Assembly: GCF_008802355.1 (NCBI RefSeq)
Contig: NZ_VZRA01000001.1
Span: 566,980-630,979, forward strand
Length of the DNA: 64,000 nt
From: Oryzomonas sagensis
GTDB taxonomy: Bacteria; Desulfobacterota; Desulfuromonadia; Geobacterales; Pseudopelobacteraceae
Reading direction: 5' to 3'
The notes beneath the pieces are model-generated. The model worked only from the letters and a program-made list of their open reading frames with translations, made no database searches and was not told the origin of the DNA. Each line of letters opens with the position of its first letter. Position 1 is the first letter of the stretch. Of the stretch, positions 1-64,000 are shown piece after piece. Made by a program: the position numbers and the translations under genes.

Positions 1-650
1 GTGTTTTTTTGAATACTTTTTTCAAACTGGCCGGTCTTACGGTCAAACACCTTGATATCATTCCCCTTTATATCAAGAACAAAGATCGAGGTATCATCCA
101 CAGCCACATCGACCGGCTTCGTGAGATTTTCCTTGCCGATACTGCCGATGTAGTTGCCTGCGGCATCATAGCGCAAAATCTCCTGTCTGAGGGAATCCGC
201 TACGAAGAGGCCCCCATCCTTATCCACCGCCAGGTTGATGGGTTTTTTCAGCCTGCCCAGGTTGGTGTTTCCCTTGAGGTAGTTAAATGTTTTGTTCTTG
301 AAATCAACGATAATGACCGACGGCGGGCTTTGTGTATCGCAGATATACAGCTTGCCGCGGATATATTTGACGCCGTAGGGCCTGATGATCGGCTTGATCA
401 AGTCTTTTTCGCTGGTTCCCGTGACCAGCAGGGTAAAGCCGCTTTTATCGGGTTCCACGTCGCGGGAACTATTTACCGATTTTAAAAACTGAACCCGTGG
501 CTCACTTGGGGGCGGCGGAAAAAAGACCGGGCCCGCCTTTGGGGCAGGGGCCGTGGCACAGGCCGTCACGAGCAGTGCAACAAGCAGTGCCATAACGACG
601 ATTTTCGCGCTCGAGACAACTCCGGCTACTTGGTTCCTTATTGGATTCAT
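1..650 (-). CDS. NHL-repeat beta-propeller lipoprotein (3' end outside window)
   Basis: The frame is open from an ATG at 650 to the window edge (216 codons), so the C-terminus is missing. The N-terminus is a lipoprotein signal: a basic start, then a hydrophobic run ending in the lipobox LVTAC. A Pro-rich linker follows, then repeated propeller blades of the type KPINLAVDKDGGLFVADS and KPVDVAVDDTSIFVLD, typical of NHL six-bladed propellers. It starts 19 bases after the stop of the multiheme cytochrome and is preceded by GGAGGT, so the two are probably one operon. In Geobacteraceae such propeller lipoproteins often sit beside secreted cytochromes. A role in protein-protein contact at the outer membrane is inferred; the ligand is unknown. 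Confidence 0.8.
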   Translation of the reverse strand, partial: MNPIRNQVAGVVSSAKIVVMALLVALLVTACATAPAPKAGPVFFPPPPSEPRVQFLKSVNSSRDVEPDKSGFTLLVTGTSEKDLIKPIIRPYGVKYIRGKLYICDTQSPPSVIIVDFKNKTFNYLKGNTNLGRLKKPINLAVDKDGGLFVADSLRQEILRYDAAGNYIGSIGKENLTKPVDVAVDDTSIFVLDIKGNDIKVFDRKTGQFEKSIQKN

Positions 651-669
651 ACTATTGATTACCTCCATG

Positions 670-2013
670 TTATTTCTGGCCCTTTTCCTCTGATCGATAG
701 TCTTCCGGTTTCTCCCGGTCATAGGCAAAGGGGCGATGGCATCCCGGCGAACAACTTCCTCCGGTCGGCGTGAGCATAAAGTTGATCGGAATCTTCCAAT
801 CGCCGAATTGTACACCTTCCTTGCTGATCAACTTCTCCCCGGTGCTGGCGTGGGGTTCATGGCAGACGCGGCAGGTGCGCCCTTTGCGGTTGACGACGTG
901 GACATAGTGCAGATTGCGATTCCCGTTGCGAAATTTGGTATAGATCGTGGTTTCCGGAAAGCGAAGCAGGTTCTTTTCGTGGCACGACAGGCATACGCCA
1001 TAGATGCCGTCCTTATAAGCGACATAGAGGTCCGACGGATAGCTTCCCTTGAGCAAACGGAAATTATCGCTTCCGTGGGGGTCGTGGCAGGCCCGGCATT
1101 CGCCCAGTTCCAGCGGCCCATGCAGATATTTCTTCCCCTCGATCTCCTTCTTGATGTTTTTGAGGGGCGGCTTGCCGAGTTTGTCCGTGGCGTGACATTC
1201 CAGGCAAACGCTCATATCATCCCCTGACAGAAGTCCTTTGGCCTTGGAAAAGTGGCTGGAATGACAGTTACCGCAGCCTCCCGTCTCCTGAAGGGGTTTA
1301 TGCACAAGTTTCATCCTCAGCTTTTTTTCAACCCCCGGATGGCAACTGATGCAGATATCCGGCATCTTTTTCTTGAGCAGTTGGCCGTTTTCACTGCTGT
1401 GCGGGGCGTGACAGGAGGTGCAGGGGCCTTTTTTGACCGGTGGGTGGATGAAAGGCGACTCCTGAAGTGTTTTCAAAAAATCGGCATGGCATTTGAGACA
1501 ACTTTCCCAGACCGGCCCCCTGAGAAGCTTCTTCTCATCCGATTCGTGGGGATTGTGGCACCGGCTGCAAGAACCGACAGCTACGGGGCCATGCCTGACT
1601 TTCTTCTTGAAATCAGCGGCATCGTGACATCCCATGCAGAGGGCGGTCTGATCGTCTCCCCCTTCCAGAAGGAAACGGCCGGCGCCGCCATGGGGCTTGT
1701 GGCAGTACGCACACTCCCCGTCCTTGACCGGGGGGTGCACATTCTTTTTCTTCCCGAAGGTATCGTGGCACTGGTAGCAGAGGGCGGCCCCCTGTGCAGT
1801 CATGGCAAAACTCTTGGCGCCCTTGAGCGGGTGGAGCGGATTGGTCTGTTTATGGCAGCCCGAGCAGTCCCCCTCCTTGACCGGCTCATGCATATTCTGT
1901 GTTCCGCCAATTGACGTATGGCACTCTGCGGTTTTACATGACACATCGGCAGCCTGGGCGACGCACGGAAATATCGCCGTCAGCAGGAGGAGGCCCACAG
2001 ATCTAACATTCAT
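670..2013 (-). CDS. Periplasmic/secreted multiheme c-type cytochrome (about 13-15 hemes)
   Basis: I take the ATG at 2013 as the start, since GGAG lies 9 bases upstream and it gives a clean Sec signal peptide ending near VAQAAD. The longer frame reaching 2157 has no such support. The mature protein has 13 CXXCH motifs, many in the paired form (CHDPHGS, CHAPHSS, CHEPHAS) of the doubled-CXXCH family. It also has one CX4CH (CKTAECH) at the N-terminus and one CX3CH (CSPGCH) near the C-terminus. Residues outside the motifs are mostly linkers, as in Geobacter outer-surface and periplasmic cytochromes. It probably carries electrons in the periplasm or outward. It leads an operon with the NHL lipoprotein. 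Confidence 0.9.
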   Translation of the reverse strand: MNVRSVGLLLLTAIFPCVAQAADVSCKTAECHTSIGGTQNMHEPVKEGDCSGCHKQTNPLHPLKGAKSFAMTAQGAALCYQCHDTFGKKKNVHPPVKDGECAYCHKPHGGAGRFLLEGGDDQTALCMGCHDAADFKKKVRHGPVAVGSCSRCHNPHESDEKKLLRGPVWESCLKCHADFLKTLQESPFIHPPVKKGPCTSCHAPHSSENGQLLKKKMPDICISCHPGVEKKLRMKLVHKPLQETGGCGNCHSSHFSKAKGLLSGDDMSVCLECHATDKLGKPPLKNIKKEIEGKKYLHGPLELGECRACHDPHGSDNFRLLKGSYPSDLYVAYKDGIYGVCLSCHEKNLLRFPETTIYTKFRNGNRNLHYVHVVNRKGRTCRVCHEPHASTGEKLISKEGVQFGDWKIPINFMLTPTGGSCSPGCHRPFAYDREKPEDYRSEEKGQK

Positions 2014-2215
2014 CGAGATTGTCTCCATCAAAAAAGCCCGAAAGAACCCAAAAAACAGCGGCGCGTTTGAATATCTATAACTCGCCGGAATTATTACGAG
2101 CAAGTACCGTACCAGCCTGTCCTCGCCGACAACTCCGCCCATCCCTGCTTCAGGCATAATAGCCTGATTTATAGAATGTATACTATTGACACATTTTTTT
2201 AAACAGAAGAATTGG

Positions 2216-3745
2216 TTACGTTACCTTGCGGTCCAGGCTGCGGTACTGGATCGCTTCGGCGATATGCTCTTCGCGGATCTGCTCGCTGTCCGACAGGTCG
2301 GCAATGGTGCGGGCCACCTTGATGATCCGGTTGTAGGTCCGGGCGGAAAATCCGAGGCGGTCGGTAACCAGTTCCAGCATCCGGCTGCCGGCGCTGTCCA
2401 GTTCGCAGAACCTCTTGATGAAACGCGGCGTCATCTGGGCGTTGCAGTGGACCTTGGTCCCCTGGTAACGTTCGGCCTGGCGCTTTCGGGAGCACGCCAC
2501 CCGCAGGGCGATATCCCGGGAACTCTCGGCCTCCCCCCGGTCGGACAGGTCCCGGTAGGTTACGGACGGCACCTCGATATGGATATCGATCCGGTCCAGG
2601 AGCGGGCCGGAGATACGCGAACGGTAGCGGTGGATGGCGAGGGGGGTGCAGACGCAGGGATGGATCGGATCGGCAAGGTAGCCGCACGGGCAGGGGTTCA
2701 TGGCCGCGACCAGCATCACCCGGGATGGATAGGTCAGGGTCAAGAGGGAGCGGGAGATGGTGACGCGGCCGTCTTCCAGCGGCTGGCGCAGCACCTCCAG
2801 GACATTCTTTTTGAATTCGGGCAGTTCGTCCAGGAACAGGACGCCGTTGTGGGCCAGGGAGACCTCCCCCGGCTTCGGCGTGGTGCCGCCGCCGATCAGG
2901 CCGACGTCGGAGATGGTGTGGTGCGGGGAGCGAAACGGCCGCGCCGCCAGAAGCGCCCGGCCGTTCTCCAGCATCCCGCTGACGCTGAAGATTTTGGTGG
3001 TCTCGATGGCTTCGTCGAACGACATGCGCGGCAGGATGGTAGGGATGCGGCGGGCCAGCATGGTCTTGCCCGATCCCGGAGGTCCGATCATCAGGATGTT
3101 GTGGCCGCCGCTGGCGGCGACTTCGAGGGCCCGCTTGGCGTGCTCCTGTCCCTTGACCTCGCTGAAGTCTTCACCGTATTCGCAACCGCTGGTGAAGAGG
3201 GATTGGAGGTCCACCGCGAAGGGGTCGATCCCGTCGTGGCCGTTGAGGAACTCCACCACCTGGGAAAGGGCGGTGGCGGCGATGATGGCGATCCCCTCCA
3301 CCACCGCGGCTTCCGGCGCGTTCTCCACCGGCAGGATGACGCCGGCCAGACCGGCCCGTTTGGCGGCGACCGCAATGGAGAGTGCGCCGCGGATCGCCTT
3401 AAGTCCCCCATCCAGCGAAAGCTCTCCCACAAGCAGGTACTCCCGCAGGCGGGCGGTCTTCACCACGCCGGTCGCCGCCAGGATGCCGATGGAGATGGGG
3501 AGGTCGAAGGCCGCCCCTTCTTTCTTGATGTCGGCCGGCGCCAGGTTGGCGGTGATGCGCCGTGCCGGAAAATCGTAGCCGGAATTTTTGAGGGCCGCCT
3601 TGACCCGGTCCTTGCTCTCCTTGACGGCGCCGTCGGGCAGGCCGACCGTGGCAAAGGAGGGCAGGCCGGCGGCCAGGTCCACCTCCACATCGACAAGCAT
3701 GGCATCGATCCCGATCAGGGCACTGCTGAGGACTTTGGCAAGCAT
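2216..3745 (-). CDS. comM: YifB/ComM family Mg-chelatase-like AAA+ ATPase
   Basis: The 509-residue length matches the family. The N-terminal ChlI/Lon-protease-like domain opens with MLAKVLSSALIGIDAMLVDV and contains GLPDGAVKES. The AAA+ core has Walker A GPPGSGKT, Walker B LFLDELPEF and the PCPCGY segment. The C-terminal Mg-chelatase domain contains RSLLDRIDIHIEVP-like sequence (seen as GPLLDRIDIHIEVP) and ends in a sensor-2 region. In competent bacteria ComM is a branch-migration helicase for integrating transformed DNA; in most others the role is unproven. The start has GAGGTGAG just upstream. It is transcribed alone, with pgeF about 165 bases further downstream on the same strand... that is, upstream in transcription order. 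Confidence 0.93.
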   Translation of the reverse strand: MLAKVLSSALIGIDAMLVDVEVDLAAGLPSFATVGLPDGAVKESKDRVKAALKNSGYDFPARRITANLAPADIKKEGAAFDLPISIGILAATGVVKTARLREYLLVGELSLDGGLKAIRGALSIAVAAKRAGLAGVILPVENAPEAAVVEGIAIIAATALSQVVEFLNGHDGIDPFAVDLQSLFTSGCEYGEDFSEVKGQEHAKRALEVAASGGHNILMIGPPGSGKTMLARRIPTILPRMSFDEAIETTKIFSVSGMLENGRALLAARPFRSPHHTISDVGLIGGGTTPKPGEVSLAHNGVLFLDELPEFKKNVLEVLRQPLEDGRVTISRSLLTLTYPSRVMLVAAMNPCPCGYLADPIHPCVCTPLAIHRYRSRISGPLLDRIDIHIEVPSVTYRDLSDRGEAESSRDIALRVACSRKRQAERYQGTKVHCNAQMTPRFIKRFCELDSAGSRMLELVTDRLGFSARTYNRIIKVARTIADLSDSEQIREEHIAEAIQYRSLDRKVT

Positions 3746-3909
3746 CTCTCACCTCTTAACCCATGGTATCCGGGAATCGCTCAACGACGGGAGCGTTACG
3801 GGCACGATGGCAGAATGCGGATGATAACAAAGACGGCGAGTCCAAAACGACGGTGCTGAGGTGTCACTATGCCACGGGTTGTTCAGCGAGGCAGCGGGCC
3901 CACGCCCGG

Positions 3910-4710
3910 TTATGGCGCCGTGAGCATGATGAAGCCCATCTGCCTGCCCGTATCCCCACTATCCCTGCGGTAGGAGAAGAACAGGTCCTTCCGGCAACAG
4001 ACGCACATATCGGAGACCTGTATCCCGGCGGCCGGCACACCGGCGGACAGGAGCAGGTCCCGGTTGGCGGCGGCCAAATCGAGCCGCCACTTGCCCTCGC
4101 CATGGGCCTCGGCGAAGGAATCCCACGGCATCCCGCTCTGGAGAAAGGCCTGCCTGACCGGAGCATCGACCTCGTAGCAGCACTTCCCGATGCTGGGGCC
4201 GATGGCGGCCTGCAGCTCACCGGGGGCGCTGCCGAAGAGCGAGCCCATTCCGGCCACTGTTTTGGCAACCAACTTGGCCGCGGTTCCCTGCCAGCCCGCA
4301 TGGACCGCAGCGACCACCTTGTTGCGGGGGTCGCAGAGCAGGATCGGCACGCAGTCGGCCACGCAGATGCCGATCATGACGCCGGGCTGGTTGGTTATGA
4401 TGGCGTCGCTCTCCACGCCGGAGAAGTGGCTGTACTCCTCGTTGGGCTCGTCGATTACCAGGATGTCGTTGCCGTGCACCTGCCGCACGCTGACCAGGGC
4501 CTCCTGGTTGACGTCGAACGCGCGGGTCAGGATGCTGCGGTTGCCTTCAACGTTAAAGGCCTGATCCTGGGTGTTCAAACCCAGATTGAGCGAGTTGTAG
4601 GGGGGGCGGGACACCCCTTCGTGGCGGGTGGTGAACCCCTGAACCGATCCGGGCGAACCGGCGAAATCGACGGCAACGTAGTGGATGCGCCCCGTGCGCT
4701 TGATCTGCAT
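3910..4710 (-). CDS. pgeF: Polyphenol oxidase / peptidoglycan editing factor, YfiH (laccase-domain) family
   Basis: The 266-residue protein has the three conserved YfiH metal-site segments in order: QVHGNDILVID, ADCVPILLCD and AAVHAGWQGTAAKLV. The C-terminal CVCCRKDLFFSYRRDSGDTGRQ block is also typical. Family members were first called laccases; characterised ones act as purine nucleoside phosphorylase/adenosine deaminase or remove wrongly incorporated residues from peptidoglycan precursors. The chosen ATG has AGGGG at good spacing (CAGGGGTTATTC before it). Upstream in-frame codons to 4779 overlap an inverted repeat and are unlikely to be coding. Confidence 0.88.
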   Translation of the reverse strand: MQIKRTGRIHYVAVDFAGSPGSVQGFTTRHEGVSRPPYNSLNLGLNTQDQAFNVEGNRSILTRAFDVNQEALVSVRQVHGNDILVIDEPNEEYSHFSGVESDAIITNQPGVMIGICVADCVPILLCDPRNKVVAAVHAGWQGTAAKLVAKTVAGMGSLFGSAPGELQAAIGPSIGKCCYEVDAPVRQAFLQSGMPWDSFAEAHGEGKWRLDLAAANRDLLLSAGVPAAGIQVSDMCVCCRKDLFFSYRRDSGDTGRQMGFIMLTAP

Positions 4711-4730
4711 GAATAACCCCTGCGAATGAT

Positions 4731-4768
4731 GAATGGTGAATAGGTGGAGGGTTCCCCTTTCACCATTC
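4731..4768. repeat. Inverted repeat between dedA and pgeF
   Basis: Ten-base arms GAATGGTGAA and TTCACCATTC flank an 18-base centre. It could be a small REP-like element or a stem in the dedA-pgeF leader. There is no clear U-tract, so I do not call it a terminator. Confidence 0.5.
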
Positions 4769-4810
4769 ACGTCCGCCATTCTCGTTTTTTATTTTGCCTT
4801 CTCGCTGGCT

Positions 4811-5419
4811 TTACGCTTTAATACCGTTGCGCCGGCGATAGCGCCATACGTAGACGGCAATCAGAATACTGCTGAACCCAATGACCCAGGCAAGGGCTCT
4901 GTGGGAGTACTGCATGATCAACTGCTGGTTCTCGCCGATGGCATAGCCGATGACGGTCAGGATGCTGCACCAGAGACCGGCGCCGGCCAGGGTGTAGAGC
5001 GAGAAACGGAGGTGCCCCATGCCGGACAGGCCGGCCGGGATGGAAATGAGGTGCCTGACCACCGGCAAAAGCCGGCCGATGAAGGTCGATATCTCGCCAT
5101 GCTGGAGGAAGAAGCGCTCCACCCGTTCAAACTTCTCCGGCGGGATCAGGACGTATTTGCCATACCTGATGATCAGCGGCCTCCCCAGGTAGCGGGAGGC
5201 AAAATAGTTGGCATAGGCCCCCACAAGACTTCCCAGGGTGCCGCACAAAATAACGGCGACCAGATTCATCTTTCCCTGGAAGGCCAGGTAGCCGGCCGGC
5301 GGCATGACCAGTTCGCTCGGCACCGGGATCACCGAACTCTCCATGAGCATCAACAGAAAGATGCCGGGGTAGCCCATGGTGCCGATGGTGTGGAGGAGCC
5401 ATTGAATAAGAGCATGCAT
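4811..5419 (-). CDS. DedA family inner-membrane protein
   Basis: The 202-residue polytopic protein starts MHALIQWLLHTIGTMGYPGIFLLMLMESS and has the DedA signatures: an acidic residue in the first re-entrant region (MESSVIPVPSELVMPPAGYL), GSLVGAYANYFASRYLGRP, and the RLLPVVRHLISIPAGLSGM motif with the essential arginines. DedA/SNARE-assoc proteins act in membrane-lipid (undecaprenyl or polar phospholipid) translocation and in proton-motive-force homeostasis; substrate assignment here is inference. It is divergent from the downstream methionine-related gene across 106 bases. Confidence 0.9.
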   Translation of the reverse strand: MHALIQWLLHTIGTMGYPGIFLLMLMESSVIPVPSELVMPPAGYLAFQGKMNLVAVILCGTLGSLVGAYANYFASRYLGRPLIIRYGKYVLIPPEKFERVERFFLQHGEISTFIGRLLPVVRHLISIPAGLSGMGHLRFSLYTLAGAGLWCSILTVIGYAIGENQQLIMQYSHRALAWVIGFSSILIAVYVWRYRRRNGIKA

Positions 5420-5525
5420 CGTAAGTATTCCATCCTGGAGCAGAAATAGGAGAGCATCCTATATACCCCATCTCGGGGATTCGGGCAACAGCAGATACGC
5501 CAAAGCCCAAGAACGTGGTTACCCA

Positions 5526-7358
5526 ATGACCGTACTCGACAAACTCACAACAGAGATCCTTACCGGAGACGGGGCCGTTGGCACCATGCTCTACGCCAGG
5601 GGGATCGGGCTCGACAGCAACTTCGAGCACTTGAATCTGGTACGCCCGGCCCTGGTCCTGGAACTGGCCCGCGAGTACGCCGCCGCCGGGGCGCAGGTGA
5701 TCGAGACCAATACCTTCGGCGCCAACTATACCAAGCTGGCGGCCATCGGATTGGGCCACAAGGTTGGCGAGATCAACCGGGCCGGCGTTCGTATCGCCCG
5801 TGAGGCGGCCGGGGATGGCGGCATACTGGTGGCCGGTTCGGTGGGCCCCCTGGTGCGCATGAAGGGCGAAGAGCGGGAGTTGACCCCCGACGCCATGGAA
5901 GGGCACTTCCGGGTGCAGTGCACCGCCCTGGCCGAGGGGGGGGTGGACCTGTTCCTGCTGGAAACCTTTGGTTCCCTGGAGCAGTTGGTCGCCGCGGTAC
6001 GGGCGGCCCGGGAAACCGGCCTGCCGGTCTGTGCCTCCATGGCCTTTCTGGAGGGGGGACGCAGCGGCGACGGTACGACGGTGGAGGCGTTCTGCGCCGC
6101 CGTGGAGGCGGCCGGGGCCGATATGCTGGGGGCCAACTGCGGCGCCGGTCCCCTGGAACTGGTCAAGGTGGTGCGCCGCCTGGCCGCCCTGACCGCCAAA
6201 CCGATCTCCGCCTATGCCAACAGCGGTTTTCCCGAGTACCACGAGGGGCGCTACATCTACCGCGCCACCCCCGACTATTTCGCCGCCATGGCGGACGAGA
6301 TGGCGGCGGCCGGGGCCAACCTGATCGGCGGCTGCTGCGGGACCACGCCGGACCACATCGCCGTTCTCGCGCGCACCCTGGCAGGGAAGCGGCCCGCTCC
6401 ACGCCACCCCGCGGCATCCCGTACCGCGGCAGGGGCGCAGCCCGGTTCCCGGCCCGACAGGCCTTCGTTCCTGGACCCGTGGGGATGCCGCAAGGTCATC
6501 GCCGTCGAACTCGACCCGCCCAAGGGAATGGACTGCCGCCGGATCATCGAGAGCAGCCGGCGCCTGAAAGAGGCCGGAGTCGATGCCATCAACCTGGCCG
6601 AAAACCCGCTGGCCCGTCCCCGTATGGGGAACATCGCCCTGGGGAGCATCATTCAGCGCGAGGTCGGCATCGAGGTCATCATCCACATCACCGGCCGGGA
6701 CCGCAACCTGATCGGCATGCAGTCCGACCTCATGGGCGCCAGCCTCCTGGGGCTGCACACGATCCTGGCGGTGACCGGAGATCCGGCCGCCATGGGGGAC
6801 CATGCCGGGGCCACCTCGGTCTTCGACCTGCACTCCTTCACCCTGATCAAGCTCCTCTCCGACATGAACCGCGGCGTGAACGCCATCGGCAACCCCATCG
6901 GCGGTGGGACCGGTTTCACCATCGGGGCGGCGTTTAACCCCAACACGAAGAATATGGCGGTTCAGGCCGAACGGCTGCGCAAGAAGGTGGCCAACGGCGC
7001 CCGTTTTGCCCAGACCCAGCCGGTCTATGACCCGGCCCTGTTCCTGGAAGCGCTCGACCAGACCCGGGATTGCGGCATCCCGCTCTTGCCGGGGATCATG
7101 CCCCTGGTCAGCGAACGCAATGCCCTCTACCTGCACAACGAGGTGCCGGGCATCACCGTCCCGGACGCGATCCGCGCCCGCATGAAGGGTCTGGAGAAGG
7201 AGGCCGGCGCCCGGGAAGGGCTGGCCATTGCCAAGGAGTTCATCGACGCCACCTTCACCGCCGCCGGAGGCTACTACCTGATCCCCCCCTTCGGAAAATG
7301 CGAACTGGCCCTGGAGTTGATCGATTACATTCACGCACGGGAAAGGGAACAGGGATGA
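5526..7358 (+). CDS. Bifunctional homocysteine S-methyltransferase / 5,10-methylenetetrahydrofolate reductase
   Basis: Residues 1-300 are a homocysteine methyltransferase domain with the zinc-site cysteines (ANCGAG near residue 205 and IGGCCGTTP near 270). A Pro/Ala-rich linker around residues 290-320 joins it to a MetF-type (beta/alpha)8 domain, from VIAVELDPPKGMD to the C-terminus. This includes VTGDPAAMGDH and GAAFNP. The layout matches Bacillus YitJ. It should reduce methylene-THF to methyl-THF and pass the methyl group to homocysteine, supplying methionine. No SAM riboswitch was recognised in the 106-base leader. A small lipoprotein gene overlaps its stop (ATGA). Confidence 0.93.
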   Translation: MTVLDKLTTEILTGDGAVGTMLYARGIGLDSNFEHLNLVRPALVLELAREYAAAGAQVIETNTFGANYTKLAAIGLGHKVGEINRAGVRIAREAAGDGGILVAGSVGPLVRMKGEERELTPDAMEGHFRVQCTALAEGGVDLFLLETFGSLEQLVAAVRAARETGLPVCASMAFLEGGRSGDGTTVEAFCAAVEAAGADMLGANCGAGPLELVKVVRRLAALTAKPISAYANSGFPEYHEGRYIYRATPDYFAAMADEMAAAGANLIGGCCGTTPDHIAVLARTLAGKRPAPRHPAASRTAAGAQPGSRPDRPSFLDPWGCRKVIAVELDPPKGMDCRRIIESSRRLKEAGVDAINLAENPLARPRMGNIALGSIIQREVGIEVIIHITGRDRNLIGMQSDLMGASLLGLHTILAVTGDPAAMGDHAGATSVFDLHSFTLIKLLSDMNRGVNAIGNPIGGGTGFTIGAAFNPNTKNMAVQAERLRKKVANGARFAQTQPVYDPALFLEALDQTRDCGIPLLPGIMPLVSERNALYLHNEVPGITVPDAIRARMKGLEKEAGAREGLAIAKEFIDATFTAAGGYYLIPPFGKCELALELIDYIHAREREQG

Positions 7359-7777
7359 TACACATGTTCAAGGCGGGGCTGCTCCTGGTGTACTGCCTGA
7401 TGATAGCGGCCTGCAGCGTACCGAACGCGACCATCCGCGAGGAGTTCGAAAAAAGCATGAAGGCTTACAACAAGATGCTGCGCTGGCATGAGATCGAGGG
7501 GGCCGGCATGGTCTACATGGCGCCCGAGTTGCGTGATGGCTTCATGAAAGCCGCCGCCGACATCAAAAAACGGGACGTCACCATCACCGATTTCCGCATC
7601 CTGACCTCCGAATGCCTCCCGGACAAGGGAACCGGCGAGGTCGTGGCCGAATTCGACTACTACATCCTCCCCTCCAACCGCATCAAGACCCAGAGCTACC
7701 GGCAGGATTGGGCCTATCGCGACATCAACAAGCAGAAGAGCTGGAAGGTGAAGAGCGGCCTGCCGCCTTTTGAGTGA
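7355..7777 (+). CDS. Small lipoprotein of unknown function
   Basis: The ATG overlaps the previous stop as ATGA, implying translational coupling; a second ATG three codons later is also possible. The 140-residue product has a lipoprotein signal with lipobox MIAAC just after a hydrophobic run. The mature part is mixed alpha/beta: [20 protein letters not shown], then [12 protein letters not shown] and [19 protein letters not shown]. It ends in a basic [14 protein letters not shown] segment, reminiscent of small NTF2-like folds. I do not recognise a family. It is likely anchored in the inner or outer membrane. Confidence 0.75.
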
Positions 7778-7811
7778 GAGACGATTTTCGCTGTTGTACC
7801 CCGGTGATGCC

Positions 7812-8711
7812 ATGGGACGCCTTGCCGCACAAATAAGCGCTTTCTGCGCCTACCTGGAAACGGAGCGCAACGTTTCGCCCCATACCCTGGCCGCCTATCG
7901 CCGCGACCTGGAGCAGTTGGCGGCCTTTGCGGCCAAGGAACGGGGCGACGACGTCTCCGCCGGGGAGGTGGACCATCTGTTGCTGCGGCGCTACCTGGCC
8001 CTGCTCGGCAAAACGGCCAAGAAGAGTTCCATCGGCAGGAAGCTGGCCGCCGTGCGGACCTTTTTCCGCTTCCTGCTGCGCCGGGGGGAGATCGACAAGA
8101 ATCCGGCCGAATTGACCGCCACGCCCAAGAGGGAACAACGCCTGCCGTTTCATCTGGATATCGACCAGGCCACCGCCCTGATGGAGGCCCCCACGGCAGA
8201 CGAGAAGTACGTCCTCCGGGACCGGGCCATCCTGGAGCTGCTCTATTCCAGCGGCTTGCGCGTTTCCGAGCTGACCGGCCTGGACATCGGCGATCTCGAC
8301 CAGGCCTCCGGCATGGTACGGGTGATGGGCAAGGGGGGCAAGGAGCGCATCGTGCCGGTGGGAAGCCGCGCCATTCAGGCCATCGGGGAGTATCTGGCCC
8401 AGCGCGGGGAACTGGCCGGAAGCGGGGCGCTCTTCCTCAACACCCGCGGCCAGCGCATCAACCGCCGCAGCGTGACGCGCATCGTCGATACCCACGTCGG
8501 GCGCGTGGCCGCCTTCAAACACATCTCGCCCCACACCCTGCGGCACACCTTCGCCACCCACATGCTTGAGGGAGGAGCCGACCTCAGGGCGATCCAGGAA
8601 CTTTTGGGCCACGCCTCCCTCTCCACCACCCAGAAATATACCCACGTCGGCATCGACCGCCTGATGGAGGTCTACGACAAGGCTCATCCCAAAGCAAAGA
8701 GCCCCGGCTAA
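7812..8711 (+). CDS. xerC: Tyrosine recombinase XerC/XerD
   Basis: The product has 299 residues from the ATG at 7812, the usual Xer length. A TTG at 7770, overlapping the previous gene, would add 14 residues. The N-terminal SAM-like domain has [26 protein letters not shown]. The catalytic domain has all six residues: R in [13 protein letters not shown] in [12 protein letters not shown] and R in [12 protein letters not shown] in LGHASLSTT, and the nucleophile Y in QKYTHV. It should resolve chromosome dimers at dif with a partner Xer. The start is weakly supported because no good Shine-Dalgarno sequence is visible. Choosing XerC over XerD is a guess. Confidence 0.88.
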
Positions 8712-8753
8712 CCTCCGCCTGGCGGCGGTACGCCCTTCGAGCTCCCCGCACGA

Positions 8754-8785
8754 CAAAAAAACGGGGGGCGAAATCCCGCCCCCCG
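8754..8785 (-). terminator. Rho-independent terminator of the Roadblock operon
   Basis: Nine-base-pair stem CGGGGGGCG/CGCCCCCCG with a six-base loop, followed on the minus strand by eight T residues. It lies 29 bases past the stop of the Roadblock gene. Confidence 0.85.
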
Positions 8786-8813
8786 CTACTGTTTCAGTGC
8801 TGCCCGGCAACCG

Positions 8814-9509
8814 TTAGCCGAGCGCCACCTCGATCCGGTCCCCTTCCCCCACCTTCAGCTTCTTTTCGATGCCCGGCCCGACGATGATCGCCCCGTCGTA
8901 CTGTTGGCCCATGTCGCTCATGACCATGACCGGGAAGGTCCCGCTTGTGCCTGCAGCCTCATTAACCAGCTTCAGTTTTTTGAACGATGCCTTGTAGAAA
9001 TCGCCGATATATTTGGAGGTAGGCTGACTGATGGCGATCATGCCGAGCGAATCGAAACTGCTGCTGGCCTCCTTGCTTGCAAGGTGGCTGACGCGCAGCT
9101 TGAGGATATCGGCGGCGGCGCCCTGATCCACCGGGCTCCCGTTCTGCCGTCCCGGCGCCCCGGCCTCCTTCTGCTCCGGCAGGAGCGATTCCAGTTTCTT
9201 GGCAGCAAGGTTGAGGGTGATGAGCAGGACCTGGAGATTGATATTCTTGGCGCACAAAAGGCAGAGCATGGCACCGGGGGAGCCCTTCACCAGTATGCGG
9301 CCATCGGCGTAGCGCAGGTCAATGATATCGAGGGTCTGCTCGACCTGTAGTCCGTAGGTGCACTCCACCGCCAGGGTTCCTGCCTTTTTGAGGGAGTCGG
9401 CATCGATCAATGAGGGAAAAGCGTGCGCAAGGACCTCGCCCCTGTTGCTGAAGACGGCGCTGCCGATAACCCCTTCGACGCTGTTGATATACTGCAAAAT
9501 ATCCTGCAT
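8814..9509 (-). CDS. Roadblock/LC7-like regulatory protein
   Basis: The first 115 residues read as a Roadblock/LC7 fold (VEGVIGSAVFSNRGEVLAHAF, then LDIIDLRYADGRILVKGSPGAMLCLLC and VLLITLNLAAKKLE). A low-complexity linker follows, then about 85 residues that I do not recognise (FPVMVMSDMGQQYDGAIIVGP, GEGDRIEVALG). Roadblock proteins such as MglB regulate Ras-like GTPases or act as scaffolds. It follows the PATAN-Roadblock gene by 12 bases, so the two are an operon. No MglA-type GTPase lies in the window; the partner must be elsewhere. Confidence 0.7.
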   Translation of the reverse strand: MQDILQYINSVEGVIGSAVFSNRGEVLAHAFPSLIDADSLKKAGTLAVECTYGLQVEQTLDIIDLRYADGRILVKGSPGAMLCLLCAKNINLQVLLITLNLAAKKLESLLPEQKEAGAPGRQNGSPVDQGAAADILKLRVSHLASKEASSSFDSLGMIAISQPTSKYIGDFYKASFKKLKLVNEAAGTSGTFPVMVMSDMGQQYDGAIIVGPGIEKKLKVGEGDRIEVALG

Positions 9510-9521
9510 GATGCCAAACTC

Positions 9522-10226
9522 CTACTTGCCGGGGATCAATACCGCTTTGATTTCTCTCTCCACACCGTCCAGGTTGGATTCCGGTTTGACGGCGATGCTG
9601 AGATAGTGTTGCTTGGAATCGTACATCAGCAGGTGATATTGTTTGGTTTGGACGGCCGCTGCCTTGATCTCTCCCAGCCCCATGAGTTCGCCGAAACGGT
9701 TGCCGGCGGTGGCCAGAAAGAGCCCCTTGGCGGCCAGGGCCACGGCTTCGATGCTGTTGTCCTGGAGCGGGTTGCCGTCTTTGTCCAGCAACACCGCGTA
9801 GGTCACCGCCTCGATATCCTGGAGCCGTGCCGCGACCTTGCTCATGGTCCGCCGCGGCGCCACGGCCGGGGCGGATTCACCGCTGGATTCGGGTGCTCCG
9901 GCGTTTTCTTCATCCATGCGGCGCAGGGCTTCAAGAAGCAGGAAATCGGTGCGGTAGTGGATCGTGCAGACGTTGGAGGTCATTTCGGGGCGGATGTTGA
10001 AGGTGCCGCCGGGCCACTTGATGATCCGGTAGATGGCTTCTTCGCCGCTCTCTGCCCCCAATTCGGCATGGATGATCTCACCATCCGCAAAATAGATGGC
10101 CCCTTTTTGCTCGCCATATTCGACCGTGATGCAGCCGGTGTACTTGTTGTGCCCCTTGAGCTGGATGACGTCCGTGAGGGAAAGACCCGCCACGGAGCCC
10201 TGGAAACCGTTTATCGTATCAGCCAT
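9522..10226 (-). CDS. DUF4388 (PATAN) plus Roadblock-like domain protein
   Basis: The first 110 residues form a PATAN/DUF4388 domain: GSVAGLSLTDVIQLKGHNKYTGCITVEY, IYFADGEIIHAEL, GEEAIYRIIKWPGGTF. PATAN is known from two-component and gliding regulators. The C-terminal 100 residues resemble Roadblock/LC7 (ARLQDIEAVTYAVLLDKDGNPL, FLATAGNRFGELMGLG, HLLMYDSKQHYLSIAV). The gene heads a two-gene operon ending at the terminator at 8754-8785. A role in a GTPase- or chemotaxis-like circuit is inferred from domains only. Confidence 0.72.
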   Translation of the reverse strand: MADTINGFQGSVAGLSLTDVIQLKGHNKYTGCITVEYGEQKGAIYFADGEIIHAELGAESGEEAIYRIIKWPGGTFNIRPEMTSNVCTIHYRTDFLLLEALRRMDEENAGAPESSGESAPAVAPRRTMSKVAARLQDIEAVTYAVLLDKDGNPLQDNSIEAVALAAKGLFLATAGNRFGELMGLGEIKAAAVQTKQYHLLMYDSKQHYLSIAVKPESNLDGVEREIKAVLIPGK

Positions 10227-10337
10227 CGCTACCGCCCCGGGAGTGAAATTATTTCATGGTGGTGACAGGCAGGTAAATCGGGTTATTTAAAACATAACTG
10301 CGTGACAAGTTCAAGCAGCAAATAGCCGGGAAACATG

Positions 10338-10366
10338 AAAAAACCCCGCCGGCTGTGCCGGCGGGG
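10338..10366 (-). terminator. Rho-independent terminator of the CoA-transferase gene
   Basis: Ten-base-pair stem CCCCGCCGGC/GCCGGCGGGG with a three-base loop, followed on the minus strand by six T residues; 24 bases after the CoA-transferase stop. Confidence 0.92.
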
Positions 10367-10390
10367 TCGTTTGCGGGAATGGAGTCGCTG

Positions 10391-11986
10391 CTATTCGCAG
10401 AGATCGACCTTCATGTCCCAGTTCTTGATTTTCATGGTGCCGTTCTTTTCCAGATTGAGATGCATCTTGAAGGCGCGATCCCACAACTGGGGCTCATGCC
10501 CGACTTTGCGCCTGAGGCAGTCGGCCTTGGCCATTTCAAAGTACTCGGTGAGGATCGGCTTGTAATCCGGATGGGCGCACTTGTCGATGATGACCTTGGC
10601 CCGGTCCCGCGGGCAGAGGCCGCGCAGGTCGGCCAGTCCCTGTTCGGTAACCACGCAGTCCAGGTCATGTTCCGTATGGTCGATGTGGGAGCAGTGCGGC
10701 ACCACGCAGGAAATGCCGGTCGGATCGGTCTTGCTCGGACGGCTCGACGGGGTATGCATCATCTTGAGGAAACCGTTGCGCAGGAAGTCGCCGGAACCGC
10801 CCAGGCCGTTGATCATGCGGGTACCGCCGACCAGGGTCGAGTTGGCATGGGCATAGATGTCGATCTCCACCGGCGTGTTCATGGCGATGACCCCCAGGCG
10901 CCGGATCGGCTCCGGTGCGTTGGAGATGGAGAGCGGCCGCAGGGTGATCTTGTCGAAATACTTGTCCATGTTCTCGAAGAACTTCGGGAACCCGGGTGTT
11001 GCCGAGAGGGAGAGCGAACAGGAGGAGGCGTGGTCCAGCTTGCCCGAATCGAACAGGTCGAGCATGGTATCCTGGAGAACCTCGGTATAGACGGACAGGT
11101 TATAGAAAGGACCCTTGGCCAAGCCGCCGATTACGGCGTTGGCGATGGAACCGACACCCGACTGGATCGGCAGCAGGTTGTCCGGCAGACGCCCCATCTT
11201 GACCTCGTGGGTGAAGAAATCGATGATGTGGTTGGCGATGGCCTCGGAGGTATCGTCCTGCTCGGCAAAGGCGCGCCCCTGGTCGCGGAGTTTCGATTCC
11301 ACCACGGCCACGACCTTCTTCGGATCGCAGGGGATCGAGGTGGCGCCGATACGGGAGCCGGCCTTGGTGATGTTCAGCACCTGGCGGTTCGGGGGAGTGC
11401 CGCAGGAAACCAGGTCGTGAATCCCTTCGAATGAGGGCTCTCCGGTGTTGACCTCGATGATGATCTTGTCGCAGATCATCAGGATCTCCGGGATGACGCC
11501 GCAGGAGGAGGTGGGAACCAGGCTGCCGTCCTCGGTGATGGCCGAGACCTCGATGATGGCCAGGTCGAGCTTGCCGCTCTCGGTGTCCTTGGTGTAGAAG
11601 CCGTATCCCAAGTCCTGGGCAAACAGGGAGAGGTGCTTGTCGCCCATGCGGATGCGCCCCTCGTTGATGCCGGCGGCGATGTTCTTGCCGGTCTGATACG
11701 GCCAGCGGCGGTCGATCATGTCGAGGGAAGCCCAGCGGTCCTCGGTTTCAGCCCCTACCGAGGCGCCGATGAACAGGTTGAATTTCCATTTTCCCTGGAG
11801 ATTGTTCTTTTCCACATGGTCGGCCACGGCAATGGGGACCACCTTCGGGTAGCCTGCGGGGGTAAAGCCGGACCACCCCAGGTTCATGCCCGGCTTGAAG
11901 AACTGAATGGTCTCTTCGGCCGTCATGACCTTGCTCAGAAGCGACTTGTGACGCACGCGATCTTGTAAAGTACCGTACTCGGACAT
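10391..11986 (-). CDS. Succinyl-CoA:acetate CoA-transferase (acetyl-CoA hydrolase/transferase family)
   Basis: The 531-residue protein has the AarC/Cat1 layout. The N-terminal domain contains GMNLGWSGFTPAGYPKVVP. The middle has the Gly-rich GVGSIANAVIGGL segment, where the family's CoA-thioester loop and catalytic Glu region lie. The C-terminal domain has NGLGGSGDFLRNGFL and a VVTEQGLADLRGL block near the end. In Geobacter such enzymes (Ato proteins) swap CoA between succinyl-CoA and acetate, activating acetate while completing the TCA cycle. The start has AGGAGGT seven bases upstream. A good -35/-10 promoter lies about 145 bases upstream and a strong terminator follows, so it is a single-gene transcript. 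Confidence 0.92.
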   Translation of the reverse strand: MSEYGTLQDRVRHKSLLSKVMTAEETIQFFKPGMNLGWSGFTPAGYPKVVPIAVADHVEKNNLQGKWKFNLFIGASVGAETEDRWASLDMIDRRWPYQTGKNIAAGINEGRIRMGDKHLSLFAQDLGYGFYTKDTESGKLDLAIIEVSAITEDGSLVPTSSCGVIPEILMICDKIIIEVNTGEPSFEGIHDLVSCGTPPNRQVLNITKAGSRIGATSIPCDPKKVVAVVESKLRDQGRAFAEQDDTSEAIANHIIDFFTHEVKMGRLPDNLLPIQSGVGSIANAVIGGLAKGPFYNLSVYTEVLQDTMLDLFDSGKLDHASSCSLSLSATPGFPKFFENMDKYFDKITLRPLSISNAPEPIRRLGVIAMNTPVEIDIYAHANSTLVGGTRMINGLGGSGDFLRNGFLKMMHTPSSRPSKTDPTGISCVVPHCSHIDHTEHDLDCVVTEQGLADLRGLCPRDRAKVIIDKCAHPDYKPILTEYFEMAKADCLRRKVGHEPQLWDRAFKMHLNLEKNGTMKIKNWDMKVDLCE

Positions 11987-12130
11987 TTTTACCTCCTGTT
12001 TGCATTTAGTGTCTACAGCCCCATAGCGTTCTGAAAAATACCACCACCAACGTCATGCGGTAATCTTATTAAAAATAATGATTATAGGCAATTGCAGCAA
12101 AAACAGCAGTGTTAGTCTGAGTAGAACTGG

Positions 12131-12159
12131 ATTTTACTATTGCAAGAATGTTTAGTCAA
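12131..12159 (-). promoter_or_regulatory. Sigma70-type promoter of the CoA-transferase gene
   Basis: On the minus strand TTGACT, 17 bases, TAAAAT. The leader to the ATG is about 140 bases and AT-rich, leaving room for a regulator site. Confidence 0.65.
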
Positions 12160-12247
12160 GTTAAAATGTATACAACTTTCCCGACGCCACTGCGCAATGG
12201 CCGCGCAACCCCGGCACGACACACGGATCGGGAGGTTGCGCGACCGG

Positions 12248-12538
12248 TCAATCCTGGTAGTCGACGGCGACGATGGAGGAGCACACCGATCTCATATGGG
12301 GGAGCACTTCTCCGGCATGGTAGGGGTGGATCTGGTAGGCCTGCATGTCGTCCAGGGAATCGAACTTCGTCACGAGGGCGATGTCATAGGAGCGTTCCGA
12401 ACGAATGATATCGATGCCGGCCTCCAGGTGGCGCAATTGGGGGATTTTGCCCCGCATGCTGAGCAGCTTTGCCTGGGTAACGGCAAGATTCTCGGGGCTC
12501 GCATCGGACAGTTTGAAAAAAATGATATGGGTGATCAT
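12248..12538 (-). CDS. Dabb (stress-responsive A/B barrel) domain protein
   Basis: The 96-residue product starts MITHIIFFKLSD, then LRHLEAGIDI, YDIALVTKFDSLDDMQAYQIHPYH, the signature of dimeric ferredoxin-like A/B barrel (Dabb) proteins. Known members range from plant stress proteins to polyketide cyclases, so no substrate can be named. The conserved His of the HPxH motif is present. It stands alone. Confidence 0.85.
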   Translation of the reverse strand: MITHIIFFKLSDASPENLAVTQAKLLSMRGKIPQLRHLEAGIDIIRSERSYDIALVTKFDSLDDMQAYQIHPYHAGEVLPHMRSVCSSIVAVDYQD

Positions 12539-12716
12539 GGCTCGGCAGCTCCTTGGCTGATGGCTGGTGGTGGCCTCGAAGGAATGTTATCCGTATACCG
12601 CGCCGCGCTTCCCGTGTCAATGGCGCCATCGCACGCATCCGCGCCGCAGTTGCGGATCGCCGGTGCTGTGCTACAGTTGATGCCAGACAGACCATTTCGA
12701 GGCTGCGGAGGTCGCC

Positions 12717-13418
12717 ATGCCGGAAAAACTCTTGATACCATCCGTGGAAATGAGGCTCGGCTCTTTGCTTGAGTTCAACCGCAAGCGTGACATGGAGGCA
12801 TCGTCCCCCGCCAGGCACAAAGTGCGGCAGACCATTACCATCTCGCGGGAATTCGGCTGCGAGGCATACCCCATGGCGGAACGCCTGCGGGAGATCATGG
12901 AGAAGAAACAGGGTGAGCCGTGGGTGTTGCTGGACAAAGGGCTGCTCGACGAGGTTGCCCGGGACCATAACCTGTCCGCCAGCGTGTTGAGCAGCCTGGG
13001 GGAGAAGAGTCGATTCCTGGACGAAATCCTGGCCACGTTCTCTTCACGCTGGAAAAGCGAGAAGGACCATTTCCGGGTGCTGTGCCGCCATGTGCTTTCC
13101 CTGGCGGAGCAGGGCAACATGATTATCGTCGGCCGGGGCAGTTCGATTGTCACCCAGCCGCTGAAGAACTGTTTCCATTTCCGCCTGTTCGCCTCCCCGG
13201 GGTTCAAGGTGCGCTCCATAACGCGCCGGATGGGGGTTGAAGCCGAAGAGGCCGAAAGGATCATCGCCAAACAGCAGAGACAGCGGGATAACTTCATCCG
13301 CGATTTTCTGGACCGGGATGCCCACGACCTGGGCTTTTACCACCTGGTGTTCAATAACGACAAGAACAACGTGGAAACCATGGCCCGCACCATTGCGGAG
13401 TATCTGGCGGCCCAGTAG
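12717..13418 (+). CDS. Cytidylate kinase-like family protein
   Basis: The 233-residue protein is related to the PF13189 cytidylate-kinase-like family. It shows ITISREFGCEAYPMAERLRE near residue 40 in place of a classical P-loop, WVLLDKGLLDEVARDH, and NMIIVGRGSSIVTQPLKNCFHFRLFA. It ends DAHDLGFYHLVFNNDKNNVETMARTI, matching the Asp-x-x-Tyr-like C-terminal block of these proteins. A true CMP kinase should also have GPxGxGK, which is missing. GGAGG lies five bases before the start. Function beyond a possible nucleotide-binding role is unknown. Confidence 0.78.
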   Translation: MPEKLLIPSVEMRLGSLLEFNRKRDMEASSPARHKVRQTITISREFGCEAYPMAERLREIMEKKQGEPWVLLDKGLLDEVARDHNLSASVLSSLGEKSRFLDEILATFSSRWKSEKDHFRVLCRHVLSLAEQGNMIIVGRGSSIVTQPLKNCFHFRLFASPGFKVRSITRRMGVEAEEAERIIAKQQRQRDNFIRDFLDRDAHDLGFYHLVFNNDKNNVETMARTIAEYLAAQ

Positions 13419-13453
13419 CGGCACCAAGGTGGAGAGGGGTGGCGCAAGAAATG

Positions 13454-13481
13454 ACGAGGGGTGCCGGAAAGCACCCCTCGT
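13454..13481. terminator. Perfect hairpin between convergent genes
   Basis: An 11-base-pair perfect stem (ACGAGGGGTGC and its complement) with a six-base loop lies 36 bases after the kinase-like gene and 60 before the end of the convergent Smr gene. There is no U-tract, so termination is likely but not certain. Confidence 0.55.
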
Positions 13482-13540
13482 CGCACGTGCGGGTTGTTGA
13501 GAGGAACGCCACTTCGGGGAGAACGGTCCAGGGGGACGGG

Positions 13541-14398
13541 TCACGCCGCGGCGGGAGCTTCCGGCAGGGGGCGGAGAAAGACCACAAAGGCACCGCTTCC
13601 GCCCATCTCGCGCGGTGCTGGCGCAAATTCAAGAACCGTCTCGCGCCCGGCGTCCCGCAGCCAGGATGCGACCGCCTGCTGGAGCACCGGTTCGGCCGGT
13701 GAGTTGTTCCCCTTGCCGGTAATGACCAGGGCGGCTTTCTGCCCCTTGCGGCGCGCCGTGTTCAAAAAACGGGGCAGCGCCGCCAGGGCCTCTTCGCGGG
13801 TCAGCCCGTGCAGATCGAGTTGATGGGTTACGGCAATAACCCCTTGTTTCACCTGGCGCAGACGATTGCCCGATAACGGCTTCAACTCTTCATCCGCGGG
13901 CAGGGAATCGGCAAATTTCGTTTCCAGCTTCAAACGGCCGATCTCTTGCAAAAACAGTTCGGCTGCTTCCCGGTCGGCGCCGGAGGTGCGGGGGGGTGGC
14001 GGCGGGACCTGCGTGCGGGCGCCGGTCCGGGCCGTCGCGGGCGTTGCCGCGTCCACCGGCGGCGCGGCCAGCGTCTTCACGCCGGCCATGGCACGCCGGA
14101 ACAACTCAGCCTCCCCATCGTCGGCCGGGACGGCGGAGACCGGGCGTTCGCGCCCCGTCCCGGCTTTGGCGGGACCGCCTCCCCGGGTGCGCACAACCTT
14201 TACATCGGCCATGGCCCGCAGGAACAGCTCGTCCGCCTCCTCGACCGACTGCGCTTCATGGTGGGTCGGCTGGGGAGGAGGCACCACGGCAGGGGCAGGC
14301 TCCTTCGGGGAGAGAGCCACCTCTTTCAAGGCAGCAAACGGGGTGGCGCGAAACTGGGCGACCGCTGCCGGTTTTTCGTGGCGCCGCTTCTTGCCCAT
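13541..14398 (-). CDS. Smr-domain protein
   Basis: The first 190 residues are low-complexity, Ala/Pro-rich and basic, with two similar blocks EEADELFLRAMADVKVVR and DGEAELFRRAMAGVKTLA and a third, REAAELFLQEIGRLKL; these look like a repeated short helix. The C-terminal 90 residues are an Smr domain: HQLDLHGLTREEALAALPRFL, ALVITGKGNNS, and GGSGAFVVFLRPLP. Smr domains are nucleases related to the MutS2 C-terminus. The start overlaps the stop of the OmpA gene as TGATG, so the two are coupled. Confidence 0.85.
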   Translation of the reverse strand: MGKKRRHEKPAAVAQFRATPFAALKEVALSPKEPAPAVVPPPQPTHHEAQSVEEADELFLRAMADVKVVRTRGGGPAKAGTGRERPVSAVPADDGEAELFRRAMAGVKTLAAPPVDAATPATARTGARTQVPPPPPRTSGADREAAELFLQEIGRLKLETKFADSLPADEELKPLSGNRLRQVKQGVIAVTHQLDLHGLTREEALAALPRFLNTARRKGQKAALVITGKGNNSPAEPVLQQAVASWLRDAGRETVLEFAPAPREMGGSGAFVVFLRPLPEAPAAA

Positions 14399-15249
14399 CA
14401 GTCCCTCGCCACCAGGGTGATTTCTATGCGACGGTTCTTGGCGCGCCCCTCCCTGGTCGCGTTGTCGGCCACCGGCTTATACTCGGAAAAGGCTGCCGCG
14501 GAGAGGCTGGCCGGGTCGAGGCCCTGCTGCTGCAGGTATTTGGCGACGTTGATGGCGCGGGCCGCGGAGAGTTCCCAGTTCGAGGGAAACTGGGCCGACC
14601 GGATCGGCACGTTGTCGGTATGCCCCTCGATGCGGATCGACTTGTCCTTGACCTCTTTCAGGGTCGGGATCATCTTGAGCAGAATGGTGATGCCGTCCGG
14701 CTTGACATCGGCCCTGCCGGAATCGAACAGGATGGCGGCCTCCATGTTGACGGTCAATTTCCCCTTCAATTCCGAGATGGTCACCTGCCCCTGGGCGATC
14801 TCGCTCTTCATGTTCTCCAGCAGATGCTCGTAGGTGCTGCTGACCTCCTTGACCTTCTCCTCCTTGGCCTTCTGAAGGGTGGCGATCTCGCCCTTGAGCC
14901 GCCCGTTTTCCCCTTCCAGATCGGCTATCTTCTGACGCAGGTCGCTGATATTCCTGGAAAGGGTGTCGGATTTGGCTTTGAGCACCTGTTCCAGTTCATG
15001 CTTGTCCTTGGTGAGCGCCTGCCGCTCCTGCGCAAGCCCGGCAGCCTCGGCCTTCAGTTTGTCGAACTCGGCCTTCAACGTGCTGTTGTCCGAACTGAGC
15101 TGCCCGTATTTTTGTTTCAGGTCGCCAAGCTCGCCCGCCAGCCCCTTGGCCTCGTTTTCCTTCAGTTGATACGTGCCTTGGGAAACACAGCCATTCAACA
15201 CCAGGGCCATCAGACCTGCCACTGCCAGATAGATGATTCGTCTCAGCAC
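14398..15249 (-). CDS. OmpA-family lipoprotein with coiled coil
   Basis: I choose GTG at 15249 because AAGGAGG stands four bases upstream; it begins directly with the signal peptide, giving 283 residues with lipobox VLNGC. The next 150 residues are heptad-rich coiled coil (LKQKYGQLSSDNSTLKAEFDKL and so on). The C-terminal 120 residues are an OmpA domain with FDSGRADVKPDG, IEGHTDNVPI and NWELSAARAINVAKYL, the usual peptidoglycan-binding residues (D and R in GRAKNRRIEI). It is likely anchored in a membrane with OmpA bound to the wall. Confidence 0.9.
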   Translation of the reverse strand: MLRRIIYLAVAGLMALVLNGCVSQGTYQLKENEAKGLAGELGDLKQKYGQLSSDNSTLKAEFDKLKAEAAGLAQERQALTKDKHELEQVLKAKSDTLSRNISDLRQKIADLEGENGRLKGEIATLQKAKEEKVKEVSSTYEHLLENMKSEIAQGQVTISELKGKLTVNMEAAILFDSGRADVKPDGITILLKMIPTLKEVKDKSIRIEGHTDNVPIRSAQFPSNWELSAARAINVAKYLQQQGLDPASLSAAAFSEYKPVADNATREGRAKNRRIEITLVARD

Positions 15250-15393
15250 ACGCGACCTCCTTGGGGTGTTTCTGCGCCGCCCCACTGTTTTGGGCGGAGC
15301 TTTTCTCGATTTTATACTTCTCGGCAGGTTTTGCAATTATGATTTTGCGCGGAGGATCGCACAGGAAGCGGGAGTATGCAGGGATTATCGGCG

Positions 15394-15780
15394 CTACCGG
15401 CCGGCGGTTTTTTTGCTGAGAGAGTTGAAGATCATGTCCAGCACCGTTTTCTGCCGGGCCTCGAACTTGTTGAGCACCGCCAGGCAGGTACCCATGGGGC
15501 AGAGGTCGTGAAGAAAGTCGGCATCACGTCCGGAGAGGATCACCACCCGATTTTTGTCCATCCCCGCCTGGGTGGCGAACGAAAGCAGTTTCAAGCCGTC
15601 CATGGCCGGCATTTCCAGGTCGATCAGCAACAGGTCATACCCGCCGGCCCTGATGGAGTTCAGGGCCGTTACCGGGCTGTTGCAGATATCCACCCGCAAA
15701 AGAGGATAGGCGCCATGTATGTACCCGGCCAGGAACTCGGTGAAGGCCTGGTCGTCATCGATCAGTAATATTCTACCCAT
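15394..15780 (-). CDS. Single-domain response regulator
   Basis: A 128-residue CheY-like receiver. The acidic pocket is LLIDDDQ at residues 4-10, the phospho-acceptor Asp is in LLIDLEMP near residue 53, and ILSGRD supplies the conserved Ser. The usual C-terminal Lys lies in LNKFEARQ. There is no output domain. It follows the PF04392 protein gene by 64 bases, after a weak terminator, with no kinase nearby. It may relay phosphate from a kinase encoded elsewhere. Confidence 0.85.
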   Translation of the reverse strand: MGRILLIDDDQAFTEFLAGYIHGAYPLLRVDICNSPVTALNSIRAGGYDLLLIDLEMPAMDGLKLLSFATQAGMDKNRVVILSGRDADFLHDLCPMGTCLAVLNKFEARQKTVLDMIFNSLSKKTAGR

Positions 15781-15819
15781 AGTTTTACAATATAGTCGAT
15801 TTTACCGTGCCCATGAAGT

Positions 15820-15838
15820 AAAAAAACGCGGGGGCCGC
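15820..15838 (-). terminator. Possible weak terminator after the PF04392 gene
   Basis: A short GCGG/CCGC stem followed on the minus strand by seven T residues, just past the end of the binding-protein gene. The stem is short, so efficiency is doubtful. Confidence 0.45.
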
Positions 15839-15844
15839 AGGACG

Positions 15845-16795
15845 CTACTTGATGACGCGCGTGGCATTGCTCAAGACCGTGAAGGGGAGATTGATCCCCA
15901 AATCCTGAGCAGCGCGCATGTTGATGAGCAGCTCGATACGGCGGGGCGAGATCAGGGAAAGATGGCTCTGCCGGGCACCCTCCAGAATACGGGTGGCGAT
16001 ATCGGCCGCCAGGTGCCCCTGCTCTTCCGGGTGGATTTCCAGGGAGATGAGTGCGCCCCTCTCGGCGGCGCCGGGCATGGTGGAGAGCACCGGGATGTTG
16101 CGTGCCCTGGCACGGGCGACGATCTTGCCGAACTGGCGGGAAACGATGCCGCTTTCCGTGGCGAAGATGACATCGGAATGGTCGAGCAGGGAAGGAAGGG
16201 CCGCTTCCAACGCAGCGGATGAGCCAACGTTCGCCTCCGCCACGACCATGTCGTACTGGGGCGCAATTCTCCTGATTTCCTCAAACTGCCTCTGCGAGCC
16301 GTTCTCACGAGAGTTGTAGACGACGCCTACCCGCCGGTACGGCTTGATGTGTTCCCGGCTGTCCTTGAGGGTCTTTATCAGCGTGACCAGCGGCACCCGC
16401 GAACTGACGCCGCACATCCCCCGATGCGGTCCGTCGGAGACGAATATATCGACGGAAACCACCGGAATCCCGTCCGATTCCCTCATGGCCACGAATGCCG
16501 CCGGCGCCCCGTACGCTACGATCAAATCGGGACGGTAGGCATTGAATTTCCTGATCGTATTGGACCAGGAGAGCGGATCGGGGTTCGGCACCTGCAGAAT
16601 GATCTCCACGTTGGCCGAGGTATAGCCCAAAGAGGCCAGGGATTTGATAAACGCCTGGTGCGCCTCGCGATAACGGGGTTGGTCGCTGCTCATGATAGCG
16701 GCGATGACCTTGCCGGCGGCGCGGCAATCCGGAGGCCAGCACCAGCACGACAGAAAGAGGATCATCAGCGTTATGGAGAGAATTCGTTGACGCAT
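15845..16795 (-). CDS. ABC transporter substrate-binding-like protein (PF04392 / COG2984)
   Basis: The ATG lies nine bases after the upstream stop; the longer frame is a shadow of the barrel gene. The 316-residue protein has a signal peptide (RILSITLMILFLSCWCWPP). It then follows the ABC_sub_bind pattern: HQAFIKSLASLGY, NTIRKFNAYRPDLIVAYGAPAA, GVVYNSRENGSQRQFEEIRR, DVIFATESGIVSRQFGKIVARARARNIPV, and the terminal PRRIELLINMRAAQDLGINLP. No permease or ATPase gene of this transporter type is adjacent, so it may be a sensor-type binding protein. It is the last member of the porin-cytochrome operon before the receiver. Confidence 0.87.
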   Translation of the reverse strand: MRQRILSITLMILFLSCWCWPPDCRAAGKVIAAIMSSDQPRYREAHQAFIKSLASLGYTSANVEIILQVPNPDPLSWSNTIRKFNAYRPDLIVAYGAPAAFVAMRESDGIPVVSVDIFVSDGPHRGMCGVSSRVPLVTLIKTLKDSREHIKPYRRVGVVYNSRENGSQRQFEEIRRIAPQYDMVVAEANVGSSAALEAALPSLLDHSDVIFATESGIVSRQFGKIVARARARNIPVLSTMPGAAERGALISLEIHPEEQGHLAADIATRILEGARQSHLSLISPRRIELLINMRAAQDLGINLPFTVLSNATRVIK

Positions 16796-16803
16796 ACCGT
16801 CCG

Positions 16804-18858
16804 CTACCACCGTGAAGTCAACGACACCATGGTCGTATGGACCGAGCCGTCGTAGAGAGCGTCGCCGGAGTTGTAATTCCGGTAACTGTAGTTCATCGAG
16901 CAACCGACATGCTTGCCGATGCGCCAGTCGGCCCGGGCCGTTACGCCGGTTTCCACCGTATCCAGCCGGGTCAGGGCGCCGATGCCCGCGGTATTGTAGC
17001 TGCCCGTCACGTTTGCGAGGGTGAATGTCCTGACCGGGACATCGAATCGGGACGCCGAACGTACCTGCTGAATGCCAACGGAGAGATCCAGCGGCTCCGC
17101 CACGGCATACACGGCGTCGATGCCGTACACATGCGCCGTTGACCGGTAGGTGGCCGCCACGAACGGGTCCGGGTCCACAACGATATTGGAAAACAGCATC
17201 GACTGGTCCGTCACGGCTTCCAAGTATGAATAGTTGGCGGTGATGGTCAGGCGCTCCACAGGGGTGAACCACAGACTCGTATTCGCCGAATAGGAGCGCT
17301 TCTCCCGGGGGAGGGTATAGCTGGCGACCGGTGCCGGCGTCGCGGTGGAGGCAGCGCTTTCGCTCTCTTCATAGGTGGTGATGAAGCTGGCGGTGGCCCC
17401 CCAGGCGCCGTTCTTCGTATAGGTGGCAAACAACTCGCCCTTGTGGCTTTCCGACGCGGAGACCTTCCATTCCGGGTTATCCGCCGTGCGGTAGGTGTAG
17501 GTGGCATTCATCCTGAACCCGGGGAGCGGCCTCCAGGAGACCGTGGCCAGGGCGGTATGGGTCTGGCGGTATTCGTTGTGGACTGCCGCCGGATCGCTGG
17601 GCGAGAGGTCGCTGTTGGGCACGTTGTCGCGGGATTCCAGCACGGCGCGGTACTCCAGGCGGTACGTCACCTGCTGGTTGGGCCGGAATGTGCCGGAAAG
17701 GATAACGGTATCCTTGGCCGAGTCGATGCCGGGCCGCACCGCCAGCGCCCCCGATGCGGTCGAATAGGGGTAGGAAACCGTCGAGGGCGATTGCCGGTCG
17801 TTTTGCAGCCGCCGGTATTTCAGGGCGAAGGACAACTCCTTGAACGGCGTGTAGGTCAGGTCTCCCGCCACCGAATGGAGTGTTTGGGACGGTTTCGACG
17901 CGGGGCGCGCATCCCCCCGGTCGGCATCGTTTTCCCGCTGGGTCAGGACATAGGCGGCCGTCCCCACCAGGCCGCCGCTCATGTCGGTATAGAGCCTGAC
18001 CGTGTGGGACGTCACCCGGCTGTCGGAGACGACGTTGGTCGCCTGGGTGCCCGGCGTGAGCGCCCCGTTACCGGTTACGGCAAAGGGATAGCGGGTGTCC
18101 GGGGCCTGGTTCGAAAAGTCCCGGATGCGGAATCCGTAGGCTATGTCGAAGAACCCCAGGTGGGCGTCGGCGCCGACGCTCCCCTCCCGCGTGATCTGGT
18201 TGACCTGCCGATTGAGGGAGACGACCCTGTTCTGCGGATCGCTGAAATAGTAGTCGGCAAAACGGAGTTGATCGGTTCCCCAGCGGCTCAACTCCCAGTA
18301 CCCCAGGTTGATGTGGATGGGGTTGTTGCCCAGCTTGATGCGGTTTTCCACCTGGGAAATGCCGGTGCGCATGCCATAGCCGTCGGCGGGGGGGGACGCC
18401 TGGGCTGTCGCGTATTGGCCGGTGGCTGACCGGGGAAGCTGTTCCGTCAGCAGGTTATGCCAGAAGGCCTCGGTTTCCAGGTGCAGGCGATAATAGCCGC
18501 CATAGTCGAGAAACAGGTTGGCGCGATAATCGTCCTCGTGGAGCATGAGGGCCTCTCCCGACAACTTGAGGCTGGAGCCGAGCGTACCGGCGGAGAGCCC
18601 GCCCGCTACGCCGGATTTCAGACGTGTGTAGGGAGCCGCCGCGGCGCCTGCGCCGTCGGGGGTGATAAACTGGTATCCCGCCTGGAGGTGGGCGAAACGA
18701 TGGGCTTCGGTTTCCTGCTCCGGCAGGGGTTCATGATTTTCCGCCCCGGCATCGGAGGTGGCGCCGTCGGAGGCAAAGGCCGGCAGCGCCAGAAACATCA
18801 GGCCCGAACAGACAATCAGCGGTGCAAACAGCATCGTTTGGCGAGAGCGGCTCGACAT
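16804..18858 (-). CDS. MtrB/PioB-family outer-membrane beta-barrel (porin of a porin-cytochrome conduit)
   Basis: The 684-residue protein has a signal peptide ending ALPAFASD. It then has many alternating beta strands ending in a C-terminal aromatic (TMVSLTSRW), as expected for a BAM-assembled barrel. It shows the MtrB/PioB features: GYWELSRWGTDQLRFADYYF, FKELSFALKYRRLQNDRQSP, and paired strands near the end. It starts three bases after the stop of the multiheme cytochrome. MtrB/PioB barrels hold a periplasmic decaheme cytochrome through the outer membrane and conduct electrons to or from the outside. Direction of flow (metal reduction or oxidation) is not deducible here. Confidence 0.88.
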   Translation of the reverse strand: MSSRSRQTMLFAPLIVCSGLMFLALPAFASDGATSDAGAENHEPLPEQETEAHRFAHLQAGYQFITPDGAGAAAAPYTRLKSGVAGGLSAGTLGSSLKLSGEALMLHEDDYRANLFLDYGGYYRLHLETEAFWHNLLTEQLPRSATGQYATAQASPPADGYGMRTGISQVENRIKLGNNPIHINLGYWELSRWGTDQLRFADYYFSDPQNRVVSLNRQVNQITREGSVGADAHLGFFDIAYGFRIRDFSNQAPDTRYPFAVTGNGALTPGTQATNVVSDSRVTSHTVRLYTDMSGGLVGTAAYVLTQRENDADRGDARPASKPSQTLHSVAGDLTYTPFKELSFALKYRRLQNDRQSPSTVSYPYSTASGALAVRPGIDSAKDTVILSGTFRPNQQVTYRLEYRAVLESRDNVPNSDLSPSDPAAVHNEYRQTHTALATVSWRPLPGFRMNATYTYRTADNPEWKVSASESHKGELFATYTKNGAWGATASFITTYEESESAASTATPAPVASYTLPREKRSYSANTSLWFTPVERLTITANYSYLEAVTDQSMLFSNIVVDPDPFVAATYRSTAHVYGIDAVYAVAEPLDLSVGIQQVRSASRFDVPVRTFTLANVTGSYNTAGIGALTRLDTVETGVTARADWRIGKHVGCSMNYSYRNYNSGDALYDGSVHTTMVSLTSRW

Positions 18859-18861
18859 GGC

Positions 18862-19878
18862 TTACTTCCTCAATGTTCCGTACCCGCGGTTGTCGGGGGT
18901 ATCGGAGCCGTGGACAGCTGAATGACAGTCGGTGCACCGGTTGGAAAAGAGCGATTTCATGGATGAGTCGCCGTTCATGACGCTGCGGTGGCCCGGATTG
19001 TGACACTGAATGCAGAGAAACGGCATGGCCGCCGAGAGCAGCCGGCGATTGACCGAACCGTGGGGCACATGGCAATTGGTGCAGGTCTCGGTGACATCCC
19101 CATGTTCGTAGACGAACGGGCCGCTCTTCTCCATGTGGCAGCGGGTGCAGAGGTCGCGCTGCGTGCTTCCCTTCAACAACTTGGGTTGGCTCGAACCGTG
19201 GGGGTCGTGGCAGTCGAAGCAGCCCATCTTCTTTTCCCGCACCGGGTGGTGCGAAAACAGGCTGAATTGGGCCTTCACGTCGGGATGACAGCCGTAGCAG
19301 AGTTCGGCCATTTTATCGTGGCTGACCTTCTGCTGCGGTCCCTCATGCAACTGATGGCAGGAAAAGCAACTCAGATCGTTCAGGGCATGGGTGCTGGAAT
19401 GCCAGTGGGCCAAGGCCGGGGTCGAGGCGGCGGAGTGGCATTTCAGGCAGATCAGGGACTGGGCTTGGGGGGGGAGCTTTTTCAGGTCGAGCAGGGTGGA
19501 AACGTCGCATTTGTCCCCCTTTTCGCCGTGGAGTCGCTTGGTTTCCTCGATGTTGGCGATGGCCAGGCTCCCCGGCCCGTGACACGACTCGCAGTTGACC
19601 AGGGGCAATCCGGTTTCAGGCTTGATCTGCTCACCGTGCACGCTCCGCTTGAAATCGCTGGTAATCTTGTCATGCTTGTGGCACTTGGCGACGCAGTTAT
19701 CCGTCCCCACGTAGTCGGCATCCAGGCGGCCGACGATCATCTTCTCATACTCGGCGACCGGCAGGAGCGGATGTGACTGTTTCATCCCGGCGCAGCCGGC
19801 ACCCAGCAACGACGCCAGGATCAGGGCTGCCGGGACGATGCCCGCACGCACAACAACTCTGCCGCAAGGTATGTTCAT
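18862..19878 (-). CDS. MtrA/DmsE-like multiheme c-type cytochrome, predicted lipoprotein
   Basis: Start chosen at the ATG preceded by AAGGAG; the longer frame to 20004 lacks support. The 338-residue protein has nine CXXCH motifs plus one CX3CH (CVAKCH) as the first site, so ten candidate hemes, as in decaheme MtrA/DmsE. Distal His and CHVPHGS/CHDPHGS pairs fit that fold. Unlike Shewanella MtrA it seems lipid-anchored: hydrophobic run then LLGAGC. Lipidation would tie it to the outer membrane beside its barrel. It lies directly upstream of the MtrB-like gene, so a transmembrane conduit is likely. No outer-surface cytochrome gene follows. Confidence 0.9.
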   Translation of the reverse strand: MNIPCGRVVVRAGIVPAALILASLLGAGCAGMKQSHPLLPVAEYEKMIVGRLDADYVGTDNCVAKCHKHDKITSDFKRSVHGEQIKPETGLPLVNCESCHGPGSLAIANIEETKRLHGEKGDKCDVSTLLDLKKLPPQAQSLICLKCHSAASTPALAHWHSSTHALNDLSCFSCHQLHEGPQQKVSHDKMAELCYGCHPDVKAQFSLFSHHPVREKKMGCFDCHDPHGSSQPKLLKGSTQRDLCTRCHMEKSGPFVYEHGDVTETCTNCHVPHGSVNRRLLSAAMPFLCIQCHNPGHRSVMNGDSSMKSLFSNRCTDCHSAVHGSDTPDNRGYGTLRK

Positions 19879-19909
19879 CAATGGTCTCCTTCGCACTTCC
19901 GGACGGCAA

Positions 19910-20665
19910 TCACCCCCCCTGAATACCCTTGGTGGTGGTACGGATGAAACGCTGCACGATCGGATTAGCGCTGTTCCGTATCTGGTCCGGCACGCCGATT
20001 TCAATGATCTCGCCCCGGTGCATCATGGCGATGCGGTCGGACAGGTACAAGGCGAAATTCAGGTCATGAGTGACGATAATTGTCGTATTACCGGTCTTTT
20101 TTCTCAGGGAGAGGATCGTCTCCGCCAACTCGTCGGTCGTCACCGGGTCCAACTCGGCGGTCGGTTCATCGTAGAGGACCAGATCCGGCTCCATTGCCAG
20201 AGAACGCGCGATGGCGACCCTCTTCCGCATGCCGCCCGACAACTCCGAGGTATTCAGCCCTTCCGTGCCTTCCAGCCCCACAATGGCCAGTTTCTCGGTA
20301 ATAAGCTCACGGATGCGGGCCTCGGGGCAGATACGGTGCTCACGCAGCCAGAGCCCCACATTCTCGGCAACGGTCAGCGAGTTGAACAGGGCCGACGACT
20401 GGAACACCATGCTGCTGCGAAACGTCTGGGGCAGCGGCCGGCCATTGTCGAACACCGGCTGGTCGTTGAAGTAGATTTGGCCGCTGTCGGGCGTTTCCAG
20501 GCGTATAATGTGCCTCAGCAGGATACTCTTGCCGGTGCCGGAGGGACCGATAATCGAGAAGGTCTCTCCCGGCGCGATATCGAGATCGATATCCTTAAGG
20601 ACATGATTGCTGCCAAAGGACTTATTCAGCTTTTCAATTCGAACGGCGATGCCGTGTATGGACAT
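19910..20665 (-). CDS. ABC transporter ATP-binding protein, MlaF-like
   Basis: The 251-residue ATPase has Walker A IIGPSGTGKSILLRH, Q-loop FQSSALFNSL, signature LSGGMRKRVAIARSL, Walker B DLVLYDEPTAELDP and H-loop VTHDLNFAL. Sequence flavour (SALFNSLTVAENVGLWLREH) fits the MlaF/Ttg2A lipid-asymmetry subfamily. No MlaE permease or MlaD gene is adjacent, so its membrane partner is unknown; the next upstream gene encodes a four-helix membrane protein that might serve. It precedes the cytochrome gene by 31 bases on the same strand. Confidence 0.85.
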   Translation of the reverse strand: MSIHGIAVRIEKLNKSFGSNHVLKDIDLDIAPGETFSIIGPSGTGKSILLRHIIRLETPDSGQIYFNDQPVFDNGRPLPQTFRSSMVFQSSALFNSLTVAENVGLWLREHRICPEARIRELITEKLAIVGLEGTEGLNTSELSGGMRKRVAIARSLAMEPDLVLYDEPTAELDPVTTDELAETILSLRKKTGNTTIIVTHDLNFALYLSDRIAMMHRGEIIEIGVPDQIRNSANPIVQRFIRTTTKGIQGG

Positions 20666-20711
20666 GGAGGACTCTCAAAAAAATTTAAATGCAGTATACG
20701 TGCCCACCGGA

Positions 20712-21158
20712 TCAGAACAGGTACTTCGACCGGTTGGTAAAATACCCTCGATGCTTATAAATAAAGGCTGTCAGCAGTAGTATGGCCACCATGACCGACA
20801 GATTGTCAACCGCCACTCCACGTGTATCGATCGGTCGACCGAGCGCCTTTTCCAGTTCTCCCGCGGAAATACCCACCAGATTGATCAGCGTATTCACCAC
20901 TTCGAACGTGTTGTATCCGATCAGCAGGTACCAGGTCAGGGTCTGCCGCTTCATCAGACCGAGGAAGAGATAGAGGCAGATCAGGCTGTCCGCGAATACC
21001 AGCACTTCCGCCGCACGCCCCCGGTAGATGGTCCCCAGCAGCGGAAAGGGCTGCCCGAAGGTGGACACGGTCAACATGAAGAAGAACAGATACAGCCCCC
21101 CCAGGAGGACAATACCCAGGGGGCGCCGTTCTTCGCTATCGTTGTCGATCTCTTCCAT
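20712..21158 (-). CDS. Inner-membrane protein, about four helices, unknown
   Basis: I pick the ATG with GAGG five bases upstream. The 148-residue product has hydrophobic segments around GIVLLGGLYLFFFMLTV, VLVFADSLICLYLFLGLM, WYLLIGYNTFEVVNTLINLV and LSVMVAILLLTAFIYKH. The first 15 residues are acidic and probably cytoplasmic. No family recognised. It sits between a 39-residue peptide gene and the MlaF-like ATPase in a tight run, so a complex with either is possible. Confidence 0.7.
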   Translation of the reverse strand: MEEIDNDSEERRPLGIVLLGGLYLFFFMLTVSTFGQPFPLLGTIYRGRAAEVLVFADSLICLYLFLGLMKRQTLTWYLLIGYNTFEVVNTLINLVGISAGELEKALGRPIDTRGVAVDNLSVMVAILLLTAFIYKHRGYFTNRSKYLF

Positions 21159-21179
21159 GAACACCTCGGCAAGCTGCCG

Positions 21180-21299
21180 CTATGTGGCCTTGTCCCGCTT
21201 ATTGCTCCGCCGCATGTCGCTCAAGACCACGCAGACGAAGATGACAATCAGGATAAATCCTATGAAAATCCAATCGGCGATGCTGAATCCGAATAACAT
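21180..21299 (-). CDS. 39-residue single-helix membrane peptide
   Basis: A short frame beginning MLFGFSIADWIFIGF and ending DMRRSNKRDKAT. One transmembrane helix (about residues 9-27) is followed by a basic tail, consistent with N-out/C-in topology. Its ATG overlaps the stop of the TPR-like gene as TAATG, and the membrane protein starts 21 bases after its stop. Tight coupling on both sides argues it is real. Confidence 0.6.
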   Translation of the reverse strand: MLFGFSIADWIFIGFILIVIFVCVVLSDMRRSNKRDKAT

Positions 21300-22207
21300 T
21301 ACGCGCTCCTCCTGAATGCCTCTGCCGCCTCGTTCATCATGCCCATCTCCTGGTAACAGGTTCCCAGCAGGTAATAGACCTCGCCCATGGGGAACTGCTC
21401 GACAAACGAGGGGTCTGCCAGCACATCTTCAATAATGGCGGCCGCCTCCTCAGTGCGCCCGGCTTGGCGCTCCTCCAATGCCGCCGACAGGGCCGTCAGA
21501 TAATCCAGAGGCGGGACCAGCGGGAGCTTGCCGGCCAGAATCCCGGCGATACGCGCCTCAAGCCGCGCCCGTTCAGCCGCCGCCAACCCGGCCAGCGCCT
21601 CGCCCCAGACTTCGGCCGCCTGATCGTAGCGCCCGAGGATGTAGAGCGCCTCGCCGTATTCATAAGCGATATGGCCGTCGGAGGGGGCCAGCGCCATGGC
21701 CTTCTTCAGATGTTTTTCCGCCCCGTACCAACTATCCACGGCCTGACGCAGCGCGGCCAGGCGCGATCCCTTGTCGGCGTAGGTCCGGGCGATCTCCGCC
21801 TGCAGGCCGGCATTGGTGGAGTCGAGCAGGGCAAGAATCTTGAGGGACGTGATCTTGCGATCCAGATAGGGGGTATCCACCTCCTTGGCGTCCAGCATGA
21901 CGACCTGCCCCCCCAGCTCGGAAACGATATGGGGATAGGCCTCCTTCAGTACGGCGGCATACTCGGCCGCATGGACGCATTCCGGGTCGAGTCGCAGCGC
22001 CTGGTAGATGCCCCGGCCCACCATGTCATAGTCGGGCGCCCGTTCCCGTACCGCTGCAAGATCCTCGTCCAGAAGCGGGATAGGGGGCTTGCCGTCCCAA
22101 GGAATAGCCACCCGGCCGTCGCGCCCCCTGAGCGTATAACCGGCAGGAGGCGTAACGTAGCCGATGCCCGAGAGGGATGTGGTTGTTGAAACTTCCGCGC
22201 TGTTCAT
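21299..22207 (-). CDS. TPR-like repeat protein
   Basis: The 302-residue protein begins with about 50 Pro/Gly-rich residues (GYVTPPAGYTLRGRDGRVAIP) and then helical pairs. The clearest TPR-type units are GAEKHLKKAMALAPSDGHIAYEYGEALYILGRYDQAAEVW and GEVYYLLGTCYQEMGMMNEAAEAFRRSA near the C-terminus. No signal peptide, so cytoplasmic. The start overlaps the preceding stop as ATGA. TPR proteins scaffold complexes; its neighbours suggest a link to the operon's unknown proteins. Confidence 0.75.
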   Translation of the reverse strand: MNSAEVSTTTSLSGIGYVTPPAGYTLRGRDGRVAIPWDGKPPIPLLDEDLAAVRERAPDYDMVGRGIYQALRLDPECVHAAEYAAVLKEAYPHIVSELGGQVVMLDAKEVDTPYLDRKITSLKILALLDSTNAGLQAEIARTYADKGSRLAALRQAVDSWYGAEKHLKKAMALAPSDGHIAYEYGEALYILGRYDQAAEVWGEALAGLAAAERARLEARIAGILAGKLPLVPPLDYLTALSAALEERQAGRTEEAAAIIEDVLADPSFVEQFPMGEVYYLLGTCYQEMGMMNEAAEAFRRSA

Positions 22208-23046
22208 CTGACTCCTCGCTCCCTCCCGGGAAAGGTATCTATGCCGGCATCAACGCCGATCACCTTGTAGATCTGCACCTCATCCCACGGCTCGTCCAGA
22301 ACGCCGTCGTGGATGGCCCAACTCCGTCCCCGCACCGTGCGCTCCATGCCCGGCATGCGGAAGGGGGTGGAACCGTCCATCCGGGCATGATAGCGACCGC
22401 CGGGTTGAAACTCCCGGTCGATCTCCAACATCAGGCGTGTGCCCCGCAGATAGTCGAAACCGTATTTTTCATAGCGGATGGCATTGTCGTAGCTCAGCGG
22501 TTCGGCCACGATCATCTCCATCCCCAGGGCATCGGTGAACCGCTCCAGGAGCGGAAAGAACTCGGCGAACAGGCGCAGCCCGCGGCGGGTCTGGTTGGGA
22601 AACAGCCCGTCCTCCATGGCGCGCAACTCTTCGGGCAGATTCCGTCCGCGGGAGGCAAACCAGTTCCTCCTGCCGCTTTCGTCCACATCCACATCATATC
22701 GGGGCGCTGCCGGATCGCAGATGATACAGAAGGAGAGCTCCATCTGGTGGTACTGGGTATCGGCCAGTTCGAGGAAGAATGTTGTATCCGCATCATCCGG
22801 CCGGGCGCGGACCTCGATACGCAGGAGCGCAAGCCCAGCGGGCGCAATGATGGTGGTCAGGCGCTCCCCTGCCGTGGTATGGAGCCCATCGGCGGCCAAT
22901 CCCAACAGCCCGCGCAGGCGCAACGGCACCAGCGAAGCGTACAACACCTCTTTTTCCAGGTCGTCCAGCCGGTTGATGGCCAGCAGCGACCGCAACGGCC
23001 GACCGGCTGCATCCAGCAACTGGCTATTTCCCGGAAGTTTTGCCAT
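22204..23046 (-). CDS. Unknown protein encoded beside the AcuC-like gene
   Basis: I use the ATG at 23046; a TTG three codons earlier is possible. The gene overlaps the end of the AcuC-like gene by 23 bases. The 280-residue product opens SQLLDAAGRPLRSLLAINRLDDLEKEVLY and has ADTQYHQMELSFCIICDP in the middle. Around residues 180-200 is SYDNAIRYEKYGFDYLRGTRLM, which loosely recalls the C-terminal motif of GNAT acetyltransferases. I do not recognise a family. The pairing with a deacetylase-fold protein makes an acetyltransferase role tempting but unproven. Confidence 0.65.
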   Translation of the reverse strand: MAKLPGNSQLLDAAGRPLRSLLAINRLDDLEKEVLYASLVPLRLRGLLGLAADGLHTTAGERLTTIIAPAGLALLRIEVRARPDDADTTFFLELADTQYHQMELSFCIICDPAAPRYDVDVDESGRRNWFASRGRNLPEELRAMEDGLFPNQTRRGLRLFAEFFPLLERFTDALGMEMIVAEPLSYDNAIRYEKYGFDYLRGTRLMLEIDREFQPGGRYHARMDGSTPFRMPGMERTVRGRSWAIHDGVLDEPWDEVQIYKVIGVDAGIDTFPGRERGVR

Positions 23047-24184
23047 AGGTTCCAATTATACCAGGAAAGATGGCCGCCCTGATCCGCGCAATGCTCTTTT
23101 CCACCGCATCCAGGGCCAAGTTGCGCTCATACTCCTCGGACCAGTGCATGGCGTCCAGCAGGACCCGGTGGGGATACCCCAGCGGCTCGATCTTTCGCAC
23201 AAAGGCCGCCGGCAGGCGGGGGTTGAGCTCGACGCCGTTCATAACCGCCCAGGCGATGGTCCAGGCCCGGGCCGTGTTCATCAGGTCGTAGCCGCCTCCG
23301 CCCAGTGCAACCCAGGGAATCCTGAGCGCCTTGAGCTTGCGCATGATATAGCCGTAGCTGTGGGTCGTGATCTCAAGCTGGGTCAGCGGATCGGTGCGAA
23401 ACGCGTCGGCGCCGATCTGGGTGACGATGACATCCGGGTCATAGGCGGCCATCAGCGGATAGGCCACTTCATCGAAGGCCTTCATGTAGAGGGCATCGTC
23501 GGTGTGGGCAAGCAGCGGCACGTTCACCGAATAGCCCCGCCCCCGCCCCGTGCCGGTTTCGTTCTCGAAGCCGGTCCCGGGAAAGAAATAGATGCCGCTC
23601 TCGTGCAGCGAGATGGTAAGGACCCGGTCGCTGTCGTAGAACCCTTCCTGCACCCCGTCGCCGTGGTGGGCGTCGATATCCAGATAGACAACCCGCCGTC
23701 CCCGGGCCACCAGCCAGTTGATGGCGAGCACGGCATCGTTCACGTAGGAGAAGCCCGAGGCCTTGGCCCGATGGGCGTGGTGCCAGCCGCCGGCCAGGTT
23801 GAAGGCGATGTCGAACCCCTCTTCCTCCACCAGGCGGGCCGCCTCGAAGGTCGCACCGGCCCCCAATGCCGCGCAATCGTACAGCCCCTTGAAGACGGGA
23901 CAGTCGGCATCGCCCAGGCCGAAGCGGAAATCGGCCCGCGGTTCGTCGGAGGTACTGAACTCCTTGAGGCGCGCCAGGTATTCGGGGGCGTGGAAGCTCA
24001 ACGCCAGTTCATCGTCGATCGGCCCGCAGCCGCGGATTTCCATGCCCGGCAGTTTCAGCAGACCGTAAGACTCCATCAGGTCCCGTACGACACGGTAGCG
24101 CTGCAACTTGAACGGATGGTCATCCCCGTAGCTGAAGTTTCCGAACAGCGGCGAATATATCAGGGCGGTGCGGGTGGCCGACAC
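23024..24184 (-). CDS. Histone deacetylase superfamily protein (AcuC-like)
   Basis: GTG at 24184 is chosen because GAGGAG lies six bases upstream; the longer ATG frame has no site. The 386-residue protein has the class I HDAC pattern: FNLAGGWHHAHRAKASGFSYVNDAVLA, DIDAHHGDGVQEGFYD (zinc ligands D and H), IGADAFRTDPLTQLEIT (third Asp), and ALGGGGYDLMNTARAW. AcuC removes acetyl groups from acetyl-CoA synthetase in Bacillus; other bacterial members act on polyamines. The substrate here is unknown. It is the first gene of the long minus-strand run leading to the porin-cytochrome genes. Confidence 0.9.
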   Translation of the reverse strand: MSATRTALIYSPLFGNFSYGDDHPFKLQRYRVVRDLMESYGLLKLPGMEIRGCGPIDDELALSFHAPEYLARLKEFSTSDEPRADFRFGLGDADCPVFKGLYDCAALGAGATFEAARLVEEEGFDIAFNLAGGWHHAHRAKASGFSYVNDAVLAINWLVARGRRVVYLDIDAHHGDGVQEGFYDSDRVLTISLHESGIYFFPGTGFENETGTGRGRGYSVNVPLLAHTDDALYMKAFDEVAYPLMAAYDPDVIVTQIGADAFRTDPLTQLEITTHSYGYIMRKLKALRIPWVALGGGGYDLMNTARAWTIAWAVMNGVELNPRLPAAFVRKIEPLGYPHRVLLDAMHWSEEYERNLALDAVEKSIARIRAAIFPGIIGTYGKTSGK

Positions 24185-24304
24185 GGCGTCTCCTCTGCGA
24201 CATGACACGCAAGACCCCGGTATAATGCCCTATTTTTTAGCATTCGTCTATGGGGAAAGCCGAATAAATCCGGCTTAATCTGGATACCTCTGCAACGCGG
24301 CCCC

Positions 24305-24320
24305 GCTGACGCGCGTCAGC
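24305..24320. repeat. Perfect 16-base palindrome
   Basis: GCTGACGCGCGTCAGC, in the 235-base gap between the AcuC-like and the small zinc-ribbon gene. It could be a regulator site or the stem of a hairpin. Apart from this and the terminator the gap holds nothing I recognise. Confidence 0.5.
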
Positions 24321-24356
24321 CCACAAGCCTCGCGCACCTCGCGGCAAAGGAATCAC

Positions 24357-24383
24357 AAAAAAAGCCGCACTGGGAATGGCGGC
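24357..24383 (-). terminator. Terminator after the small zinc-ribbon gene
   Basis: Stem GCCGC/GCGGC with a ten-base loop, followed on the minus strand by seven T residues; 37 bases past the stop. Confidence 0.7.
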
Positions 24384-24419
24384 TCGTAATGGCTGTAGAG
24401 ATTGTGCGCTGTCGGACGC

Positions 24420-24635
24420 CTAGAAGTGAAACGTGATCTTGGTTTTGGGGACCACACCGCGCTCGCGTTTGAACATGCAGGTTGGAGAGCAATAGAGGAG
24501 TGCATCGGGGAGAATCTCTCCGGCCATTATCTCCGTCAGATAGCCTTTGCTGTCTACCCTGACGGAATAAATGCCATTGCCGTCGGCTTTGACGGTACTT
24601 CCGCAATGGCTGCAGTGTTCCTCTGTGAACGCCAT
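24420..24635 (-). CDS. Small CXXC zinc-ribbon-like protein
   Basis: From the ATG at 24635 the product is 71 residues (a TTG nine codons upstream is possible). It has HCSHCGSTV near the start and YCSPTCMFKRERG near the end, two Cys pairs that could bind one metal, with a short beta-rich middle. The C-terminus KTKITFHF is basic/aromatic. No family recognised and no good Shine-Dalgarno seen. It stands between a strong terminator and the accessory block. Confidence 0.6.
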   Translation of the reverse strand: MAFTEEHCSHCGSTVKADGNGIYSVRVDSKGYLTEIMAGEILPDALLYCSPTCMFKRERGVVPKTKITFHF

Positions 24636-24706
24636 GGTGGCGTAAATTATGTCACCAATCAAAACCGTGTGTCAAGCACGTAATACAGTAAAAAATAGCA
24701 CTAATT

Positions 24707-25933
24707 TCAATGCGCCTTCATCCAGAAACGTCTCATCTCGAGCCACACCGGCACCATAGGACGCCAGCCCGACCATGCCCGCACGTTGACCATAAACAGC
24801 CCCACGGCCCCCAACCCCATGACCCCGGCGGCGTAGAACACGGCCGTCAGCCCCAGGGTGGTCTGTAACCCCGCACCCAAGAGCGGGCCCGAGACGAAGC
24901 CCAGGTTCAGCACCGCGTTGCAGGTCCCCACCGTTACCCCCATGCCGTGGCGGCTCCCCTCCTCCACCAACAGCGCCGTGCTGGCAGGCTGGGACAGGAC
25001 GCTGAACAGGCCGATACCCAAACCCAGGGCCATGATCTGGGAGAACCCCGCCGCCACCGGGATCAGGAAGTAGAGGAACGAAACGACGGTGCCCCCGGCA
25101 ACCACCAGGGAGGTGCGCGGCGCCCGGTCCGAGAGCATCCCCATGGGGCGCAGCAGCAGGGTCATCACCAGGGTGGAGGAAGCCATGACCATGCCGGCAC
25201 GGGTGCCGTTCAGCCCAAGCCGGGACGTGAGCATGATGGGGAGGAAGGCGCCCAGGAGCGAGATGCCGCAGGCCCGGCCGAAGATGAAGGCCAGAAGCCC
25301 CCGCAGGGAGTTGTGGCGGGTGACGTTCAGGAGGTCCCTGAGGCGTTCCGTTTCATACTGTTTCGCTTGCCCGGAAACATTCTTGTGGCCGGGGATGCAG
25401 ACTAATGCCACGGCCAGGGCCAGGAGGCACAGGAACGTGAGGGTAACGAAGATCCCCCGGAAGCCCCATTGGTCCTTGAGCATGCCCCCCACGATGGGGC
25501 CAGCGCTCAGGGCGCCGTAGAAGGAGATGTCGAAGGTCCCCATGACCGTGGCCCGTTTCTTGTCCGAGGCGCATTCGCTCACCAGGGAGACCACCACCGG
25601 GCGGAACATGGCGCAGCCGATCCCCTGGAGCAGACGCAGGAGGGTGATGAGGGGGAGGCTGGCGGTGAAGAGGTAGCAGACCGAGACGAAGAGGTAGAGG
25701 CCGATGCTGACGGCGGCGATCCTCCTGCGGCCGATGCGGTCGGCCCAGGCGCCCATGAAGGGGCTGAGGATGATCTTGGAGAGGGAGTAGAAGACGAGCG
25801 GCAGGCCCAGGAGCAGGCCCCTTGCCCCCAGGCTGAAGACGTAGAGGGAGAAGAAGGCGTCGGCGATGCCGAAGCCCAGGGTGATGGCGAAGTTGATCAG
25901 GAACAGCCCCCGGAACAGGGTGCGGGTTTCCAT
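24707..25933 (-). CDS. Major facilitator superfamily transporter
   Basis: The start has AAAGGAG five to six bases upstream, giving 408 residues; the extra 35 codons of the longer frame belong to the hemerythrin gene. Twelve hydrophobic segments are visible. Loop 2-3 carries the MFS motif GAWADRIGRRR and the half-repeat has GMLSDRAPR. The profile is that of the drug:H+ antiporter/sugar-efflux branch. It is ten bases after the hemerythrin-like gene. Its 3' end (24790-24824) contains a 35-base stretch found again in the chimeric ORF at 32.8 kb. Confidence 0.87.
   Translation of the reverse strand: METRTLFRGLFLINFAITLGFGIADAFFSLYVFSLGARGLLLGLPLVFYSLSKIILSPFMGAWADRIGRRRIAAVSIGLYLFVSVCYLFTASLPLITLLRLLQGIGCAMFRPVVVSLVSECASDKKRATVMGTFDISFYGALSAGPIVGGMLKDQWGFRGIFVTLTFLCLLALAVALVCIPGHKNVSGQAKQYETERLRDLLNVTRHNSLRGLLAFIFGRACGISLLGAFLPIMLTSRLGLNGTRAGMVMASSTLVMTLLLRPMGMLSDRAPRTSLVVAGGTVVSFLYFLIPVAAGFSQIMALGLGIGLFSVLSQPASTALLVEEGSRHGMGVTVGTCNAVLNLGFVSGPLLGAGLQTTLGLTAVFYAAGVMGLGAVGLFMVNVRAWSGWRPMVPVWLEMRRFWMKAH
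24790..24824 (+). repeat. 35-base direct repeat, copy 1 (inside MFS gene)
   Basis: Identical over 35 bases to 32835-32869 in the same orientation. On the minus strand it encodes VMGLGAVGLFM near the MFS C-terminus, its natural reading. The two copies bracket the 8-kb accessory block. Confidence 0.85.
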
Positions 25934-25943
25934 GGTTTCTCCT

Positions 25944-26372
25944 TTAGGCAGCCAGGTATGCCTCGAAGGCCCGGTCCTGGACATGGATATGCTCCAGCCA
26001 GAGCAGACGGATATCCGCCAACTCGCCGGGCAGCACATTCAGACCCGTACCGTAGCGGCGGGCCAACTCGGCGGTGTTGCCGCAGAGAAACTGGTGGTGC
26101 AGGCGATGCCGGGTGGTCTGGGGGAAGCCCACCAATTCCATGTAGCCGTTCTCCGAGCCGATGTGCTCCATCACGACCTCCTGGAGCCGGTCCAACGCCC
26201 GGGTGAGGTCGACGCCCGGTTTCTCCCGAACCAGCGCGATCATGGCGTCCAGCTGGCCGATGATGCTCCGGTAGCGGCTGTCGCAGGCGAGTCTTCTCTC
26301 GGTGGAGCCGTGCGGGACGACCGGCATGTCGTGCCCGATGGTGGTGCATTGTCCGTAGGTATGCAGTTCCAT
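25944..26372 (-). CDS. Hemerythrin-like protein with altered first iron ligand
   Basis: The 142-residue protein starts at the ATG following AAAGGA. It fits bacteriohemerythrin: H70xxxE74 (EHIGSENG), H89xxxH93 (RHRLHHQF) and H128xxxxD133 (LEHIHVQDRAF), with VGFPQTT matching the usual GYP turn. The first His of the D-x-x-H motif is replaced: C30-D31-S-R-Y34. Loss of that ligand could change or abolish O2 binding. It lies between the porin and the MFS gene in one orientation. Oxygen or iron sensing/storage is a family-level expectation. Confidence 0.8.
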   Translation of the reverse strand: MELHTYGQCTTIGHDMPVVPHGSTERRLACDSRYRSIIGQLDAMIALVREKPGVDLTRALDRLQEVVMEHIGSENGYMELVGFPQTTRHRLHHQFLCGNTAELARRYGTGLNVLPGELADIRLLWLEHIHVQDRAFEAYLAA

Positions 26373-26407
26373 ACTTCGTGTCCTTTGGTTGCAAGGGTGG
26401 AAAGAAG

Positions 26408-26440
26408 GCCCGTGGAGGAAGGAGGGAGAACTCCACGGGC
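26408..26440 (-). terminator. Hairpin after the porin gene (first)
   Basis: Perfect 10-base-pair stem GCCCGTGGAG/CTCCACGGGC with a 13-base loop. Together with the second hairpin it could end or attenuate porin transcription before the hemerythrin gene. No U-tract. Confidence 0.5.
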
Positions 26441-26450
26441 TTCCAAACCA

Positions 26451-26478
26451 TCCCCAAAGTCCGTCGGATCTTTGGGGA
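26451..26478 (-). terminator. Hairpin after the porin gene (second)
   Basis: Nine-base-pair stem TCCCCAAAG/CTTTGGGGA with a 10-base loop, 28 bases after the porin stop on the minus strand. Possible attenuator or RNA-stability stem. Confidence 0.5.
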
Positions 26479-26505
26479 CGGTCATATTGACCGGCTCGTC
26501 CCGGC

Positions 26506-27732
26506 TCAGAAGTAATAGTAGAGCGCCAGACGGTAGATGTTGGCTTTGCCCAGTTCACTGTTGGCCCCGGTCGGCTTGACATTGTACCGGGTGGAGGCGA
26601 ACTCGTACTCCGTAGCCACCCTGACCGCCGCATTCAGGTCATAGGCGAGGTTGGCGTAGATGAGCTGATTATATCTTTCCCCCGCGGCGCTGGCGGTTTT
26701 ACCCAGACTGTCGTAGTCCATGGACTGGCGTCGGCCATAACCGGCCGTTACCCCCATATCCTGCAACGGATAGAAGATCAACTGGCCATAGACACCGAAA
26801 CCACGGGCGGCGCTCATGTTCGGCAGGGTGCCGGTGGTCGAGGCTCCGGTTGCCTGCTGATCCCCCAAACCTGCGGCTATATAGGCTTGTGTCTCGAGGG
26901 ATAGGGTCATGGCCCGGTTCTTACCGTTTGCCGACTTGAGAAGCGGCACAAAGCCGTAAATGCCGTAGCCGTAAACATTGATCGCCTTATTGCCTGTCAC
27001 CTTCTGGGTGCCGGCTTCACCGAAAAGTGTAACCTGCAACGGCTGTAGCGCCTTGCCGCCGATGCCCGGGGCAACCCCCAACGCCTTGCTTTCGTAAATG
27101 AGGCGGCCAGCGGCGTTCACGGCAGGTCCATAACTATTAGGCGTTAATGTGCTGTATTCCTGTTGCGGATTTTGCAGCCCCAACATCAGGCTTAGCTTGT
27201 TATCCTGGTTCTTGGCAAGGTCCTGAGTTACGCGAAGTTGGGCGACCCGCGGGCAGTTCGGCGTGCCGGTGAAACCATTGACTGAAAAATCCACCGTATT
27301 AGCCGCGGCAGGCCCAAAGATGTCCCAGGTCTGGCCGAACAGGATGTGGGTGGTGTCCCAGTCCAGGGTGCCGTAGGCGTGGCGGATGCGTAGCGTACCG
27401 GTTTCGTTGTTTACCGATGAGCCGCCGCCATAAAAATCCACCTCCACGAGCGACCCGGTCTTTGCGCCGAAGGCGTCGGGCCCTTTAGCCCTGAACCACA
27501 GTCTGGACTCACGGGCGGTAAAGGTCGATTCATCCTTTTGGGCGCTGGCCGTCCCGCCTGCCGGCATTTGCGGGATCAGCTTTGGGGAGTTCAATTTTAC
27601 CGAGTTATAGGCGTAATCGAGTTTGACGTAACCGCCGATGGAGAGGTCGAACTTGCTCTTGACCGGCTCGTCGGCCATAGCGGGAGAAGCCAGAAGAAGC
27701 GCCACGGCGCTCAGTCCCCAGAAAATCTTCAT
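26506..27732 (-). CDS. DcaP-like outer-membrane porin
   Basis: The ATG has AAAGGAG upstream. The 408-residue protein has a signal peptide ending ASPAMADE, then a barrel with ARESRLWFRAKGP, EVDFYGGG, LRIRHAYGTLDW and ILFGQTWDIFGP. It ends ALYYYF with the C-terminal Phe of outer-membrane porins. The pattern resembles DcaP-type porins, which admit dicarboxylic acids in Acinetobacter. It sits in the same run as the periplasmic flavoprotein and tetraheme cytochrome, so entry of their organic-acid substrate is a sensible hypothesis. Confidence 0.82.
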   Translation of the reverse strand: MKIFWGLSAVALLLASPAMADEPVKSKFDLSIGGYVKLDYAYNSVKLNSPKLIPQMPAGGTASAQKDESTFTARESRLWFRAKGPDAFGAKTGSLVEVDFYGGGSSVNNETGTLRIRHAYGTLDWDTTHILFGQTWDIFGPAAANTVDFSVNGFTGTPNCPRVAQLRVTQDLAKNQDNKLSLMLGLQNPQQEYSTLTPNSYGPAVNAAGRLIYESKALGVAPGIGGKALQPLQVTLFGEAGTQKVTGNKAINVYGYGIYGFVPLLKSANGKNRAMTLSLETQAYIAAGLGDQQATGASTTGTLPNMSAARGFGVYGQLIFYPLQDMGVTAGYGRRQSMDYDSLGKTASAAGERYNQLIYANLAYDLNAAVRVATEYEFASTRYNVKPTGANSELGKANIYRLALYYYF

Positions 27733-27829
27733 ATGTTTTTCTCCTTTGAATAGGTATGTAACGCTTGGGAAAACAGACAACCTGCCACACGATGCCACGG
27801 AGGGCCGCCGAATGCGGTGAACGGCCGCA

Positions 27830-28105
27830 CTACTGGTGAGGGACCTGTTCCGCCCCCTGTTTTAGTGACCGACTGAGACCGTCCGCAACCTCCCCCGCCA
27901 CCTTTTTCAACAGCTCACCGCCCCGGGCTGGCCCATCCTCCACATACCTTTTTGGCACCCATATGGTGGCCGGGGCGTTGGCGTACCTGGTATAATCCGG
28001 GTTGCTGATCTCCACGTAATCGCCGGAGGCCACGTCAGTCTGCCGGTTGACGGCGCAGGCTGCCAAGAAGACACTAAGACACACTACGGGCACGAAGAAA
28101 CGCAT
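27830..28105 (-). CDS. Small lipoprotein, unknown
   Basis: A 91-residue product with a clear lipobox: MRFFVPVVCLSVFLAAC. The mature part has DYVEISNPDYTRYANAPATIWVPKRY and then an amphipathic helix (GELLKKVAGEVADGLSRSLKQG). No family recognised. It lies between the tetraheme cytochrome gene and the porin gene, and may assist either at the outer membrane. Confidence 0.75.
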   Translation of the reverse strand: MRFFVPVVCLSVFLAACAVNRQTDVASGDYVEISNPDYTRYANAPATIWVPKRYVEDGPARGGELLKKVAGEVADGLSRSLKQGAEQVPHQ

Positions 28106-28235
28106 CTGCCGTTACCTACCTTGTTTGTGGGGTGTTGGAACAAAAGTCACGGGGCGTGATGCAGGGGCGGTATCCCACCCCTGCCTGAAAGAAACCATCA
28201 CGCAGCGTGGTGCAAATTTCGACGATCGGCTTTGC

Positions 28236-28643
28236 CTAAGGCGTCTTCACATCGATTTTATGGCACCAGTTGCAATGCATCTTTTCTGCGGGTTTTTTAT
28301 GTACACTATGGCAAATGGTACAGCGCACCGGGCCCTGGTGTGAGTCATGAATAGACATTTTCCTGATACGTCCGCTTTCCCGGTACTCTTTTTCCACGCT
28401 TTCCCCATGGGCATCAAGCTTGCCGCGATACGTGCCGTCGCCGGAGTCGTGACAACGGAGACAGGCGCTCGACGGTACAAACGCCGAGGGGGCGGCTGTA
28501 CCGTGGCAATCCGCGCAGGTCAGGTTGTTTTCCTTATGCTTCAGCGTGGCTACGATCTCCTTTGCGGAAGCAGTTATCCAGGTCCCGGTGAGCAGGGCGG
28601 CCACTACAACCAATATCATCGATGCGGTAATAGTCTTTTTCAT
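28236..28643 (-). CDS. Periplasmic tetraheme cytochrome c (electron-donor subunit)
   Basis: The 135-residue precursor has a Sec signal peptide (ASMILVVVAALLTGTWITASAKE) and four CXXCH sites: CADCH, CLRCH, CTICH, CNWCH. Size and spacing resemble the N-terminal heme domain of flavocytochrome c fumarate reductases. The flavoprotein gene lies 12 bases upstream, so the pair forms a split flavocytochrome c. The separately encoded tetraheme (Mcc) and flavin (Mrd) partners of the methacrylate redox system of Geobacter sulfurreducens AM-1 have the same layout. Confidence 0.88.
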   Translation of the reverse strand: MKKTITASMILVVVAALLTGTWITASAKEIVATLKHKENNLTCADCHGTAAPSAFVPSSACLRCHDSGDGTYRGKLDAHGESVEKEYRESGRIRKMSIHDSHQGPVRCTICHSVHKKPAEKMHCNWCHKIDVKTP

Positions 28644-28655
28644 ATATATTCTCCG

Positions 28656-30215
28656 TTATTTAGATAGCTTGGTTTTCACGATATGTTCCGCAGCCAGTTT
28701 TCCGGAAACAAGGGCGAAGCCGCTCGCCGATCCCTCCAACAGGAGGTCGTAGCTACTGTCGTACAGGCCGCCCATATCCTGACCCGTTACGTAGAGGCCC
28801 GGTATCACCGCCCCATTCGTATTTATCGCCTGCATGTTGTCGTTGATTTTCACGCCGCCCAGAGTCAGGAAGAACGCCCGTATCCCCTTGAGCGCATAGT
28901 ACGGACCGGTGGAACTGAACTTGAAAAGGTGCTCCGGCTTGCGGCCGAAATCGGGGTCCTTTTTCAGGCCGGCATAACTATTGATCTTGCTCACGGTGGC
29001 CTTCAAAGCCTCCGGGTCAACCTTTATCTTGGCGGCCAACTCTTCCAGCGTGTCGGCTTTGAATGCGTAACCTTCCTTAATTCCTTTTTCCAAACCTTCA
29101 TTCAGCGCCGTCATCTTCTGCCCAACCTGGACTATCGCGTTGAATGGCGTATAAGGCCCCTCGCTCACCAAACGATTTTTCATATGCTCGTCGAAGATGT
29201 TGTACATCAAGCCGCCGTTAGCCGTCATTGCGTTATAGACATCGGTAAAAGCCGACCCGGCAGACTCATTGTAAAAACGCTGTCCCGACTTGTTGATCCA
29301 GAGAAAGGGCTGGGACAGGGCACATCTCATTTGTTTCAGGTGGTCGGCGCCATTAAACTGATAGATCGGAGGTTCGTTATCCAGATAGGGGCTGTTCCCG
29401 GCAAGTGTGCCCATGCCGTCCAGCTTGGCTCCAACCTGGACGGCCATATTGATGCCGTCTCCGGTACGGCCGTCGATGAGCGGTCCGCGATACATCACAC
29501 GCTCCAGCATTCCCTCCGCGTTGATATCGGCCACATACTTCTTCAACATCTCCTTGTTGCTTTCGAATCCGCCGGTCGCCAGAATGACTCCGCCTTTTGC
29601 GTTGACGACATAAGTCTTGCCGTCCACAGACTGTGCGACAACGCCGGTGACTTTCCCGCTATTGTCCGTCAGGAGGTTTTTTACCGTCGTTTCGGTGTAA
29701 AGCGTTCCACCCTTGGCGACAAAATTCTTATAAAGCTTCTTCACAACCGCCGCCGCGCCGCCGGTGTACAGGTGCCATGTGCCGAGGCTCTTTTCCGGCG
29801 GATACATGGTTTTGATCCCTCTGAAAGTGATGCCCTGATCTTCGATCCAGTCGATGGTCCGCCCCGAGTTGGCAATCAGGGTATGCAAGACAGAGGCGTT
29901 TACACGCCAATGGTGAAACTCCACACCTTTAGCAAACACCTCATCCACGGTCTTGGTATAGCCCAGCTTTTTTTGCAGGCGGGTGCCCACCCCAAGCGAA
30001 CCTTCCGGGTAGTTCCCCGCACCGCCTACCCCTGGGAGCTTTTCAAAGATCACTACCTTCGCACCCTTTTCTACTGCCGTCAGCCCGGCAGACAGGCCCG
30101 AAAGGCCGCCACCGACGACAACGATATCCGTGTCCAGAACCTCAGTTGCCTTGGCGTTTGACGCAAATAGTATTGCTATCGCCGACAGCACAAACCACTT
30201 ACACGACCATCTCAT
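28656..30215 (-). CDS. Periplasmic FAD-dependent reductase of the flavocytochrome c family
   Basis: The 519-residue precursor has a Sec signal peptide ending NAKATE. The FAD fold follows (DTDIVVVGGGLSGLSAGLTAVEKGAKVVIFEK, then GGVILATGGFESN and NTNGAVIPGLYVTGQDMGG). It matches fumarate reductase/urocanate reductase flavoproteins overall. The usual HHTMGG and NRLGG substrate motifs of fumarate reductase are here FFLTLGG and an unrelated YDSSYDLLLEGSASGF, so fumarate is unlikely. A 2-enoate such as methacrylate or acrylate is a candidate, by analogy with Mrd. Electrons should come from the adjacent tetraheme cytochrome. The gene diverges from a Crp/Fnr regulator. Confidence 0.87.
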   Translation of the reverse strand: MRWSCKWFVLSAIAILFASNAKATEVLDTDIVVVGGGLSGLSAGLTAVEKGAKVVIFEKLPGVGGAGNYPEGSLGVGTRLQKKLGYTKTVDEVFAKGVEFHHWRVNASVLHTLIANSGRTIDWIEDQGITFRGIKTMYPPEKSLGTWHLYTGGAAAVVKKLYKNFVAKGGTLYTETTVKNLLTDNSGKVTGVVAQSVDGKTYVVNAKGGVILATGGFESNKEMLKKYVADINAEGMLERVMYRGPLIDGRTGDGINMAVQVGAKLDGMGTLAGNSPYLDNEPPIYQFNGADHLKQMRCALSQPFLWINKSGQRFYNESAGSAFTDVYNAMTANGGLMYNIFDEHMKNRLVSEGPYTPFNAIVQVGQKMTALNEGLEKGIKEGYAFKADTLEELAAKIKVDPEALKATVSKINSYAGLKKDPDFGRKPEHLFKFSSTGPYYALKGIRAFFLTLGGVKINDNMQAINTNGAVIPGLYVTGQDMGGLYDSSYDLLLEGSASGFALVSGKLAAEHIVKTKLSK

Positions 30216-30305
30216 AAGCTACCCCCATTCCATATTAGTAGTAACTGCGTATATTATTATCTTTAAATTTTGTAATTAACATTGTCATTGTTTATTTTTC
30301 ATTTA

Positions 30306-30437
30306 ATATATCTTGTGATACATGCTTACATAAATAAATTAGGACTATATATCCTGTGATATATGTAATTACTATTTTAATTATTTTATTACTAGTAATA
30401 TAGTGTATATAACATGCGTATATATCGCGTGATATAT
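30306..30437. promoter_or_regulatory. Three dyad repeats in the divergent promoter region
   Basis: Three 18-base dyads of form ATATATC-N4-GATAYAT occur at 30306-30323, 30347-30364 and 30420-30437; the four-base centres are TTGT, CTGT and GCGT. Starts are 41 and 73 bases apart, near four and seven helical turns. The 335-base gap between the flavoprotein and regulator genes is very AT-rich and otherwise shows only the promoter below. They are probably operators of the divergently encoded Crp/Fnr protein. Confidence 0.7.
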
Positions 30438-30449
30438 ACGAGACTGTAT

Positions 30450-30478
30450 TTGACATACTTATCTCCGTGTTATATTAT
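30450..30478 (+). promoter_or_regulatory. Promoter of the Crp/Fnr regulator gene
   Basis: TTGACA, 17 bases, TATTAT. It begins 12 bases after the third dyad, so a protein bound there could contact or block polymerase. Confidence 0.7.
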
Positions 30479-30550
30479 AATTTACACATGATTTAGAGGG
30501 ACAAGCGTTCGCGACATGCCACAACAGGAGGCAGTTTTTAGGGAGAGAGC

Positions 30551-31252
30551 ATGAGAATCAGGCATACAGCATTCCCGTGGATACGCTCCAAGGCGGACCG
30601 CGAGATCCAGCAGATTTTTTTGGATCAGGGCAAACCAAGACGTTTCAGCAAGGGCGCCTGCATCATCCCCGCCGGTGAATTCTATCCTCATATCGCCATC
30701 GTCATGAGCGGCATGTTGAGCAAATCATTCGAGGTGCGGGAAAGTTCCAAGGATCAGGCCATGAGCATCATCCTGCCTGGGGCTACACTGGGGGACTCGT
30801 TCTTCATGTCGTGCAGAGCCTCCAACTTGGCGGTGCACGCCCTGCGCGAGTCTGCAATTGTCGAACTCAGTCACGAGTTCATAGAAAAGAAGATGGGCTC
30901 CGATCCGGCTTTCTTTAGAAAGATGATGAACCACCTTATGCTGGACATGGAATCGGACCTGGAAGGCTTGGCCACGCTCATCGCCCGCAGCCACGAGGAG
31001 TGTCTCAAGGTCCTGATGAAAATTCTTGTGGTCCGCGATATGGTCCAACCGGACGGAGAGTGGTATCAACTGCCGATATACTTAAGCCATAGTGAAATGA
31101 GCAGAATCATCTACACCACGCCGCTCACCGTGAACCGTTTTCTTCTTGCGTGGAAAAAGGAGGGGCTTTACTTCAGGAGGGGCAACCACCGATTTTTCAA
31201 CTATCGATTGTTTGAAAATATCTACGACTGGAAGCATGGTGAAGTGACATGA
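30551..31252 (+). CDS. Crp/Fnr-family transcriptional regulator
   Basis: The 233-residue protein starts after GGGAGAGAGC. The N-terminal cyclic-nucleotide-binding-like barrel (RFSKGACIIPAGEFYPHIAIVMSGMLSKSF, then ATLGDSFFMSC) lacks the clear cAMP-binding Arg-Ser-like motif and the Fnr Cys cluster. The C-terminal winged helix has LSHSEMSRIIYTTPLTVNRFLLAWKKEGLYF. It most likely senses a small molecule and controls the divergent flavoprotein operon, and perhaps the permease downstream, through the three dyads. Ligand unknown. Confidence 0.85.
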   Translation: MRIRHTAFPWIRSKADREIQQIFLDQGKPRRFSKGACIIPAGEFYPHIAIVMSGMLSKSFEVRESSKDQAMSIILPGATLGDSFFMSCRASNLAVHALRESAIVELSHEFIEKKMGSDPAFFRKMMNHLMLDMESDLEGLATLIARSHEECLKVLMKILVVRDMVQPDGEWYQLPIYLSHSEMSRIIYTTPLTVNRFLLAWKKEGLYFRRGNHRFFNYRLFENIYDWKHGEVT

Positions 31253-31409
31253 CGAACCTAAGCCGGCATCGGCTTTTACCACAGGCACACACCGGTTGCG
31301 CCCCATCCGCTTCATGTAACTACGACCGTGAAGCCGACATCGGGATTTCCAACGAGGCCGCAGGCCTTCCGTAGTCTACCCATCGCCCGAACAACAGGAA
31401 CGGTCACCC

Positions 31410-32741
31410 ATGTTACTCGCTTTTGCCGGCATTGCAGTTCTCATGCTGTTACTCATGATTACGCTGCTCAAGGTCAACCCGTTTATCACCCTTATAATCG
31501 TATCCACTTTTCTCGGTTTGGCGACCGGCATGCCTTTGAACAAGGTTGCCTGCTCCATTCAGACCGGAATGGGCTCGACGCTCGGCTTTATTGCCATTGT
31601 TTTAGGGCTTGGAACGATGCTGGGTAAAATGCTGGAGGAGTCCGGGGGGGCGGAAAGGATTGCGAATACCCTGATCAAGGTATTTGGCGAGAGCAACGTA
31701 CATTGGGCGATGGTATTTGTCGCATTTATCGTCGGCATCCCGGTATTCTTTCAGGTGGGGTTCGTTCTCCTTATCCCGATTGTCTTCACCATCGCCAAGG
31801 AGACCAAGCTGTCACTGTTGAAGGTCGGTCTTCCGCTGGTGGCCGGCCTGTCGGTTGTACACGGGCTGATTCCGCCGCACCCGGCCGTCATGGCAACAGT
31901 GGATATCTGCAAGGCAAATGTGGGCAAGACGATTTTATACGGGGTGGTGGTGGGGCTACCGACAGCAATTATCGGCGGGCCGCTGTTTGCAAATTTCATT
32001 TCAGGCAGAATGCCCCATTTGGGGGTGCCGAAACAATTTGCCAGCCAGGTGAGGACCAACCGGGCCGATTATGAAATGCCGGGATTCGGGGTCACCCTAT
32101 TCACTATACTGCTGCCGGTATTTCTGATGCTCGTGGGAACCTATGCAACTCTGCTGTTGGACAAAGCAGCGCCCTGGTATGCTTTCTGCTTATTTGTCGG
32201 CAACCCTTTCATAGCGCTCCTGCTGACCCTTTTGCTATCATTCTTCACCTTCGGCCTCAACCGCAACTTTACACTGAAACGGATCGGGAAGTTCTGCGAC
32301 CAAGCCATGCCGCCCATGGCCGGCATACTGCTGGTTATCGGCGGCGGCGGCGCCTTCAACAGGGTGATGCTGGACAGCGGCGTCAACGCCGAGATTGCCA
32401 AGACGGCCTCGGCACTGCACCTGAGCCCCATTGTGCTGGCCTGGAGCGTTGCGGCGATCATCCGGGTCGCCACCGGGTCGCCCACCGTATCCATGATGGC
32501 GGCCGCCGGTATTGTGGCGCCCATGCTCTCGAATCACCCTGCTGTTGCGCCGGAAACGATCGTTTTGGCGCTCGGGTCCGGCGCATTAATACTTTCACAT
32601 GTCAATTGTGCAGGTTTTTGGATCGTCAAAGAATACTTCGGCATGTCCGTGACGGAGACATTGAAAACATGGACTGTTTTGGAAACAATTCTTGGCGTTT
32701 GCGGGTTGCTGTTCACCTTGCTTCTTGCCAATGTCGTATAG
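31410..32741 (+). CDS. GntP-family permease (organic acid uptake)
   Basis: The 443-residue protein is polytopic with 12 or more hydrophobic segments and family landmarks: GMGSTLGFIAIVLGLGTMLGKMLEESGGAERIA, GIPVFFQVGFVLLIPIVF, PLVAGLSVVHGLIPPHPAV and HVNCAGFWIVKEYF. GntP proteins import gluconate or similar hydroxy-acids with protons. The 157-base gap before it has only a weak AGCCG/CGGCT stem with TTTT just after the regulator stop. Its place beside the enoate-type reductase and DcaP-like porin suggests it imports a related acid. Confidence 0.9.
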   Translation: MLLAFAGIAVLMLLLMITLLKVNPFITLIIVSTFLGLATGMPLNKVACSIQTGMGSTLGFIAIVLGLGTMLGKMLEESGGAERIANTLIKVFGESNVHWAMVFVAFIVGIPVFFQVGFVLLIPIVFTIAKETKLSLLKVGLPLVAGLSVVHGLIPPHPAVMATVDICKANVGKTILYGVVVGLPTAIIGGPLFANFISGRMPHLGVPKQFASQVRTNRADYEMPGFGVTLFTILLPVFLMLVGTYATLLLDKAAPWYAFCLFVGNPFIALLLTLLLSFFTFGLNRNFTLKRIGKFCDQAMPPMAGILLVIGGGGAFNRVMLDSGVNAEIAKTASALHLSPIVLAWSVAAIIRVATGSPTVSMMAAAGIVAPMLSNHPAVAPETIVLALGSGALILSHVNCAGFWIVKEYFGMSVTETLKTWTVLETILGVCGLLFTLLLANVV

Positions 32742-32802
32742 ATGATTTCATATATCTGCGTCATGAACCTGCAGGCCGGGCTGGTATTGCGGCTTAGCCT
32801 GT

Positions 32803-33126
32803 TTAGTGCATGCCCTCCCTTGCCGAAACCTGTGCCATAAACAGCCCCACGGCCCCCAACCCCATGACCTCGGCCACAGCTTTCGTGAGTTCCACGTTAT
32901 AGCCTGCCGGCTTGCCGTCCTTGTCGATGAATTCGTACGGGGGCAGGTCCCACCCGCCGCCGACGATAATGACCGAGGCCTTCCGTTTACCGACATCGGC
33001 ACCGGCGGAAAAGGGAGCACAGATGGCAAGGATCACCCCCGCAACGGCAAAGAGCGCCCACAACCGGATCAGGGCCGGCATAGGGCGGCTGCGGCGTTCA
33101 TGATGTCCTTCGGAATGTCGCATCAT
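32803..33126 (-). pseudogene. Chimeric broken ORF: solute-binding protein 5' part joined to an MFS 3' fragment
   Basis: The first part is a signal peptide (LIRLWALFAVAGVILAICAPFSAGA) and the opening of a family-3 solute-binding protein: GGGWDLPPYEFIDKDGKPAGYNVELTKAVAEVMG. At VMG it switches to GAVGLFMAQVSAREGMH and stops. The switch point is the 35-base stretch shared with the MFS gene, where VMGLGAVGLFM is natural. After it the sequence diverges from this MFS copy but stays loosely similar, as if from a paralogue. The binding-protein domain is cut after about a fifth of its length. No good ribosome site was found for any start, so it is probably not functional. Confidence 0.7.
32835..32869 (+). 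repeat. 35-base direct repeat, copy 2 (in chimeric ORF)
   Basis: Same orientation and sequence as 24790-24824. It marks the junction of the binding-protein and MFS parts of the chimera. Confidence 0.85.
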
Positions 33127-33327
33127 AGAGGGTTTTCTCAACGAGAGATTTGGACTGCGCCCGACAGGTAACGACATAGTCCGGCAATCAACAACTTCTA
33201 ATTATTTTGGAATAATCGTCTCTAAAAGGCAAGCGCTCTCATTGCATCGAGTAATGGGCAGTTGATATATGGCGTGGACAGCTTTGAGGAGCGGGATGAT
33301 CCGTCTCGGCGGCAGGGAAAACGGCCT

Positions 33328-33367
33328 GAAAAACACGAGGGCCTACGAACCATATCGTATGCCCTCG
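33328..33367 (-). terminator. Terminator of the tRNA-Ala gene
   Basis: CGAGGGC/GCCCTCG extended by TACGA/TCGTA with one mismatch, then a T-rich tract on the minus strand, directly downstream of the tRNA. Confidence 0.8.
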
Positions 33368-33374
33368 GTATATC

Positions 33375-33450
33375 TGGTGGAGCTGAACGGGATCGAACCG
33401 TCGACCTATGCGTTGCGAACGCATCGCTCTCCCAACTGAGCTACAGCCCC
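33375..33450 (-). tRNA. tRNA-Ala, anticodon CGC
   Basis: Minus-strand cloverleaf of 76 bases with encoded CCA. The acceptor GGGGCTG pairs with CAGCTCC (one G-U), D-stem GCTC/GAGC, anticodon stem ATGCG/CGCAT around loop TTCGCAA, T-arm GACGG-TTCGATC-CCGTT. Its 3' end faces the accessory block, the usual side for island integration, but I found no second copy of its 3' end inside the window. Confidence 0.95.
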
Positions 33451-33463
33451 AGATTGCATGAAT

Positions 33464-34837
33464 TTATTGTGCTTCCACCTGCGGCAGGGTGACGGTGAAC
33501 ACCGCGCCCTTGCCTTCGTTTCTCGCTTCGATACTACCGCCGTGATTCTGCAGGATGCGGTTGACTATGGCAAGTCCCAAGCCCGTGCCATGGGGTTTGG
33601 TGGTAAAAAACGGAGTGAAAATCTTCGGCAGCATGTCGGCCGGCATGCCTCCACCCGAGTCCTGTATGCTAACCAATATGCATTTTTTGTCAAGGGATAC
33701 TTTTTTGAGCGTCACCTGGAGCGAGCCTCCGTCAGGCATCGCTTCGCAGGCGTTCAGCATGAGATTCAGAAAAACCTGCTTGAGTTGATGCGCATCGCCA
33801 AGGATCGGCCAGGGGCCGTCTTCAAAGGAAGTGGCGAGCGAGACGCACTGGTCCTCAAGGGTCGTGGTGCAGCCGGCAAAACAATCCCTCAGGATATCGC
33901 CCGCATCGCAGACGCTGTAGCAGATGGTCGGCTTGCGGGAGAAAGCCAGGATGTCGGCCAGCATCCGCTCCAGCCGGCCGATCTCCTTCACGATGGTGTC
34001 GGCGTAGCGATGTTCGCGGGAAGTGCCGGGAAGCCCCTTGACCAGCCGCCCGGCAAAGCCGCCGATGGTTATGAGCGGATTTTTGAGTTCGTGGGCCAAG
34101 TTGGCCGCCATCTCGCCGATGGCCGCCAGGCGTTCGCCGTGGACGAGCCGTTCCCGGGCATCACGCAGGTTGGAGTGGGCCGCCTCGATGCGGTTATAGA
34201 GCATGGAATTCTCAACCGCCATGCCGGCCTGGTTGGCGATGAGTTGCAGAAAATGCAGGTCGTCGCGGCCGATCTCCTTGTTTGAAGAGGGGTTGTCCAC
34301 GACGATGATCCCCAGGGCTTTGTCCCGGGCGATGAGGGGGGCGACGGCAAAGGCCGCGATGCCGAGACGGTGGACGAAATCGCAGGTTTCGCAGACCGGA
34401 CAGTCATCCTCCCCCAGGGCGTAGAGGCGGTGTTCGTGGATGACGCGCCGGATAATGGTGCAATTCGCGTTGGCCTCGATGCGGGTGGAGCGGACATGTT
34501 GCGAAAAGGCGTCGTCACGCTGGTGGATAATGGCGTCATCGTCGATATCCCAGCGGCTGCTGAGGGCATCTTTCCCTCCAACCACCCTCAGCCCCTCGGC
34601 GGTATCCCGGGTGACGCCGAGCATCCCCTGCAACACACCCGATTTCTCGTTGCGCAGGAACAGCATCGCCCGCTCGAAGAGCCTGGTGCTGTCGGAGGTG
34701 AGAGCGGTGAGGATGAGATGGGTCAGTTTGTTGAGGCGAATGGTGGACAGCATGGTATTGCTGAACTGATAGAGGATCGTCAGTTCGACGAGTTGCTTGT
34801 GGGATGCTGCCTGTTTGGGAGGGGTGCGGGCTTCCAT
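33464..34837 (-). CDS. GAF-domain sensor histidine kinase
   Basis: Start at the ATG of MEARTPPKQ; the longer frame lacks a ribosome site. The 457-residue protein has no transmembrane helix. Residues about 25-210 are a GAF-like sensor with a Cys pair [11 protein letters not shown]. The HisKA motif is [20 protein letters not shown] near residue 245, followed by the ATPase N ([15 protein letters not shown]), G1 ([10 protein letters not shown]) and G2 ([16 protein letters not shown]) boxes. The stop is 13 bases from the tRNA. No cognate regulator is adjacent; dksA lies 41 bases upstream on the same strand. Confidence 0.88.
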
Positions 34838-34878
34838 ATCGTACACCTGCCGCAGGGTATGCGGGGATTGCCGAGAGC

Positions 34879-35235
34879 CTATTGACGCCGTTCTTTTTCT
34901 TCCTCTTCCATTTTGCAGTTGATGCAGAGCGTTGTCACCGGTCGCGCCTTGAGACGCGCTTCGCTGATTTCTTCGCCGCACTCCTCGCAGATGCCGAATT
35001 CGCCGGCATCGATGCGCTCCAGGGCGTCCTTGATCTTGTTGATCAGCTTGCGCTCCCGGTCACGGATGCGCAGTTCGAAGTTTCGGTCCGACTCCTGGGT
35101 GGCGCGGTCGGTGGGATCAGGAAAGTTGGCCGCATCGGAGGTCATCTCCGTAACCGTCTTGTCCGCCTCGCCGAGCAGAGATTTCATCTCTTCGATCAGA
35201 ACATTTCTGAAGTATTCAATCTTTTCCGCTTCCAT
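34879..35235 (-). CDS. dksA: DksA/TraR-family RNA polymerase-binding regulator
   Basis: The 118-residue protein has a coiled coil with the DksA tip-type region (NFPDPTDRATQESDRNFELRIRDRERKLI). It is followed by the four-Cys zinc finger C83EEC86 ... C104INC107. AGGAG precedes the ATG. DksA works with ppGpp at the polymerase secondary channel to retune stable-RNA and amino-acid genes. Length is somewhat short against E. coli DksA (151), as usual in this group. Confidence 0.92.
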   Translation of the reverse strand: MEAEKIEYFRNVLIEEMKSLLGEADKTVTEMTSDAANFPDPTDRATQESDRNFELRIRDRERKLINKIKDALERIDAGEFGICEECGEEISEARLKARPVTTLCINCKMEEEEKERRQ

Positions 35236-35296
35236 GGCCTGCTCCTGAATTCATATAAATGTACAGATTTTATAGGTTACCGCGGTGCAAGTCCAG

Positions 35297-35330
35297 AAAA
35301 AAATAGCCGCGGGCCGGGCCGGACGCTATT
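35297..35330 (-). terminator. Terminator of radA
   Basis: AATAGC/GCTATT with a GC-rich inner part, overlapping the radA stop, then seven T residues on the minus strand. Confidence 0.75.
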
Positions 35331-36675
35331 CCAGGACATGGTTCATGGCTTCTTCAACCGACGAAACCCCCACGAGCTTCATCTTTCCCTTCTTGAGCCT
35401 TTTCAGGTTGCCGGCCGGGAGGACGGCGGTCCGGAAGCCGAGCTTTTCCGCCTCGGCGATGCGCTGCTCCGGCTGGGTTACGGCCCGCACCTCTCCGGCC
35501 AGCCCCACCTCACCCAGGACAACGGTCTGGGGTGCGATCACCTTGTCCAGGTGGCTGGAGGCCACCGCCATGATCATGGCCAGATCGGCGGCCGGCTCGT
35601 TGAGGCGCACCCCCCCGGCGGCATTGAGAAAGATATCCTGCCCGGCCAGATGCAGCCCGACTTTCTTTTCCAGCACCGCCACCAACAGCGCCAGGCGGTT
35701 GTGGTCGACCCCGATGGTGGTGCGGCGGGGAACACCGTAGGACGACTGGCTCACCAGCGCCTGAAGCTCCACCAGGAGCGGCCGGCTCCCCTCCAGGGAG
35801 GTGGTGACCACGGAACCGGCGACCCCGAGGGGGCGTTCGGCAAGAAAGAGCTCCGAGGGGTTGTCCACGCAGCACAACCCTTCCTGCTTCATCTCGAACA
35901 CGCCGATCTCGTTGGTGGAGCCGAAACGGTTCTTGACCGCCCGCAGGATGCGGAAGGGGTGGCTGCCGTCCCCTTCGAAGTACAGCACCGTGTCCACCAT
36001 GTGTTCAAGCACCCGCGGCCCGGCGATGGCGCCGTCCTTGGTGACATGCCCCACCAGAAAGGCCGGGATGTTGTGCCCCTTGGCCAAGAGCATCAGCTTG
36101 CCGGCCGATTCCCTGACCTGGCTGACGCTGCCGGGGGCGGATTCCAGGGAGGAGGTCCAGACCGTCTGGATGGAGTCGATCACCAGCGCCTGCGGCTTGA
36201 GGGCCGCGGCATGGGCAATGATGGCCTCCAGCGAGTTTTCCGCCAGGACCAGGAGCCCCTGGCGGGAGACCCCCAGCCGTTCCCCCCGCAGCCGGGTCTG
36301 GGAGGCGGACTCCTCGCCGGACACGTACAGCACCTGGCCGCCGCCGGCCGCCAGGTTGTTCATGGCCTGGAGCAGCAGGGTCGACTTGCCGATGCCGGGG
36401 TCGCCGCCGATCAACACCAGGGAGCCGGGAACGATGCCGCCGCCCAGCACCCGGTCCAGCTCGACGATGCCGCAGCTTATGCGCGTCTCCGACTGGGACG
36501 GCACATCGCAGATCGGCACCGGACGGGAGGCGCCGCCCGCCGGCAGAGTGTGGGCCGGCTTGGCGGCCGCCTCTTCGGCCATGCTGTTCCAGGCGCCGCA
36601 GTCGGGGCATTTCCCCAGCCATTTTGGTGACTGGCAGCCGCACTTCTGGCAGGCAAAAACGGTTTTCTGTTTCAC
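35326..36675 (-). CDS. radA: DNA repair protein RadA
   Basis: The 449-residue protein starts at a GTG with a G-rich site upstream. It has the N-terminal four-Cys zinc finger CQKCGCQSPKWLGKCPDCGAW. The RecA-like core has Walker A GGDPGIGKSTLLLQ and LVIDSIQTVW. The RadA KNRFG motif (VKNRFGSTNEIGVFEM) is present, then a Lon-protease-like C-terminal domain. RadA drives branch migration during recombination. It is divergent from the HEAT gene. Confidence 0.95.
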   Translation of the reverse strand: MKQKTVFACQKCGCQSPKWLGKCPDCGAWNSMAEEAAAKPAHTLPAGGASRPVPICDVPSQSETRISCGIVELDRVLGGGIVPGSLVLIGGDPGIGKSTLLLQAMNNLAAGGGQVLYVSGEESASQTRLRGERLGVSRQGLLVLAENSLEAIIAHAAALKPQALVIDSIQTVWTSSLESAPGSVSQVRESAGKLMLLAKGHNIPAFLVGHVTKDGAIAGPRVLEHMVDTVLYFEGDGSHPFRILRAVKNRFGSTNEIGVFEMKQEGLCCVDNPSELFLAERPLGVAGSVVTTSLEGSRPLLVELQALVSQSSYGVPRRTTIGVDHNRLALLVAVLEKKVGLHLAGQDIFLNAAGGVRLNEPAADLAMIMAVASSHLDKVIAPQTVVLGEVGLAGEVRAVTQPEQRIAEAEKLGFRTAVLPAGNLKRLKKGKMKLVGVSSVEEAMNHVLE

Positions 36676-36769
36676 GTTCCATCCCCCGATGTTTGATTAT
36701 GAACGATGTGATCCGGTCGATCTCGCCGCCTGGCTCACGATGTAGCCGGCGCAAAGGTCTGCATTAGGT

Positions 36770-36799
36770 TTGACAAAAACCCGCAATAATCCGTATAGT
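36770..36799 (+). promoter_or_regulatory. Promoter of the HEAT/HD-GYP operon
   Basis: TTGACA, 18 bases, TATAGT, about 30 bases before the HEAT gene's ATG. Confidence 0.6.
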
Positions 36800-36836
36800 A
36801 TTGCACATTACCCCGGTAATCCACAAGGAACCGCGC

Positions 36837-38426
36837 ATGCACGTCATCACTCCCTCATCGCCACCCGCTGTCCTGCACGCCCTGGGCAACGTCAGCCGGG
36901 CGTTGCGCGCATGGCAGTTCTACCCCAAGGGGCACCCCAGCCGCAAGAACAGCATCCTCCAGGCGCACCTTTCCCTCCAGCGCGCCCTGGACGGCAACGA
37001 CCTTTCCCTGCTGTGCGGGCGCGGCGGATTCAGCCTGCCAAACGGAGAGCCGCTCCAGGACGGCACGCACATAGCCGCTTCCCTCTCCTTCGAGCTTTTT
37101 GCCCGGCGCGCGCAAAAAATCACCTTTCTCGGCGACCTCTTCCAGGAAGACCTGCTGGACTTCATCAGGGTCGTCTCCCTGTCCCCCGACGCCATCCAGG
37201 AAGCCGGCGGCCTGGAGAGGGTCATGGGCGAGCACGGCATCCGCACCATCTGGGCCAACGAATTCGATCTCGCGGCCATTGGGGGCAAGCGCCGCGATAT
37301 CGAGTCCCGGGGGGTGGTTCCGCCGGGGCTTGACGAGATCGAAGGCGCGGACCTGGCATTGCCGGTCATGCCGGAACCTTCCGTCCCTTCAGCCGGAGAC
37401 GCCGACCCGGGGCAGGCGCTACACGCCCTCCTGAGCCGCCTGAGCACGACCGTTGACGAAGACATCTACCCCATGCTCGCCCGCCAGGGCATTATCTGCT
37501 GCGAGACGCTCATGGCCCGCCACGAACCGACCGCGGTACTCCCCCTGGCGGAGCTGTTCGCACAGCATGCCGCAGATCCGGGGCGTGGGAAAAAGATCAT
37601 GGCGATTGCACGCTTCGGACTTGAGCAGCTTGCCGCACAGGAGGAGTTCCTCGAGTTTGTCCTTGAGAGCCTGGGCGCCGTCAACGGGGTTTCCCCCCGG
37701 GGCGCCCTGGCTCTCGTGGCCGCCGGCGGCCAGGCGGCCCTCAATCGCGCCGTGGAAAAGATGGCCCTGACCGACAATCCGGCCGTACGCAAGAAGCTGA
37801 TCCAATTGCTGGGGCGCCAGGGGGAATCCGCCGTTGCATCCATCCTGCCCATGCTGAACGACAATCGCTGGTATGTCGTCAGGAACCTGGCCGCTATCCT
37901 GGGCGATATCGGCAGCCGGGCAGCGGTCCCCGAGTTGGAGAGATGCCTGCGGCACTCCGACGGCAGGGTTGCCAAGGAGACCATACGCAGCCTGGCAAAA
38001 ATCGGCGGGCGGCGGGCGGAAGCGGCCGTCATCGCCATACTGCGCAGCACTGATGCGGCGTTGTGGCCCCAGGCGATCGCCTCCATCGGCGGCATGAAGA
38101 GCCGCAAGGCCCTTGCCGTGCTGTTGCAGATCGTCTGCGACGACGACCGGTTCCTGCAAAACCTCCCCCTGAAATGCGATGCCCTGGCGGCAATCGCCAT
38201 GATCGGCGACCGGCAGGCAACCCCCCGCCTCGTGCGGCTCCTGGAAAGCAGGCATCTGCTCGCGCGGAGCCGTTGGACCCAGTTCAAGGTCGCCATTGCC
38301 GCTACCCTGGCCAGGCTGGACGACGGCCGCGCCCTGCCGGCCCTGAAGAAGAAGGCCCGCGGCTCGGGAGAGCTGGCCCGCGCCTGCACCGAAGCGCTCG
38401 GCGCCATCGGACGGGCAAAGGACTGA
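36837..38426 (+). CDS. HEAT-repeat protein with N-terminal domain shared with the next gene
   Basis: The ATG is preceded by AAGGAACC; a TTG 12 codons upstream is possible. The 529-residue protein begins with about 180 residues (SRALRAWQFYPKGHPSRKNSI, GRGGFSLPNG, ELFARRAQKITFLGD, ERVMGEHGIRTIWANEF) that resemble the start of the downstream HD-GYP protein. The rest is alpha-helical with HEAT/PBS-lyase-like repeats: WYVVRNLAAILGDIGSRAAVPEL, VAKETIRSLAKIGG. No signal peptide or metal site. The next gene starts two bases after its stop. Confidence 0.78.
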   Translation: MHVITPSSPPAVLHALGNVSRALRAWQFYPKGHPSRKNSILQAHLSLQRALDGNDLSLLCGRGGFSLPNGEPLQDGTHIAASLSFELFARRAQKITFLGDLFQEDLLDFIRVVSLSPDAIQEAGGLERVMGEHGIRTIWANEFDLAAIGGKRRDIESRGVVPPGLDEIEGADLALPVMPEPSVPSAGDADPGQALHALLSRLSTTVDEDIYPMLARQGIICCETLMARHEPTAVLPLAELFAQHAADPGRGKKIMAIARFGLEQLAAQEEFLEFVLESLGAVNGVSPRGALALVAAGGQAALNRAVEKMALTDNPAVRKKLIQLLGRQGESAVASILPMLNDNRWYVVRNLAAILGDIGSRAAVPELERCLRHSDGRVAKETIRSLAKIGGRRAEAAVIAILRSTDAALWPQAIASIGGMKSRKALAVLLQIVCDDDRFLQNLPLKCDALAAIAMIGDRQATPRLVRLLESRHLLARSRWTQFKVAIAATLARLDDGRALPALKKKARGSGELARACTEALGAIGRAKD

Positions 38427-38428
38427 CT

Positions 38429-39814
38429 ATGGAGGAGCTGGACAAACAACTCGCCTTGCGGATGATCACCCTCTTTTCCGGGGCGGTCAAAGGCATCGCC
38501 TTCTACCCCGAATCCCATCCCGCCATCCGTCGGCCCCTGCTCGAACTGGACAGACTTTTCGGCACCGCACTGGCCCAAGCCGGGGAGATTGCCTGGGGGG
38601 TCATCGACGGCGTCATGTTCTTCGGGAAACATCTCTTCATCACCCCCTCAACCGCCGTCGCCGATCTGACCAACCGGATGATGGAAAAGGAGATCGACCG
38701 GATCGTCATGGGGAGCGGACTTACCTTTGACGAACTCCAGGGGTTCGTGCGCCTCCTTGCCGGCACCCCGGCAGGATTCGACGAGCTCTGCGCCCGCATG
38801 AAGCAGAAGGAGATACGCCACATCCTGGTGGTGCGCCGGAAGGACACCCCCCTGCCGGAGGACAGGGACGATGAGGATGGAGAGGGCTACGCCCTGGCGA
38901 CCTACGGCCAGGCCCTGGGAGCGATCAGGGGCGTCTGCCGCGATATCGAGCAGGGGCGGATTCCCAGCAGCGCCCCGGTGATCGGCGTGGTGGACCGGCT
39001 GGTCGGCATCACCATGCGCGACCCCTCCACCCTCCTGGGGCTTGCCATGATCAAGGACTACGACAACTATACCTTCAACCACTGCGTCAACGTGGGGGTG
39101 CTGGCCATGTCCCTGGGGGCCGCCATCGGCATGGATGCGGACGGCGTCAAGGAGGTCGGCATCGCCGGGCAGTTGCACGACATCGGCAAAACCATGATCC
39201 CGAAGGAGATCGTCAACAAGCCGGGCAAGTTATCCAGCGCGGAATTCCATGAGATGAAGCGCCACTCGGAACTGGGCGCCAAGATCATCCGCGAGATGGA
39301 AGGGCTCAGCCCCCGGGTCGGCCAGGCCGTGCTGGGACACCACCTGCACTACAACCGCAACGGTTATCCCGAATGGGCCCGCGGGTTCGACTACGGCCGG
39401 ATGATCGACATCATCGCCATCGCCGACACCTACGACGCCATCACCACCCTGCGGGTCTACCAGCACCCCATCACCCCCCGGGCCGCCCTCGGGGTGATGC
39501 AGGAACTGATGGGGACCATCCTGGACGGCGATCTGGTGACCCGCTTCGTGGAGATGATGGGCAAGTACCCGGTGGGGACGCTGGTACGCCTGGACACCAA
39601 CGAGATAGCGCTCATCCACCGCCCCAACCCGCTGGATGAAGAGGCGCCGGTGGTCAGAATAGTGTTCGCGCAGGACGGCGGCCGCCTTCCCCAGCCCCGG
39701 GAGCAGCGTCTGGTTGAACGTGACGGCTCGAGCTATGCCAGGATTGTGGCGGTGGTGGACCCGCTCCTGAAGAGCATCGATGTGGGGAGCCTGATCAATC
39801 GCGGGCATTACTGA
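38429..39814 (+). CDS. HD-GYP domain phosphodiesterase (c-di-GMP type)
   Basis: The ATG follows the previous stop after two bases. The 461-residue protein has an N-terminal domain of about 200 residues (GAVKGIAFYPESHPAIRRPL, MMEKEIDRIVMGSGLTFDELQGFVRLL) similar to that of its neighbour, then an HD-GYP domain. The latter has HCVNVGVLAMSLG, GQLHDIGKTMIP, HSELGAKII, LGHHLHYNRNGYPEW with the GYP motif, and ADTYDAITTLRVYQHPITP. HD-GYP enzymes hydrolyse c-di-GMP (or cGAMP). The shared N-domain suggests the two proteins dimerise or bind the same signal. Confidence 0.88.
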   Translation: MEELDKQLALRMITLFSGAVKGIAFYPESHPAIRRPLLELDRLFGTALAQAGEIAWGVIDGVMFFGKHLFITPSTAVADLTNRMMEKEIDRIVMGSGLTFDELQGFVRLLAGTPAGFDELCARMKQKEIRHILVVRRKDTPLPEDRDDEDGEGYALATYGQALGAIRGVCRDIEQGRIPSSAPVIGVVDRLVGITMRDPSTLLGLAMIKDYDNYTFNHCVNVGVLAMSLGAAIGMDADGVKEVGIAGQLHDIGKTMIPKEIVNKPGKLSSAEFHEMKRHSELGAKIIREMEGLSPRVGQAVLGHHLHYNRNGYPEWARGFDYGRMIDIIAIADTYDAITTLRVYQHPITPRAALGVMQELMGTILDGDLVTRFVEMMGKYPVGTLVRLDTNEIALIHRPNPLDEEAPVVRIVFAQDGGRLPQPREQRLVERDGSSYARIVAVVDPLLKSIDVGSLINRGHY

Positions 39815-39834
39815 TGGTGGATACCGCCAGGCCG

Positions 39835-40449
39835 TTATTTTCCGTTGCCTGGCGCCGGGAAGGAGAGGAACTCCAGCGGGAGCAGGCTCAGGGCCGTAGC
39901 GGCGGCCTGGCGGGTGGAGGCGTGGGGCGAGGCGAGGAGCGCCGTGATGCGCCCCTCGGACGAAAGGTCGTTGAGCTTGGCCAGGGCCAGGGCGGCCTCG
40001 GCTTCAAGGGCGCCATCCGTCGCTTCCAGAAACGGACGCAGCCGTTCGTACAAAACCGGCGAGGGGAGAAACCGGGCCACGGCCCCTATCGCCCGCGCCC
40101 GGATGGCGCCATTCTCATCATCGAGACGCTCCAGCAGCACCGGCAGCGTGGACGGAACGGCCAGGCGGCCGAGCGCCTCCACGGCTGCGGAACGGATGTC
40201 GGCCTCCGGCCGGCCGGCGCAATAGACCAGCGGAGCGACCACCCGGTCGCCGCCGATCTCGCCCAGGGCATGGATGGCGGCGACCCGCGCGCCCATATCT
40301 CCGGTTTTCAGGGCATGGAGTACCTCGTCGATGCCGCCGGTGGCCTCCAACCGTTCGATCGCCGTGGCAACGGCATCCCGCACGTCCGGGTCCTCGTCCT
40401 TCAGAAGCGGCCGCAACGCATCGATTCTCGTCCGAGCAATCTCGTTCAT
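39835..40449 (-). CDS. HEAT-repeat protein
   Basis: The 204-residue protein has about five helical repeats of the PBS-lyase/HEAT type: DPDVRDAVATAIERLEATGG, GARVAAIHALGEIGGDRVV, EADIRSAAVEALGRLAVPST, GAIRARAIGAVARFL. No catalytic or signal motif. It faces the HD-GYP operon convergently. It may be a scaffold for the neighbouring HEAT/HD-GYP pair. Confidence 0.8.
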   Translation of the reverse strand: MNEIARTRIDALRPLLKDEDPDVRDAVATAIERLEATGGIDEVLHALKTGDMGARVAAIHALGEIGGDRVVAPLVYCAGRPEADIRSAAVEALGRLAVPSTLPVLLERLDDENGAIRARAIGAVARFLPSPVLYERLRPFLEATDGALEAEAALALAKLNDLSSEGRITALLASPHASTRQAAATALSLLPLEFLSFPAPGNGK

Positions 40450-40505
40450 GACTGAATTTGTAGCAGATCAAGGCCCCCGGCACAACCCCCTTCTTCCGAT
40501 ATATC

Positions 40506-40534
40506 TTGTCCATGGGTAAATGGTTTGGTATAAT
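40506..40534 (+). promoter_or_regulatory. Promoter of the flavo-diiron gene
   Basis: TTGTCC, 17 bases, TATAAT, about 85 bases upstream of the ATG. Confidence 0.7.
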
Positions 40535-40619
40535 AAAGGACAAATTTTATCAAGAATAGGAATTTGCGACAGCGCCGTCGTGGTTCACTGAAGAAACGAC
40601 GAAAAGGAGACCTACCACT

Positions 40620-41813
40620 ATGCTGGGAACCGTTGAAATCAAACCGGGACTTTACTGGATCGGGTCGGAAGACCCGGACCTGCGCATCTTTGACGACCTC
40701 TTCCCCACCGAGCACGGCACCACCTACAACTCCTACCTCCTCAAGGGGAGCGAGAAGATCGCCATCATCGATACGGTCAAGGGCAAACGGGCCGACGAGT
40801 TCATGGACAAGATCAAATCCCTGGTCGATCCCAAAAGCATCGACTACATCATCGTCAACCACGCCGAGCCCGACCATTCCGGGTCGGTCTCCTACCTGTT
40901 GGAGCACTGCCCGCAGGCCACGGTGGTATCCACCACTGCCGCCAAGACCTTCCTCGGCAACCTGATACACAAGCCGTTCGCCTCCCAGGTCGTCAAGGAC
41001 GGCGACACCATCGACCTGGGCGGCCGTAGGTTGCGTTTCATCATGGCCCCCTTCCTGCACTGGCCCGACACCATGTTCACCCGCCTGGAGGAGGACAACG
41101 TCCTCTTCACCTGCGACGCCTTCGGCGCCCATTATTGCAGTCCGGGGCACCTCTTCAACGACGAGGTCGAAGACCTCTCCTCGGCCCGCCGGTTCTACTA
41201 CGACTGCCTCATGCGCCCTTTCAAGGACAAGGTCCTCTCCGCGGTGGAGAAGATCCGCCACGACGTGATCGACATGATCTGCCCGAGCCACGGACCGATC
41301 ATCAGGCAGGACCCGTGGAAGGCCATCGAGCAGTTCGAAAGCTGGAGCAAGCCGACGGCCCTGGTGAAAAAGATCTTCATCCTCTACCTGTCGCCCCACG
41401 GCAACACGGAAAAGATGGCCACGGCGGTGGCCGACGGGGCCAAGGCCAACGGCGTGGAGGTCATCAGTTATCACATCAGCCATTTGGGTGCCGATGAGGT
41501 GCGCAACATCATGGAAGAGGCCGAGGCCCTCATCTTCGGCATCCCCACCATCAACCGCGACATCCCCAAGCCGATGTGGGACGTGTTGGCCTACCTCAGC
41601 ACCGTCAAGCTCAAGAGCAGCCTGGCGGCGGTCTTCGGCAGCTACGGCTGGAGCGGCGAGGCGTGCAAGATGGCCGAGGAGCGGTTGAAGGGGATCGGTT
41701 TCAAGCTGGTGAGCGAATCGGTCCGCGCCCCTTTCAACCCCAGGGAAGACGCCCTGGAACAGTGCCGGGCCCTGGGCCGGGCCGTTGCCGAGGCGGTGCA
41801 AGCGAAAAACTGA
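40620..41813 (+). CDS. fprA: A-type flavoprotein / flavo-diiron oxygen or NO reductase (FprA)
   Basis: The 397-residue protein has a metallo-beta-lactamase diiron domain with H81-x-E83-x-D85-H86 (VNHAEPDHSG), H147 (PFLHWPD), D166 and a late His in CPSHGP. A flavodoxin-like domain follows from LVKKIFILYLSPHGNTEKMA. This is the core FprA/ROO architecture, with no fused rubredoxin. It should reduce O2 to water (or NO), protecting an anaerobe. The strong promoter and terminator frame it as a single-gene transcript. Confidence 0.95.
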   Translation: MLGTVEIKPGLYWIGSEDPDLRIFDDLFPTEHGTTYNSYLLKGSEKIAIIDTVKGKRADEFMDKIKSLVDPKSIDYIIVNHAEPDHSGSVSYLLEHCPQATVVSTTAAKTFLGNLIHKPFASQVVKDGDTIDLGGRRLRFIMAPFLHWPDTMFTRLEEDNVLFTCDAFGAHYCSPGHLFNDEVEDLSSARRFYYDCLMRPFKDKVLSAVEKIRHDVIDMICPSHGPIIRQDPWKAIEQFESWSKPTALVKKIFILYLSPHGNTEKMATAVADGAKANGVEVISYHISHLGADEVRNIMEEAEALIFGIPTINRDIPKPMWDVLAYLSTVKLKSSLAAVFGSYGWSGEACKMAEERLKGIGFKLVSESVRAPFNPREDALEQCRALGRAVAEAVQAKN

Positions 41814-41840
41814 CACACAGCTTGTGGTATGGATAAACTA

Positions 41841-41874
41841 AAAGGGCGCACCGCCAACAGACGGTGCGCCCTTT
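41841..41874. terminator. Bidirectional terminator between convergent genes
   Basis: Thirteen-base-pair stem AAAGGGCGCACCG/CGGTGCGCCCTTT with an eight-base loop between fprA and the glycosyltransferase gene. Confidence 0.9.
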
Positions 41875-41891
41875 GTCATTGCCGCATCTTC

Positions 41892-43160
41892 TCACACCCC
41901 CTGGAGCGCCCTCAGCCGCGCCAGCAGTCCATCCACACCAATCGGCGCGTCCTGTCCGGCCCGTTCCAACAGCGGCCCCACGGCCTGCTCCGGCGGGACG
42001 CGGGGCCAGGCGCTGTCGCTTAAGTGATGCAGCAGGCGCATGGTGCGGAAGGCGTCGAACCAGCCGTGAAAGGCGGTCATCAGCCTCTTTTCGTCGGGGG
42101 TGTGCCGCAGCAGGTTGTCCCAGGCCGCGCCAAAGCCGGCCTGTTCCAGAAAACCGGCCAGATGGGGCGAAATCCCGACCGACCGGCGCAGCAGTTCGGC
42201 GCCGTCCGCCCCGCCATGCCCCCCCACGCACGCCAGCCATTCCCCCAGAATCCCGAAAAGCACCGGCTGGTAAAAGAGCAGCCGCTCCCCGCCGGACGCG
42301 AGCATATCCCCCACGGCGCGGCCGGTACCGAAGGGGACCCGATGGGAAGCGCGGGGCGAGGGGTGGACGATGGTGCCGGCCAAGGGCGCAACCCCGGCCA
42401 CCTTGTGCACCTGCCGGAGAAAGTAGAAATCCTCGCCTGCCAGGCGGCGGTTCATCCCCCCGCTGGCGACGTAGGCCGATGCCCGGCATGCCATGGCGCT
42501 CCCCACGGTATGAAAGGCATAGGGGGAACCGGCCTGTTCCAGCCCCAGCACATAGGTTCGCAGGAATAATTCGTAGCGGTCGATGGCCCCCTGTCCGGCC
42601 GGATCGTCGGCCGGGCGATGGCGATAAGGGATGCTTGCCCCTCCGGCACCGGCATCACGAAAGTGCCGGATGATGGCCGCCAGATAGTCGGGCTGGACGA
42701 TGGTATCGGCGTCGAGGCAGACCAGGAGCGGATCGCCCCCGGCAAAATCCAAATGCCCCAAGGCCAGGTCCAGACCGATTTTGCGCGCCAGCCCCACCCC
42801 CTGTTTCGGCGGCAGTTCGTTGCCCGGCGAGGCGGCATCCACCCAGTGCAGATGCTCCAACCCGTACTCCCGTTTCCAGGCGGGCAACGCCTCCAGGGTG
42901 GCCCGATTGTCGGCCACATCCTCGGGGGGAGCGTCGCTGCGCTGGTTGACCACCACCAGGATCAGGAAACCGGAGCGGGCATCGGGCGGGTTGGCGGCAA
43001 GGGAGTTGAGCATCAGGGGGAGGTTGCGGCGCTCCGCCAGAGCGGGGATGACCACGGCGCCCGTAAACGGCCCGGCGGGCGGGCCTTGGATCTGCCAGGG
43101 GGCGGCGACGCCACGGCTGCGCAGGTAGGCGGCGATGGGGGGTGGGAACAGGCGGGACAT
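41892..43160 (-). CDS. Family 2 glycosyltransferase-like protein
   Basis: The 422-residue protein opens TGAVVIPALAERRNLPLMLNSL, the GT-A nucleotide-sugar start, and has the DxD-like motif LLVCLDADTIVQPDYL and GGASIPYRH. A region downstream, MNRRLAGEDFYFLRQVHK, matches the ED acidic motif. No transmembrane helix seen. The donor and acceptor are unknown; it starts 11 bases downstream of ubiX and may be co-transcribed, though functionally unrelated. Confidence 0.78.
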   Translation of the reverse strand: MSRLFPPPIAAYLRSRGVAAPWQIQGPPAGPFTGAVVIPALAERRNLPLMLNSLAANPPDARSGFLILVVVNQRSDAPPEDVADNRATLEALPAWKREYGLEHLHWVDAASPGNELPPKQGVGLARKIGLDLALGHLDFAGGDPLLVCLDADTIVQPDYLAAIIRHFRDAGAGGASIPYRHRPADDPAGQGAIDRYELFLRTYVLGLEQAGSPYAFHTVGSAMACRASAYVASGGMNRRLAGEDFYFLRQVHKVAGVAPLAGTIVHPSPRASHRVPFGTGRAVGDMLASGGERLLFYQPVLFGILGEWLACVGGHGGADGAELLRRSVGISPHLAGFLEQAGFGAAWDNLLRHTPDEKRLMTAFHGWFDAFRTMRLLHHLSDSAWPRVPPEQAVGPLLERAGQDAPIGVDGLLARLRALQGV

Positions 43161-43171
43161 GCTGCGGGACG

Positions 43172-43780
43172 TCAGCGCTCACCCCAGCGCTTGAAGAGCT
43201 CGTTGGGGATGTCCAACTGGTCCAGGACCTTGCCCACCACGAAGTTCACCAGGTCGTCGATGGTTGCCGGTTGGTGGTAGAAGGCCGGCATGGCCGGGAT
43301 GATGCGGACCCCGGCGCGGGCCAGCTTGAGCATGTTCTCCAGATGGATCTCCGAGAGCGGCGTCTCCCGCGGGACCAGCAGCAGGGGGCGGCGCTCCTTG
43401 AGCATCACGTCCGCCGCCCGCTCGATCAGATTGCCGGAGGTGCCGCAGGCGATGCGCGCCAGGGTGCCCATGCTGCACGGCGCCACGACCATGGCCGCCG
43501 GCGCGGCGGAACCGCTGGCGGCGCAGGCCAAGAGGTCGTCGGCCGCCACCACCTCCACCCCCAGCTTCACCCCGAGATGGGCGCAGAGCCGTGCGGTGGC
43601 GGTGGAGGGGGCGTCCCCCAGGTCCAGGCCGGTCTCCTCGCGGCAGACCAGTTGCCCGCTCTCGCTGGCCGCCACGGTGAGCAAAAAGCCCCGCTTGAGG
43701 AGTTCCTCCATCAGGCGGATGCCGTAGATCGAGCCTGACGCCCCGGTCAGGGCGACGAGCACCCTCTTCTGCGCGGTCAT
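43172..43780 (-). CDS. ubiX: Flavin prenyltransferase UbiX (UbiD partner)
   Basis: I use the ATG overlapping the ubiA stop as ATGA. The 202-residue protein has LVALTGASGSIYGIRLMEEL, the FMN-binding start, and then PCSMGTLARIACGTSGNLIERAADV and LVPRETPLSEIHLENMLKLARAG. UbiX makes the prenylated FMN that UbiD decarboxylases need. ubiA is coupled upstream and ubiD lies 0.2 kb beyond it. Confidence 0.93.
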   Translation of the reverse strand: MTAQKRVLVALTGASGSIYGIRLMEELLKRGFLLTVAASESGQLVCREETGLDLGDAPSTATARLCAHLGVKLGVEVVAADDLLACAASGSAAPAAMVVAPCSMGTLARIACGTSGNLIERAADVMLKERRPLLLVPRETPLSEIHLENMLKLARAGVRIIPAMPAFYHQPATIDDLVNFVVGKVLDQLDIPNELFKRWGER

Positions 43781-44664
43781 GGCCACTTCACCAGCAGGTC
43801 GGCTGCCGTGAAGGCCAGGATGGCGATGCTGATATAGCCGTTCATGTTGAAAAAGGCCGCGTCCAGTTTGTCCAGGTTACCGCCCTTGAGCAGCAGGTGC
43901 TCGTACAGCAGCATGGCACTGGCAACCAGGATGCCGACCAGGAACAGTACCCCCAGGTGCATGGTGACGAACAGCACAAGGAGCAGTCCCAGCATCACCA
44001 GGTGGAACAGGCGTGCCGCCCAGAGCGATCCTTCCACCCCCAGCACCACCGGGATGGAGTGCAGCCCGGCGGCGCGGTCGAACTCCAGGTCCTGGAGGGC
44101 GTAGAGGATGTCGAAACCGGCCACCCAGAAGAGCACGACACCCCCCAGGATCAGGGCGGGGGTATCGATGTTGCCGCGAATGGCGACCCAGGCCCCCATG
44201 GGGGCCGCTGCCAGGCAGATTCCCAGCACCACGTGGGCCAGGGCGGTAAAGCGCTTGCAAAAGGAGTAGAGCACCAGAAAGAAGATGGCCACGGGGGCCA
44301 GCTTCAGGCAGAGCGGGTTGAGCATCGTGGCGGCAAAGAGCAGCAGCAGCGTGGCCGCGACGATGAAGACCAGGGTTGCCCCCTTGCCGATCAGCCCGGC
44401 CGGGATGGCGCGGTTGGCGGTACGGGGGTTTTTGGCGTCGATCTCGGCATCGATGAGGCGGTTCAATCCCATGGCCGCCGTGCGGGCGCCGGCCATGGCC
44501 AGGATGATCCAGAGGACCTGGCGACCGCTGGGAAGGCCGTTCGCCGCCAGGAGCGCCCCGGTCAGGGCAAAGGGGAGCGCAAAGACGGTGTGGGAAAATT
44601 TGATCATCTCCAGAAAGACGGTGATCTTACGCATGAGTCTTGTTTCCGTTGCCATAGCTATCAT
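43777..44664 (-). CDS. ubiA: UbiA-family prenyltransferase
   Basis: The 295-residue polytopic protein has the two Asp-rich motifs: NRLIDAEIDAKNPRTANR and DILYALQDLEFDRAAGLHS. It attaches a polyprenyl chain to an aromatic acid. In organisms with the futalosine route, UbiA/UbiX/UbiD homologues (called MqnP, MqnM, MqnL) do the late menaquinone steps, and Geobacteraceae use menaquinone, so that role is likely. Whether the substrate is 4-hydroxybenzoate or the dihydroxynaphthoate precursor cannot be read here. Confidence 0.9.
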   Translation of the reverse strand: MIAMATETRLMRKITVFLEMIKFSHTVFALPFALTGALLAANGLPSGRQVLWIILAMAGARTAAMGLNRLIDAEIDAKNPRTANRAIPAGLIGKGATLVFIVAATLLLLFAATMLNPLCLKLAPVAIFFLVLYSFCKRFTALAHVVLGICLAAAPMGAWVAIRGNIDTPALILGGVVLFWVAGFDILYALQDLEFDRAAGLHSIPVVLGVEGSLWAARLFHLVMLGLLLVLFVTMHLGVLFLVGILVASAMLLYEHLLLKGGNLDKLDAAFFNMNGYISIAILAFTAADLLVKWP

Positions 44665-44692
44665 TCCGAATAACCTTCCTAAAAATAGTCTG

Positions 44693-44850
44693 CCACAGAG
44701 ACACAGAGGAAAATCTAAAAACTTATTTACAGGATGAAATCTTCATGATGTTGTTTGCAACCTGATTTTAGGTTGTATCCCTTTTATCCTGTTCACCCAT
44801 GTAAGATTGATTCTCTTTTTGTCGTTCTCTGTGTCTCCGTGTCTCTGTGG
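44693..44850. repeat. Dispersed inverted-repeat element
   Basis: Between ubiA and ubiD. The left arm has CCACAGAGACAC and the right arm ends in its near complement, GTGTCTCTGTGG, about 140 bases away. The middle includes TTTTATCCTGTTCACC, like the TTATCCTGTTTATT piece seen again near 55.26 kb. It resembles short repeats scattered in Deltaproteobacteria. Confidence 0.55.
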
Positions 44851-44874
44851 CGGATTTTGTCTGAGCTTTGGATT

Positions 44875-46272
44875 CTAAAACCCGTATTCCCGCCACCGCC
44901 GCGCCACCTGCTCCGCTATGGCCCCATCCGTGACGACCGGCGGACGGGGCGCGCGGCTGCCGGTGGCATCCAATGCCAGCCGCGTGCCGCTCTCGTCGCG
45001 GATCAGGTCGAGGCCATCATCCACCAGATTGATGCCGCGCCAGACCGCACGGGAGAGGTCCGCCGGAACGCCGTCCGCAGCGACAAAGAGCAGCAGGCGG
45101 GCAGCCCTGAACCAGGGGGTCTGCCAGAGCAGGCCGGCAATCTCCCTTACCATGCCGGGGCGCGGGTTTTCAAGGGAAATGATGGCGCTCTGACGGAAGA
45201 CCCATTCCCGGGGAAAACGGATATCGGCCACCGCCGGCGCCAAGCGGCGCACAAAGGCGACGAGCAGCCGTTCCCAGGCCGCGGCCATCCAGCAGTCCTC
45301 CATGGGGGGCGGCCCCACCAGGGTTGCCGGGACAACGGCATCCGCCCGGAGGCTGATGGCGGTCACCCGCACCAGGGGGACCGGCGCAGCGGGCGCATAG
45401 AAGCCGGTATGGTTGCCGAAGGGCCCCTCCATGACCGTCTCAAACGGGTCGGCATGCCCCTCGATCACCACCTCGCACCCGACCGGAACCCGAAGGGGGA
45501 CGCTTCGGCAGGCGGCCAGCTCAAGGGGGGCGTCCCGCAGGAAGCCGGCAAAGGTCATCTCGTCCAGATCGCCCGGCAACGGCAGCATGGCGCTGAAGAG
45601 CGCCGCCGGGGGGCCGCCCAGGGCGATCGCCACCGGCATCGGCTCGCCCCGGCGGCGGTAAGCCTCGAAATGCCGCGCCGCGCCGCTCCCCGGATACCAG
45701 CGCACGGCCAGTTCCCGGGGCCCGCGCACTTGGCAGCGGTACATGCCGCAGTTGGGGCCGGTGCCGTCCGGGGCAACGGTGAACACCTGGGGCAGGGTGA
45801 TGTAGCGCCCATGCCCCTCGCCGGCGCCATCCCCCGGCCAGCTTTGGAGAAAGGGGAACCCGCCCAGGTCGGGTGCCGCCATGGTCATGAGGTCGGGGTC
45901 CTGCCCGGCAGCCGGCGCGAAACGGGAGAACTCCGGCAGGGCGGCGATCCGGCGGTCGAGACCGGCGACATCCCGTTCCGGCAGCGGAGCGAGCAGCGCC
46001 GCCATGCGCTCCGCCAGCCGGTCGAGACGGTCCACCCCCAGGGCCAGGCAGACCCGCCGCAGGGAGCCGAACAGGTTGGTGGCAACGGGGCGGCCGCTCC
46101 CTTTCGGGCGCAGGAAGAGGAGCGCCCGGCCGCCGCCCGGCTGTTTGCAGACCCGGTCGGTAATGGCGGCGATCTCCAGGATTGGGTCGGTCCCGGCCTC
46201 GATGCGGCTCAGTTCCCCCTGCTCTTCCAGGAGGGCGAGGAACTGGCGAAGGTTTTGGATCGGTGCGGTCAT
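44875..46272 (-). CDS. ubiD: UbiD-family decarboxylase
   Basis: Start at the ATG with GGAG eight bases upstream; the 23 extra codons of the longer frame overlap spacer. The 465-residue protein begins QNLRQFLALLEEQGELSRIEA and has GGRALLFLRPKGSGRPVATNLFGS, then PNCGMYRCQVRGP (prFMN/metal-site region), EVVIEGHADPFETVMEGPFGNHTGFY and ISLENPRPGMVREI. It should remove the carboxylate from a prenylated aromatic acid with prFMN from UbiX. It is on the same strand as ubiA and ubiX. Confidence 0.93.
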   Translation of the reverse strand: MTAPIQNLRQFLALLEEQGELSRIEAGTDPILEIAAITDRVCKQPGGGRALLFLRPKGSGRPVATNLFGSLRRVCLALGVDRLDRLAERMAALLAPLPERDVAGLDRRIAALPEFSRFAPAAGQDPDLMTMAAPDLGGFPFLQSWPGDGAGEGHGRYITLPQVFTVAPDGTGPNCGMYRCQVRGPRELAVRWYPGSGAARHFEAYRRRGEPMPVAIALGGPPAALFSAMLPLPGDLDEMTFAGFLRDAPLELAACRSVPLRVPVGCEVVIEGHADPFETVMEGPFGNHTGFYAPAAPVPLVRVTAISLRADAVVPATLVGPPPMEDCWMAAAWERLLVAFVRRLAPAVADIRFPREWVFRQSAIISLENPRPGMVREIAGLLWQTPWFRAARLLLFVAADGVPADLSRAVWRGINLVDDGLDLIRDESGTRLALDATGSRAPRPPVVTDGAIAEQVARRWREYGF

Positions 46273-46346
46273 TTCCACTGCTCCGGCGATGTTGGGCTCA
46301 AGGGGAGTGCGGCACGGGCTTGGGGAAGCGGTGCAGGCCAATTCGC

Positions 46347-47408
46347 CTACCGGGGCTTGATCAGCCGGGTCGGGGCCACATCCCCCAGGGAGAGTTCCCG
46401 TAACAGCCCCTGGGTCAGGAACGCTTCGGCCTCTTCCAGCGCGGCCGGGGTGGAGGGGACATGCCCCAGCTTGCCTCCCGCCATCATGCCGTGCCCGCCG
46501 GCCGCCCCCCTTCCCGCCACCAGCCGCATGATCACCTCGCCCGCATTGAGGAGGCTGTCGGTCGTACGAAGGGAGAGGATCACCTCATCGTTGTAATGCC
46601 CCATGCTCAGCACGGTCTCGACCCCCTCCAGCCTGACCAGATAGTCGGCCACCTCCGCCACCATTTCGGGAAAGCAGATGGCCATCAGGTTAACCACCAG
46701 CAGTTTCCCGTAGAGCATCGTATTTTCGAGACCGCTGTGGATTGCCAGGAAGTACTCCACCGGCAGCTTGGGGTGGGTTATCTCATACAGAATCCGCTTG
46801 TTCGCCACCGGGAAGAGGCGGAGGTACGCGTCCCGGTCGGGCCGGTTCGCCTCCCGCCCCAGGTCCTGGGTCTCGGATTTGATCGCGTAGAAGAGGGCCG
46901 TGGCCAGTTTCGTACCGATGGTGATGTTTTGCGCCACCAGATACTCGTAGAGGATTGTGGCGGTAACGCCGTAATCGTCGCGGATATCCACCCAGCGGCA
47001 CGCTCTGCTCGCTTCGCGCAGAGGGTGATGATCGATGAGGATATCCACCCGGCAGTCCGGGGGAAAGGAGTTGTTTCCCGTGCCCGGCTGGGTGTCCAGC
47101 ATGCAGACCGCGCTGACCTCCCCCATATCGATTGTGCTGAGGGGGTGGAGCGTCATCTCCAGCTCCGTTGCCATGGCGATGTTTTCGCTGCGCCCGATCA
47201 TGCCGGAAAAGGTGATGACCGCATCCCGGCTCAGTTTCATGGCCAGCAGGTGGCGGAGCGCCATGGCCGAGGCCAGGCAATCGGGGTCCGGGTTGTCGTG
47301 GATGACGATGATGGTCTTTCCCCGGCCCTGCAACCATTCCAGCATCCTGTCGGAATGTTCCTTGGAGCGCTGGAGGCATTCCGGCACGCAGTTGTCAGTC
47401 GTCGTCAT
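46347..47408 (-). CDS. DHH-family phosphoesterase (NrnA-like)
   Basis: The 353-residue protein has the DHH signatures IVIHDNPDPDCLASAMALRHLL and VDILIDHHPLREAS. A DHHA1-like C-terminal domain follows, with GMMAGGKLGH (GGGHxxAAG type, here GGHGMMAGG). NrnA-type enzymes degrade very short RNA or pAp; a c-di-nucleotide product role is possible too. Its promoter was not clear. It ends 74 bases before ubiD begins. Confidence 0.85.
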   Translation of the reverse strand: MTTTDNCVPECLQRSKEHSDRMLEWLQGRGKTIIVIHDNPDPDCLASAMALRHLLAMKLSRDAVITFSGMIGRSENIAMATELEMTLHPLSTIDMGEVSAVCMLDTQPGTGNNSFPPDCRVDILIDHHPLREASRACRWVDIRDDYGVTATILYEYLVAQNITIGTKLATALFYAIKSETQDLGREANRPDRDAYLRLFPVANKRILYEITHPKLPVEYFLAIHSGLENTMLYGKLLVVNLMAICFPEMVAEVADYLVRLEGVETVLSMGHYNDEVILSLRTTDSLLNAGEVIMRLVAGRGAAGGHGMMAGGKLGHVPSTPAALEEAEAFLTQGLLRELSLGDVAPTRLIKPR

Positions 47409-47567
47409 GGAGCTTCCCCTTCAAGCGGTTTGTACGTACCTATCATACCAAACCCGTGGCAAAGCGCCATGCTCCCATGCCCTGAGGGGAAAAATCGCTT
47501 TCCGGAGTACGATGGGAATGGGTGGCGTGTCGGGAAGAGGAGAAGATTCAACCAATCCGTCAAAGCC

Positions 47568-48731
47568 CTACAGCATCGATCCCGCGCCGTCCGGGGCCGG
47601 CTCCTCCGGGGAGCAGGAATCGCCGTCAGGGGCCTCCTCGTCCGGTTGCGCAGCGTCCTCCGTATCCCGTGCCGTGGCTGCCGCTACGGCGGCCAACACC
47701 TCTTTGAAGTCGACAACCTTGCCGGCTTCCGGGGTCATGGAGAAGTGCGGCGCATTGTAGCCGTCAAACGTGCTGACCGTTTCAACGCCGATCCGGTACT
47801 CCCCCTTCGTATCGGCGACACTCAGCCGGGTCGCCCAGTAACCGATGTGGCCCGTATGCCCGATGCCCACATCATTGGTCATCGCCAGGACCAATGTGTC
47901 GGCAAGTCCGTCCAGCATCTGCCTGTCCGTGAGCGTAAGCAGTTGCGCATGCTCTTTCTCGTTGATGATCCCTTCCCGAAACAAGGCCTGGGCGACGCCG
48001 CCGATAAGGTCCGCAACCACGGCAACGGCATCGCCATGGCCCAACGTCACCCGAATATGCCGTGTCACCCCGGCTTTCTTATCCTGCCCGGTAAGCGGCT
48101 GGTCGCTGAAACTGGAGTCGTTCAGCGTGGTAACGGCCTTCAGGAGTACGGTTTTGAAAACATCGTTGAACAGATCCATACTCTTTGCGCTGAGGCGATT
48201 GCCGCCGATCAGCTTTGCAAGCTCCGGGGTGCTTGCCGCACCTTCCTGCAGCAACTCGCCGATGTTTATCTTTATCAGCTTGCCCCTGGTTTCAGGGGCC
48301 CGGGGAGCGACAACATCGAGGACCGTATTCAAAAGCGACGTACCCACATAGATCGTTTGGGCGTTGTAATCAAACAACAGGGGCAATTTTATGGAAACGT
48401 CCACGTTGTCCTTGTTGTAGTGCAAATCGTACAGCACCTCCGATTTTTTGGCCGTCATATCGATCGCGCCGTCCATATTCACGGAAAAGCCCCGGACGAT
48501 ATCGAGACCCGTCCCCAGATACTTTACCCCCTTGGCGTTTGCGGCGGTTTCCTCATCCTGTTTCGGCAGGGAGAGCTCGGAGACCCTGCTTTTCGAGCTG
48601 TAGTTGAACCCGGTCGCATCGAGACTCTTTTTCACCGCCCGGGTAAGTTCTTCATGGGGGGACAGGCTCGTGGCGCAACCGCTGATGCAGATAACCATCG
48701 TACCGAGAACCGCCATAATCATCCGCTTCAT
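47568..48731 (-). CDS. Lipoprotein of unknown function
   Basis: ATG chosen with AAGGAG upstream. The 387-residue protein has lipobox ICISGC after a short hydrophobic run. The mature part opens HEELTRAVKKSLDATGFNYSSKSRV and has KGVKYLGTGLDIVRGFSVNMDGAIDM, LLNTVLDVVAP and VTRHIRVTLGHGDA. It ends in an acidic, Pro/Ser-rich tail (DAAQPDEEAPDGDSCSPEEP). No family recognised; it may sit in the outer membrane, periplasmic side. Confidence 0.7.
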   Translation of the reverse strand: MKRMIMAVLGTMVICISGCATSLSPHEELTRAVKKSLDATGFNYSSKSRVSELSLPKQDEETAANAKGVKYLGTGLDIVRGFSVNMDGAIDMTAKKSEVLYDLHYNKDNVDVSIKLPLLFDYNAQTIYVGTSLLNTVLDVVAPRAPETRGKLIKINIGELLQEGAASTPELAKLIGGNRLSAKSMDLFNDVFKTVLLKAVTTLNDSSFSDQPLTGQDKKAGVTRHIRVTLGHGDAVAVVADLIGGVAQALFREGIINEKEHAQLLTLTDRQMLDGLADTLVLAMTNDVGIGHTGHIGYWATRLSVADTKGEYRIGVETVSTFDGYNAPHFSMTPEAGKVVDFKEVLAAVAAATARDTEDAAQPDEEAPDGDSCSPEEPAPDGAGSML

Positions 48732-48861
48732 GGTTTCTCGCTCCTTGTGCCTGGTAACGGTAGTAAACACACACGACAATTGTGGACCACCATACGCAAT
48801 TCCCGGGCAATCCACAAGAGTTCCCGGCAGGCCGTGCCTGCGCACCGCCCCGCCAGCCGCC

Positions 48862-50148
48862 TCATCCCTGTCCCCGCGCCTTCACGATCCCTTCGGCAGC
48901 CCTGATCCCGCTGGCCCAGGCCCCGGTTATGCCGCGGGAGGTGCCGGCGCCGTCCCCGACCATGTAGAGATGGGGGCTGACCCGGAAATGGGGGTCGACG
49001 AAGGAGGGCTTGTTGGCGTACATCTTGATCTCGGGGTAGTACATGATGGTGCTGGGGTGCAGGACCCCGGGGACGATGGTGTCGAGCTTCTTCAGGGCCG
49101 CCCAGATGTGGCGCATGATCTTGGCCGGGACCGCCAGCCCCAGGTCGCCGGCGGTTACCGGGCAGGTGGGACGGAAGGAGTAGAGGTCGTCGTTGAAGGT
49201 CTCGGCCGAGGAGCGTTTTCCCATCCTGAAATCACCCACCCGCTGCATGAGCGGCCGGCCGCCGCCGATCTCGTGGGCCAACCGGCCGAGAAAGAGGGCC
49301 ATCTGCTGGCCGCTGCGGACCGGGTCCTTCAGCCCGATGGTCTTCAGGAGCGCGAAATTGACCAGATCGTTGCCGCTCTTCCGTTCGGACAGGGCATGGC
49401 CGTTGACGAGGCTGAAGTCCTCGTAGCGCTCCAGCACCACCCGGGCGTGCCCCGAGTTGGTGCAGAAGGTCCGCACCCGTTCGGGAAAGTAGAACTTGGG
49501 GTCGTAATAGTCCCTGACGATGGGGTAGTTTGCCAGCCGCGTCTCGACGCGGATGCCCACATCCACGATGTTGTCGATGTAGGGGATGGCAAGTTGCTCC
49601 ATGACGCGTTGCAGAAAGCCGAACCCCTTTCTGCCCGGCGCCATGATCACCGTACCCGCCCGGACCCGCTCCGCACCGTCGATGGTCAGCTCCGCCCCGT
49701 GGTCCGCCTCCCGCACGTCGGTCACCTCGCGCCTCAGCAGGATGTGGACCCCGCGGCCGGCGAGTTCGGCCATCAGGCGCTGGATGAGAAACGTGCTTTG
49801 GTCGGTGCCCACATGGGCCTGGCGGATGTCGTAGAGGGTCACCCCGATCCGTTCGGCGCGCCTGCGGTAGGTCTCCAGATTATGGCGCTCCTTGAAGGTC
49901 GGCTGGAGCTTCTCCTCCACGAGCGGCAGGAGCCGGTCAGCCTCCTCCCTGGTCCAGTACTCTTCGGCAAAGCCGATGGGAAAGGAGTAGTTCTGCTTGC
50001 AGTCGTTCAAAAGGCCGCCGGAGCAGATCGCTTCCTTGTCGATCATCAGGATGGAGATGGCGGGGAGCCGGTCGGTGAGATGAAAGGCGGCCCCGAGGGC
50101 TGCCGGGCCGGTGCCGATGATGACGATGTCGTACTGGTCGGATGCCAT
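48862..50148 (-). CDS. FAD-dependent dehydrogenase, COG2509-like
   Basis: Starts at the ATG with GGAGG seven bases upstream. The 428-residue protein opens YDIVIIGTGPAALGAAFHL (Rossmann GxGxxG) and has IMAPGRKGFGFLQRVMEQL and CTNSGHARVVLERYEDFSLVNGHAL. It ends LYMVGDGAGTSRGITGAWASGIRAAEGI, the second FAD contact. COG2509 proteins are uncharacterised dehydrogenases. It starts 32 bases after glgA's stop, so may be co-transcribed. Substrate unknown. Confidence 0.85.
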   Translation of the reverse strand: MASDQYDIVIIGTGPAALGAAFHLTDRLPAISILMIDKEAICSGGLLNDCKQNYSFPIGFAEEYWTREEADRLLPLVEEKLQPTFKERHNLETYRRRAERIGVTLYDIRQAHVGTDQSTFLIQRLMAELAGRGVHILLRREVTDVREADHGAELTIDGAERVRAGTVIMAPGRKGFGFLQRVMEQLAIPYIDNIVDVGIRVETRLANYPIVRDYYDPKFYFPERVRTFCTNSGHARVVLERYEDFSLVNGHALSERKSGNDLVNFALLKTIGLKDPVRSGQQMALFLGRLAHEIGGGRPLMQRVGDFRMGKRSSAETFNDDLYSFRPTCPVTAGDLGLAVPAKIMRHIWAALKKLDTIVPGVLHPSTIMYYPEIKMYANKPSFVDPHFRVSPHLYMVGDGAGTSRGITGAWASGIRAAEGIVKARGQG

Positions 50149-50180
50149 GGACGGACCTCCGGAAACCATCGTTGGGAACG

Positions 50181-51701
50181 TCACTCGCCGAAACGGTTGC
50201 GGAAATATTCCTCGCCGCGGCGCCGGCGGACGGCCAGGCGGTAGAGTTCTTCGTACCTGAGTGCCGCGGTCTCCCAGGTGAAGCGCTTCTTCATGCCGTT
50301 TTTCCTGAGGGCCGCCACCCCCTTGGGGTTGTTGAAAAAGGTCCAGGTCGCCCAGCCGATGGTGTCGAACAGCGCAGCGGCGGTATGGTTGCGGAACTTG
50401 AAGCCGTCGCCGGTCAGGGCCTCTTCGTCGAAGTTCTCCACGCTGTCCTCCAGGCCGCCGGTGGCGCGCACCACGGGCGGCGTGCCGTAGGCCAGGGAGT
50501 ACATCTGGTTCAGGCCGCACGGCTCGAACGACGAGGGCATGACGAAGAAATCGGCCCCCGCCTCCACCTTGTGGGCCAACTCCTCGCTGTAGCCGATGTA
50601 ACAGGCGAATTTGTCCGGATGGGCGGCGGCCACGTCGCCGAAAAAAAAGTGCGCCCACGGCTCGCCGTTGCCGACCATGACGAACTGCACATCCATCTCC
50701 AGGATGCGGTGGATGGCTTCGGCGATCAGGTCGGTCCCCTTCTGCCTGACCATGCGGGAGACCACGCCGAACAGCGGCACGTCTGCACGCAGGGGCAGCC
50801 CCATGCGCTCTTGCAGGTCGCGTTTGCAGGCGGCCTTACCCTTTTTCACGGTCCGGGCCGTGTAGGTGGCGGCGATGCAGTGGTCGGTGGCCGGGTCCCA
50901 CTCCTCGTAATCCACGCCGTTCAGGATGCCGTACAGGTCGGCCGCCCGCTCCCGCACCACCCCCTCCAGCCCCCAGCCGTACTCCGCCGTCTGGATCTCC
51001 CGGGCATACCCCTCGCTGACCGTGGCGAGGAGCGTGGCGTGGTAGATTCCCCCCTTGAGCAGGTTGACCTGGTCGTCCTTTTCCAGCTCCAGGTAATTGA
51101 AATGTTTCCAGCCGACGCCGAGCACCTCCATCAGGCCGGGATAGTAGTTGCCCTGGTGTTGCATGTTGTGGATGGAGAGGAGCGAGGCGGAGTTGCCCAC
51201 GTAACGGTCGTGCAGGTAGGAGGTGTTGAGCAGGAGGGGGATGGCGCCGGTGTGCCAGTCGTGGGCGTGGATCACGTCCGGCGCCCAGTCGAGCATCTTG
51301 CACAGTTCCAGGGTGGCCTTGGAGAGGAAGACGAAGCGGTTGTCGTTGTCCTGATACCCCTGGCCGTCCTGCTGGTAGAGCCCGGCACGGCCGTAGAACT
51401 GCTCGTGCTCCAGGAAATAGATCGGGACCTCGCTCCCCGGCAGCTTGCCCTCGTAGACGCCGCAGTACATGCGGCCGATGATGCCCATGGGCACCACCAG
51501 GGTGCCCGGCAGCAGCTTGAGGCCGTACTTTTCCCGGTTGACGGCATAGTAGCGCGGGATGACCACGCGCACATCGTGCCCCAGGCGGGCCAGGTACTTG
51601 GGCAGGGCGCCGACCACATCCCCCAGCCCCCCCTCCTTGGCAAATGGTGCGGCCTCGGAGGCGGAGAAGAGGATGGAGAGCTTGTCGGAGGAAGGCTTCA
51701 C
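50181..51701 (-). CDS. glgA: Glycogen synthase
   Basis: The 506-residue GT5 enzyme begins at a GTG with GGGAG five bases upstream. It has the N-terminal KEGGLGDVVGALP (KxGGL) ADP-glucose motif, DVIHAHDWHTGAIPLLL, VSRMVRQKGTDL and the C-terminal FFVMPSSFEPCGLNQMYSLAYGTPPVVRATGGLEDSV. It elongates alpha-1,4-glucan from ADP-glucose. It is separated from transaldolase by a hairpin. Confidence 0.95.
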   Translation of the reverse strand: MKPSSDKLSILFSASEAAPFAKEGGLGDVVGALPKYLARLGHDVRVVIPRYYAVNREKYGLKLLPGTLVVPMGIIGRMYCGVYEGKLPGSEVPIYFLEHEQFYGRAGLYQQDGQGYQDNDNRFVFLSKATLELCKMLDWAPDVIHAHDWHTGAIPLLLNTSYLHDRYVGNSASLLSIHNMQHQGNYYPGLMEVLGVGWKHFNYLELEKDDQVNLLKGGIYHATLLATVSEGYAREIQTAEYGWGLEGVVRERAADLYGILNGVDYEEWDPATDHCIAATYTARTVKKGKAACKRDLQERMGLPLRADVPLFGVVSRMVRQKGTDLIAEAIHRILEMDVQFVMVGNGEPWAHFFFGDVAAAHPDKFACYIGYSEELAHKVEAGADFFVMPSSFEPCGLNQMYSLAYGTPPVVRATGGLEDSVENFDEEALTGDGFKFRNHTAAALFDTIGWATWTFFNNPKGVAALRKNGMKKRFTWETAALRYEELYRLAVRRRRGEEYFRNRFGE

Positions 51702-51741
51702 AATGGCTCCGGGAGACGGACGTAATTGCAGCCGGGGGGCG

Positions 51742-51777
51742 CACGGAGAACATCACCGGCATGGCCGGGTCTCCGTG
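51742..51777 (-). terminator. Hairpin after the transaldolase gene
   Basis: Eight-base-pair stem CACGGAGA/TCTCCGTG enclosing a second CCGG pair, 25 bases after the stop, before glgA. No U-tract, so a weak call. Confidence 0.5.
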
Positions 51778-51801
51778 GCCCCTGCGACCGCTATGGGCGT
51801 T

Positions 51802-52446
51802 CTACTTGGGCACGTTTTCCCAGTCGGCCAGGAATTTCTTGATGCCGGCGTCGGTCAGGGGGTGCTTGGCAAGCTGCATGATGACCGAGTAGGGGATCGT
51901 GGCGATGTCGGCGCCGATCAGGGCCGAATTGAGGACATGGATCGGGTTGCGCACGCTGGCCACGATGATCTCGGCGGTATAGCCGTAGTTGTCGAAGATG
52001 GTGCGGATCTCTTCGATGATCCCCATGCCATCCTGGGAGATGTCGTCCAGCCGGCCGACGAAGGGGGAAACGTAGGTGGCGCCGGCCTTGGCGGCCAACA
52101 GCGCCTGCATGGGGGAGAAGATCAGGGTCACGTTGATCTTGACCCCCTTTTCCGACAGGGCCTTGGTGGCCTTGAGCCCTTCCGGCGTCATGGGCACCTT
52201 GACCACGATGTTCTTGTGAATCTTGACCAGTTCCTTGGCTTCCTTGATCATGCCGGGGGCGTCCAGGGAGATGACCTCGGCCGAGATCGGGCCGTCCACG
52301 ATGGAGACGATCTCCTTGATGACATCCTTGAACTTGCGCCCCGACTTGGCGATCAGGGAAGGGTTGGTGGTAACGCCGTCCACCAGACCCAGGTCGTGGG
52401 CCGCGCGAATCTCTTTGACGTCGGCTGTATCGATGAAAAACTTCAT
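51802..52446 (-). CDS. tal: Transaldolase / fructose-6-phosphate aldolase family
   Basis: The 214-residue short-form protein begins [31 protein letters not shown]. The Schiff-base Lys is K83 in [13 protein letters not shown], with [14 protein letters not shown] and [14 protein letters not shown] later. Length fits the TalC/FSA subfamily. It works in the non-oxidative pentose-phosphate route. It ends a folK-YHS-tal operon (12-base gap to the YHS gene). Confidence 0.92.
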
Positions 52447-52458
52447 GTGTTCCTCCGT

Positions 52459-52716
52459 TTATTGTGGTTTATGGTCAAGCTGTTCGCGGAATTTTTCCAG
52501 GCAGTTCATGGAGCAGAAGTAGTGGCGCTCGCCTTCGAGCCTGCCCACCACGGCATCGTCCTCGGAAACATAGACGCCGCAGACCGGGTCGCGATGGGTC
52601 ACCGCAGCCTCCCGCTTTTCCGGCGTCTTGGTTTTCGTTTCTTTCCCTTTTGTCAGCGCCACGACGACACGGTAGCCGACATAGATCAGAAGGCCCCAGA
52701 TCAAGAGTCTGATCAC
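52459..52716 (-). CDS. Small YHS-like metal-binding membrane protein
   Basis: The 85-residue product has one N-terminal helix (IRLLIWGLLIYVGYRVVVAL) and a C-terminal YHS/TRASH-type domain: RDPVCGVYVSEDDAVV, then HYFCSMNCLEKFREQL. Three Cys are arranged to bind one metal ion. It overlaps the end of folK by four bases and precedes tal. Function unknown. Confidence 0.78.
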   Translation of the reverse strand: MIRLLIWGLLIYVGYRVVVALTKGKETKTKTPEKREAAVTHRDPVCGVYVSEDDAVVGRLEGERHYFCSMNCLEKFREQLDHKPQ

Positions 52717-53219
52717 GTTATTTTCTCCGGTTGTAGTTTCGTCACGCTCTCATCGGAGCGCAGCGTTTTCAGCAGGTGGGCAACGGTCTGTCCCAGGACC
52801 GGGTGTACCAGCCCCGGAGCAAGGTTGCAGAGCGGTTCCAAAACAAAACGCCGCTCTGCCATGCGCGGGTGCGGGACGATCAGCCCCTCCTCCTCCACGA
52901 TCATCGAACCGTAGAGCAACAGGTCGAGGTCCATGGGCCGCGGCCCCCATTGAACGGTCCGTACCCGGCCGAAGACCTCGCTTTCGATATGCAGCAGTCG
53001 TTCCAACAGTTCGCGGGGGGAGAGTTCGGTAGCAAGCCTGAGGACACCATTGTAGAAAGAAGGCTGGTCAATGCCCCCGACGGGGGATGTCTCGTAGAAC
53101 GCGGACAGGCCGGTAACACGGCAGCCGGGCAGTTTGCCGACCTCGGCCACCGCCCGCAGCAGGTTGAGCTCGCGGTCCCCCATATTTGAACCAAGGGCGA
53201 TATAGGCGTCTGTCTCCAC
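52713..53219 (-). CDS. folK: 2-amino-4-hydroxy-6-hydroxymethyldihydropteridine pyrophosphokinase
   Basis: The 168-residue HPPK starts best at GTG of ETDAYIALGSNMGDRE. Family motifs: AYIALGSNMGDRELNLLRAV, FYETSPVGGIDQPSFYNGVL, RVRTVQWGPRPMDLDLLLYG and VPHPRMAERRFVLEPL. It attaches pyrophosphate to the pterin in folate synthesis. No good ribosome site is visible at the GTG, so the start is uncertain. Confidence 0.9.
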   Translation of the reverse strand: METDAYIALGSNMGDRELNLLRAVAEVGKLPGCRVTGLSAFYETSPVGGIDQPSFYNGVLRLATELSPRELLERLLHIESEVFGRVRTVQWGPRPMDLDLLLYGSMIVEEEGLIVPHPRMAERRFVLEPLCNLAPGLVHPVLGQTVAHLLKTLRSDESVTKLQPEKIT

Positions 53220-53349
53220 TGGATGATTAAAGCATAACCTGTCGACGGCGTCAACCGCGCCGATGGGGCTCCGGGAATCACGGCGCCATGGCCTTTGCAA
53301 AACCGTCACCTCCCTCCGCCCCTGGCCAACGGCCTGGACGACGGGCCGT

Positions 53350-54912
53350 TTAATGCGCCGGTCTTCCGGAATTCATTGCGAGCACCTCGGCCGCATCCTC
53401 GTCGTAGTCCTCCGGCCTGGTCGTGTCATCCAGGCGTTTCATGCCAAAGGCGTCGCAGAGCGGCGTCAGAGCGACCGAAACCAGCAGGTTGAGCGCCAGG
53501 GCGAAAACGCCGGCATAGGCGGAGACCGCCAGAGTGCCGACATGTATCGTATAGATCGAGGATTTGAAGCCGGAAGCGGCCACCATGGCCGTTCCCGTAA
53601 CCATGCCCGTGGCCCAGCCCGCCAGCAGGGCGCGATGGTGCAGCCAGCGGGTGAACAGGCCGAAGATGATCGCCGGAAACGTCTCGAGAATCCATATTCC
53701 TCCCAGCAGTTGCAGCAGGATGGCGTACTGGAGCGGCAGAAAGATGATGAACGCCAGCGCGCCGACCTTCACCACCAGGGAGACGATTTTCGCCATCTGG
53801 GCCTCCTGTTGCAGGCTGCAGTCCGGGTTGATATATTCCCGGTAGACATTGCGCGTGAACGTGTTGGCCGCGGCGATGGACATGATCGCCGCCGGTACCA
53901 GGGCACCGATGGCGATGGCCGCGAAGCAGAACCCCGCAAACCAGGAGGGAAAGATTTTAAGAAACAGTTGCGGCACCGCATCGTTCGGCGTCGCCGGTTT
54001 TATGCCGGCGGCCAGCGCCATCAGCCCGAGAAGCGCGATCAGGCCGAGCAGGAACGTGTAGGCCGGCAGCAGTACGGCGTTGCGCTTGATCACGTGGCCG
54101 CTGGAGGAGCTGAGAATGCTGGTCACGGTGTGGGGGTAGACAAAGGCGGCCAGTGCCGAACCGAATGCCAGCGTCGCATAGGGACTGAAACCGGCAGGCG
54201 GCAGGATGAGATACCCCGGCGGCTTTTTGGCGGCCAGGGCTTCGCCCGCCGCCCGGAAGACTTCCCCGTATCCGCCCAGCACCGTTGGGATTGCCGTTAC
54301 GGCGACGATGACCATGATGTAGATCATCACATCCTTGACGAACGCGATGAGCGCCGGTGCGCGCAAGCCGCTGGTGTAGGTGTACAGCGCCAGGATCGTG
54401 AAGGCGATGATGAGCGGCAACTCGCGCATCAGGCCGGTCCCCATGATGCCCATCGCCCTGATCACCACCTGGATGCCCACCAGTTGCAGCGCAATGTAGG
54501 GCATGGTGGCAAGCATGCCGGTGACGGCCACCGCCAGCGCCAGCCCGCTCGACCCGTACCGTCCCCGGACGAAATCGGCCGGCGTGATGAATCCGTGCCG
54601 TTTGGCCACCGCCCACAGGCGCGGCATGGTGAGAAAGACAAAGGGATAGACGATGACCGTATAGGGGAGGGCGAAAAAGCCTGCCGCGCCGACGCCGAAC
54701 ACCAGCGCCGGCACCGCGATTACCGTATAGGCGGTGTAAAAATCGCCCCCCACCACGAACCAGGTGACGAAGGTCCCGAATCGCCGCCCCGCCAGCCCCC
54801 ATTCGTCGAGCAGGTTCAGGTTGCCCCGCCGCCACCGCGCGGCCACAAACCCGACCACCGTTACGAGCAGGAAGAAAGACGTGAAAACCGTCAGCGCAGT
54901 CCAGTTGATCAT
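53350..54912 (-). CDS. Sodium:solute symporter family permease
   Basis: The ATG of MINWTALTVF has GAAGGAGG upstream. The 520-residue protein has about 13 hydrophobic segments and SSS landmarks: NLLDEWGLAGRRFGTFVTWFVVGGDFYTAYT, ADFVRGRYGSSGLAL, SSSSGHVIKRNAVLL and AAIAIGALVPAAIMSIAAANTFTRNVY. SSS members of this branch take up acetate, pyruvate or propionate. It starts four bases after the DUF3311 gene. Confidence 0.9.
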   Translation of the reverse strand: MINWTALTVFTSFFLLVTVVGFVAARWRRGNLNLLDEWGLAGRRFGTFVTWFVVGGDFYTAYTVIAVPALVFGVGAAGFFALPYTVIVYPFVFLTMPRLWAVAKRHGFITPADFVRGRYGSSGLALAVAVTGMLATMPYIALQLVGIQVVIRAMGIMGTGLMRELPLIIAFTILALYTYTSGLRAPALIAFVKDVMIYIMVIVAVTAIPTVLGGYGEVFRAAGEALAAKKPPGYLILPPAGFSPYATLAFGSALAAFVYPHTVTSILSSSSGHVIKRNAVLLPAYTFLLGLIALLGLMALAAGIKPATPNDAVPQLFLKIFPSWFAGFCFAAIAIGALVPAAIMSIAAANTFTRNVYREYINPDCSLQQEAQMAKIVSLVVKVGALAFIIFLPLQYAILLQLLGGIWILETFPAIIFGLFTRWLHHRALLAGWATGMVTGTAMVAASGFKSSIYTIHVGTLAVSAYAGVFALALNLLVSVALTPLCDAFGMKRLDDTTRPEDYDEDAAEVLAMNSGRPAH

Positions 54913-54916
54913 GACG

Positions 54917-55195
54917 CTACCTCCTTCGCGTGGCCAGATAGGCAACGCCGGTCAAGAGCGCGCTGATCGGCACCCATACAAACTGGTACCAGTAGAAAAA
55001 CGGGAGACCCCATAACGCCGGCTCCATCCGCGTGTACCACGGCGGCCAGAGCAGGCCGACGTAGGGGAGCGCCAGCAGCAGATACCACACCCTCCGTCGT
55101 TTTACCCGTTGTACGCCATGCGCCGCGGAATGACCCTCTGCTTCCGCCCCAATGATCCTGGGCTCCGCTACGGACCTGGCATGAAGGCCGTACAT
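54917..55195 (-). CDS. DUF3311 family small membrane protein
   Basis: I take the ATG of MYGLHARSV with GGGG upstream (92 residues). Two hydrophobic helices are VWYLLLALPYVGLLWPPWY and FFYWYQFVWVPISALLTGVAYL. DUF3311 genes commonly lie directly before SSS symporters and are thought to be small subunits. The 145-base leader upstream is AT-rich, with no promoter I would stand by. Confidence 0.8.
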   Translation of the reverse strand: MYGLHARSVAEPRIIGAEAEGHSAAHGVQRVKRRRVWYLLLALPYVGLLWPPWYTRMEPALWGLPFFYWYQFVWVPISALLTGVAYLATRRR

Positions 55196-55339
55196 GCGAT
55201 CATCCCCTTTCCCCTCCTTCGGGCGATTATGTTCTCTGTACAAATAATATCATATTTATCCTGTTTATTTAAGCGCAACCCATGGGGCACGGCGACCGGG
55301 GAGGGGTGGGCACGGCGGCGTCACGTGTTCGGGTTTCGA

Positions 55340-56230
55340 TCACAGTATTCTCTTGCCGAGCAGCGATGCGGCCAGTTCGACCGCGAGAGCGGCGGTCTGG
55401 TTGCGCTGATCGAGGATCGGGTTGATCTCCACGACGTCCAGGGCGCGTACCCGTTCCGAGTCGGCCAGGACCTCCATCAGCAACTGGGCCTCCCGGTAGC
55501 TGAGGCCGCCCGGCGAGGTGGTGCCGACGCCGGGGCAGACCTGGGGGTCGAGGCAGTCCATATCGAGGCTGACGTGCAGCCGCTCCCGGTGCTCAAGGCG
55601 CTCCAGCGCCTCGCGGGTAACGGCGCCGACCCCCCTCTCGTCGATGTCGCGCATGGTGTAGACCGTGATGCCGCTCGCCCTCAGGCGCGTCCGTTCCTCC
55701 GGATCCAGGTCGCGGATGCCGATCATGACCACGTCGGCCGGCTCCAGCTTGGGGCCGGGGCGGCCCACATCGACCAGTTCCCGGTACCCCTCCCCCAGCA
55801 GCGCGGCCAGGGCCATGCCATGGATGTTTCCGGTCAGGGTCGTTGCAGGGGTGTTGAAATCGGCGTGGGCATCGATCCAGATCAGCCCTGCCGGCGCGTT
55901 ATGGGTGACCCCGCCGATGGAGCCGATGGCCAGGGTATGGTCCCCGCCGATGAACAACGGAACCGCCCCCTCCTCCACGGCCCGGCGGCCGGCCTCATAG
56001 GCGGCCCGGCAGATCTGGCTGATTGCGGGCAGGTAGTGGTGTTGCCGCTCCTCGGACAGGGTTTCCCGGATCGGGACGGCAATGTTGCCGGTGTCCCGGA
56101 TGTGATACCCCAGTGCCGCCAGCCGGGAGGCCAGGCCGGCATAGCGCATGGCGCCCGGCCCCATGTCGACCCCGCGGTGGGTCTGGCCCAGGTCGATCGG
56201 GACGCCGATGATCTGAATGGTCGCGCTCAT
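55340..56230 (-). CDS. rocF: Arginase
   Basis: The 296-residue protein shows IIGVPIDLGQTHRGVDMGPGAMRYAG, then the manganese-binding motifs GGDHTLAIG, WIDAHADFNTPATTLTGNIHGM and SLDMDCLDPQVCPGVGTTSPGGLSYREA. The last is closer to arginase than to agmatinase. It hydrolyses arginine to ornithine and urea. It lies 31 bases downstream of a TIGR00300-type ornithine cyclodeaminase gene, so ornithine can go straight to proline. Confidence 0.92.
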   Translation of the reverse strand: MSATIQIIGVPIDLGQTHRGVDMGPGAMRYAGLASRLAALGYHIRDTGNIAVPIRETLSEERQHHYLPAISQICRAAYEAGRRAVEEGAVPLFIGGDHTLAIGSIGGVTHNAPAGLIWIDAHADFNTPATTLTGNIHGMALAALLGEGYRELVDVGRPGPKLEPADVVMIGIRDLDPEERTRLRASGITVYTMRDIDERGVGAVTREALERLEHRERLHVSLDMDCLDPQVCPGVGTTSPGGLSYREAQLLMEVLADSERVRALDVVEINPILDQRNQTAALAVELAASLLGKRIL

Positions 56231-56261
56231 TGCGTCTCCTCCCGGCGGCTGCCGTTCCCGT

Positions 56262-57347
56262 TCATTTCAAGTTGTGCCACAGATTGACCATGAAATCCTG
56301 GGCATTGGTCAGGATGGCAACCGCCTGCTGCGACCCCCGGTTGGCCAGTTTGTCGGTGCTGAATTCCGTCATGTCGACCACATAGAAGAAGACCGGGCGC
56401 ACCACGTCCTCCGCGGTGACGTGGTAGCCGGGGACCATGTTGCCGAAGGCGATGGTATGGAGCTGGGTCGCCAGGGCGATCACCGTGGTTGCCCGGCGGG
56501 CGTGGACCCGCATGGCATCCTGGGCCAGGCAGGCATCGGAGATGACGCCGGGCAGCGGTCCGTCGTCCCGGATGGAACCGGCCAGCACGTAGGGAACGCC
56601 CCGCCGCTCGCAGGCGGGGATGATGCCGTCGGGCAGCCCCAGTTCCCGGATGGCCCGGGGGATCGAACCGTGCAGGCGCACTTCGTTGATGATGTCCAGG
56701 TGGTTGTAGTGGCCGTGGGGCTGTAACACCTGGGTATAGATGTCCTGGCCGAGGCCGGTACGGAAACGGGCCGCCTCCAGGTCGTGGGTGGCCAGGGCGT
56801 TGCCCGCCAGCAGGGCATGGCAGTAGCCGTGCTCAACCATGAACTCCATCGCGTCGCGGCTGTCCTTGTCGAAGGCGACCGCCGGGCCGAGTACCCATAC
56901 GATGTGGCCGTGCGCGCGGTCATGGCGCAACACCGCGTAGAGTTCGTCGTAAGAGCGGGAAAAGGGCGTTTCCCTGGTGCCGCGGGTACGGAAGGCGAAC
57001 TTGCCGGCAACGGCCGCGGGCGACGGAAAGCCTGTCGAATGCACATAGATGCCCTCCTCGCCGTCTTCGCTTCTGCCGACCACCACCGGGTCGGCCCGCT
57101 TCACCAGTCGGGGTTCCATAACCTGCACCTCCCCGCCCCGCAAGACCATGGCGGCATCCATGCGGCTTTCCCGGGCGAGCAGCCAATCCCCGCCCCCCAG
57201 GTGGAGATATTCGGGGTGATTGGACGTGGCGTGGAAACCTCGGGGCAGCACCCCGTCGGCCGGAGCGGGCTCAGTGCGAACCGCCGGCGCAGCGGCCAGG
57301 TCGGGCCGGCTGAAATCCGGCGGTGTGTAGGCTGGTATGGCCGACAT
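56262..57347 (-). CDS. TIGR00300-type protein, probable ornithine cyclodeaminase
   Basis: The 361-residue protein matches the LOR/SDH C-region family (TIGR00300): DPVVVGRSEDGEEGIYVHSTGF, VWVLGPAVAFDKDSRDAMEFMVEHGYCHALLAGNALATHDLEA, AFGNMVPGYHVTAEDVVRPVFFYVVDMTEF, STDKLANRGSQQAVAILTNAQDF. Archaeal members and the C-terminal half of cyanobacterial AgrE/ArgZ convert ornithine to proline and ammonia with NAD. Here no arginine dihydrolase domain is fused; a separate arginase gene follows instead. The N-terminus is short and Pro-rich. Confidence 0.83.
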   Translation of the reverse strand: MSAIPAYTPPDFSRPDLAAAPAVRTEPAPADGVLPRGFHATSNHPEYLHLGGGDWLLARESRMDAAMVLRGGEVQVMEPRLVKRADPVVVGRSEDGEEGIYVHSTGFPSPAAVAGKFAFRTRGTRETPFSRSYDELYAVLRHDRAHGHIVWVLGPAVAFDKDSRDAMEFMVEHGYCHALLAGNALATHDLEAARFRTGLGQDIYTQVLQPHGHYNHLDIINEVRLHGSIPRAIRELGLPDGIIPACERRGVPYVLAGSIRDDGPLPGVISDACLAQDAMRVHARRATTVIALATQLHTIAFGNMVPGYHVTAEDVVRPVFFYVVDMTEFSTDKLANRGSQQAVAILTNAQDFMVNLWHNLK

Positions 57348-57409
57348 GACGGCCTCCTGTCTTCCGGCCTCCCCTCGTTACGGGGGTCCCGGATATGAAC
57401 CTTATGACA

Positions 57410-57438
57410 AGTAAACAACCGCCGGCAGAGGTTGTCAA
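57410..57438 (-). promoter_or_regulatory. Promoter of the cyclodeaminase-arginase operon
   Basis: TTGACA, 17 bases, TTTACT on the minus strand. The spacer contains an inverted repeat ACAACC-N9-GGTTGT, a possible operator (for example for an arginine regulator). Confidence 0.5.
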
Positions 57439-57571
57439 GGTGCGCCAGGGTAGCAAATGTTTATGCCCCACCATCATGGGAAAGGTTTATAATTTAATCG
57501 AGGAGGGCGCGGGGTTATCTTTGAACAATCGCAGAAGAAGATTCAGACGATGCCCCGTGTGAGGAGAGGAA

Positions 57572-58717
57572 GTGAGTTCCATGAAACGGCTGGCCGTGAG
57601 AATGATGATTGCGGGGTTCGCCTGCGCACTGTCGCTCGTGCCGGTAGCGGGACGCGCGGATGCGGACCGGGCGGCACGGGTAAATGGCGCGCCGCCCATA
57701 GGGCAGCAGGTGGTACGGGAAGGCGATTTCGCCGTCAAGGCGGTGGCCGCTCTCGGCATGGGCACGGCGGAAAACGAAGCGGAAGCGGAGAGCCGTCTGG
57801 CCGAAATCGGCATCAGCCCCCAAAACGGCTGGATCGCCGATTACCCCATGACCCCGGATATCTGCGGAGAGATTTATAAAGCGGTGCGGGACGCCGCTGA
57901 CGCTGGCAAGATCGGGCTGAGCGTCGAAAGCGCACTGGAGCGGCTGAACGGTGTCATGGCCCAGGCGGGCCTGTCGGCCACAGCCTCTTCCGAGGGAGCG
58001 GGAACGGGCGAATATTCCGGCCCCGCAAACGCGCCCGGCGAGGCGGTCATCAACAACTATTACGACAATGAAGGCCCGCCCATCGTCACCTACTACTCCC
58101 CCCCCTACGATTACCTCTACCTGTACGCGTGGGTGCCGTACCCGTTCCGGTGTTACGGCTTCTGGTTCCCCGGCTACTATATCCTGAACGACTTCCACCG
58201 GGTCGCCTACGCAGGGCGCCGGGGGGTATTCGTCTCGAACCACTACCGGGATCTGGGCGGCCACCGCTATACGCGCATCGATCCGGTGGCGCGGTTCAGC
58301 GGCAGGCCGGCGGCGACAAGCGGTGGGGCGGTGCGGAGTGGGCGGCCGCCTGCCGGGGTCTCCCGGGGGAGCCGGGGGACGGGCGGCAACGGCAGAACCC
58401 CGTACCTGACGCCCAACAGCAGGTTCAGCGCCCCGGCTTCCCGCGGCGGCGGGGCGTACGGCACGCCGTCATACCGGGGCCGCGGAGCGTTCAATGCGCC
58501 GGGAGCGGTTCCCCGTACGGCGATCTCCCAGCAGAGAAGCATCTATCGGGGCACCAGCGTAGCCGCTTATTCGGGCATGGGAACCAGATTCAGCAGCGCA
58601 CCGATGACCCAGAGCAGGTTCTCGGGCGAACCCTTCAGGGGAAGCGGAATGGTGGGGACAAGCTTCCGTGGCAACGGATTTTCGGGAGGCGGATTCTCCG
58701 CCCGAGGTCGCCGCTAG
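57572..58717 (+). CDS. Secreted low-complexity Gly/Arg/Ser-rich protein
   Basis: The GTG start fits AGGAG at five bases; an ATG three codons later is the alternative. The 381-residue precursor has a signal peptide ending AGRADA. About residues 45-150 are helical and soluble. A Tyr-rich segment follows (NNYYDNEGPPIVTYYSPPYDYLYLYAWVPYPF). The last 150 residues are Gly/Arg/Ser-rich with repeated RGSGMV/FRGNGFSGGGFSARGRR-like motifs, so very basic. Unknown family; a surface or extracellular matrix role is plausible. A TATAAT lies about 80 bases upstream. Confidence 0.72.
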   Translation: MSSMKRLAVRMMIAGFACALSLVPVAGRADADRAARVNGAPPIGQQVVREGDFAVKAVAALGMGTAENEAEAESRLAEIGISPQNGWIADYPMTPDICGEIYKAVRDAADAGKIGLSVESALERLNGVMAQAGLSATASSEGAGTGEYSGPANAPGEAVINNYYDNEGPPIVTYYSPPYDYLYLYAWVPYPFRCYGFWFPGYYILNDFHRVAYAGRRGVFVSNHYRDLGGHRYTRIDPVARFSGRPAATSGGAVRSGRPPAGVSRGSRGTGGNGRTPYLTPNSRFSAPASRGGGAYGTPSYRGRGAFNAPGAVPRTAISQQRSIYRGTSVAAYSGMGTRFSSAPMTQSRFSGEPFRGSGMVGTSFRGNGFSGGGFSARGRR

Positions 58718-58719
58718 CG

Positions 58720-58741
58720 CCTGTGCGGCGAACCGCACAGG
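58720..58741 (+). terminator. Hairpin just after the secreted protein gene
   Basis: Perfect nine-base-pair stem CCTGTGCGG/CCGCACAGG with a CGAA tetraloop starting two bases after the stop; no U-tract. Confidence 0.5.
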
Positions 58742-58792
58742 ACACCCACTTCGGGAAGGGGATTTCCCCACCAAGGGGTGGGGAGGGTGGGC

Positions 58793-59131
58793 CTATTTGT
58801 TGAAAGTGGCCAGGATATACTCCGCTATGGCCCGGGCATCCTCGTCCGAAAGGGTGGCCGGGTCGAATTTCAGCATGCCGGGGCCGGGGTTCCTCATGAG
58901 CCTGACGATGTCGTCCGGGGTGAGGATGCCGTTTCGCCTCAGATCCGCTCGGGAGAGGGTCTTTACCGGGTTGACCTCATTGCCGCCATCGGCATGGCAG
59001 GCACCGCAGTTTCGCAGAAATGCCGCTTCGCCCCTCGCGAGGGCCATATCCCCGCAGTGGACGGACAAGGGGGGCAGGAGTGCCGCCCCCACCACCAACG
59101 CCGCAACGAACCATCCCTTGGCATTCTCCAT
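58793..59131 (-). CDS. Monoheme cytochrome c
   Basis: The 112-residue precursor has a signal peptide (FVAALVVGAALLPPLSVHCG) and one heme site in LRNCGACHADGGNEVNPVKTL. The distal Met is likely in NPGPGMLKFD (residue about 87), and the C-terminus has DARAIAEYILATF, as in class I cytochromes. It follows the SOR-like gene by 30 bases on the same strand, and could supply electrons to it in the periplasm. Confidence 0.85.
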   Translation of the reverse strand: MENAKGWFVAALVVGAALLPPLSVHCGDMALARGEAAFLRNCGACHADGGNEVNPVKTLSRADLRRNGILTPDDIVRLMRNPGPGMLKFDPATLSDEDARAIAEYILATFNK

Positions 59132-59161
59132 CCCGCGTTCCCCCCTGCGTGCACCGGTCCG

Positions 59162-59641
59162 TCAGACAACCGAGATGTCCAGGTCCGACTCCCAGGTGCC
59201 GTGGAGGTTGCAGTGCTGCGACGCAACCAGGGTGACCTTTCCGGCCGGGGCCGCTTCCTTGGGGACGACGACGGTGAACGTAACCCTTGGGCTCAGGAAT
59301 CCCTTGGGCTGGAGCTCTATGCGACCGGCCGGCTCGTTGCCGATGGCAAGGGCGATGTATTCGATCCAATGGGCCGGCCCCATGACATGCAGTTTTTCGC
59401 CAACCGAGACCTCGACGGTAAACGGTTCCCCCGCTTTTACCGAAGCGGGTGCCGAAATGGCCGGGGCATGGGATTTTTCCAGGGGGGTCTTCTTGGCCGG
59501 GTCCTTCACCCGGTTGGTCCCCTCGAAAAGCGCCTGGTCAACCTTGGTGGGGAAATAGCGCTCCGCCGCCGCCAGGGTGGAACCGATGCCGGTGGCGATC
59601 GAGCCGATGGCCGTTGCCTTCAGAAACGTGCGTCTGTCCAT
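59162..59641 (-). CDS. Tat-exported superoxide reductase-like (class II SORL) protein
   Basis: The 159-residue precursor begins MDRRTFLKATAIGSIATG, a twin-arginine signal. The SOR centre is complete: EKSH with E55 and H58, H85 and H91 (LHVMGPAHWIEYI), and C144-N-L-H147 (QHCNLHGTW). No desulforedoxin domain, so it resembles neelaredoxin. It should reduce superoxide to peroxide in the periplasm with electrons from a donor, probably the adjacent monoheme cytochrome. Confidence 0.88.
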   Translation of the reverse strand: MDRRTFLKATAIGSIATGIGSTLAAAERYFPTKVDQALFEGTNRVKDPAKKTPLEKSHAPAISAPASVKAGEPFTVEVSVGEKLHVMGPAHWIEYIALAIGNEPAGRIELQPKGFLSPRVTFTVVVPKEAAPAGKVTLVASQHCNLHGTWESDLDISVV

Positions 59642-59816
59642 GGGGTATTCTCCTTTCGAATGGTGCCGGCTACGCCCCTGTTCCGCACGAGGCGGCGCTG
59701 GAGCCGCTGATCACCGTGGCGCTTTTTCCGTGCGCCATCACCACACCATGATACCAAAGGTTCCCGGTTGCGCAACGGGCCGAGTCGGCGGAGAGGATGT
59801 TTTTTCGCCCCGGCAT

Positions 59817-61052
59817 TCATTTCACCTCCACGTCCCTGATCCCGCTCGGCCGCCAAGCCGGGGAGATGACACGGGAGACCCCCGATTTTTCGGCGGGGAG
59901 GAGGGTGCCGAAGGTAACGGCCAGGGAGCCGAAGCGCTGGTTGAGATCGTCCACCGCCCGGGCGGCTGCCAGCCTTTTGCGCTCGTCCTCGAAGAGCGGC
60001 AACTGCTCGGATTGGTGTTTCAGGTTCGTGAGCCGCACCCCCAGCAACCTGACCGGCCGCTCAAGCTCCACGCCGTCCAGGATCGACAGGGCCGCCCGGT
60101 AGATGTCGCCGCTCAGGCTGATGTAGCCGGGAAGCGTCGCCTGCCTGCCGAAACTGGTAAAAAAATCGGCGTAGCGCACGTACAGGCCGACGGTTTTGCC
60201 GGCCACGCTGTACCTGCGCGCCCGGCTGCCGACCATGTCGGAGAGTTGCAGCAGGAAACGGAGGATGTCGTCCCGCTCCTCGATGTCCCGTTCCAGGGTC
60301 ATGCTGTGGCTGACCGATTTGACCTCATCCTCTTCCCCGCAGGGGATGACCGCCGAGTCGTCCCGGCCCAGCCCCATCTGTTTGAGATGGGCGCCGACGA
60401 CCCCGAACTTCCGGGTCAACCGGGTTTCGTCGCACCGCCCCAGGTCGCCGCAGGTATAGATGCCCATGAGGTTGAGATGGCGCTGCATCTTCTTGCCGAT
60501 GCCGCACAGCGCCCCGATGGGCAGACGTTCCATGACCCTCGGTACGTCCGCCGGGACGATGACCGTCAACCCGTCCGGCTTGCGCATGTCGCTGGCCAGC
60601 TTGGCGAGCAGCTTGTTGGGGGCGATGCCGACGGAGCAGGTGATGCCGAGGTCCTCCCGGATGCGGGCCTTGATCTGACGGGCGATGTTCTCACCGGTGC
60701 CGAAGATCGAAAGGGAGCGGGTCACATCCATGAAGGCCTCGTCGATGGAAAACACCTCGACCTCGGGGGTATAATCCTGCATCATCGCCATGATCCGCCG
60801 GGAGGTTTCGGTGTACTTCCGGTTGTTGCCGGTGACGACGATCAGCTGCGGGCAGCAGCGCTTCGCCTCCCACACCGCCATGCCGGTCTTCACGCCGCAG
60901 GCCCGGGCCTCGTAGGAGGATGTGGTCACGACCGTGCGGTGACCGGCGCCGGTGACGGCAATCGGCTTGCCCCGCAGATCGGGGTTGGCCTGCTGCTCCA
61001 CCGAGGCGAAGAAGGCGTCCATATCGATATGGAGAATGGTTCTAGGTTTCAT
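59817..61052 (-). CDS. dinB: DNA polymerase IV
   Basis: The 411-residue Y-family polymerase has ILHIDMDAFFASVEQQANPDLRGKPIAV, VFSIDEAFMDVT with the catalytic Asp/Glu, GIAPNKLLAKLASDMRKPDGLTV and the little-finger region to DLTLERDIE-like sequence (SHSMTLERDIEERDD). The clamp-binding motif QLPLF is at the C-terminus. It starts 35 bases after the lexA stop, so the two form a damage-inducible operon. It does error-prone bypass synthesis. Confidence 0.95.
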   Translation of the reverse strand: MKPRTILHIDMDAFFASVEQQANPDLRGKPIAVTGAGHRTVVTTSSYEARACGVKTGMAVWEAKRCCPQLIVVTGNNRKYTETSRRIMAMMQDYTPEVEVFSIDEAFMDVTRSLSIFGTGENIARQIKARIREDLGITCSVGIAPNKLLAKLASDMRKPDGLTVIVPADVPRVMERLPIGALCGIGKKMQRHLNLMGIYTCGDLGRCDETRLTRKFGVVGAHLKQMGLGRDDSAVIPCGEEDEVKSVSHSMTLERDIEERDDILRFLLQLSDMVGSRARRYSVAGKTVGLYVRYADFFTSFGRQATLPGYISLSGDIYRAALSILDGVELERPVRLLGVRLTNLKHQSEQLPLFEDERKRLAAARAVDDLNQRFGSLAVTFGTLLPAEKSGVSRVISPAWRPSGIRDVEVK

Positions 61053-61087
61053 GGTTGTGTACCGGAACGCTCCGAGGCGGCCAAAGG

Positions 61088-61693
61088 TTATCCCATGCGG
61101 CGGTAGATGCCGATGACCTTGCCGACGATGCTCACCTCTCCGTCGCCGGGACGGAGGATAATGGCCTTCATGTTGGGGTTGGCCGGCTGGAGGCGGATGC
61201 AGTCATGCTCGCGGTAAAACCATTTCAGGGTGGCCTCGCCGTCCACCATGGCCACCACGGTGTCCCGGTTCTCCGCTATGGGCTGGGGGTGTACCAGCGC
61301 CAGGTCGCCGTCGAAGATGCCGGCCGTAATCATGGAATCGCCGCTGACCCGGAGGAAAAAGCAGCCGGCACCCTTGATCTCGTTCCGGTCAACGGCAAAA
61401 TACCCCTGGATATCCTCGATGGCGGGGGACAGGTTGCCGGCCCGCACCGTTCCGACAATGGGAAGCGACTGCATCCCGCCCGCGAACCCGGCCAGGGCGA
61501 TACCCCGGGAGCCTTCGTCCCGCCTGAGGCACCCCTTCCGTTCCAGGGCGGCCAGGTGTTTGGCCACGGGCAGCGTCCCGCTGACCCCCAGGTGGCGGGC
61601 GATCTCCCGCTGGGTGGGCGGGTAGCCGCTATCGTCGATGTGCGAAGCAATAAAATCCAATACTTGCCTCTGGCGGCCGGTCAGTTCCTCCAT
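61088..61693 (-). CDS. lexA: LexA repressor
   Basis: The 201-residue protein has the winged helix-turn-helix (TGRQRQVLDFIASHIDDSGYPPTQREIARHLGV), cleavage site A85-G86 (TVRAGNLSP), catalytic Ser120 (GDSMI) and Lys157 (EATLKWF). It represses SOS genes and is cut when RecA is active. A perfect 30-base palindrome overlies its own -10 region and leader. It heads a lexA-dinB operon. Geobacter is known to carry two lexA genes; this may be one of them. Confidence 0.95.
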   Translation of the reverse strand: MEELTGRQRQVLDFIASHIDDSGYPPTQREIARHLGVSGTLPVAKHLAALERKGCLRRDEGSRGIALAGFAGGMQSLPIVGTVRAGNLSPAIEDIQGYFAVDRNEIKGAGCFFLRVSGDSMITAGIFDGDLALVHPQPIAENRDTVVAMVDGEATLKWFYREHDCIRLQPANPNMKAIILRPGDGEVSIVGKVIGIYRRMG

Positions 61694-61700
61694 GGCGCCC

Positions 61701-61730
61701 CCTTATGGTATTCATATGAATACCATAAGG
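61701..61730. promoter_or_regulatory. Probable LexA operator, perfect 30-base palindrome
   Basis: Left half CCTTATGGTATTCAT, right half its exact complement. The core GGTATTCATATGAATACC fits the published Geobacter box GGTTN2CN4GN3ACC except for one base. It overlaps the -10 and lies eight bases before the ATG, so binding would block polymerase and, as RNA, could hide the ribosome site. Confidence 0.82.
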
Positions 61731-61750
61731 GATGGCAAATCGGATGTCAA
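61722..61750 (-). promoter_or_regulatory. lexA-dinB promoter
   Basis: TTGACA, 17 bases, TATGGT on the minus strand; the -10 is inside the palindrome. Confidence 0.75.
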
Positions 61751-61843
61751 GTGTGCCCGGTTGCGAAATTTTTTTCGCCGGGCTTGCGATAACTGAGTCA
61801 TTTAGTGTATGTTTCTGAACTATTACTCAGATGAGAGGCAAAC

Positions 61844-62140
61844 ATGACCAAAGCGGACATCGTGGAGAACGTATCCAGAACGTGCGGATTCGCCAAAAAG
61901 GAATCCTACGATCTGGTTGAATCGGTTTTCAGCATCGTCAAGGCTACCCTGGAAACCGGTCAGGAGGTCAAGATCTCGGGCTTCGGCAAGTTTGAGGTCA
62001 AACAGAAGAACGCCCGGCGCGGCCGGAACCCCCAGACCGGAGAATCGATCATACTCGACCCCCGGAGGGTGCTCACCTTCAAGCCGAGCAACCTGCTGCG
62101 GGCGGCAATCAACGGCGATACGGGGCAGGAGTCGGCGTGA
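61844..62140 (+). CDS. ihfA: Integration host factor alpha-like DNA-bending protein
   Basis: The 98-residue protein has the HU/IHF fold: MTKADIVENVSRTCGFAKKESYDLVESVF, QEVKISGFGKFEVKQKNARRGRNPQTGE, then the RRVLTFKPSNLLRAAIN tail, closest to IHF-alpha. It bends DNA and supports promoters and recombination. A hairpin-rich stretch and its promoter share the 150-base gap with lexA. The stop overlaps the next gene's GTG (GTGA). Confidence 0.9.
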   Translation: MTKADIVENVSRTCGFAKKESYDLVESVFSIVKATLETGQEVKISGFGKFEVKQKNARRGRNPQTGESIILDPRRVLTFKPSNLLRAAINGDTGQESA

Positions 62141-63087
62141 AACGGGTACAACTCGGCGCCACCGGCATCGGCATCTTTCCGCTCATCTACGGGACACTCC
62201 CCCTGGGGCCCCTCCAGGCCGGCATTGCCCCCCGCGAGGGAGGCAGGCTCATCCGCCATGCCCTTGAGCGGGGAGTCACCATGCTCGACACGGCCGCGCT
62301 CTACGGGACCTATCCCCATATCCGGGAAGGGCTCGACGGCTGGCGGGGCGAGGTGACCATCGCGACCAAGACCCATGCCGCCGACGCAGCCACCGCCCGC
62401 GCACATGTGGAACAGGCCCTGCGGGAACTGGGCAGGGAACGGCTCGATATCGTGCATATCCACGGCGCCCGGGTGGCCGACCCCTTCACGGAACGGGCCG
62501 AGGTGCTGGAAGCGCTCCTCACCATGAAGCAGGAGGGGAAGATCGCCCATGTGGGATTCTCCTCCCACTATATCGAGGCCTTCCGCAAGGCCGTTTCCCA
62601 CCCGGAGTTCGAGGTGGTCCACCCCCTGATCAACAAAAACGGCATGGGCATCCTGGATGGAACCGCCGCAGAGATGGCCTTGGCCATCGCCGCCTGCGCC
62701 CGTTCCGGCCAGGGGGTCTACGCCATGAAGGCGCTGGCGGGGGGCAACCTGATCGCCGAGGCGCGCCAAAGCATGGCCTTCGTGGCTGGTCTCGAAGGCG
62801 TCCACGGGGTCGCCGTCGGCATGCTTTCCGAACAGGAGATCGACGCCAACGTCGCCTTCTTCGAGCGCGAGGTGATGGATGAGGCGGTCTGGCAGGGGCT
62901 GGAAAGCCGGCGCCGCAAGTTGTTGATCATGGAGCGGTTCTGCAAGGGATGCGGCAAATGCGTCGAGATCTGCGGCAGCAAGGCGCTGTCGCTGGTGGAG
63001 GGCAAGGCGGTGGTGGACGAGGCGGCCTGCGTGCTGTGCGGCTACTGCGGTTCCGGCTGCCCCGAGTTCTTCATCCGGGTGGTCTGA
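62137..63087 (+). CDS. Aldo/keto reductase with C-terminal 4Fe-4S ferredoxin domain
   Basis: The GTG overlaps the ihfA stop. Residues 1-250 are an aldo/keto reductase barrel: RVTMLDTAALYGTYP-like start (GVTMLDTAALYGTYP), TIATKTHAADAATARAHVEQALRELGRERLDIVHIHG and QEGKIAHVGFSSH. The last 60 residues carry a 2x[4Fe-4S] ferredoxin: CKGCGKCVEICG and CVLCGYCGSGCP. It is a fused enzyme that may take electrons from ferredoxin rather than NADPH. Similar fusions occur in anaerobes; the substrate is unknown. Confidence 0.85.
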   Translation: MKRVQLGATGIGIFPLIYGTLPLGPLQAGIAPREGGRLIRHALERGVTMLDTAALYGTYPHIREGLDGWRGEVTIATKTHAADAATARAHVEQALRELGRERLDIVHIHGARVADPFTERAEVLEALLTMKQEGKIAHVGFSSHYIEAFRKAVSHPEFEVVHPLINKNGMGILDGTAAEMALAIAACARSGQGVYAMKALAGGNLIAEARQSMAFVAGLEGVHGVAVGMLSEQEIDANVAFFEREVMDEAVWQGLESRRRKLLIMERFCKGCGKCVEICGSKALSLVEGKAVVDEAACVLCGYCGSGCPEFFIRVV

Positions 63088-63145
63088 ACGAAACCCTGGA
63101 TCCTGAGGACCTCCCGGATTCAGGAAACTACAGAGCCATGAACAC

Positions 63146-63182
63146 AACGGCCCGGCCAGTTCTCTAACTGGCCGGGCCGTTT
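63146..63182. terminator. Bidirectional terminator
   Basis: Sixteen-base-pair stem AACGGCCCGGCCAGTT and its complement with a five-base loop, between convergent genes; T residues follow on the plus side. Confidence 0.9.
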
Positions 63183-63206
63183 GCCTGTGTGACGCTGCGG
63201 ACGGAA

Positions 63207-64000
63207 TTATTTCTGGTCGATTCCCGAAAGCCGCCACGGGTTGTTGCCCACCGGCCGGGTAAAGGTCCAGAACTCCTCGAATTTCACCGGATCGGTCTTG
63301 CTTCCCTCCACCACCTGGCCGCTCGCGTCGTCGGTCGTATAGTCCAGCAGGTTGGCGTAGATCAGGGCCGTGATATAGTCCTGGCCCGACTCCTGCCACG
63401 CCTCGCTGACCTCCACGTTGCGCACGGCGATATTCTCCAGCCGGTTCACCCTGTGCTCACGCAGCAGCCGGTCGATATCCTCCTGGAAGATGCGCCGCAT
63501 ATCCGGGGTCAATAACGGCGTCACACTGCTGAGGTCCCGGTTCATCCAGGCACCCTGGATCTTGAAAAAGATATCCATGACCCCGTCCGCGAAGCGTTGT
63601 TCATCAAAACCCGGGTCCATCTGCCTGATGTGGGAGAGGCCCGCTGCAAGGTCGCCGGCGGTATCGGCGTAGGCCGACTGGATGGGCCGGGGTGCCTCGG
63701 GCTCGGAGTACCCTCCCATGGCAGAGGGGCTCTGGTAGGGGGCGGCTTCATTACGCCTCCCTTTGACGATCCGGTAGACCAGGTAAATGATCCCGGCGAT
63801 CAGGATGATCTCGAACAGCCCGATCCCGCCGCCAAAGCCTCCCCCCATCCCGCCGCCGAAACCCATGCTGCGGAATAGCATACCGCCCAGCAGGCCGCCC
63901 GCAAGACCGCCGGCCATGCTGCGCAGGAAACCGCCGCCGGCAGGCTGGGGGGCCTGGTAGGGCGACGGCGAGAACGGCTGGGGCGCAGCCTGCTGGCTGG
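63207..64000 (-). CDS. Tim44-like domain protein (5' end outside window)
   Basis: The frame is open to the window edge, so the N-terminus is missing; an internal ATG at 63917 is not the real start because coding runs on past it (PQPAGGGFLRS before it). A Gly-rich hydrophobic stretch (GGLLGGMLFRSMGFGGGMGGGF) and a helix IILIAGIIYLVYRIV follow, then a Tim44-like domain with MNRDLSSVTPLLTPDMRRIFQEDIDRL and SGQDYITALIYANLLDYT. The domain occurs in membrane-bound Tim44-like bacterial proteins of unknown function. Confidence 0.8.
   Translation of the reverse strand, partial: SQQAAPQPFSPSPYQAPQPAGGGFLRSMAGGLAGGLLGGMLFRSMGFGGGMGGGFGGGIGLFEIILIAGIIYLVYRIVKGRRNEAAPYQSPSAMGGYSEPEAPRPIQSAYADTAGDLAAGLSHIRQMDPGFDEQRFADGVMDIFFKIQGAWMNRDLSSVTPLLTPDMRRIFQEDIDRLLREHRVNRLENIAVRNVEVSEAWQESGQDYITALIYANLLDYTTDDASGQVVEGSKTDPVKFEEFWTFTRPVGNNPWRLSGIDQK

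Follow-up and report, generated by a model that had tools for sequence, protein, structure and literature searches.

A self-regulated periplasmic reductase and tetraheme cytochrome module of Oryzomonas sagensis as a candidate respiratory system for a non-carboxylate alkene

The default annotation of respiratory flavin reductases tends to be fumarate or enoate reductase. A gene block of Oryzomonas sagensis, located within a 64,000-nucleotide stretch of DNA (the window), raises the question of which acceptor such an enzyme serves when it is exported and encoded beside a separate tetraheme cytochrome. The initial annotation described the block as an organic-acid (enoate) respiration module acting on an external unsaturated or hydroxy acid. 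All the genes it named are present (Table 1). The FAD reductase, the tetraheme cytochrome, a small lipoprotein, a porin-like protein, a hemerythrin-like protein and an MFS transporter are encoded on the minus strand, and a Crp/Fnr-type regulator and a GntP permease on the plus strand, divergently from the reductase. The gene set is self-contained and would probably allow periplasmic electron transfer to an unsaturated compound from outside the cell. The respiratory part of the first description is retained here; its enoate part is not, and an acidic substrate is possible.

Table 1. Features of the module and its borders, in window coordinates.
Feature	Coordinates	Strand	Remarks
MFS transporter	24707..25933	-	PF07690 E=1e-44; recurrent partner of reductase modules
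Direct repeat, 63 nt, left copy	24767..24829		At 3′ end of MFS gene
Hemerythrin-like protein	25944..26327	-	TIGR02481 E=2e-10; recurrent MFS-gene partner
Porin-like outer-membrane protein	26506..27732	-	Weak DcaP match; conserved in both G003 and Geomonas
Small lipoprotein	27830..28105	-	91 aa, lipobox-like LAAC; conserved in G003 only (71%)
Separate periplasmic tetraheme c-type cytochrome	28236..28643	-	135 aa; four CXXCH; Cytochrom_c3_2 E=8e-12
Sec-exported FAD-dependent reductase, VprA-like	28656..30215	-	519 aa; PF00890 E=1.5e-43; NF053717 match
Operator-like palindrome, copy 1	30307..30322	+	TATATCTTGTGATACA, one mismatch to TATATCNNGTGATATA
Operator-like palindrome, copy 2	30348..30363	+	TATATCCTGTGATATA
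Operator-like palindrome, copy 3	30421..30436	+	CGTATATATCGCGTGATATATACG, core of 24-nt inverted repeat
Sigma-70-like promoter before crp	30450..30478	+	TTGACA-17-TATTAT, 11/12
Crp/Fnr-family regulator	30551..31252	+	PF00027 and PF13545; aligned with four relatives
GntP-family permease	31410..32741	+	Downstream of crp; PF02447 E=2e-163 (544 bits), TIGR00791 513.8 bits
Direct repeat, right copy	32812..32874		Fused into truncated solute-binding-protein ORF

The segment 26405-32731 is collinear with another member of the genus (genome G003; 82.5% nucleotide identity), where the flanking genes differ, and the range first assigned to the module (26506-32741) fits this block well. The MFS gene lies just beyond that range, and the hemerythrin-like gene had been overlooked. 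Between the window and G003, the reductase, cytochrome, porin and regulator show dN/dS values of 0.03-0.07 and are therefore selected genes, not chance ORFs. The right copy of the direct repeat is likely an insertion or recombination scar, and the module was probably moved horizontally. Searches of plasmids and phages gave no more than distant relatives, although a true VprA came from the plasmid search.

The reductase and cytochrome genes lie on the same strand, 12 bp apart. The reductase starts with a Sec-type N-terminus (MRWSCKWFVLSAIAILFASNAKA) without a twin arginine, and its sequence contains no CXXCH. The four CXXCH motifs of the cytochrome, as well as an extra conserved His, are found in ten cytochrome homologues, and by profile the cytochrome resembles the flavocytochrome c3 heme domain (1qo8, E=1.5e-11). 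It appears likely that the tetraheme cytochrome is the electron donor of the reductase. Two NapC/NrfH-type cytochromes are encoded elsewhere in the genome; a sulfate-reducing host was considered and rejected, no dsrA over the cut-off being found in the genome. The set formed by crp, reductase, cytochrome and porin is found again in Geomonas oryzae, whose locus lies in genome G203; this genome is labelled as the same order, which puts the host in the order of Geomonas. The split exported reductase and tetraheme cytochrome are conserved together with crp in Geomonas and Xanthobacteraceae. The description of a split flavin/tetraheme periplasmic redox pair with a divergent dedicated regulator is thus upheld, the pair being kept as a unit across relatives. 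The porin-like protein matches its Geomonas counterpart at 73%. A porin-like gene is indeed present, but its assignment to DcaP (PF19577) falls under the curated cut-off (18.1 vs 27 bits), and the porin profile has no match in the PDB. The lipoprotein, which has no Pfam or NCBIfam match, is conserved within the genus only, as is the GntP permease (77% in G003), which passes the curated cut-offs of both PF02447 and TIGR00791.

Among curated models, the vinylphenol reductase VprA (NF053717) scores best on the reductase, with 330 bits, and its cut-off of 600 is missed; for reference, a true VprA (L052) scores 784 bits. Identity between the reductase and VprA is only about 29%. The flavocytochrome c subfamily model TIGR01813 reaches 189.5 bits, under its curated cut-off of 285. 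The AlphaFold2 model of the reductase (pLDDT 81.6) aligns with UrdA at a VIA Z of 35.5, and UrdA and flavocytochrome c3 are the top PDB matches by both sequence and structure. Straight homology to a characterised PDB enzyme was nevertheless rejected, since UrdA and flavocytochrome c3 are 26-30% identical and the fold alone is common. In the tree, cytoplasmic orthologues from Syntrophorhabdus and deltaproteobacterial MAGs (L034-L038) form the sister clade (support 100/99). They are about 62% identical to the window reductase and have identical active-site motifs, yet they lack a signal peptide, a cytochrome gene and a nearby Crp gene. Because this sister clade has neither signal peptide nor cytochrome, respiration is not dictated by the fold alone.

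The active site is more telling as to the substrate class. In UrdA, Arg411, Arg560 and Asp388 are each essential by mutation, while His520 and Arg390 also serve catalysis or binding (PMC7921117), and the methacrylate reductase Mrd of strain AM-1 retains R353, R501 and H461 (PMC4427408). At the aligned positions, the window reductase has no equivalents of UrdA Arg411, His520, Arg560, Asp388 or Arg390, and its segments corresponding to Mrd R353, R501 and H461, compared through UrdA/FccA, contain no Arg or His. The three arginines are retained in the host's own flavocytochrome c (L003). The true VprA (L052), like the window reductase, is without them. Instead of the arginine/histidine site, the reductase carries a conserved Tyr (Y489) and a His-Trp pair (H102-W103). 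Since the reductase lacks the residues with which UrdA, fumarate reductase and AM-1 Mrd catalyse the reaction and bind the carboxylate, the enoate reading is unsupported, and organic-acid respiration is probably the wrong label. The best-scoring curated family of the enzyme, vinylphenol reductase, is not an enoate family; this outcome is near to the clustering with a non-enoate family that the initial annotation named as contrary to its reading, but the VprA score is below cut-off.

The likeness to the AM-1 methacrylate pair Mrd/Mcc, from the same bacterial order, holds for architecture: a separate periplasmic FAD reductase and a multiheme cytochrome are encoded by adjacent genes in one operon (PMC4427408), and a GTP cyclohydrolase gene lies near Mrd/Mcc, as RibBA does near some related modules. 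However, Mrd carries a Tat signal in addition to its three retained residues, Mcc has 231 aa against 135 aa for the window cytochrome, and the window module has a Crp-type regulon. With VprA of Lactiplantibacillus plantarum, the reductase has in common a Tyr motif and the absence of the arginines for catalysis and carboxylate binding, whereas VprA has no export signal or cytochrome and its regulator is of the LysR type. Compared by features, Cgr1/Cgr2 of Eggerthella lenta also combines a multiheme cytochrome of the c3 type with an FAD reductase that is exported and belongs to the same superfamily; its substrate is neutral and conjugated, and, like the window reductase, it lacks the fumarate-reductase residues (PMC5953540). 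Cgr1/Cgr2 differs in being Tat-exported and in having [4Fe-4S] clusters and a membrane-anchored NrfH-like partner, as opposed to the Sec-type start and small soluble-type cytochrome of the window module. Shewanella UrdA and FccA share the fold and FAD domain, and the window cytochrome is related to the FccA heme domain; yet these enzymes keep the arginine-type active site and have heme or FMN domains fused to the reductase, while the window heme protein is separate.

Control of the module appears to be its own. The palindrome TATATCNNGTGATATA occurs in three copies, all between crp and the reductase gene; a genome-wide search allowing up to one mismatch gave no further site. The regulon is thus local and dedicated. 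The regulator has no cysteine in its first 35 residues, hence no FNR [4Fe-4S] cysteine cluster, and FNR-type oxygen control was rejected on this ground. Its PDB matches include CprK and NtcA, none of which stands out. Sigma-54 control was also rejected for the window module, where there is no credible site. Paralogous reductase/cytochrome modules, one of them in this genome, adjoin XylR-type activators and have sigma-54-like sites upstream; some include Phenol_MetA_deg outer-membrane proteins. Across six related genomes, 8 of the 14 XylR_N genes have a VprA-like reductase gene no more than 2 kb away (0.085 expected), and one related genome (G004) encodes at least seven such reductases. By analogy, the XylR-type activators beside the paralogues point to aromatic inducers; the window module's own regulator being of the Crp type and not XylR, the aromatic argument reaches it through this analogy with the paralogues. 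Local supply of vinylphenol by a phenolic acid decarboxylase was rejected, the genome encoding no such enzyme.

Altogether, we lean towards a self-regulated module in which the tetraheme cytochrome feeds a periplasmic reductase that reduces a non-carboxylate alkene for respiration. Because the active site is VprA-like and lacks the catalytic Arg and the carboxylate-docking Arg and His, the acceptor, judged from sequence, is most likely an alkene that is neutral and conjugated (an enone, for instance, or an aromatic resembling vinyl- or propenyl-phenol) and not a simple enoate. In the electron path that we infer, menaquinol electrons would reach the small tetraheme cytochrome through a putative inner-membrane quinol dehydrogenase and then the FAD of the reductase, a separate protein that would hydrogenate the C=C bond of the external acceptor. 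The porin-like protein may provide the entry route for the acceptor, and the MFS protein would probably serve product handling or tolerance. The Crp-type protein would sense a small molecule and control the divergent unit through the palindromes. Sequence directly shows the genes with their synteny and selection, the operator-like sites, the absent residues and the XylR-type regulators of the paralogues; the electron path, the reaction direction, the class of substrate and the ligand of the regulator are inferred from these. The low identity to VprA and the score far under the curated cut-off count against this explanation, as do the lack of a XylR-type regulator in the window module itself, the sister clade without export or cytochrome, the GntP neighbour and a set of clade-specific arginines.

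The last two are the starting point for a different reading, in which the window clade respires an unsaturated carboxylate by means of newly evolved arginines while the porin and GntP move the acid. Every member of the window clade has R243, R250, R297 and R446, which are nearly missing from the wider set; R446 sits in the segment that holds His520 in UrdA, and these residues could bind an acid. Small hydroxy acids are the cargo of GntP neighbours, and two genomes of the genus have GntP beside crp, each at another site of the chromosome; together with the clade-specific arginines, it leaves room for an acidic substrate that residues other than the missing ones would bind. The Mrd/Mcc-like architecture agrees with such a role. 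However, the family arginines and histidine are missing at the aligned positions, no GntP accompanies the module in Geomonas or Xanthobacteraceae, and the DcaP match of the porin is below cut-off, so that we regard respiration of an acid as unlikely.

Reversal of the reaction is less probable still: a periplasmic FAD dehydrogenase would desaturate its substrate, and the cytochrome would pass the electrons to the respiratory chain. Ketosteroid dehydrogenase profiles do score on the reductase, and its fold is near ketosteroid and cyclohexanone dehydrogenases (VIA Z 31.5-33), with a lower rmsd than for closed fumarate-reductase structures; yet UrdA and flavocytochrome c3 rank above them, and reduction is the reaction of VprA and of those flavocytochrome-type relatives that have c-type cytochromes. 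Least of all do we expect a detoxification system that removes a toxic plant aromatic or xenobiotic with spare periplasmic-cytochrome electrons and conserves no energy. The MFS protein (55% in Geomonas), which scores against drug-efflux models, and the hemerythrin-like protein are recurrent partners with relatives in Geomonas and in the paralogous modules, but export and a tetraheme donor fit a respiratory route; the difference between detoxification and respiration is a physiological one, beyond sequence reading.

The respiratory reductase for a non-carboxylate alkene may have a wider setting. As a tentative proposal, some Geobacterales could possess a whole range of periplasmic modules made of a VprA-like reductase and a tetraheme cytochrome, each module with its own small-molecule sensor (XylR-type with sigma-54, or dedicated Crp-type), for anaerobic respiration on neutral vinyl aromatics or enones. 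If so, the window module would be one such system, and the acceptors could derive from lignin, for instance. Here the evidence from the active site, the neighbouring sensors and the operator sites speaks against the default fumarate or enoate label, and it points to respiration of neutral conjugated alkenes by relatives of Geobacter. If this holds, carbon turnover in anoxic soils would have a further electron sink, and a small set of testable enzymes, each with its own sensor, would be at hand.

The genes of the organic-acid (enoate) respiration module proposed in the initial annotation are all present, in the order and on the strands described there, together with an overlooked hemerythrin-like gene in the minus-strand series. 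The cytochrome gene is followed by genes for a small lipoprotein, a porin-like protein, the hemerythrin-like protein and an MFS transporter; a Crp/Fnr-family gene (crp) is divergent from the reductase gene, and a GntP permease gene lies 157 bp beyond crp. Positions 26405-32731 are collinear with another genome of the host genus (G003; 82.5% nucleotide identity) amid different neighbours, and the MFS gene forms a second block conserved between the two. Between window and G003, dN/dS is 0.03 for the reductase, 0.06 for the cytochrome, 0.07 for the porin, 0.04 for Crp, 0.14 for GntP and 0.21 for the lipoprotein. Geomonas oryzae has a version of the module in identical order (crp 67% identity, reductase 82%, cytochrome 63%, porin 73%, hemerythrin-like 39%, MFS 55%), from which GntP and the lipoprotein are absent, and crp, reductase and cytochrome are present in Xanthobacteraceae bacterium Astr-EGSB.

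The reductase shares the fold of urocanate reductase (UrdA), flavocytochrome c3 and ketosteroid dehydrogenases. Its top curated model is vinylphenol reductase (VprA), at 330 bits against a cut-off of 600; flavocytochrome c TIGR01813 scores 189.5 bits, under its cut-off of 285. In UrdA, Arg411 is the proton donor, Arg560 and His520 serve the carboxylate, and changing Arg411, Arg560 or Asp388 abolishes activity (PMC7921117). The window reductase has no equivalents of Arg411, Arg560, His520, Asp388 or Arg390 at the aligned positions and is thus not of the UrdA kind. The host's own four-heme flavocytochrome c (L003), the positive control, retains all three arginines; a true VprA (L. plantarum plasmid, 784 bits) lacks them, as the window reductase does. 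Across the wider VprA-like set, Y489 is common to 35 of 38 sequences, H102 to 30 and W103 to 28. UrdA, FccA and L003 lie on one side of a branch with support 100/100, and the window reductase clusters with those of G003, Geomonas and Xanthobacteraceae (100/99); the position of VprA is unsure owing to long branches. The sister group of this clade (L034-L038, from Syntrophorhabdus and other MAGs; about 62% identity to the window reductase) has neither signal peptide nor cytochrome gene; it looks as if the same enzyme had switched between cytoplasmic and periplasmic use.

The components of an electron route are established from the sequence, whereas its flow, direction and substrate are what we infer. 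Most likely, electrons would pass from menaquinol through an inner-membrane cytochrome, for which two NapC/NrfH-type proteins encoded elsewhere in the host genome are candidates, to the tetraheme cytochrome and the FAD of the reductase, which would hydrogenate a neutral conjugated alkene in the periplasm. It is possible that the substrate is instead an acid, bound in another way: R243, R250, R297 and R446 are invariant within the window clade and nearly missing from the wider set, and the GntP permease is a neighbour of the module.

Judged from its sites, the module is under a dedicated local regulator acting through putative operator palindromes, because palindromes fitting TATATCNNGTGATATA are confined in the host genome, at one mismatch or fewer, to the crp-reductase intergenic region. 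Three occur there (0.03 matches expected by chance in the window), with a near-consensus crp promoter directly downstream of the third; GntP has no palindrome site of its own. G003 and Geomonas carry sites in the same intergenic region, plus one further place elsewhere in each. The cysteine cluster typical of FNR is missing from the regulator.

Evidence on the acceptor also comes from paralogous modules. A second host module (L054) comprises a cytochrome, a reductase (39% identical), an outer-membrane protein, a hemerythrin-like protein and an MFS transporter, and its divergent regulator has XylR_N, V4R and sigma-54 domains. Aromatic compounds are what XylR/DmpR proteins sense. XylR_N-type regulators also adjoin modules in the related genomes G002, G003, G004 (three), G014 and G022; in these five genomes and that of the host, 8 of 14 XylR_N genes, including the host's sole one, have a VprA-like reductase no more than 2 kb away, and random placement gave a mean of 0.085 and a maximum of 3 (100,000 trials). 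In the seven modules examined (two orthologous), the upstream regions contain sigma-54-like sites with scores between 8 and 10 out of 11, a score of 8 being reached by about 8% of random 250-nt sequences. Some sister modules encode Phenol_MetA_deg outer-membrane proteins, and HGD-D and BcrAD_BadFG genes lie near one. These data support aromatic acceptors for the paralogous modules and, by analogy only, since its regulator is Crp-type, for the window module.

Related modules show further features. In G004 (L056-L059), also of the host genus, about 25 sequences match the reductase, of which seven or more are full-length and VprA-like and several belong to complete modules, an environmental flavin-reductase arsenal; two modules of G004 adjoin a repeat array, probably a CRISPR. 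Elsewhere ribBA (riboflavin synthesis) is placed as if for flavin supply, and a GTP cyclohydrolase gene is also near AM-1 mrd/mcc (PMC4427408).

Features of the window and of related loci (window positions unless a locus is named)
Feature	Position	Strand	Remarks
Reductase gene	28656-30215	minus	
Cytochrome gene	12 bp after reductase gene		135 aa, four CXXCH motifs
63-nt repeat copies	24767-24829; 32812-32874		right copy fused into truncated solute-binding-protein ORF
Truncated family-3 solute-binding-protein ORF	32803-33177	minus	ends in MFS 3'-end copy
tRNA-Ala gene	33375-33450		adjoins truncated solute-binding-protein ORF
ribBA	L055 13776-14978; L060 4226-5428; L061 11796-13076		between reductase part and hemerythrin/MFS part
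Seven-CXXCH cytochrome	L056 12388-13068; L062 8612-9355		c3-type domain; beside MFS and outer-membrane genes
Repeat array	L058 656-4204		translates as VSIHTSPDWAGA repeats

Matches at E <= 1e-150 occur in only 3 of the 277 genomes of the class (host, G003 and Geomonas), the GC content of the core genes (0.52-0.60) is below that of the window (0.62), and the 3' end of the MFS gene is directly repeated over 63 nt on both sides of the 8 kb block, an arrangement resembling a scar left by recombination or insertion. Together, rarity, low GC and repeat suggest that the module moved as a unit.

In architecture, the module resembles both Cgr1/Cgr2 (cardiac glycoside reductase; PMC5953540) and, as the initial annotation proposed, Mrd/Mcc, the methacrylate redox system of Geobacter sulfurreducens AM-1. 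However, the likeness to the latter does not extend to the active site, where counterparts of R353, R501 and H461, which correspond to the UrdA residues and are retained in AM-1 Mrd (PMC4427408), are missing, excluding the reductase from the Mrd kind. With its reductase short of the VprA family cut-off, the module is best filed as a respiratory flavin reductase variant, with a VprA-like catalytic subunit, its tetraheme cytochrome as a separate protein, and a Crp-type regulon of its own. Such systems are a known kind, since large sets have reportedly been found in gut bacteria; what may be new is the aromatic-sensor pairing and, in Geobacterales, the subset lacking the arginines.
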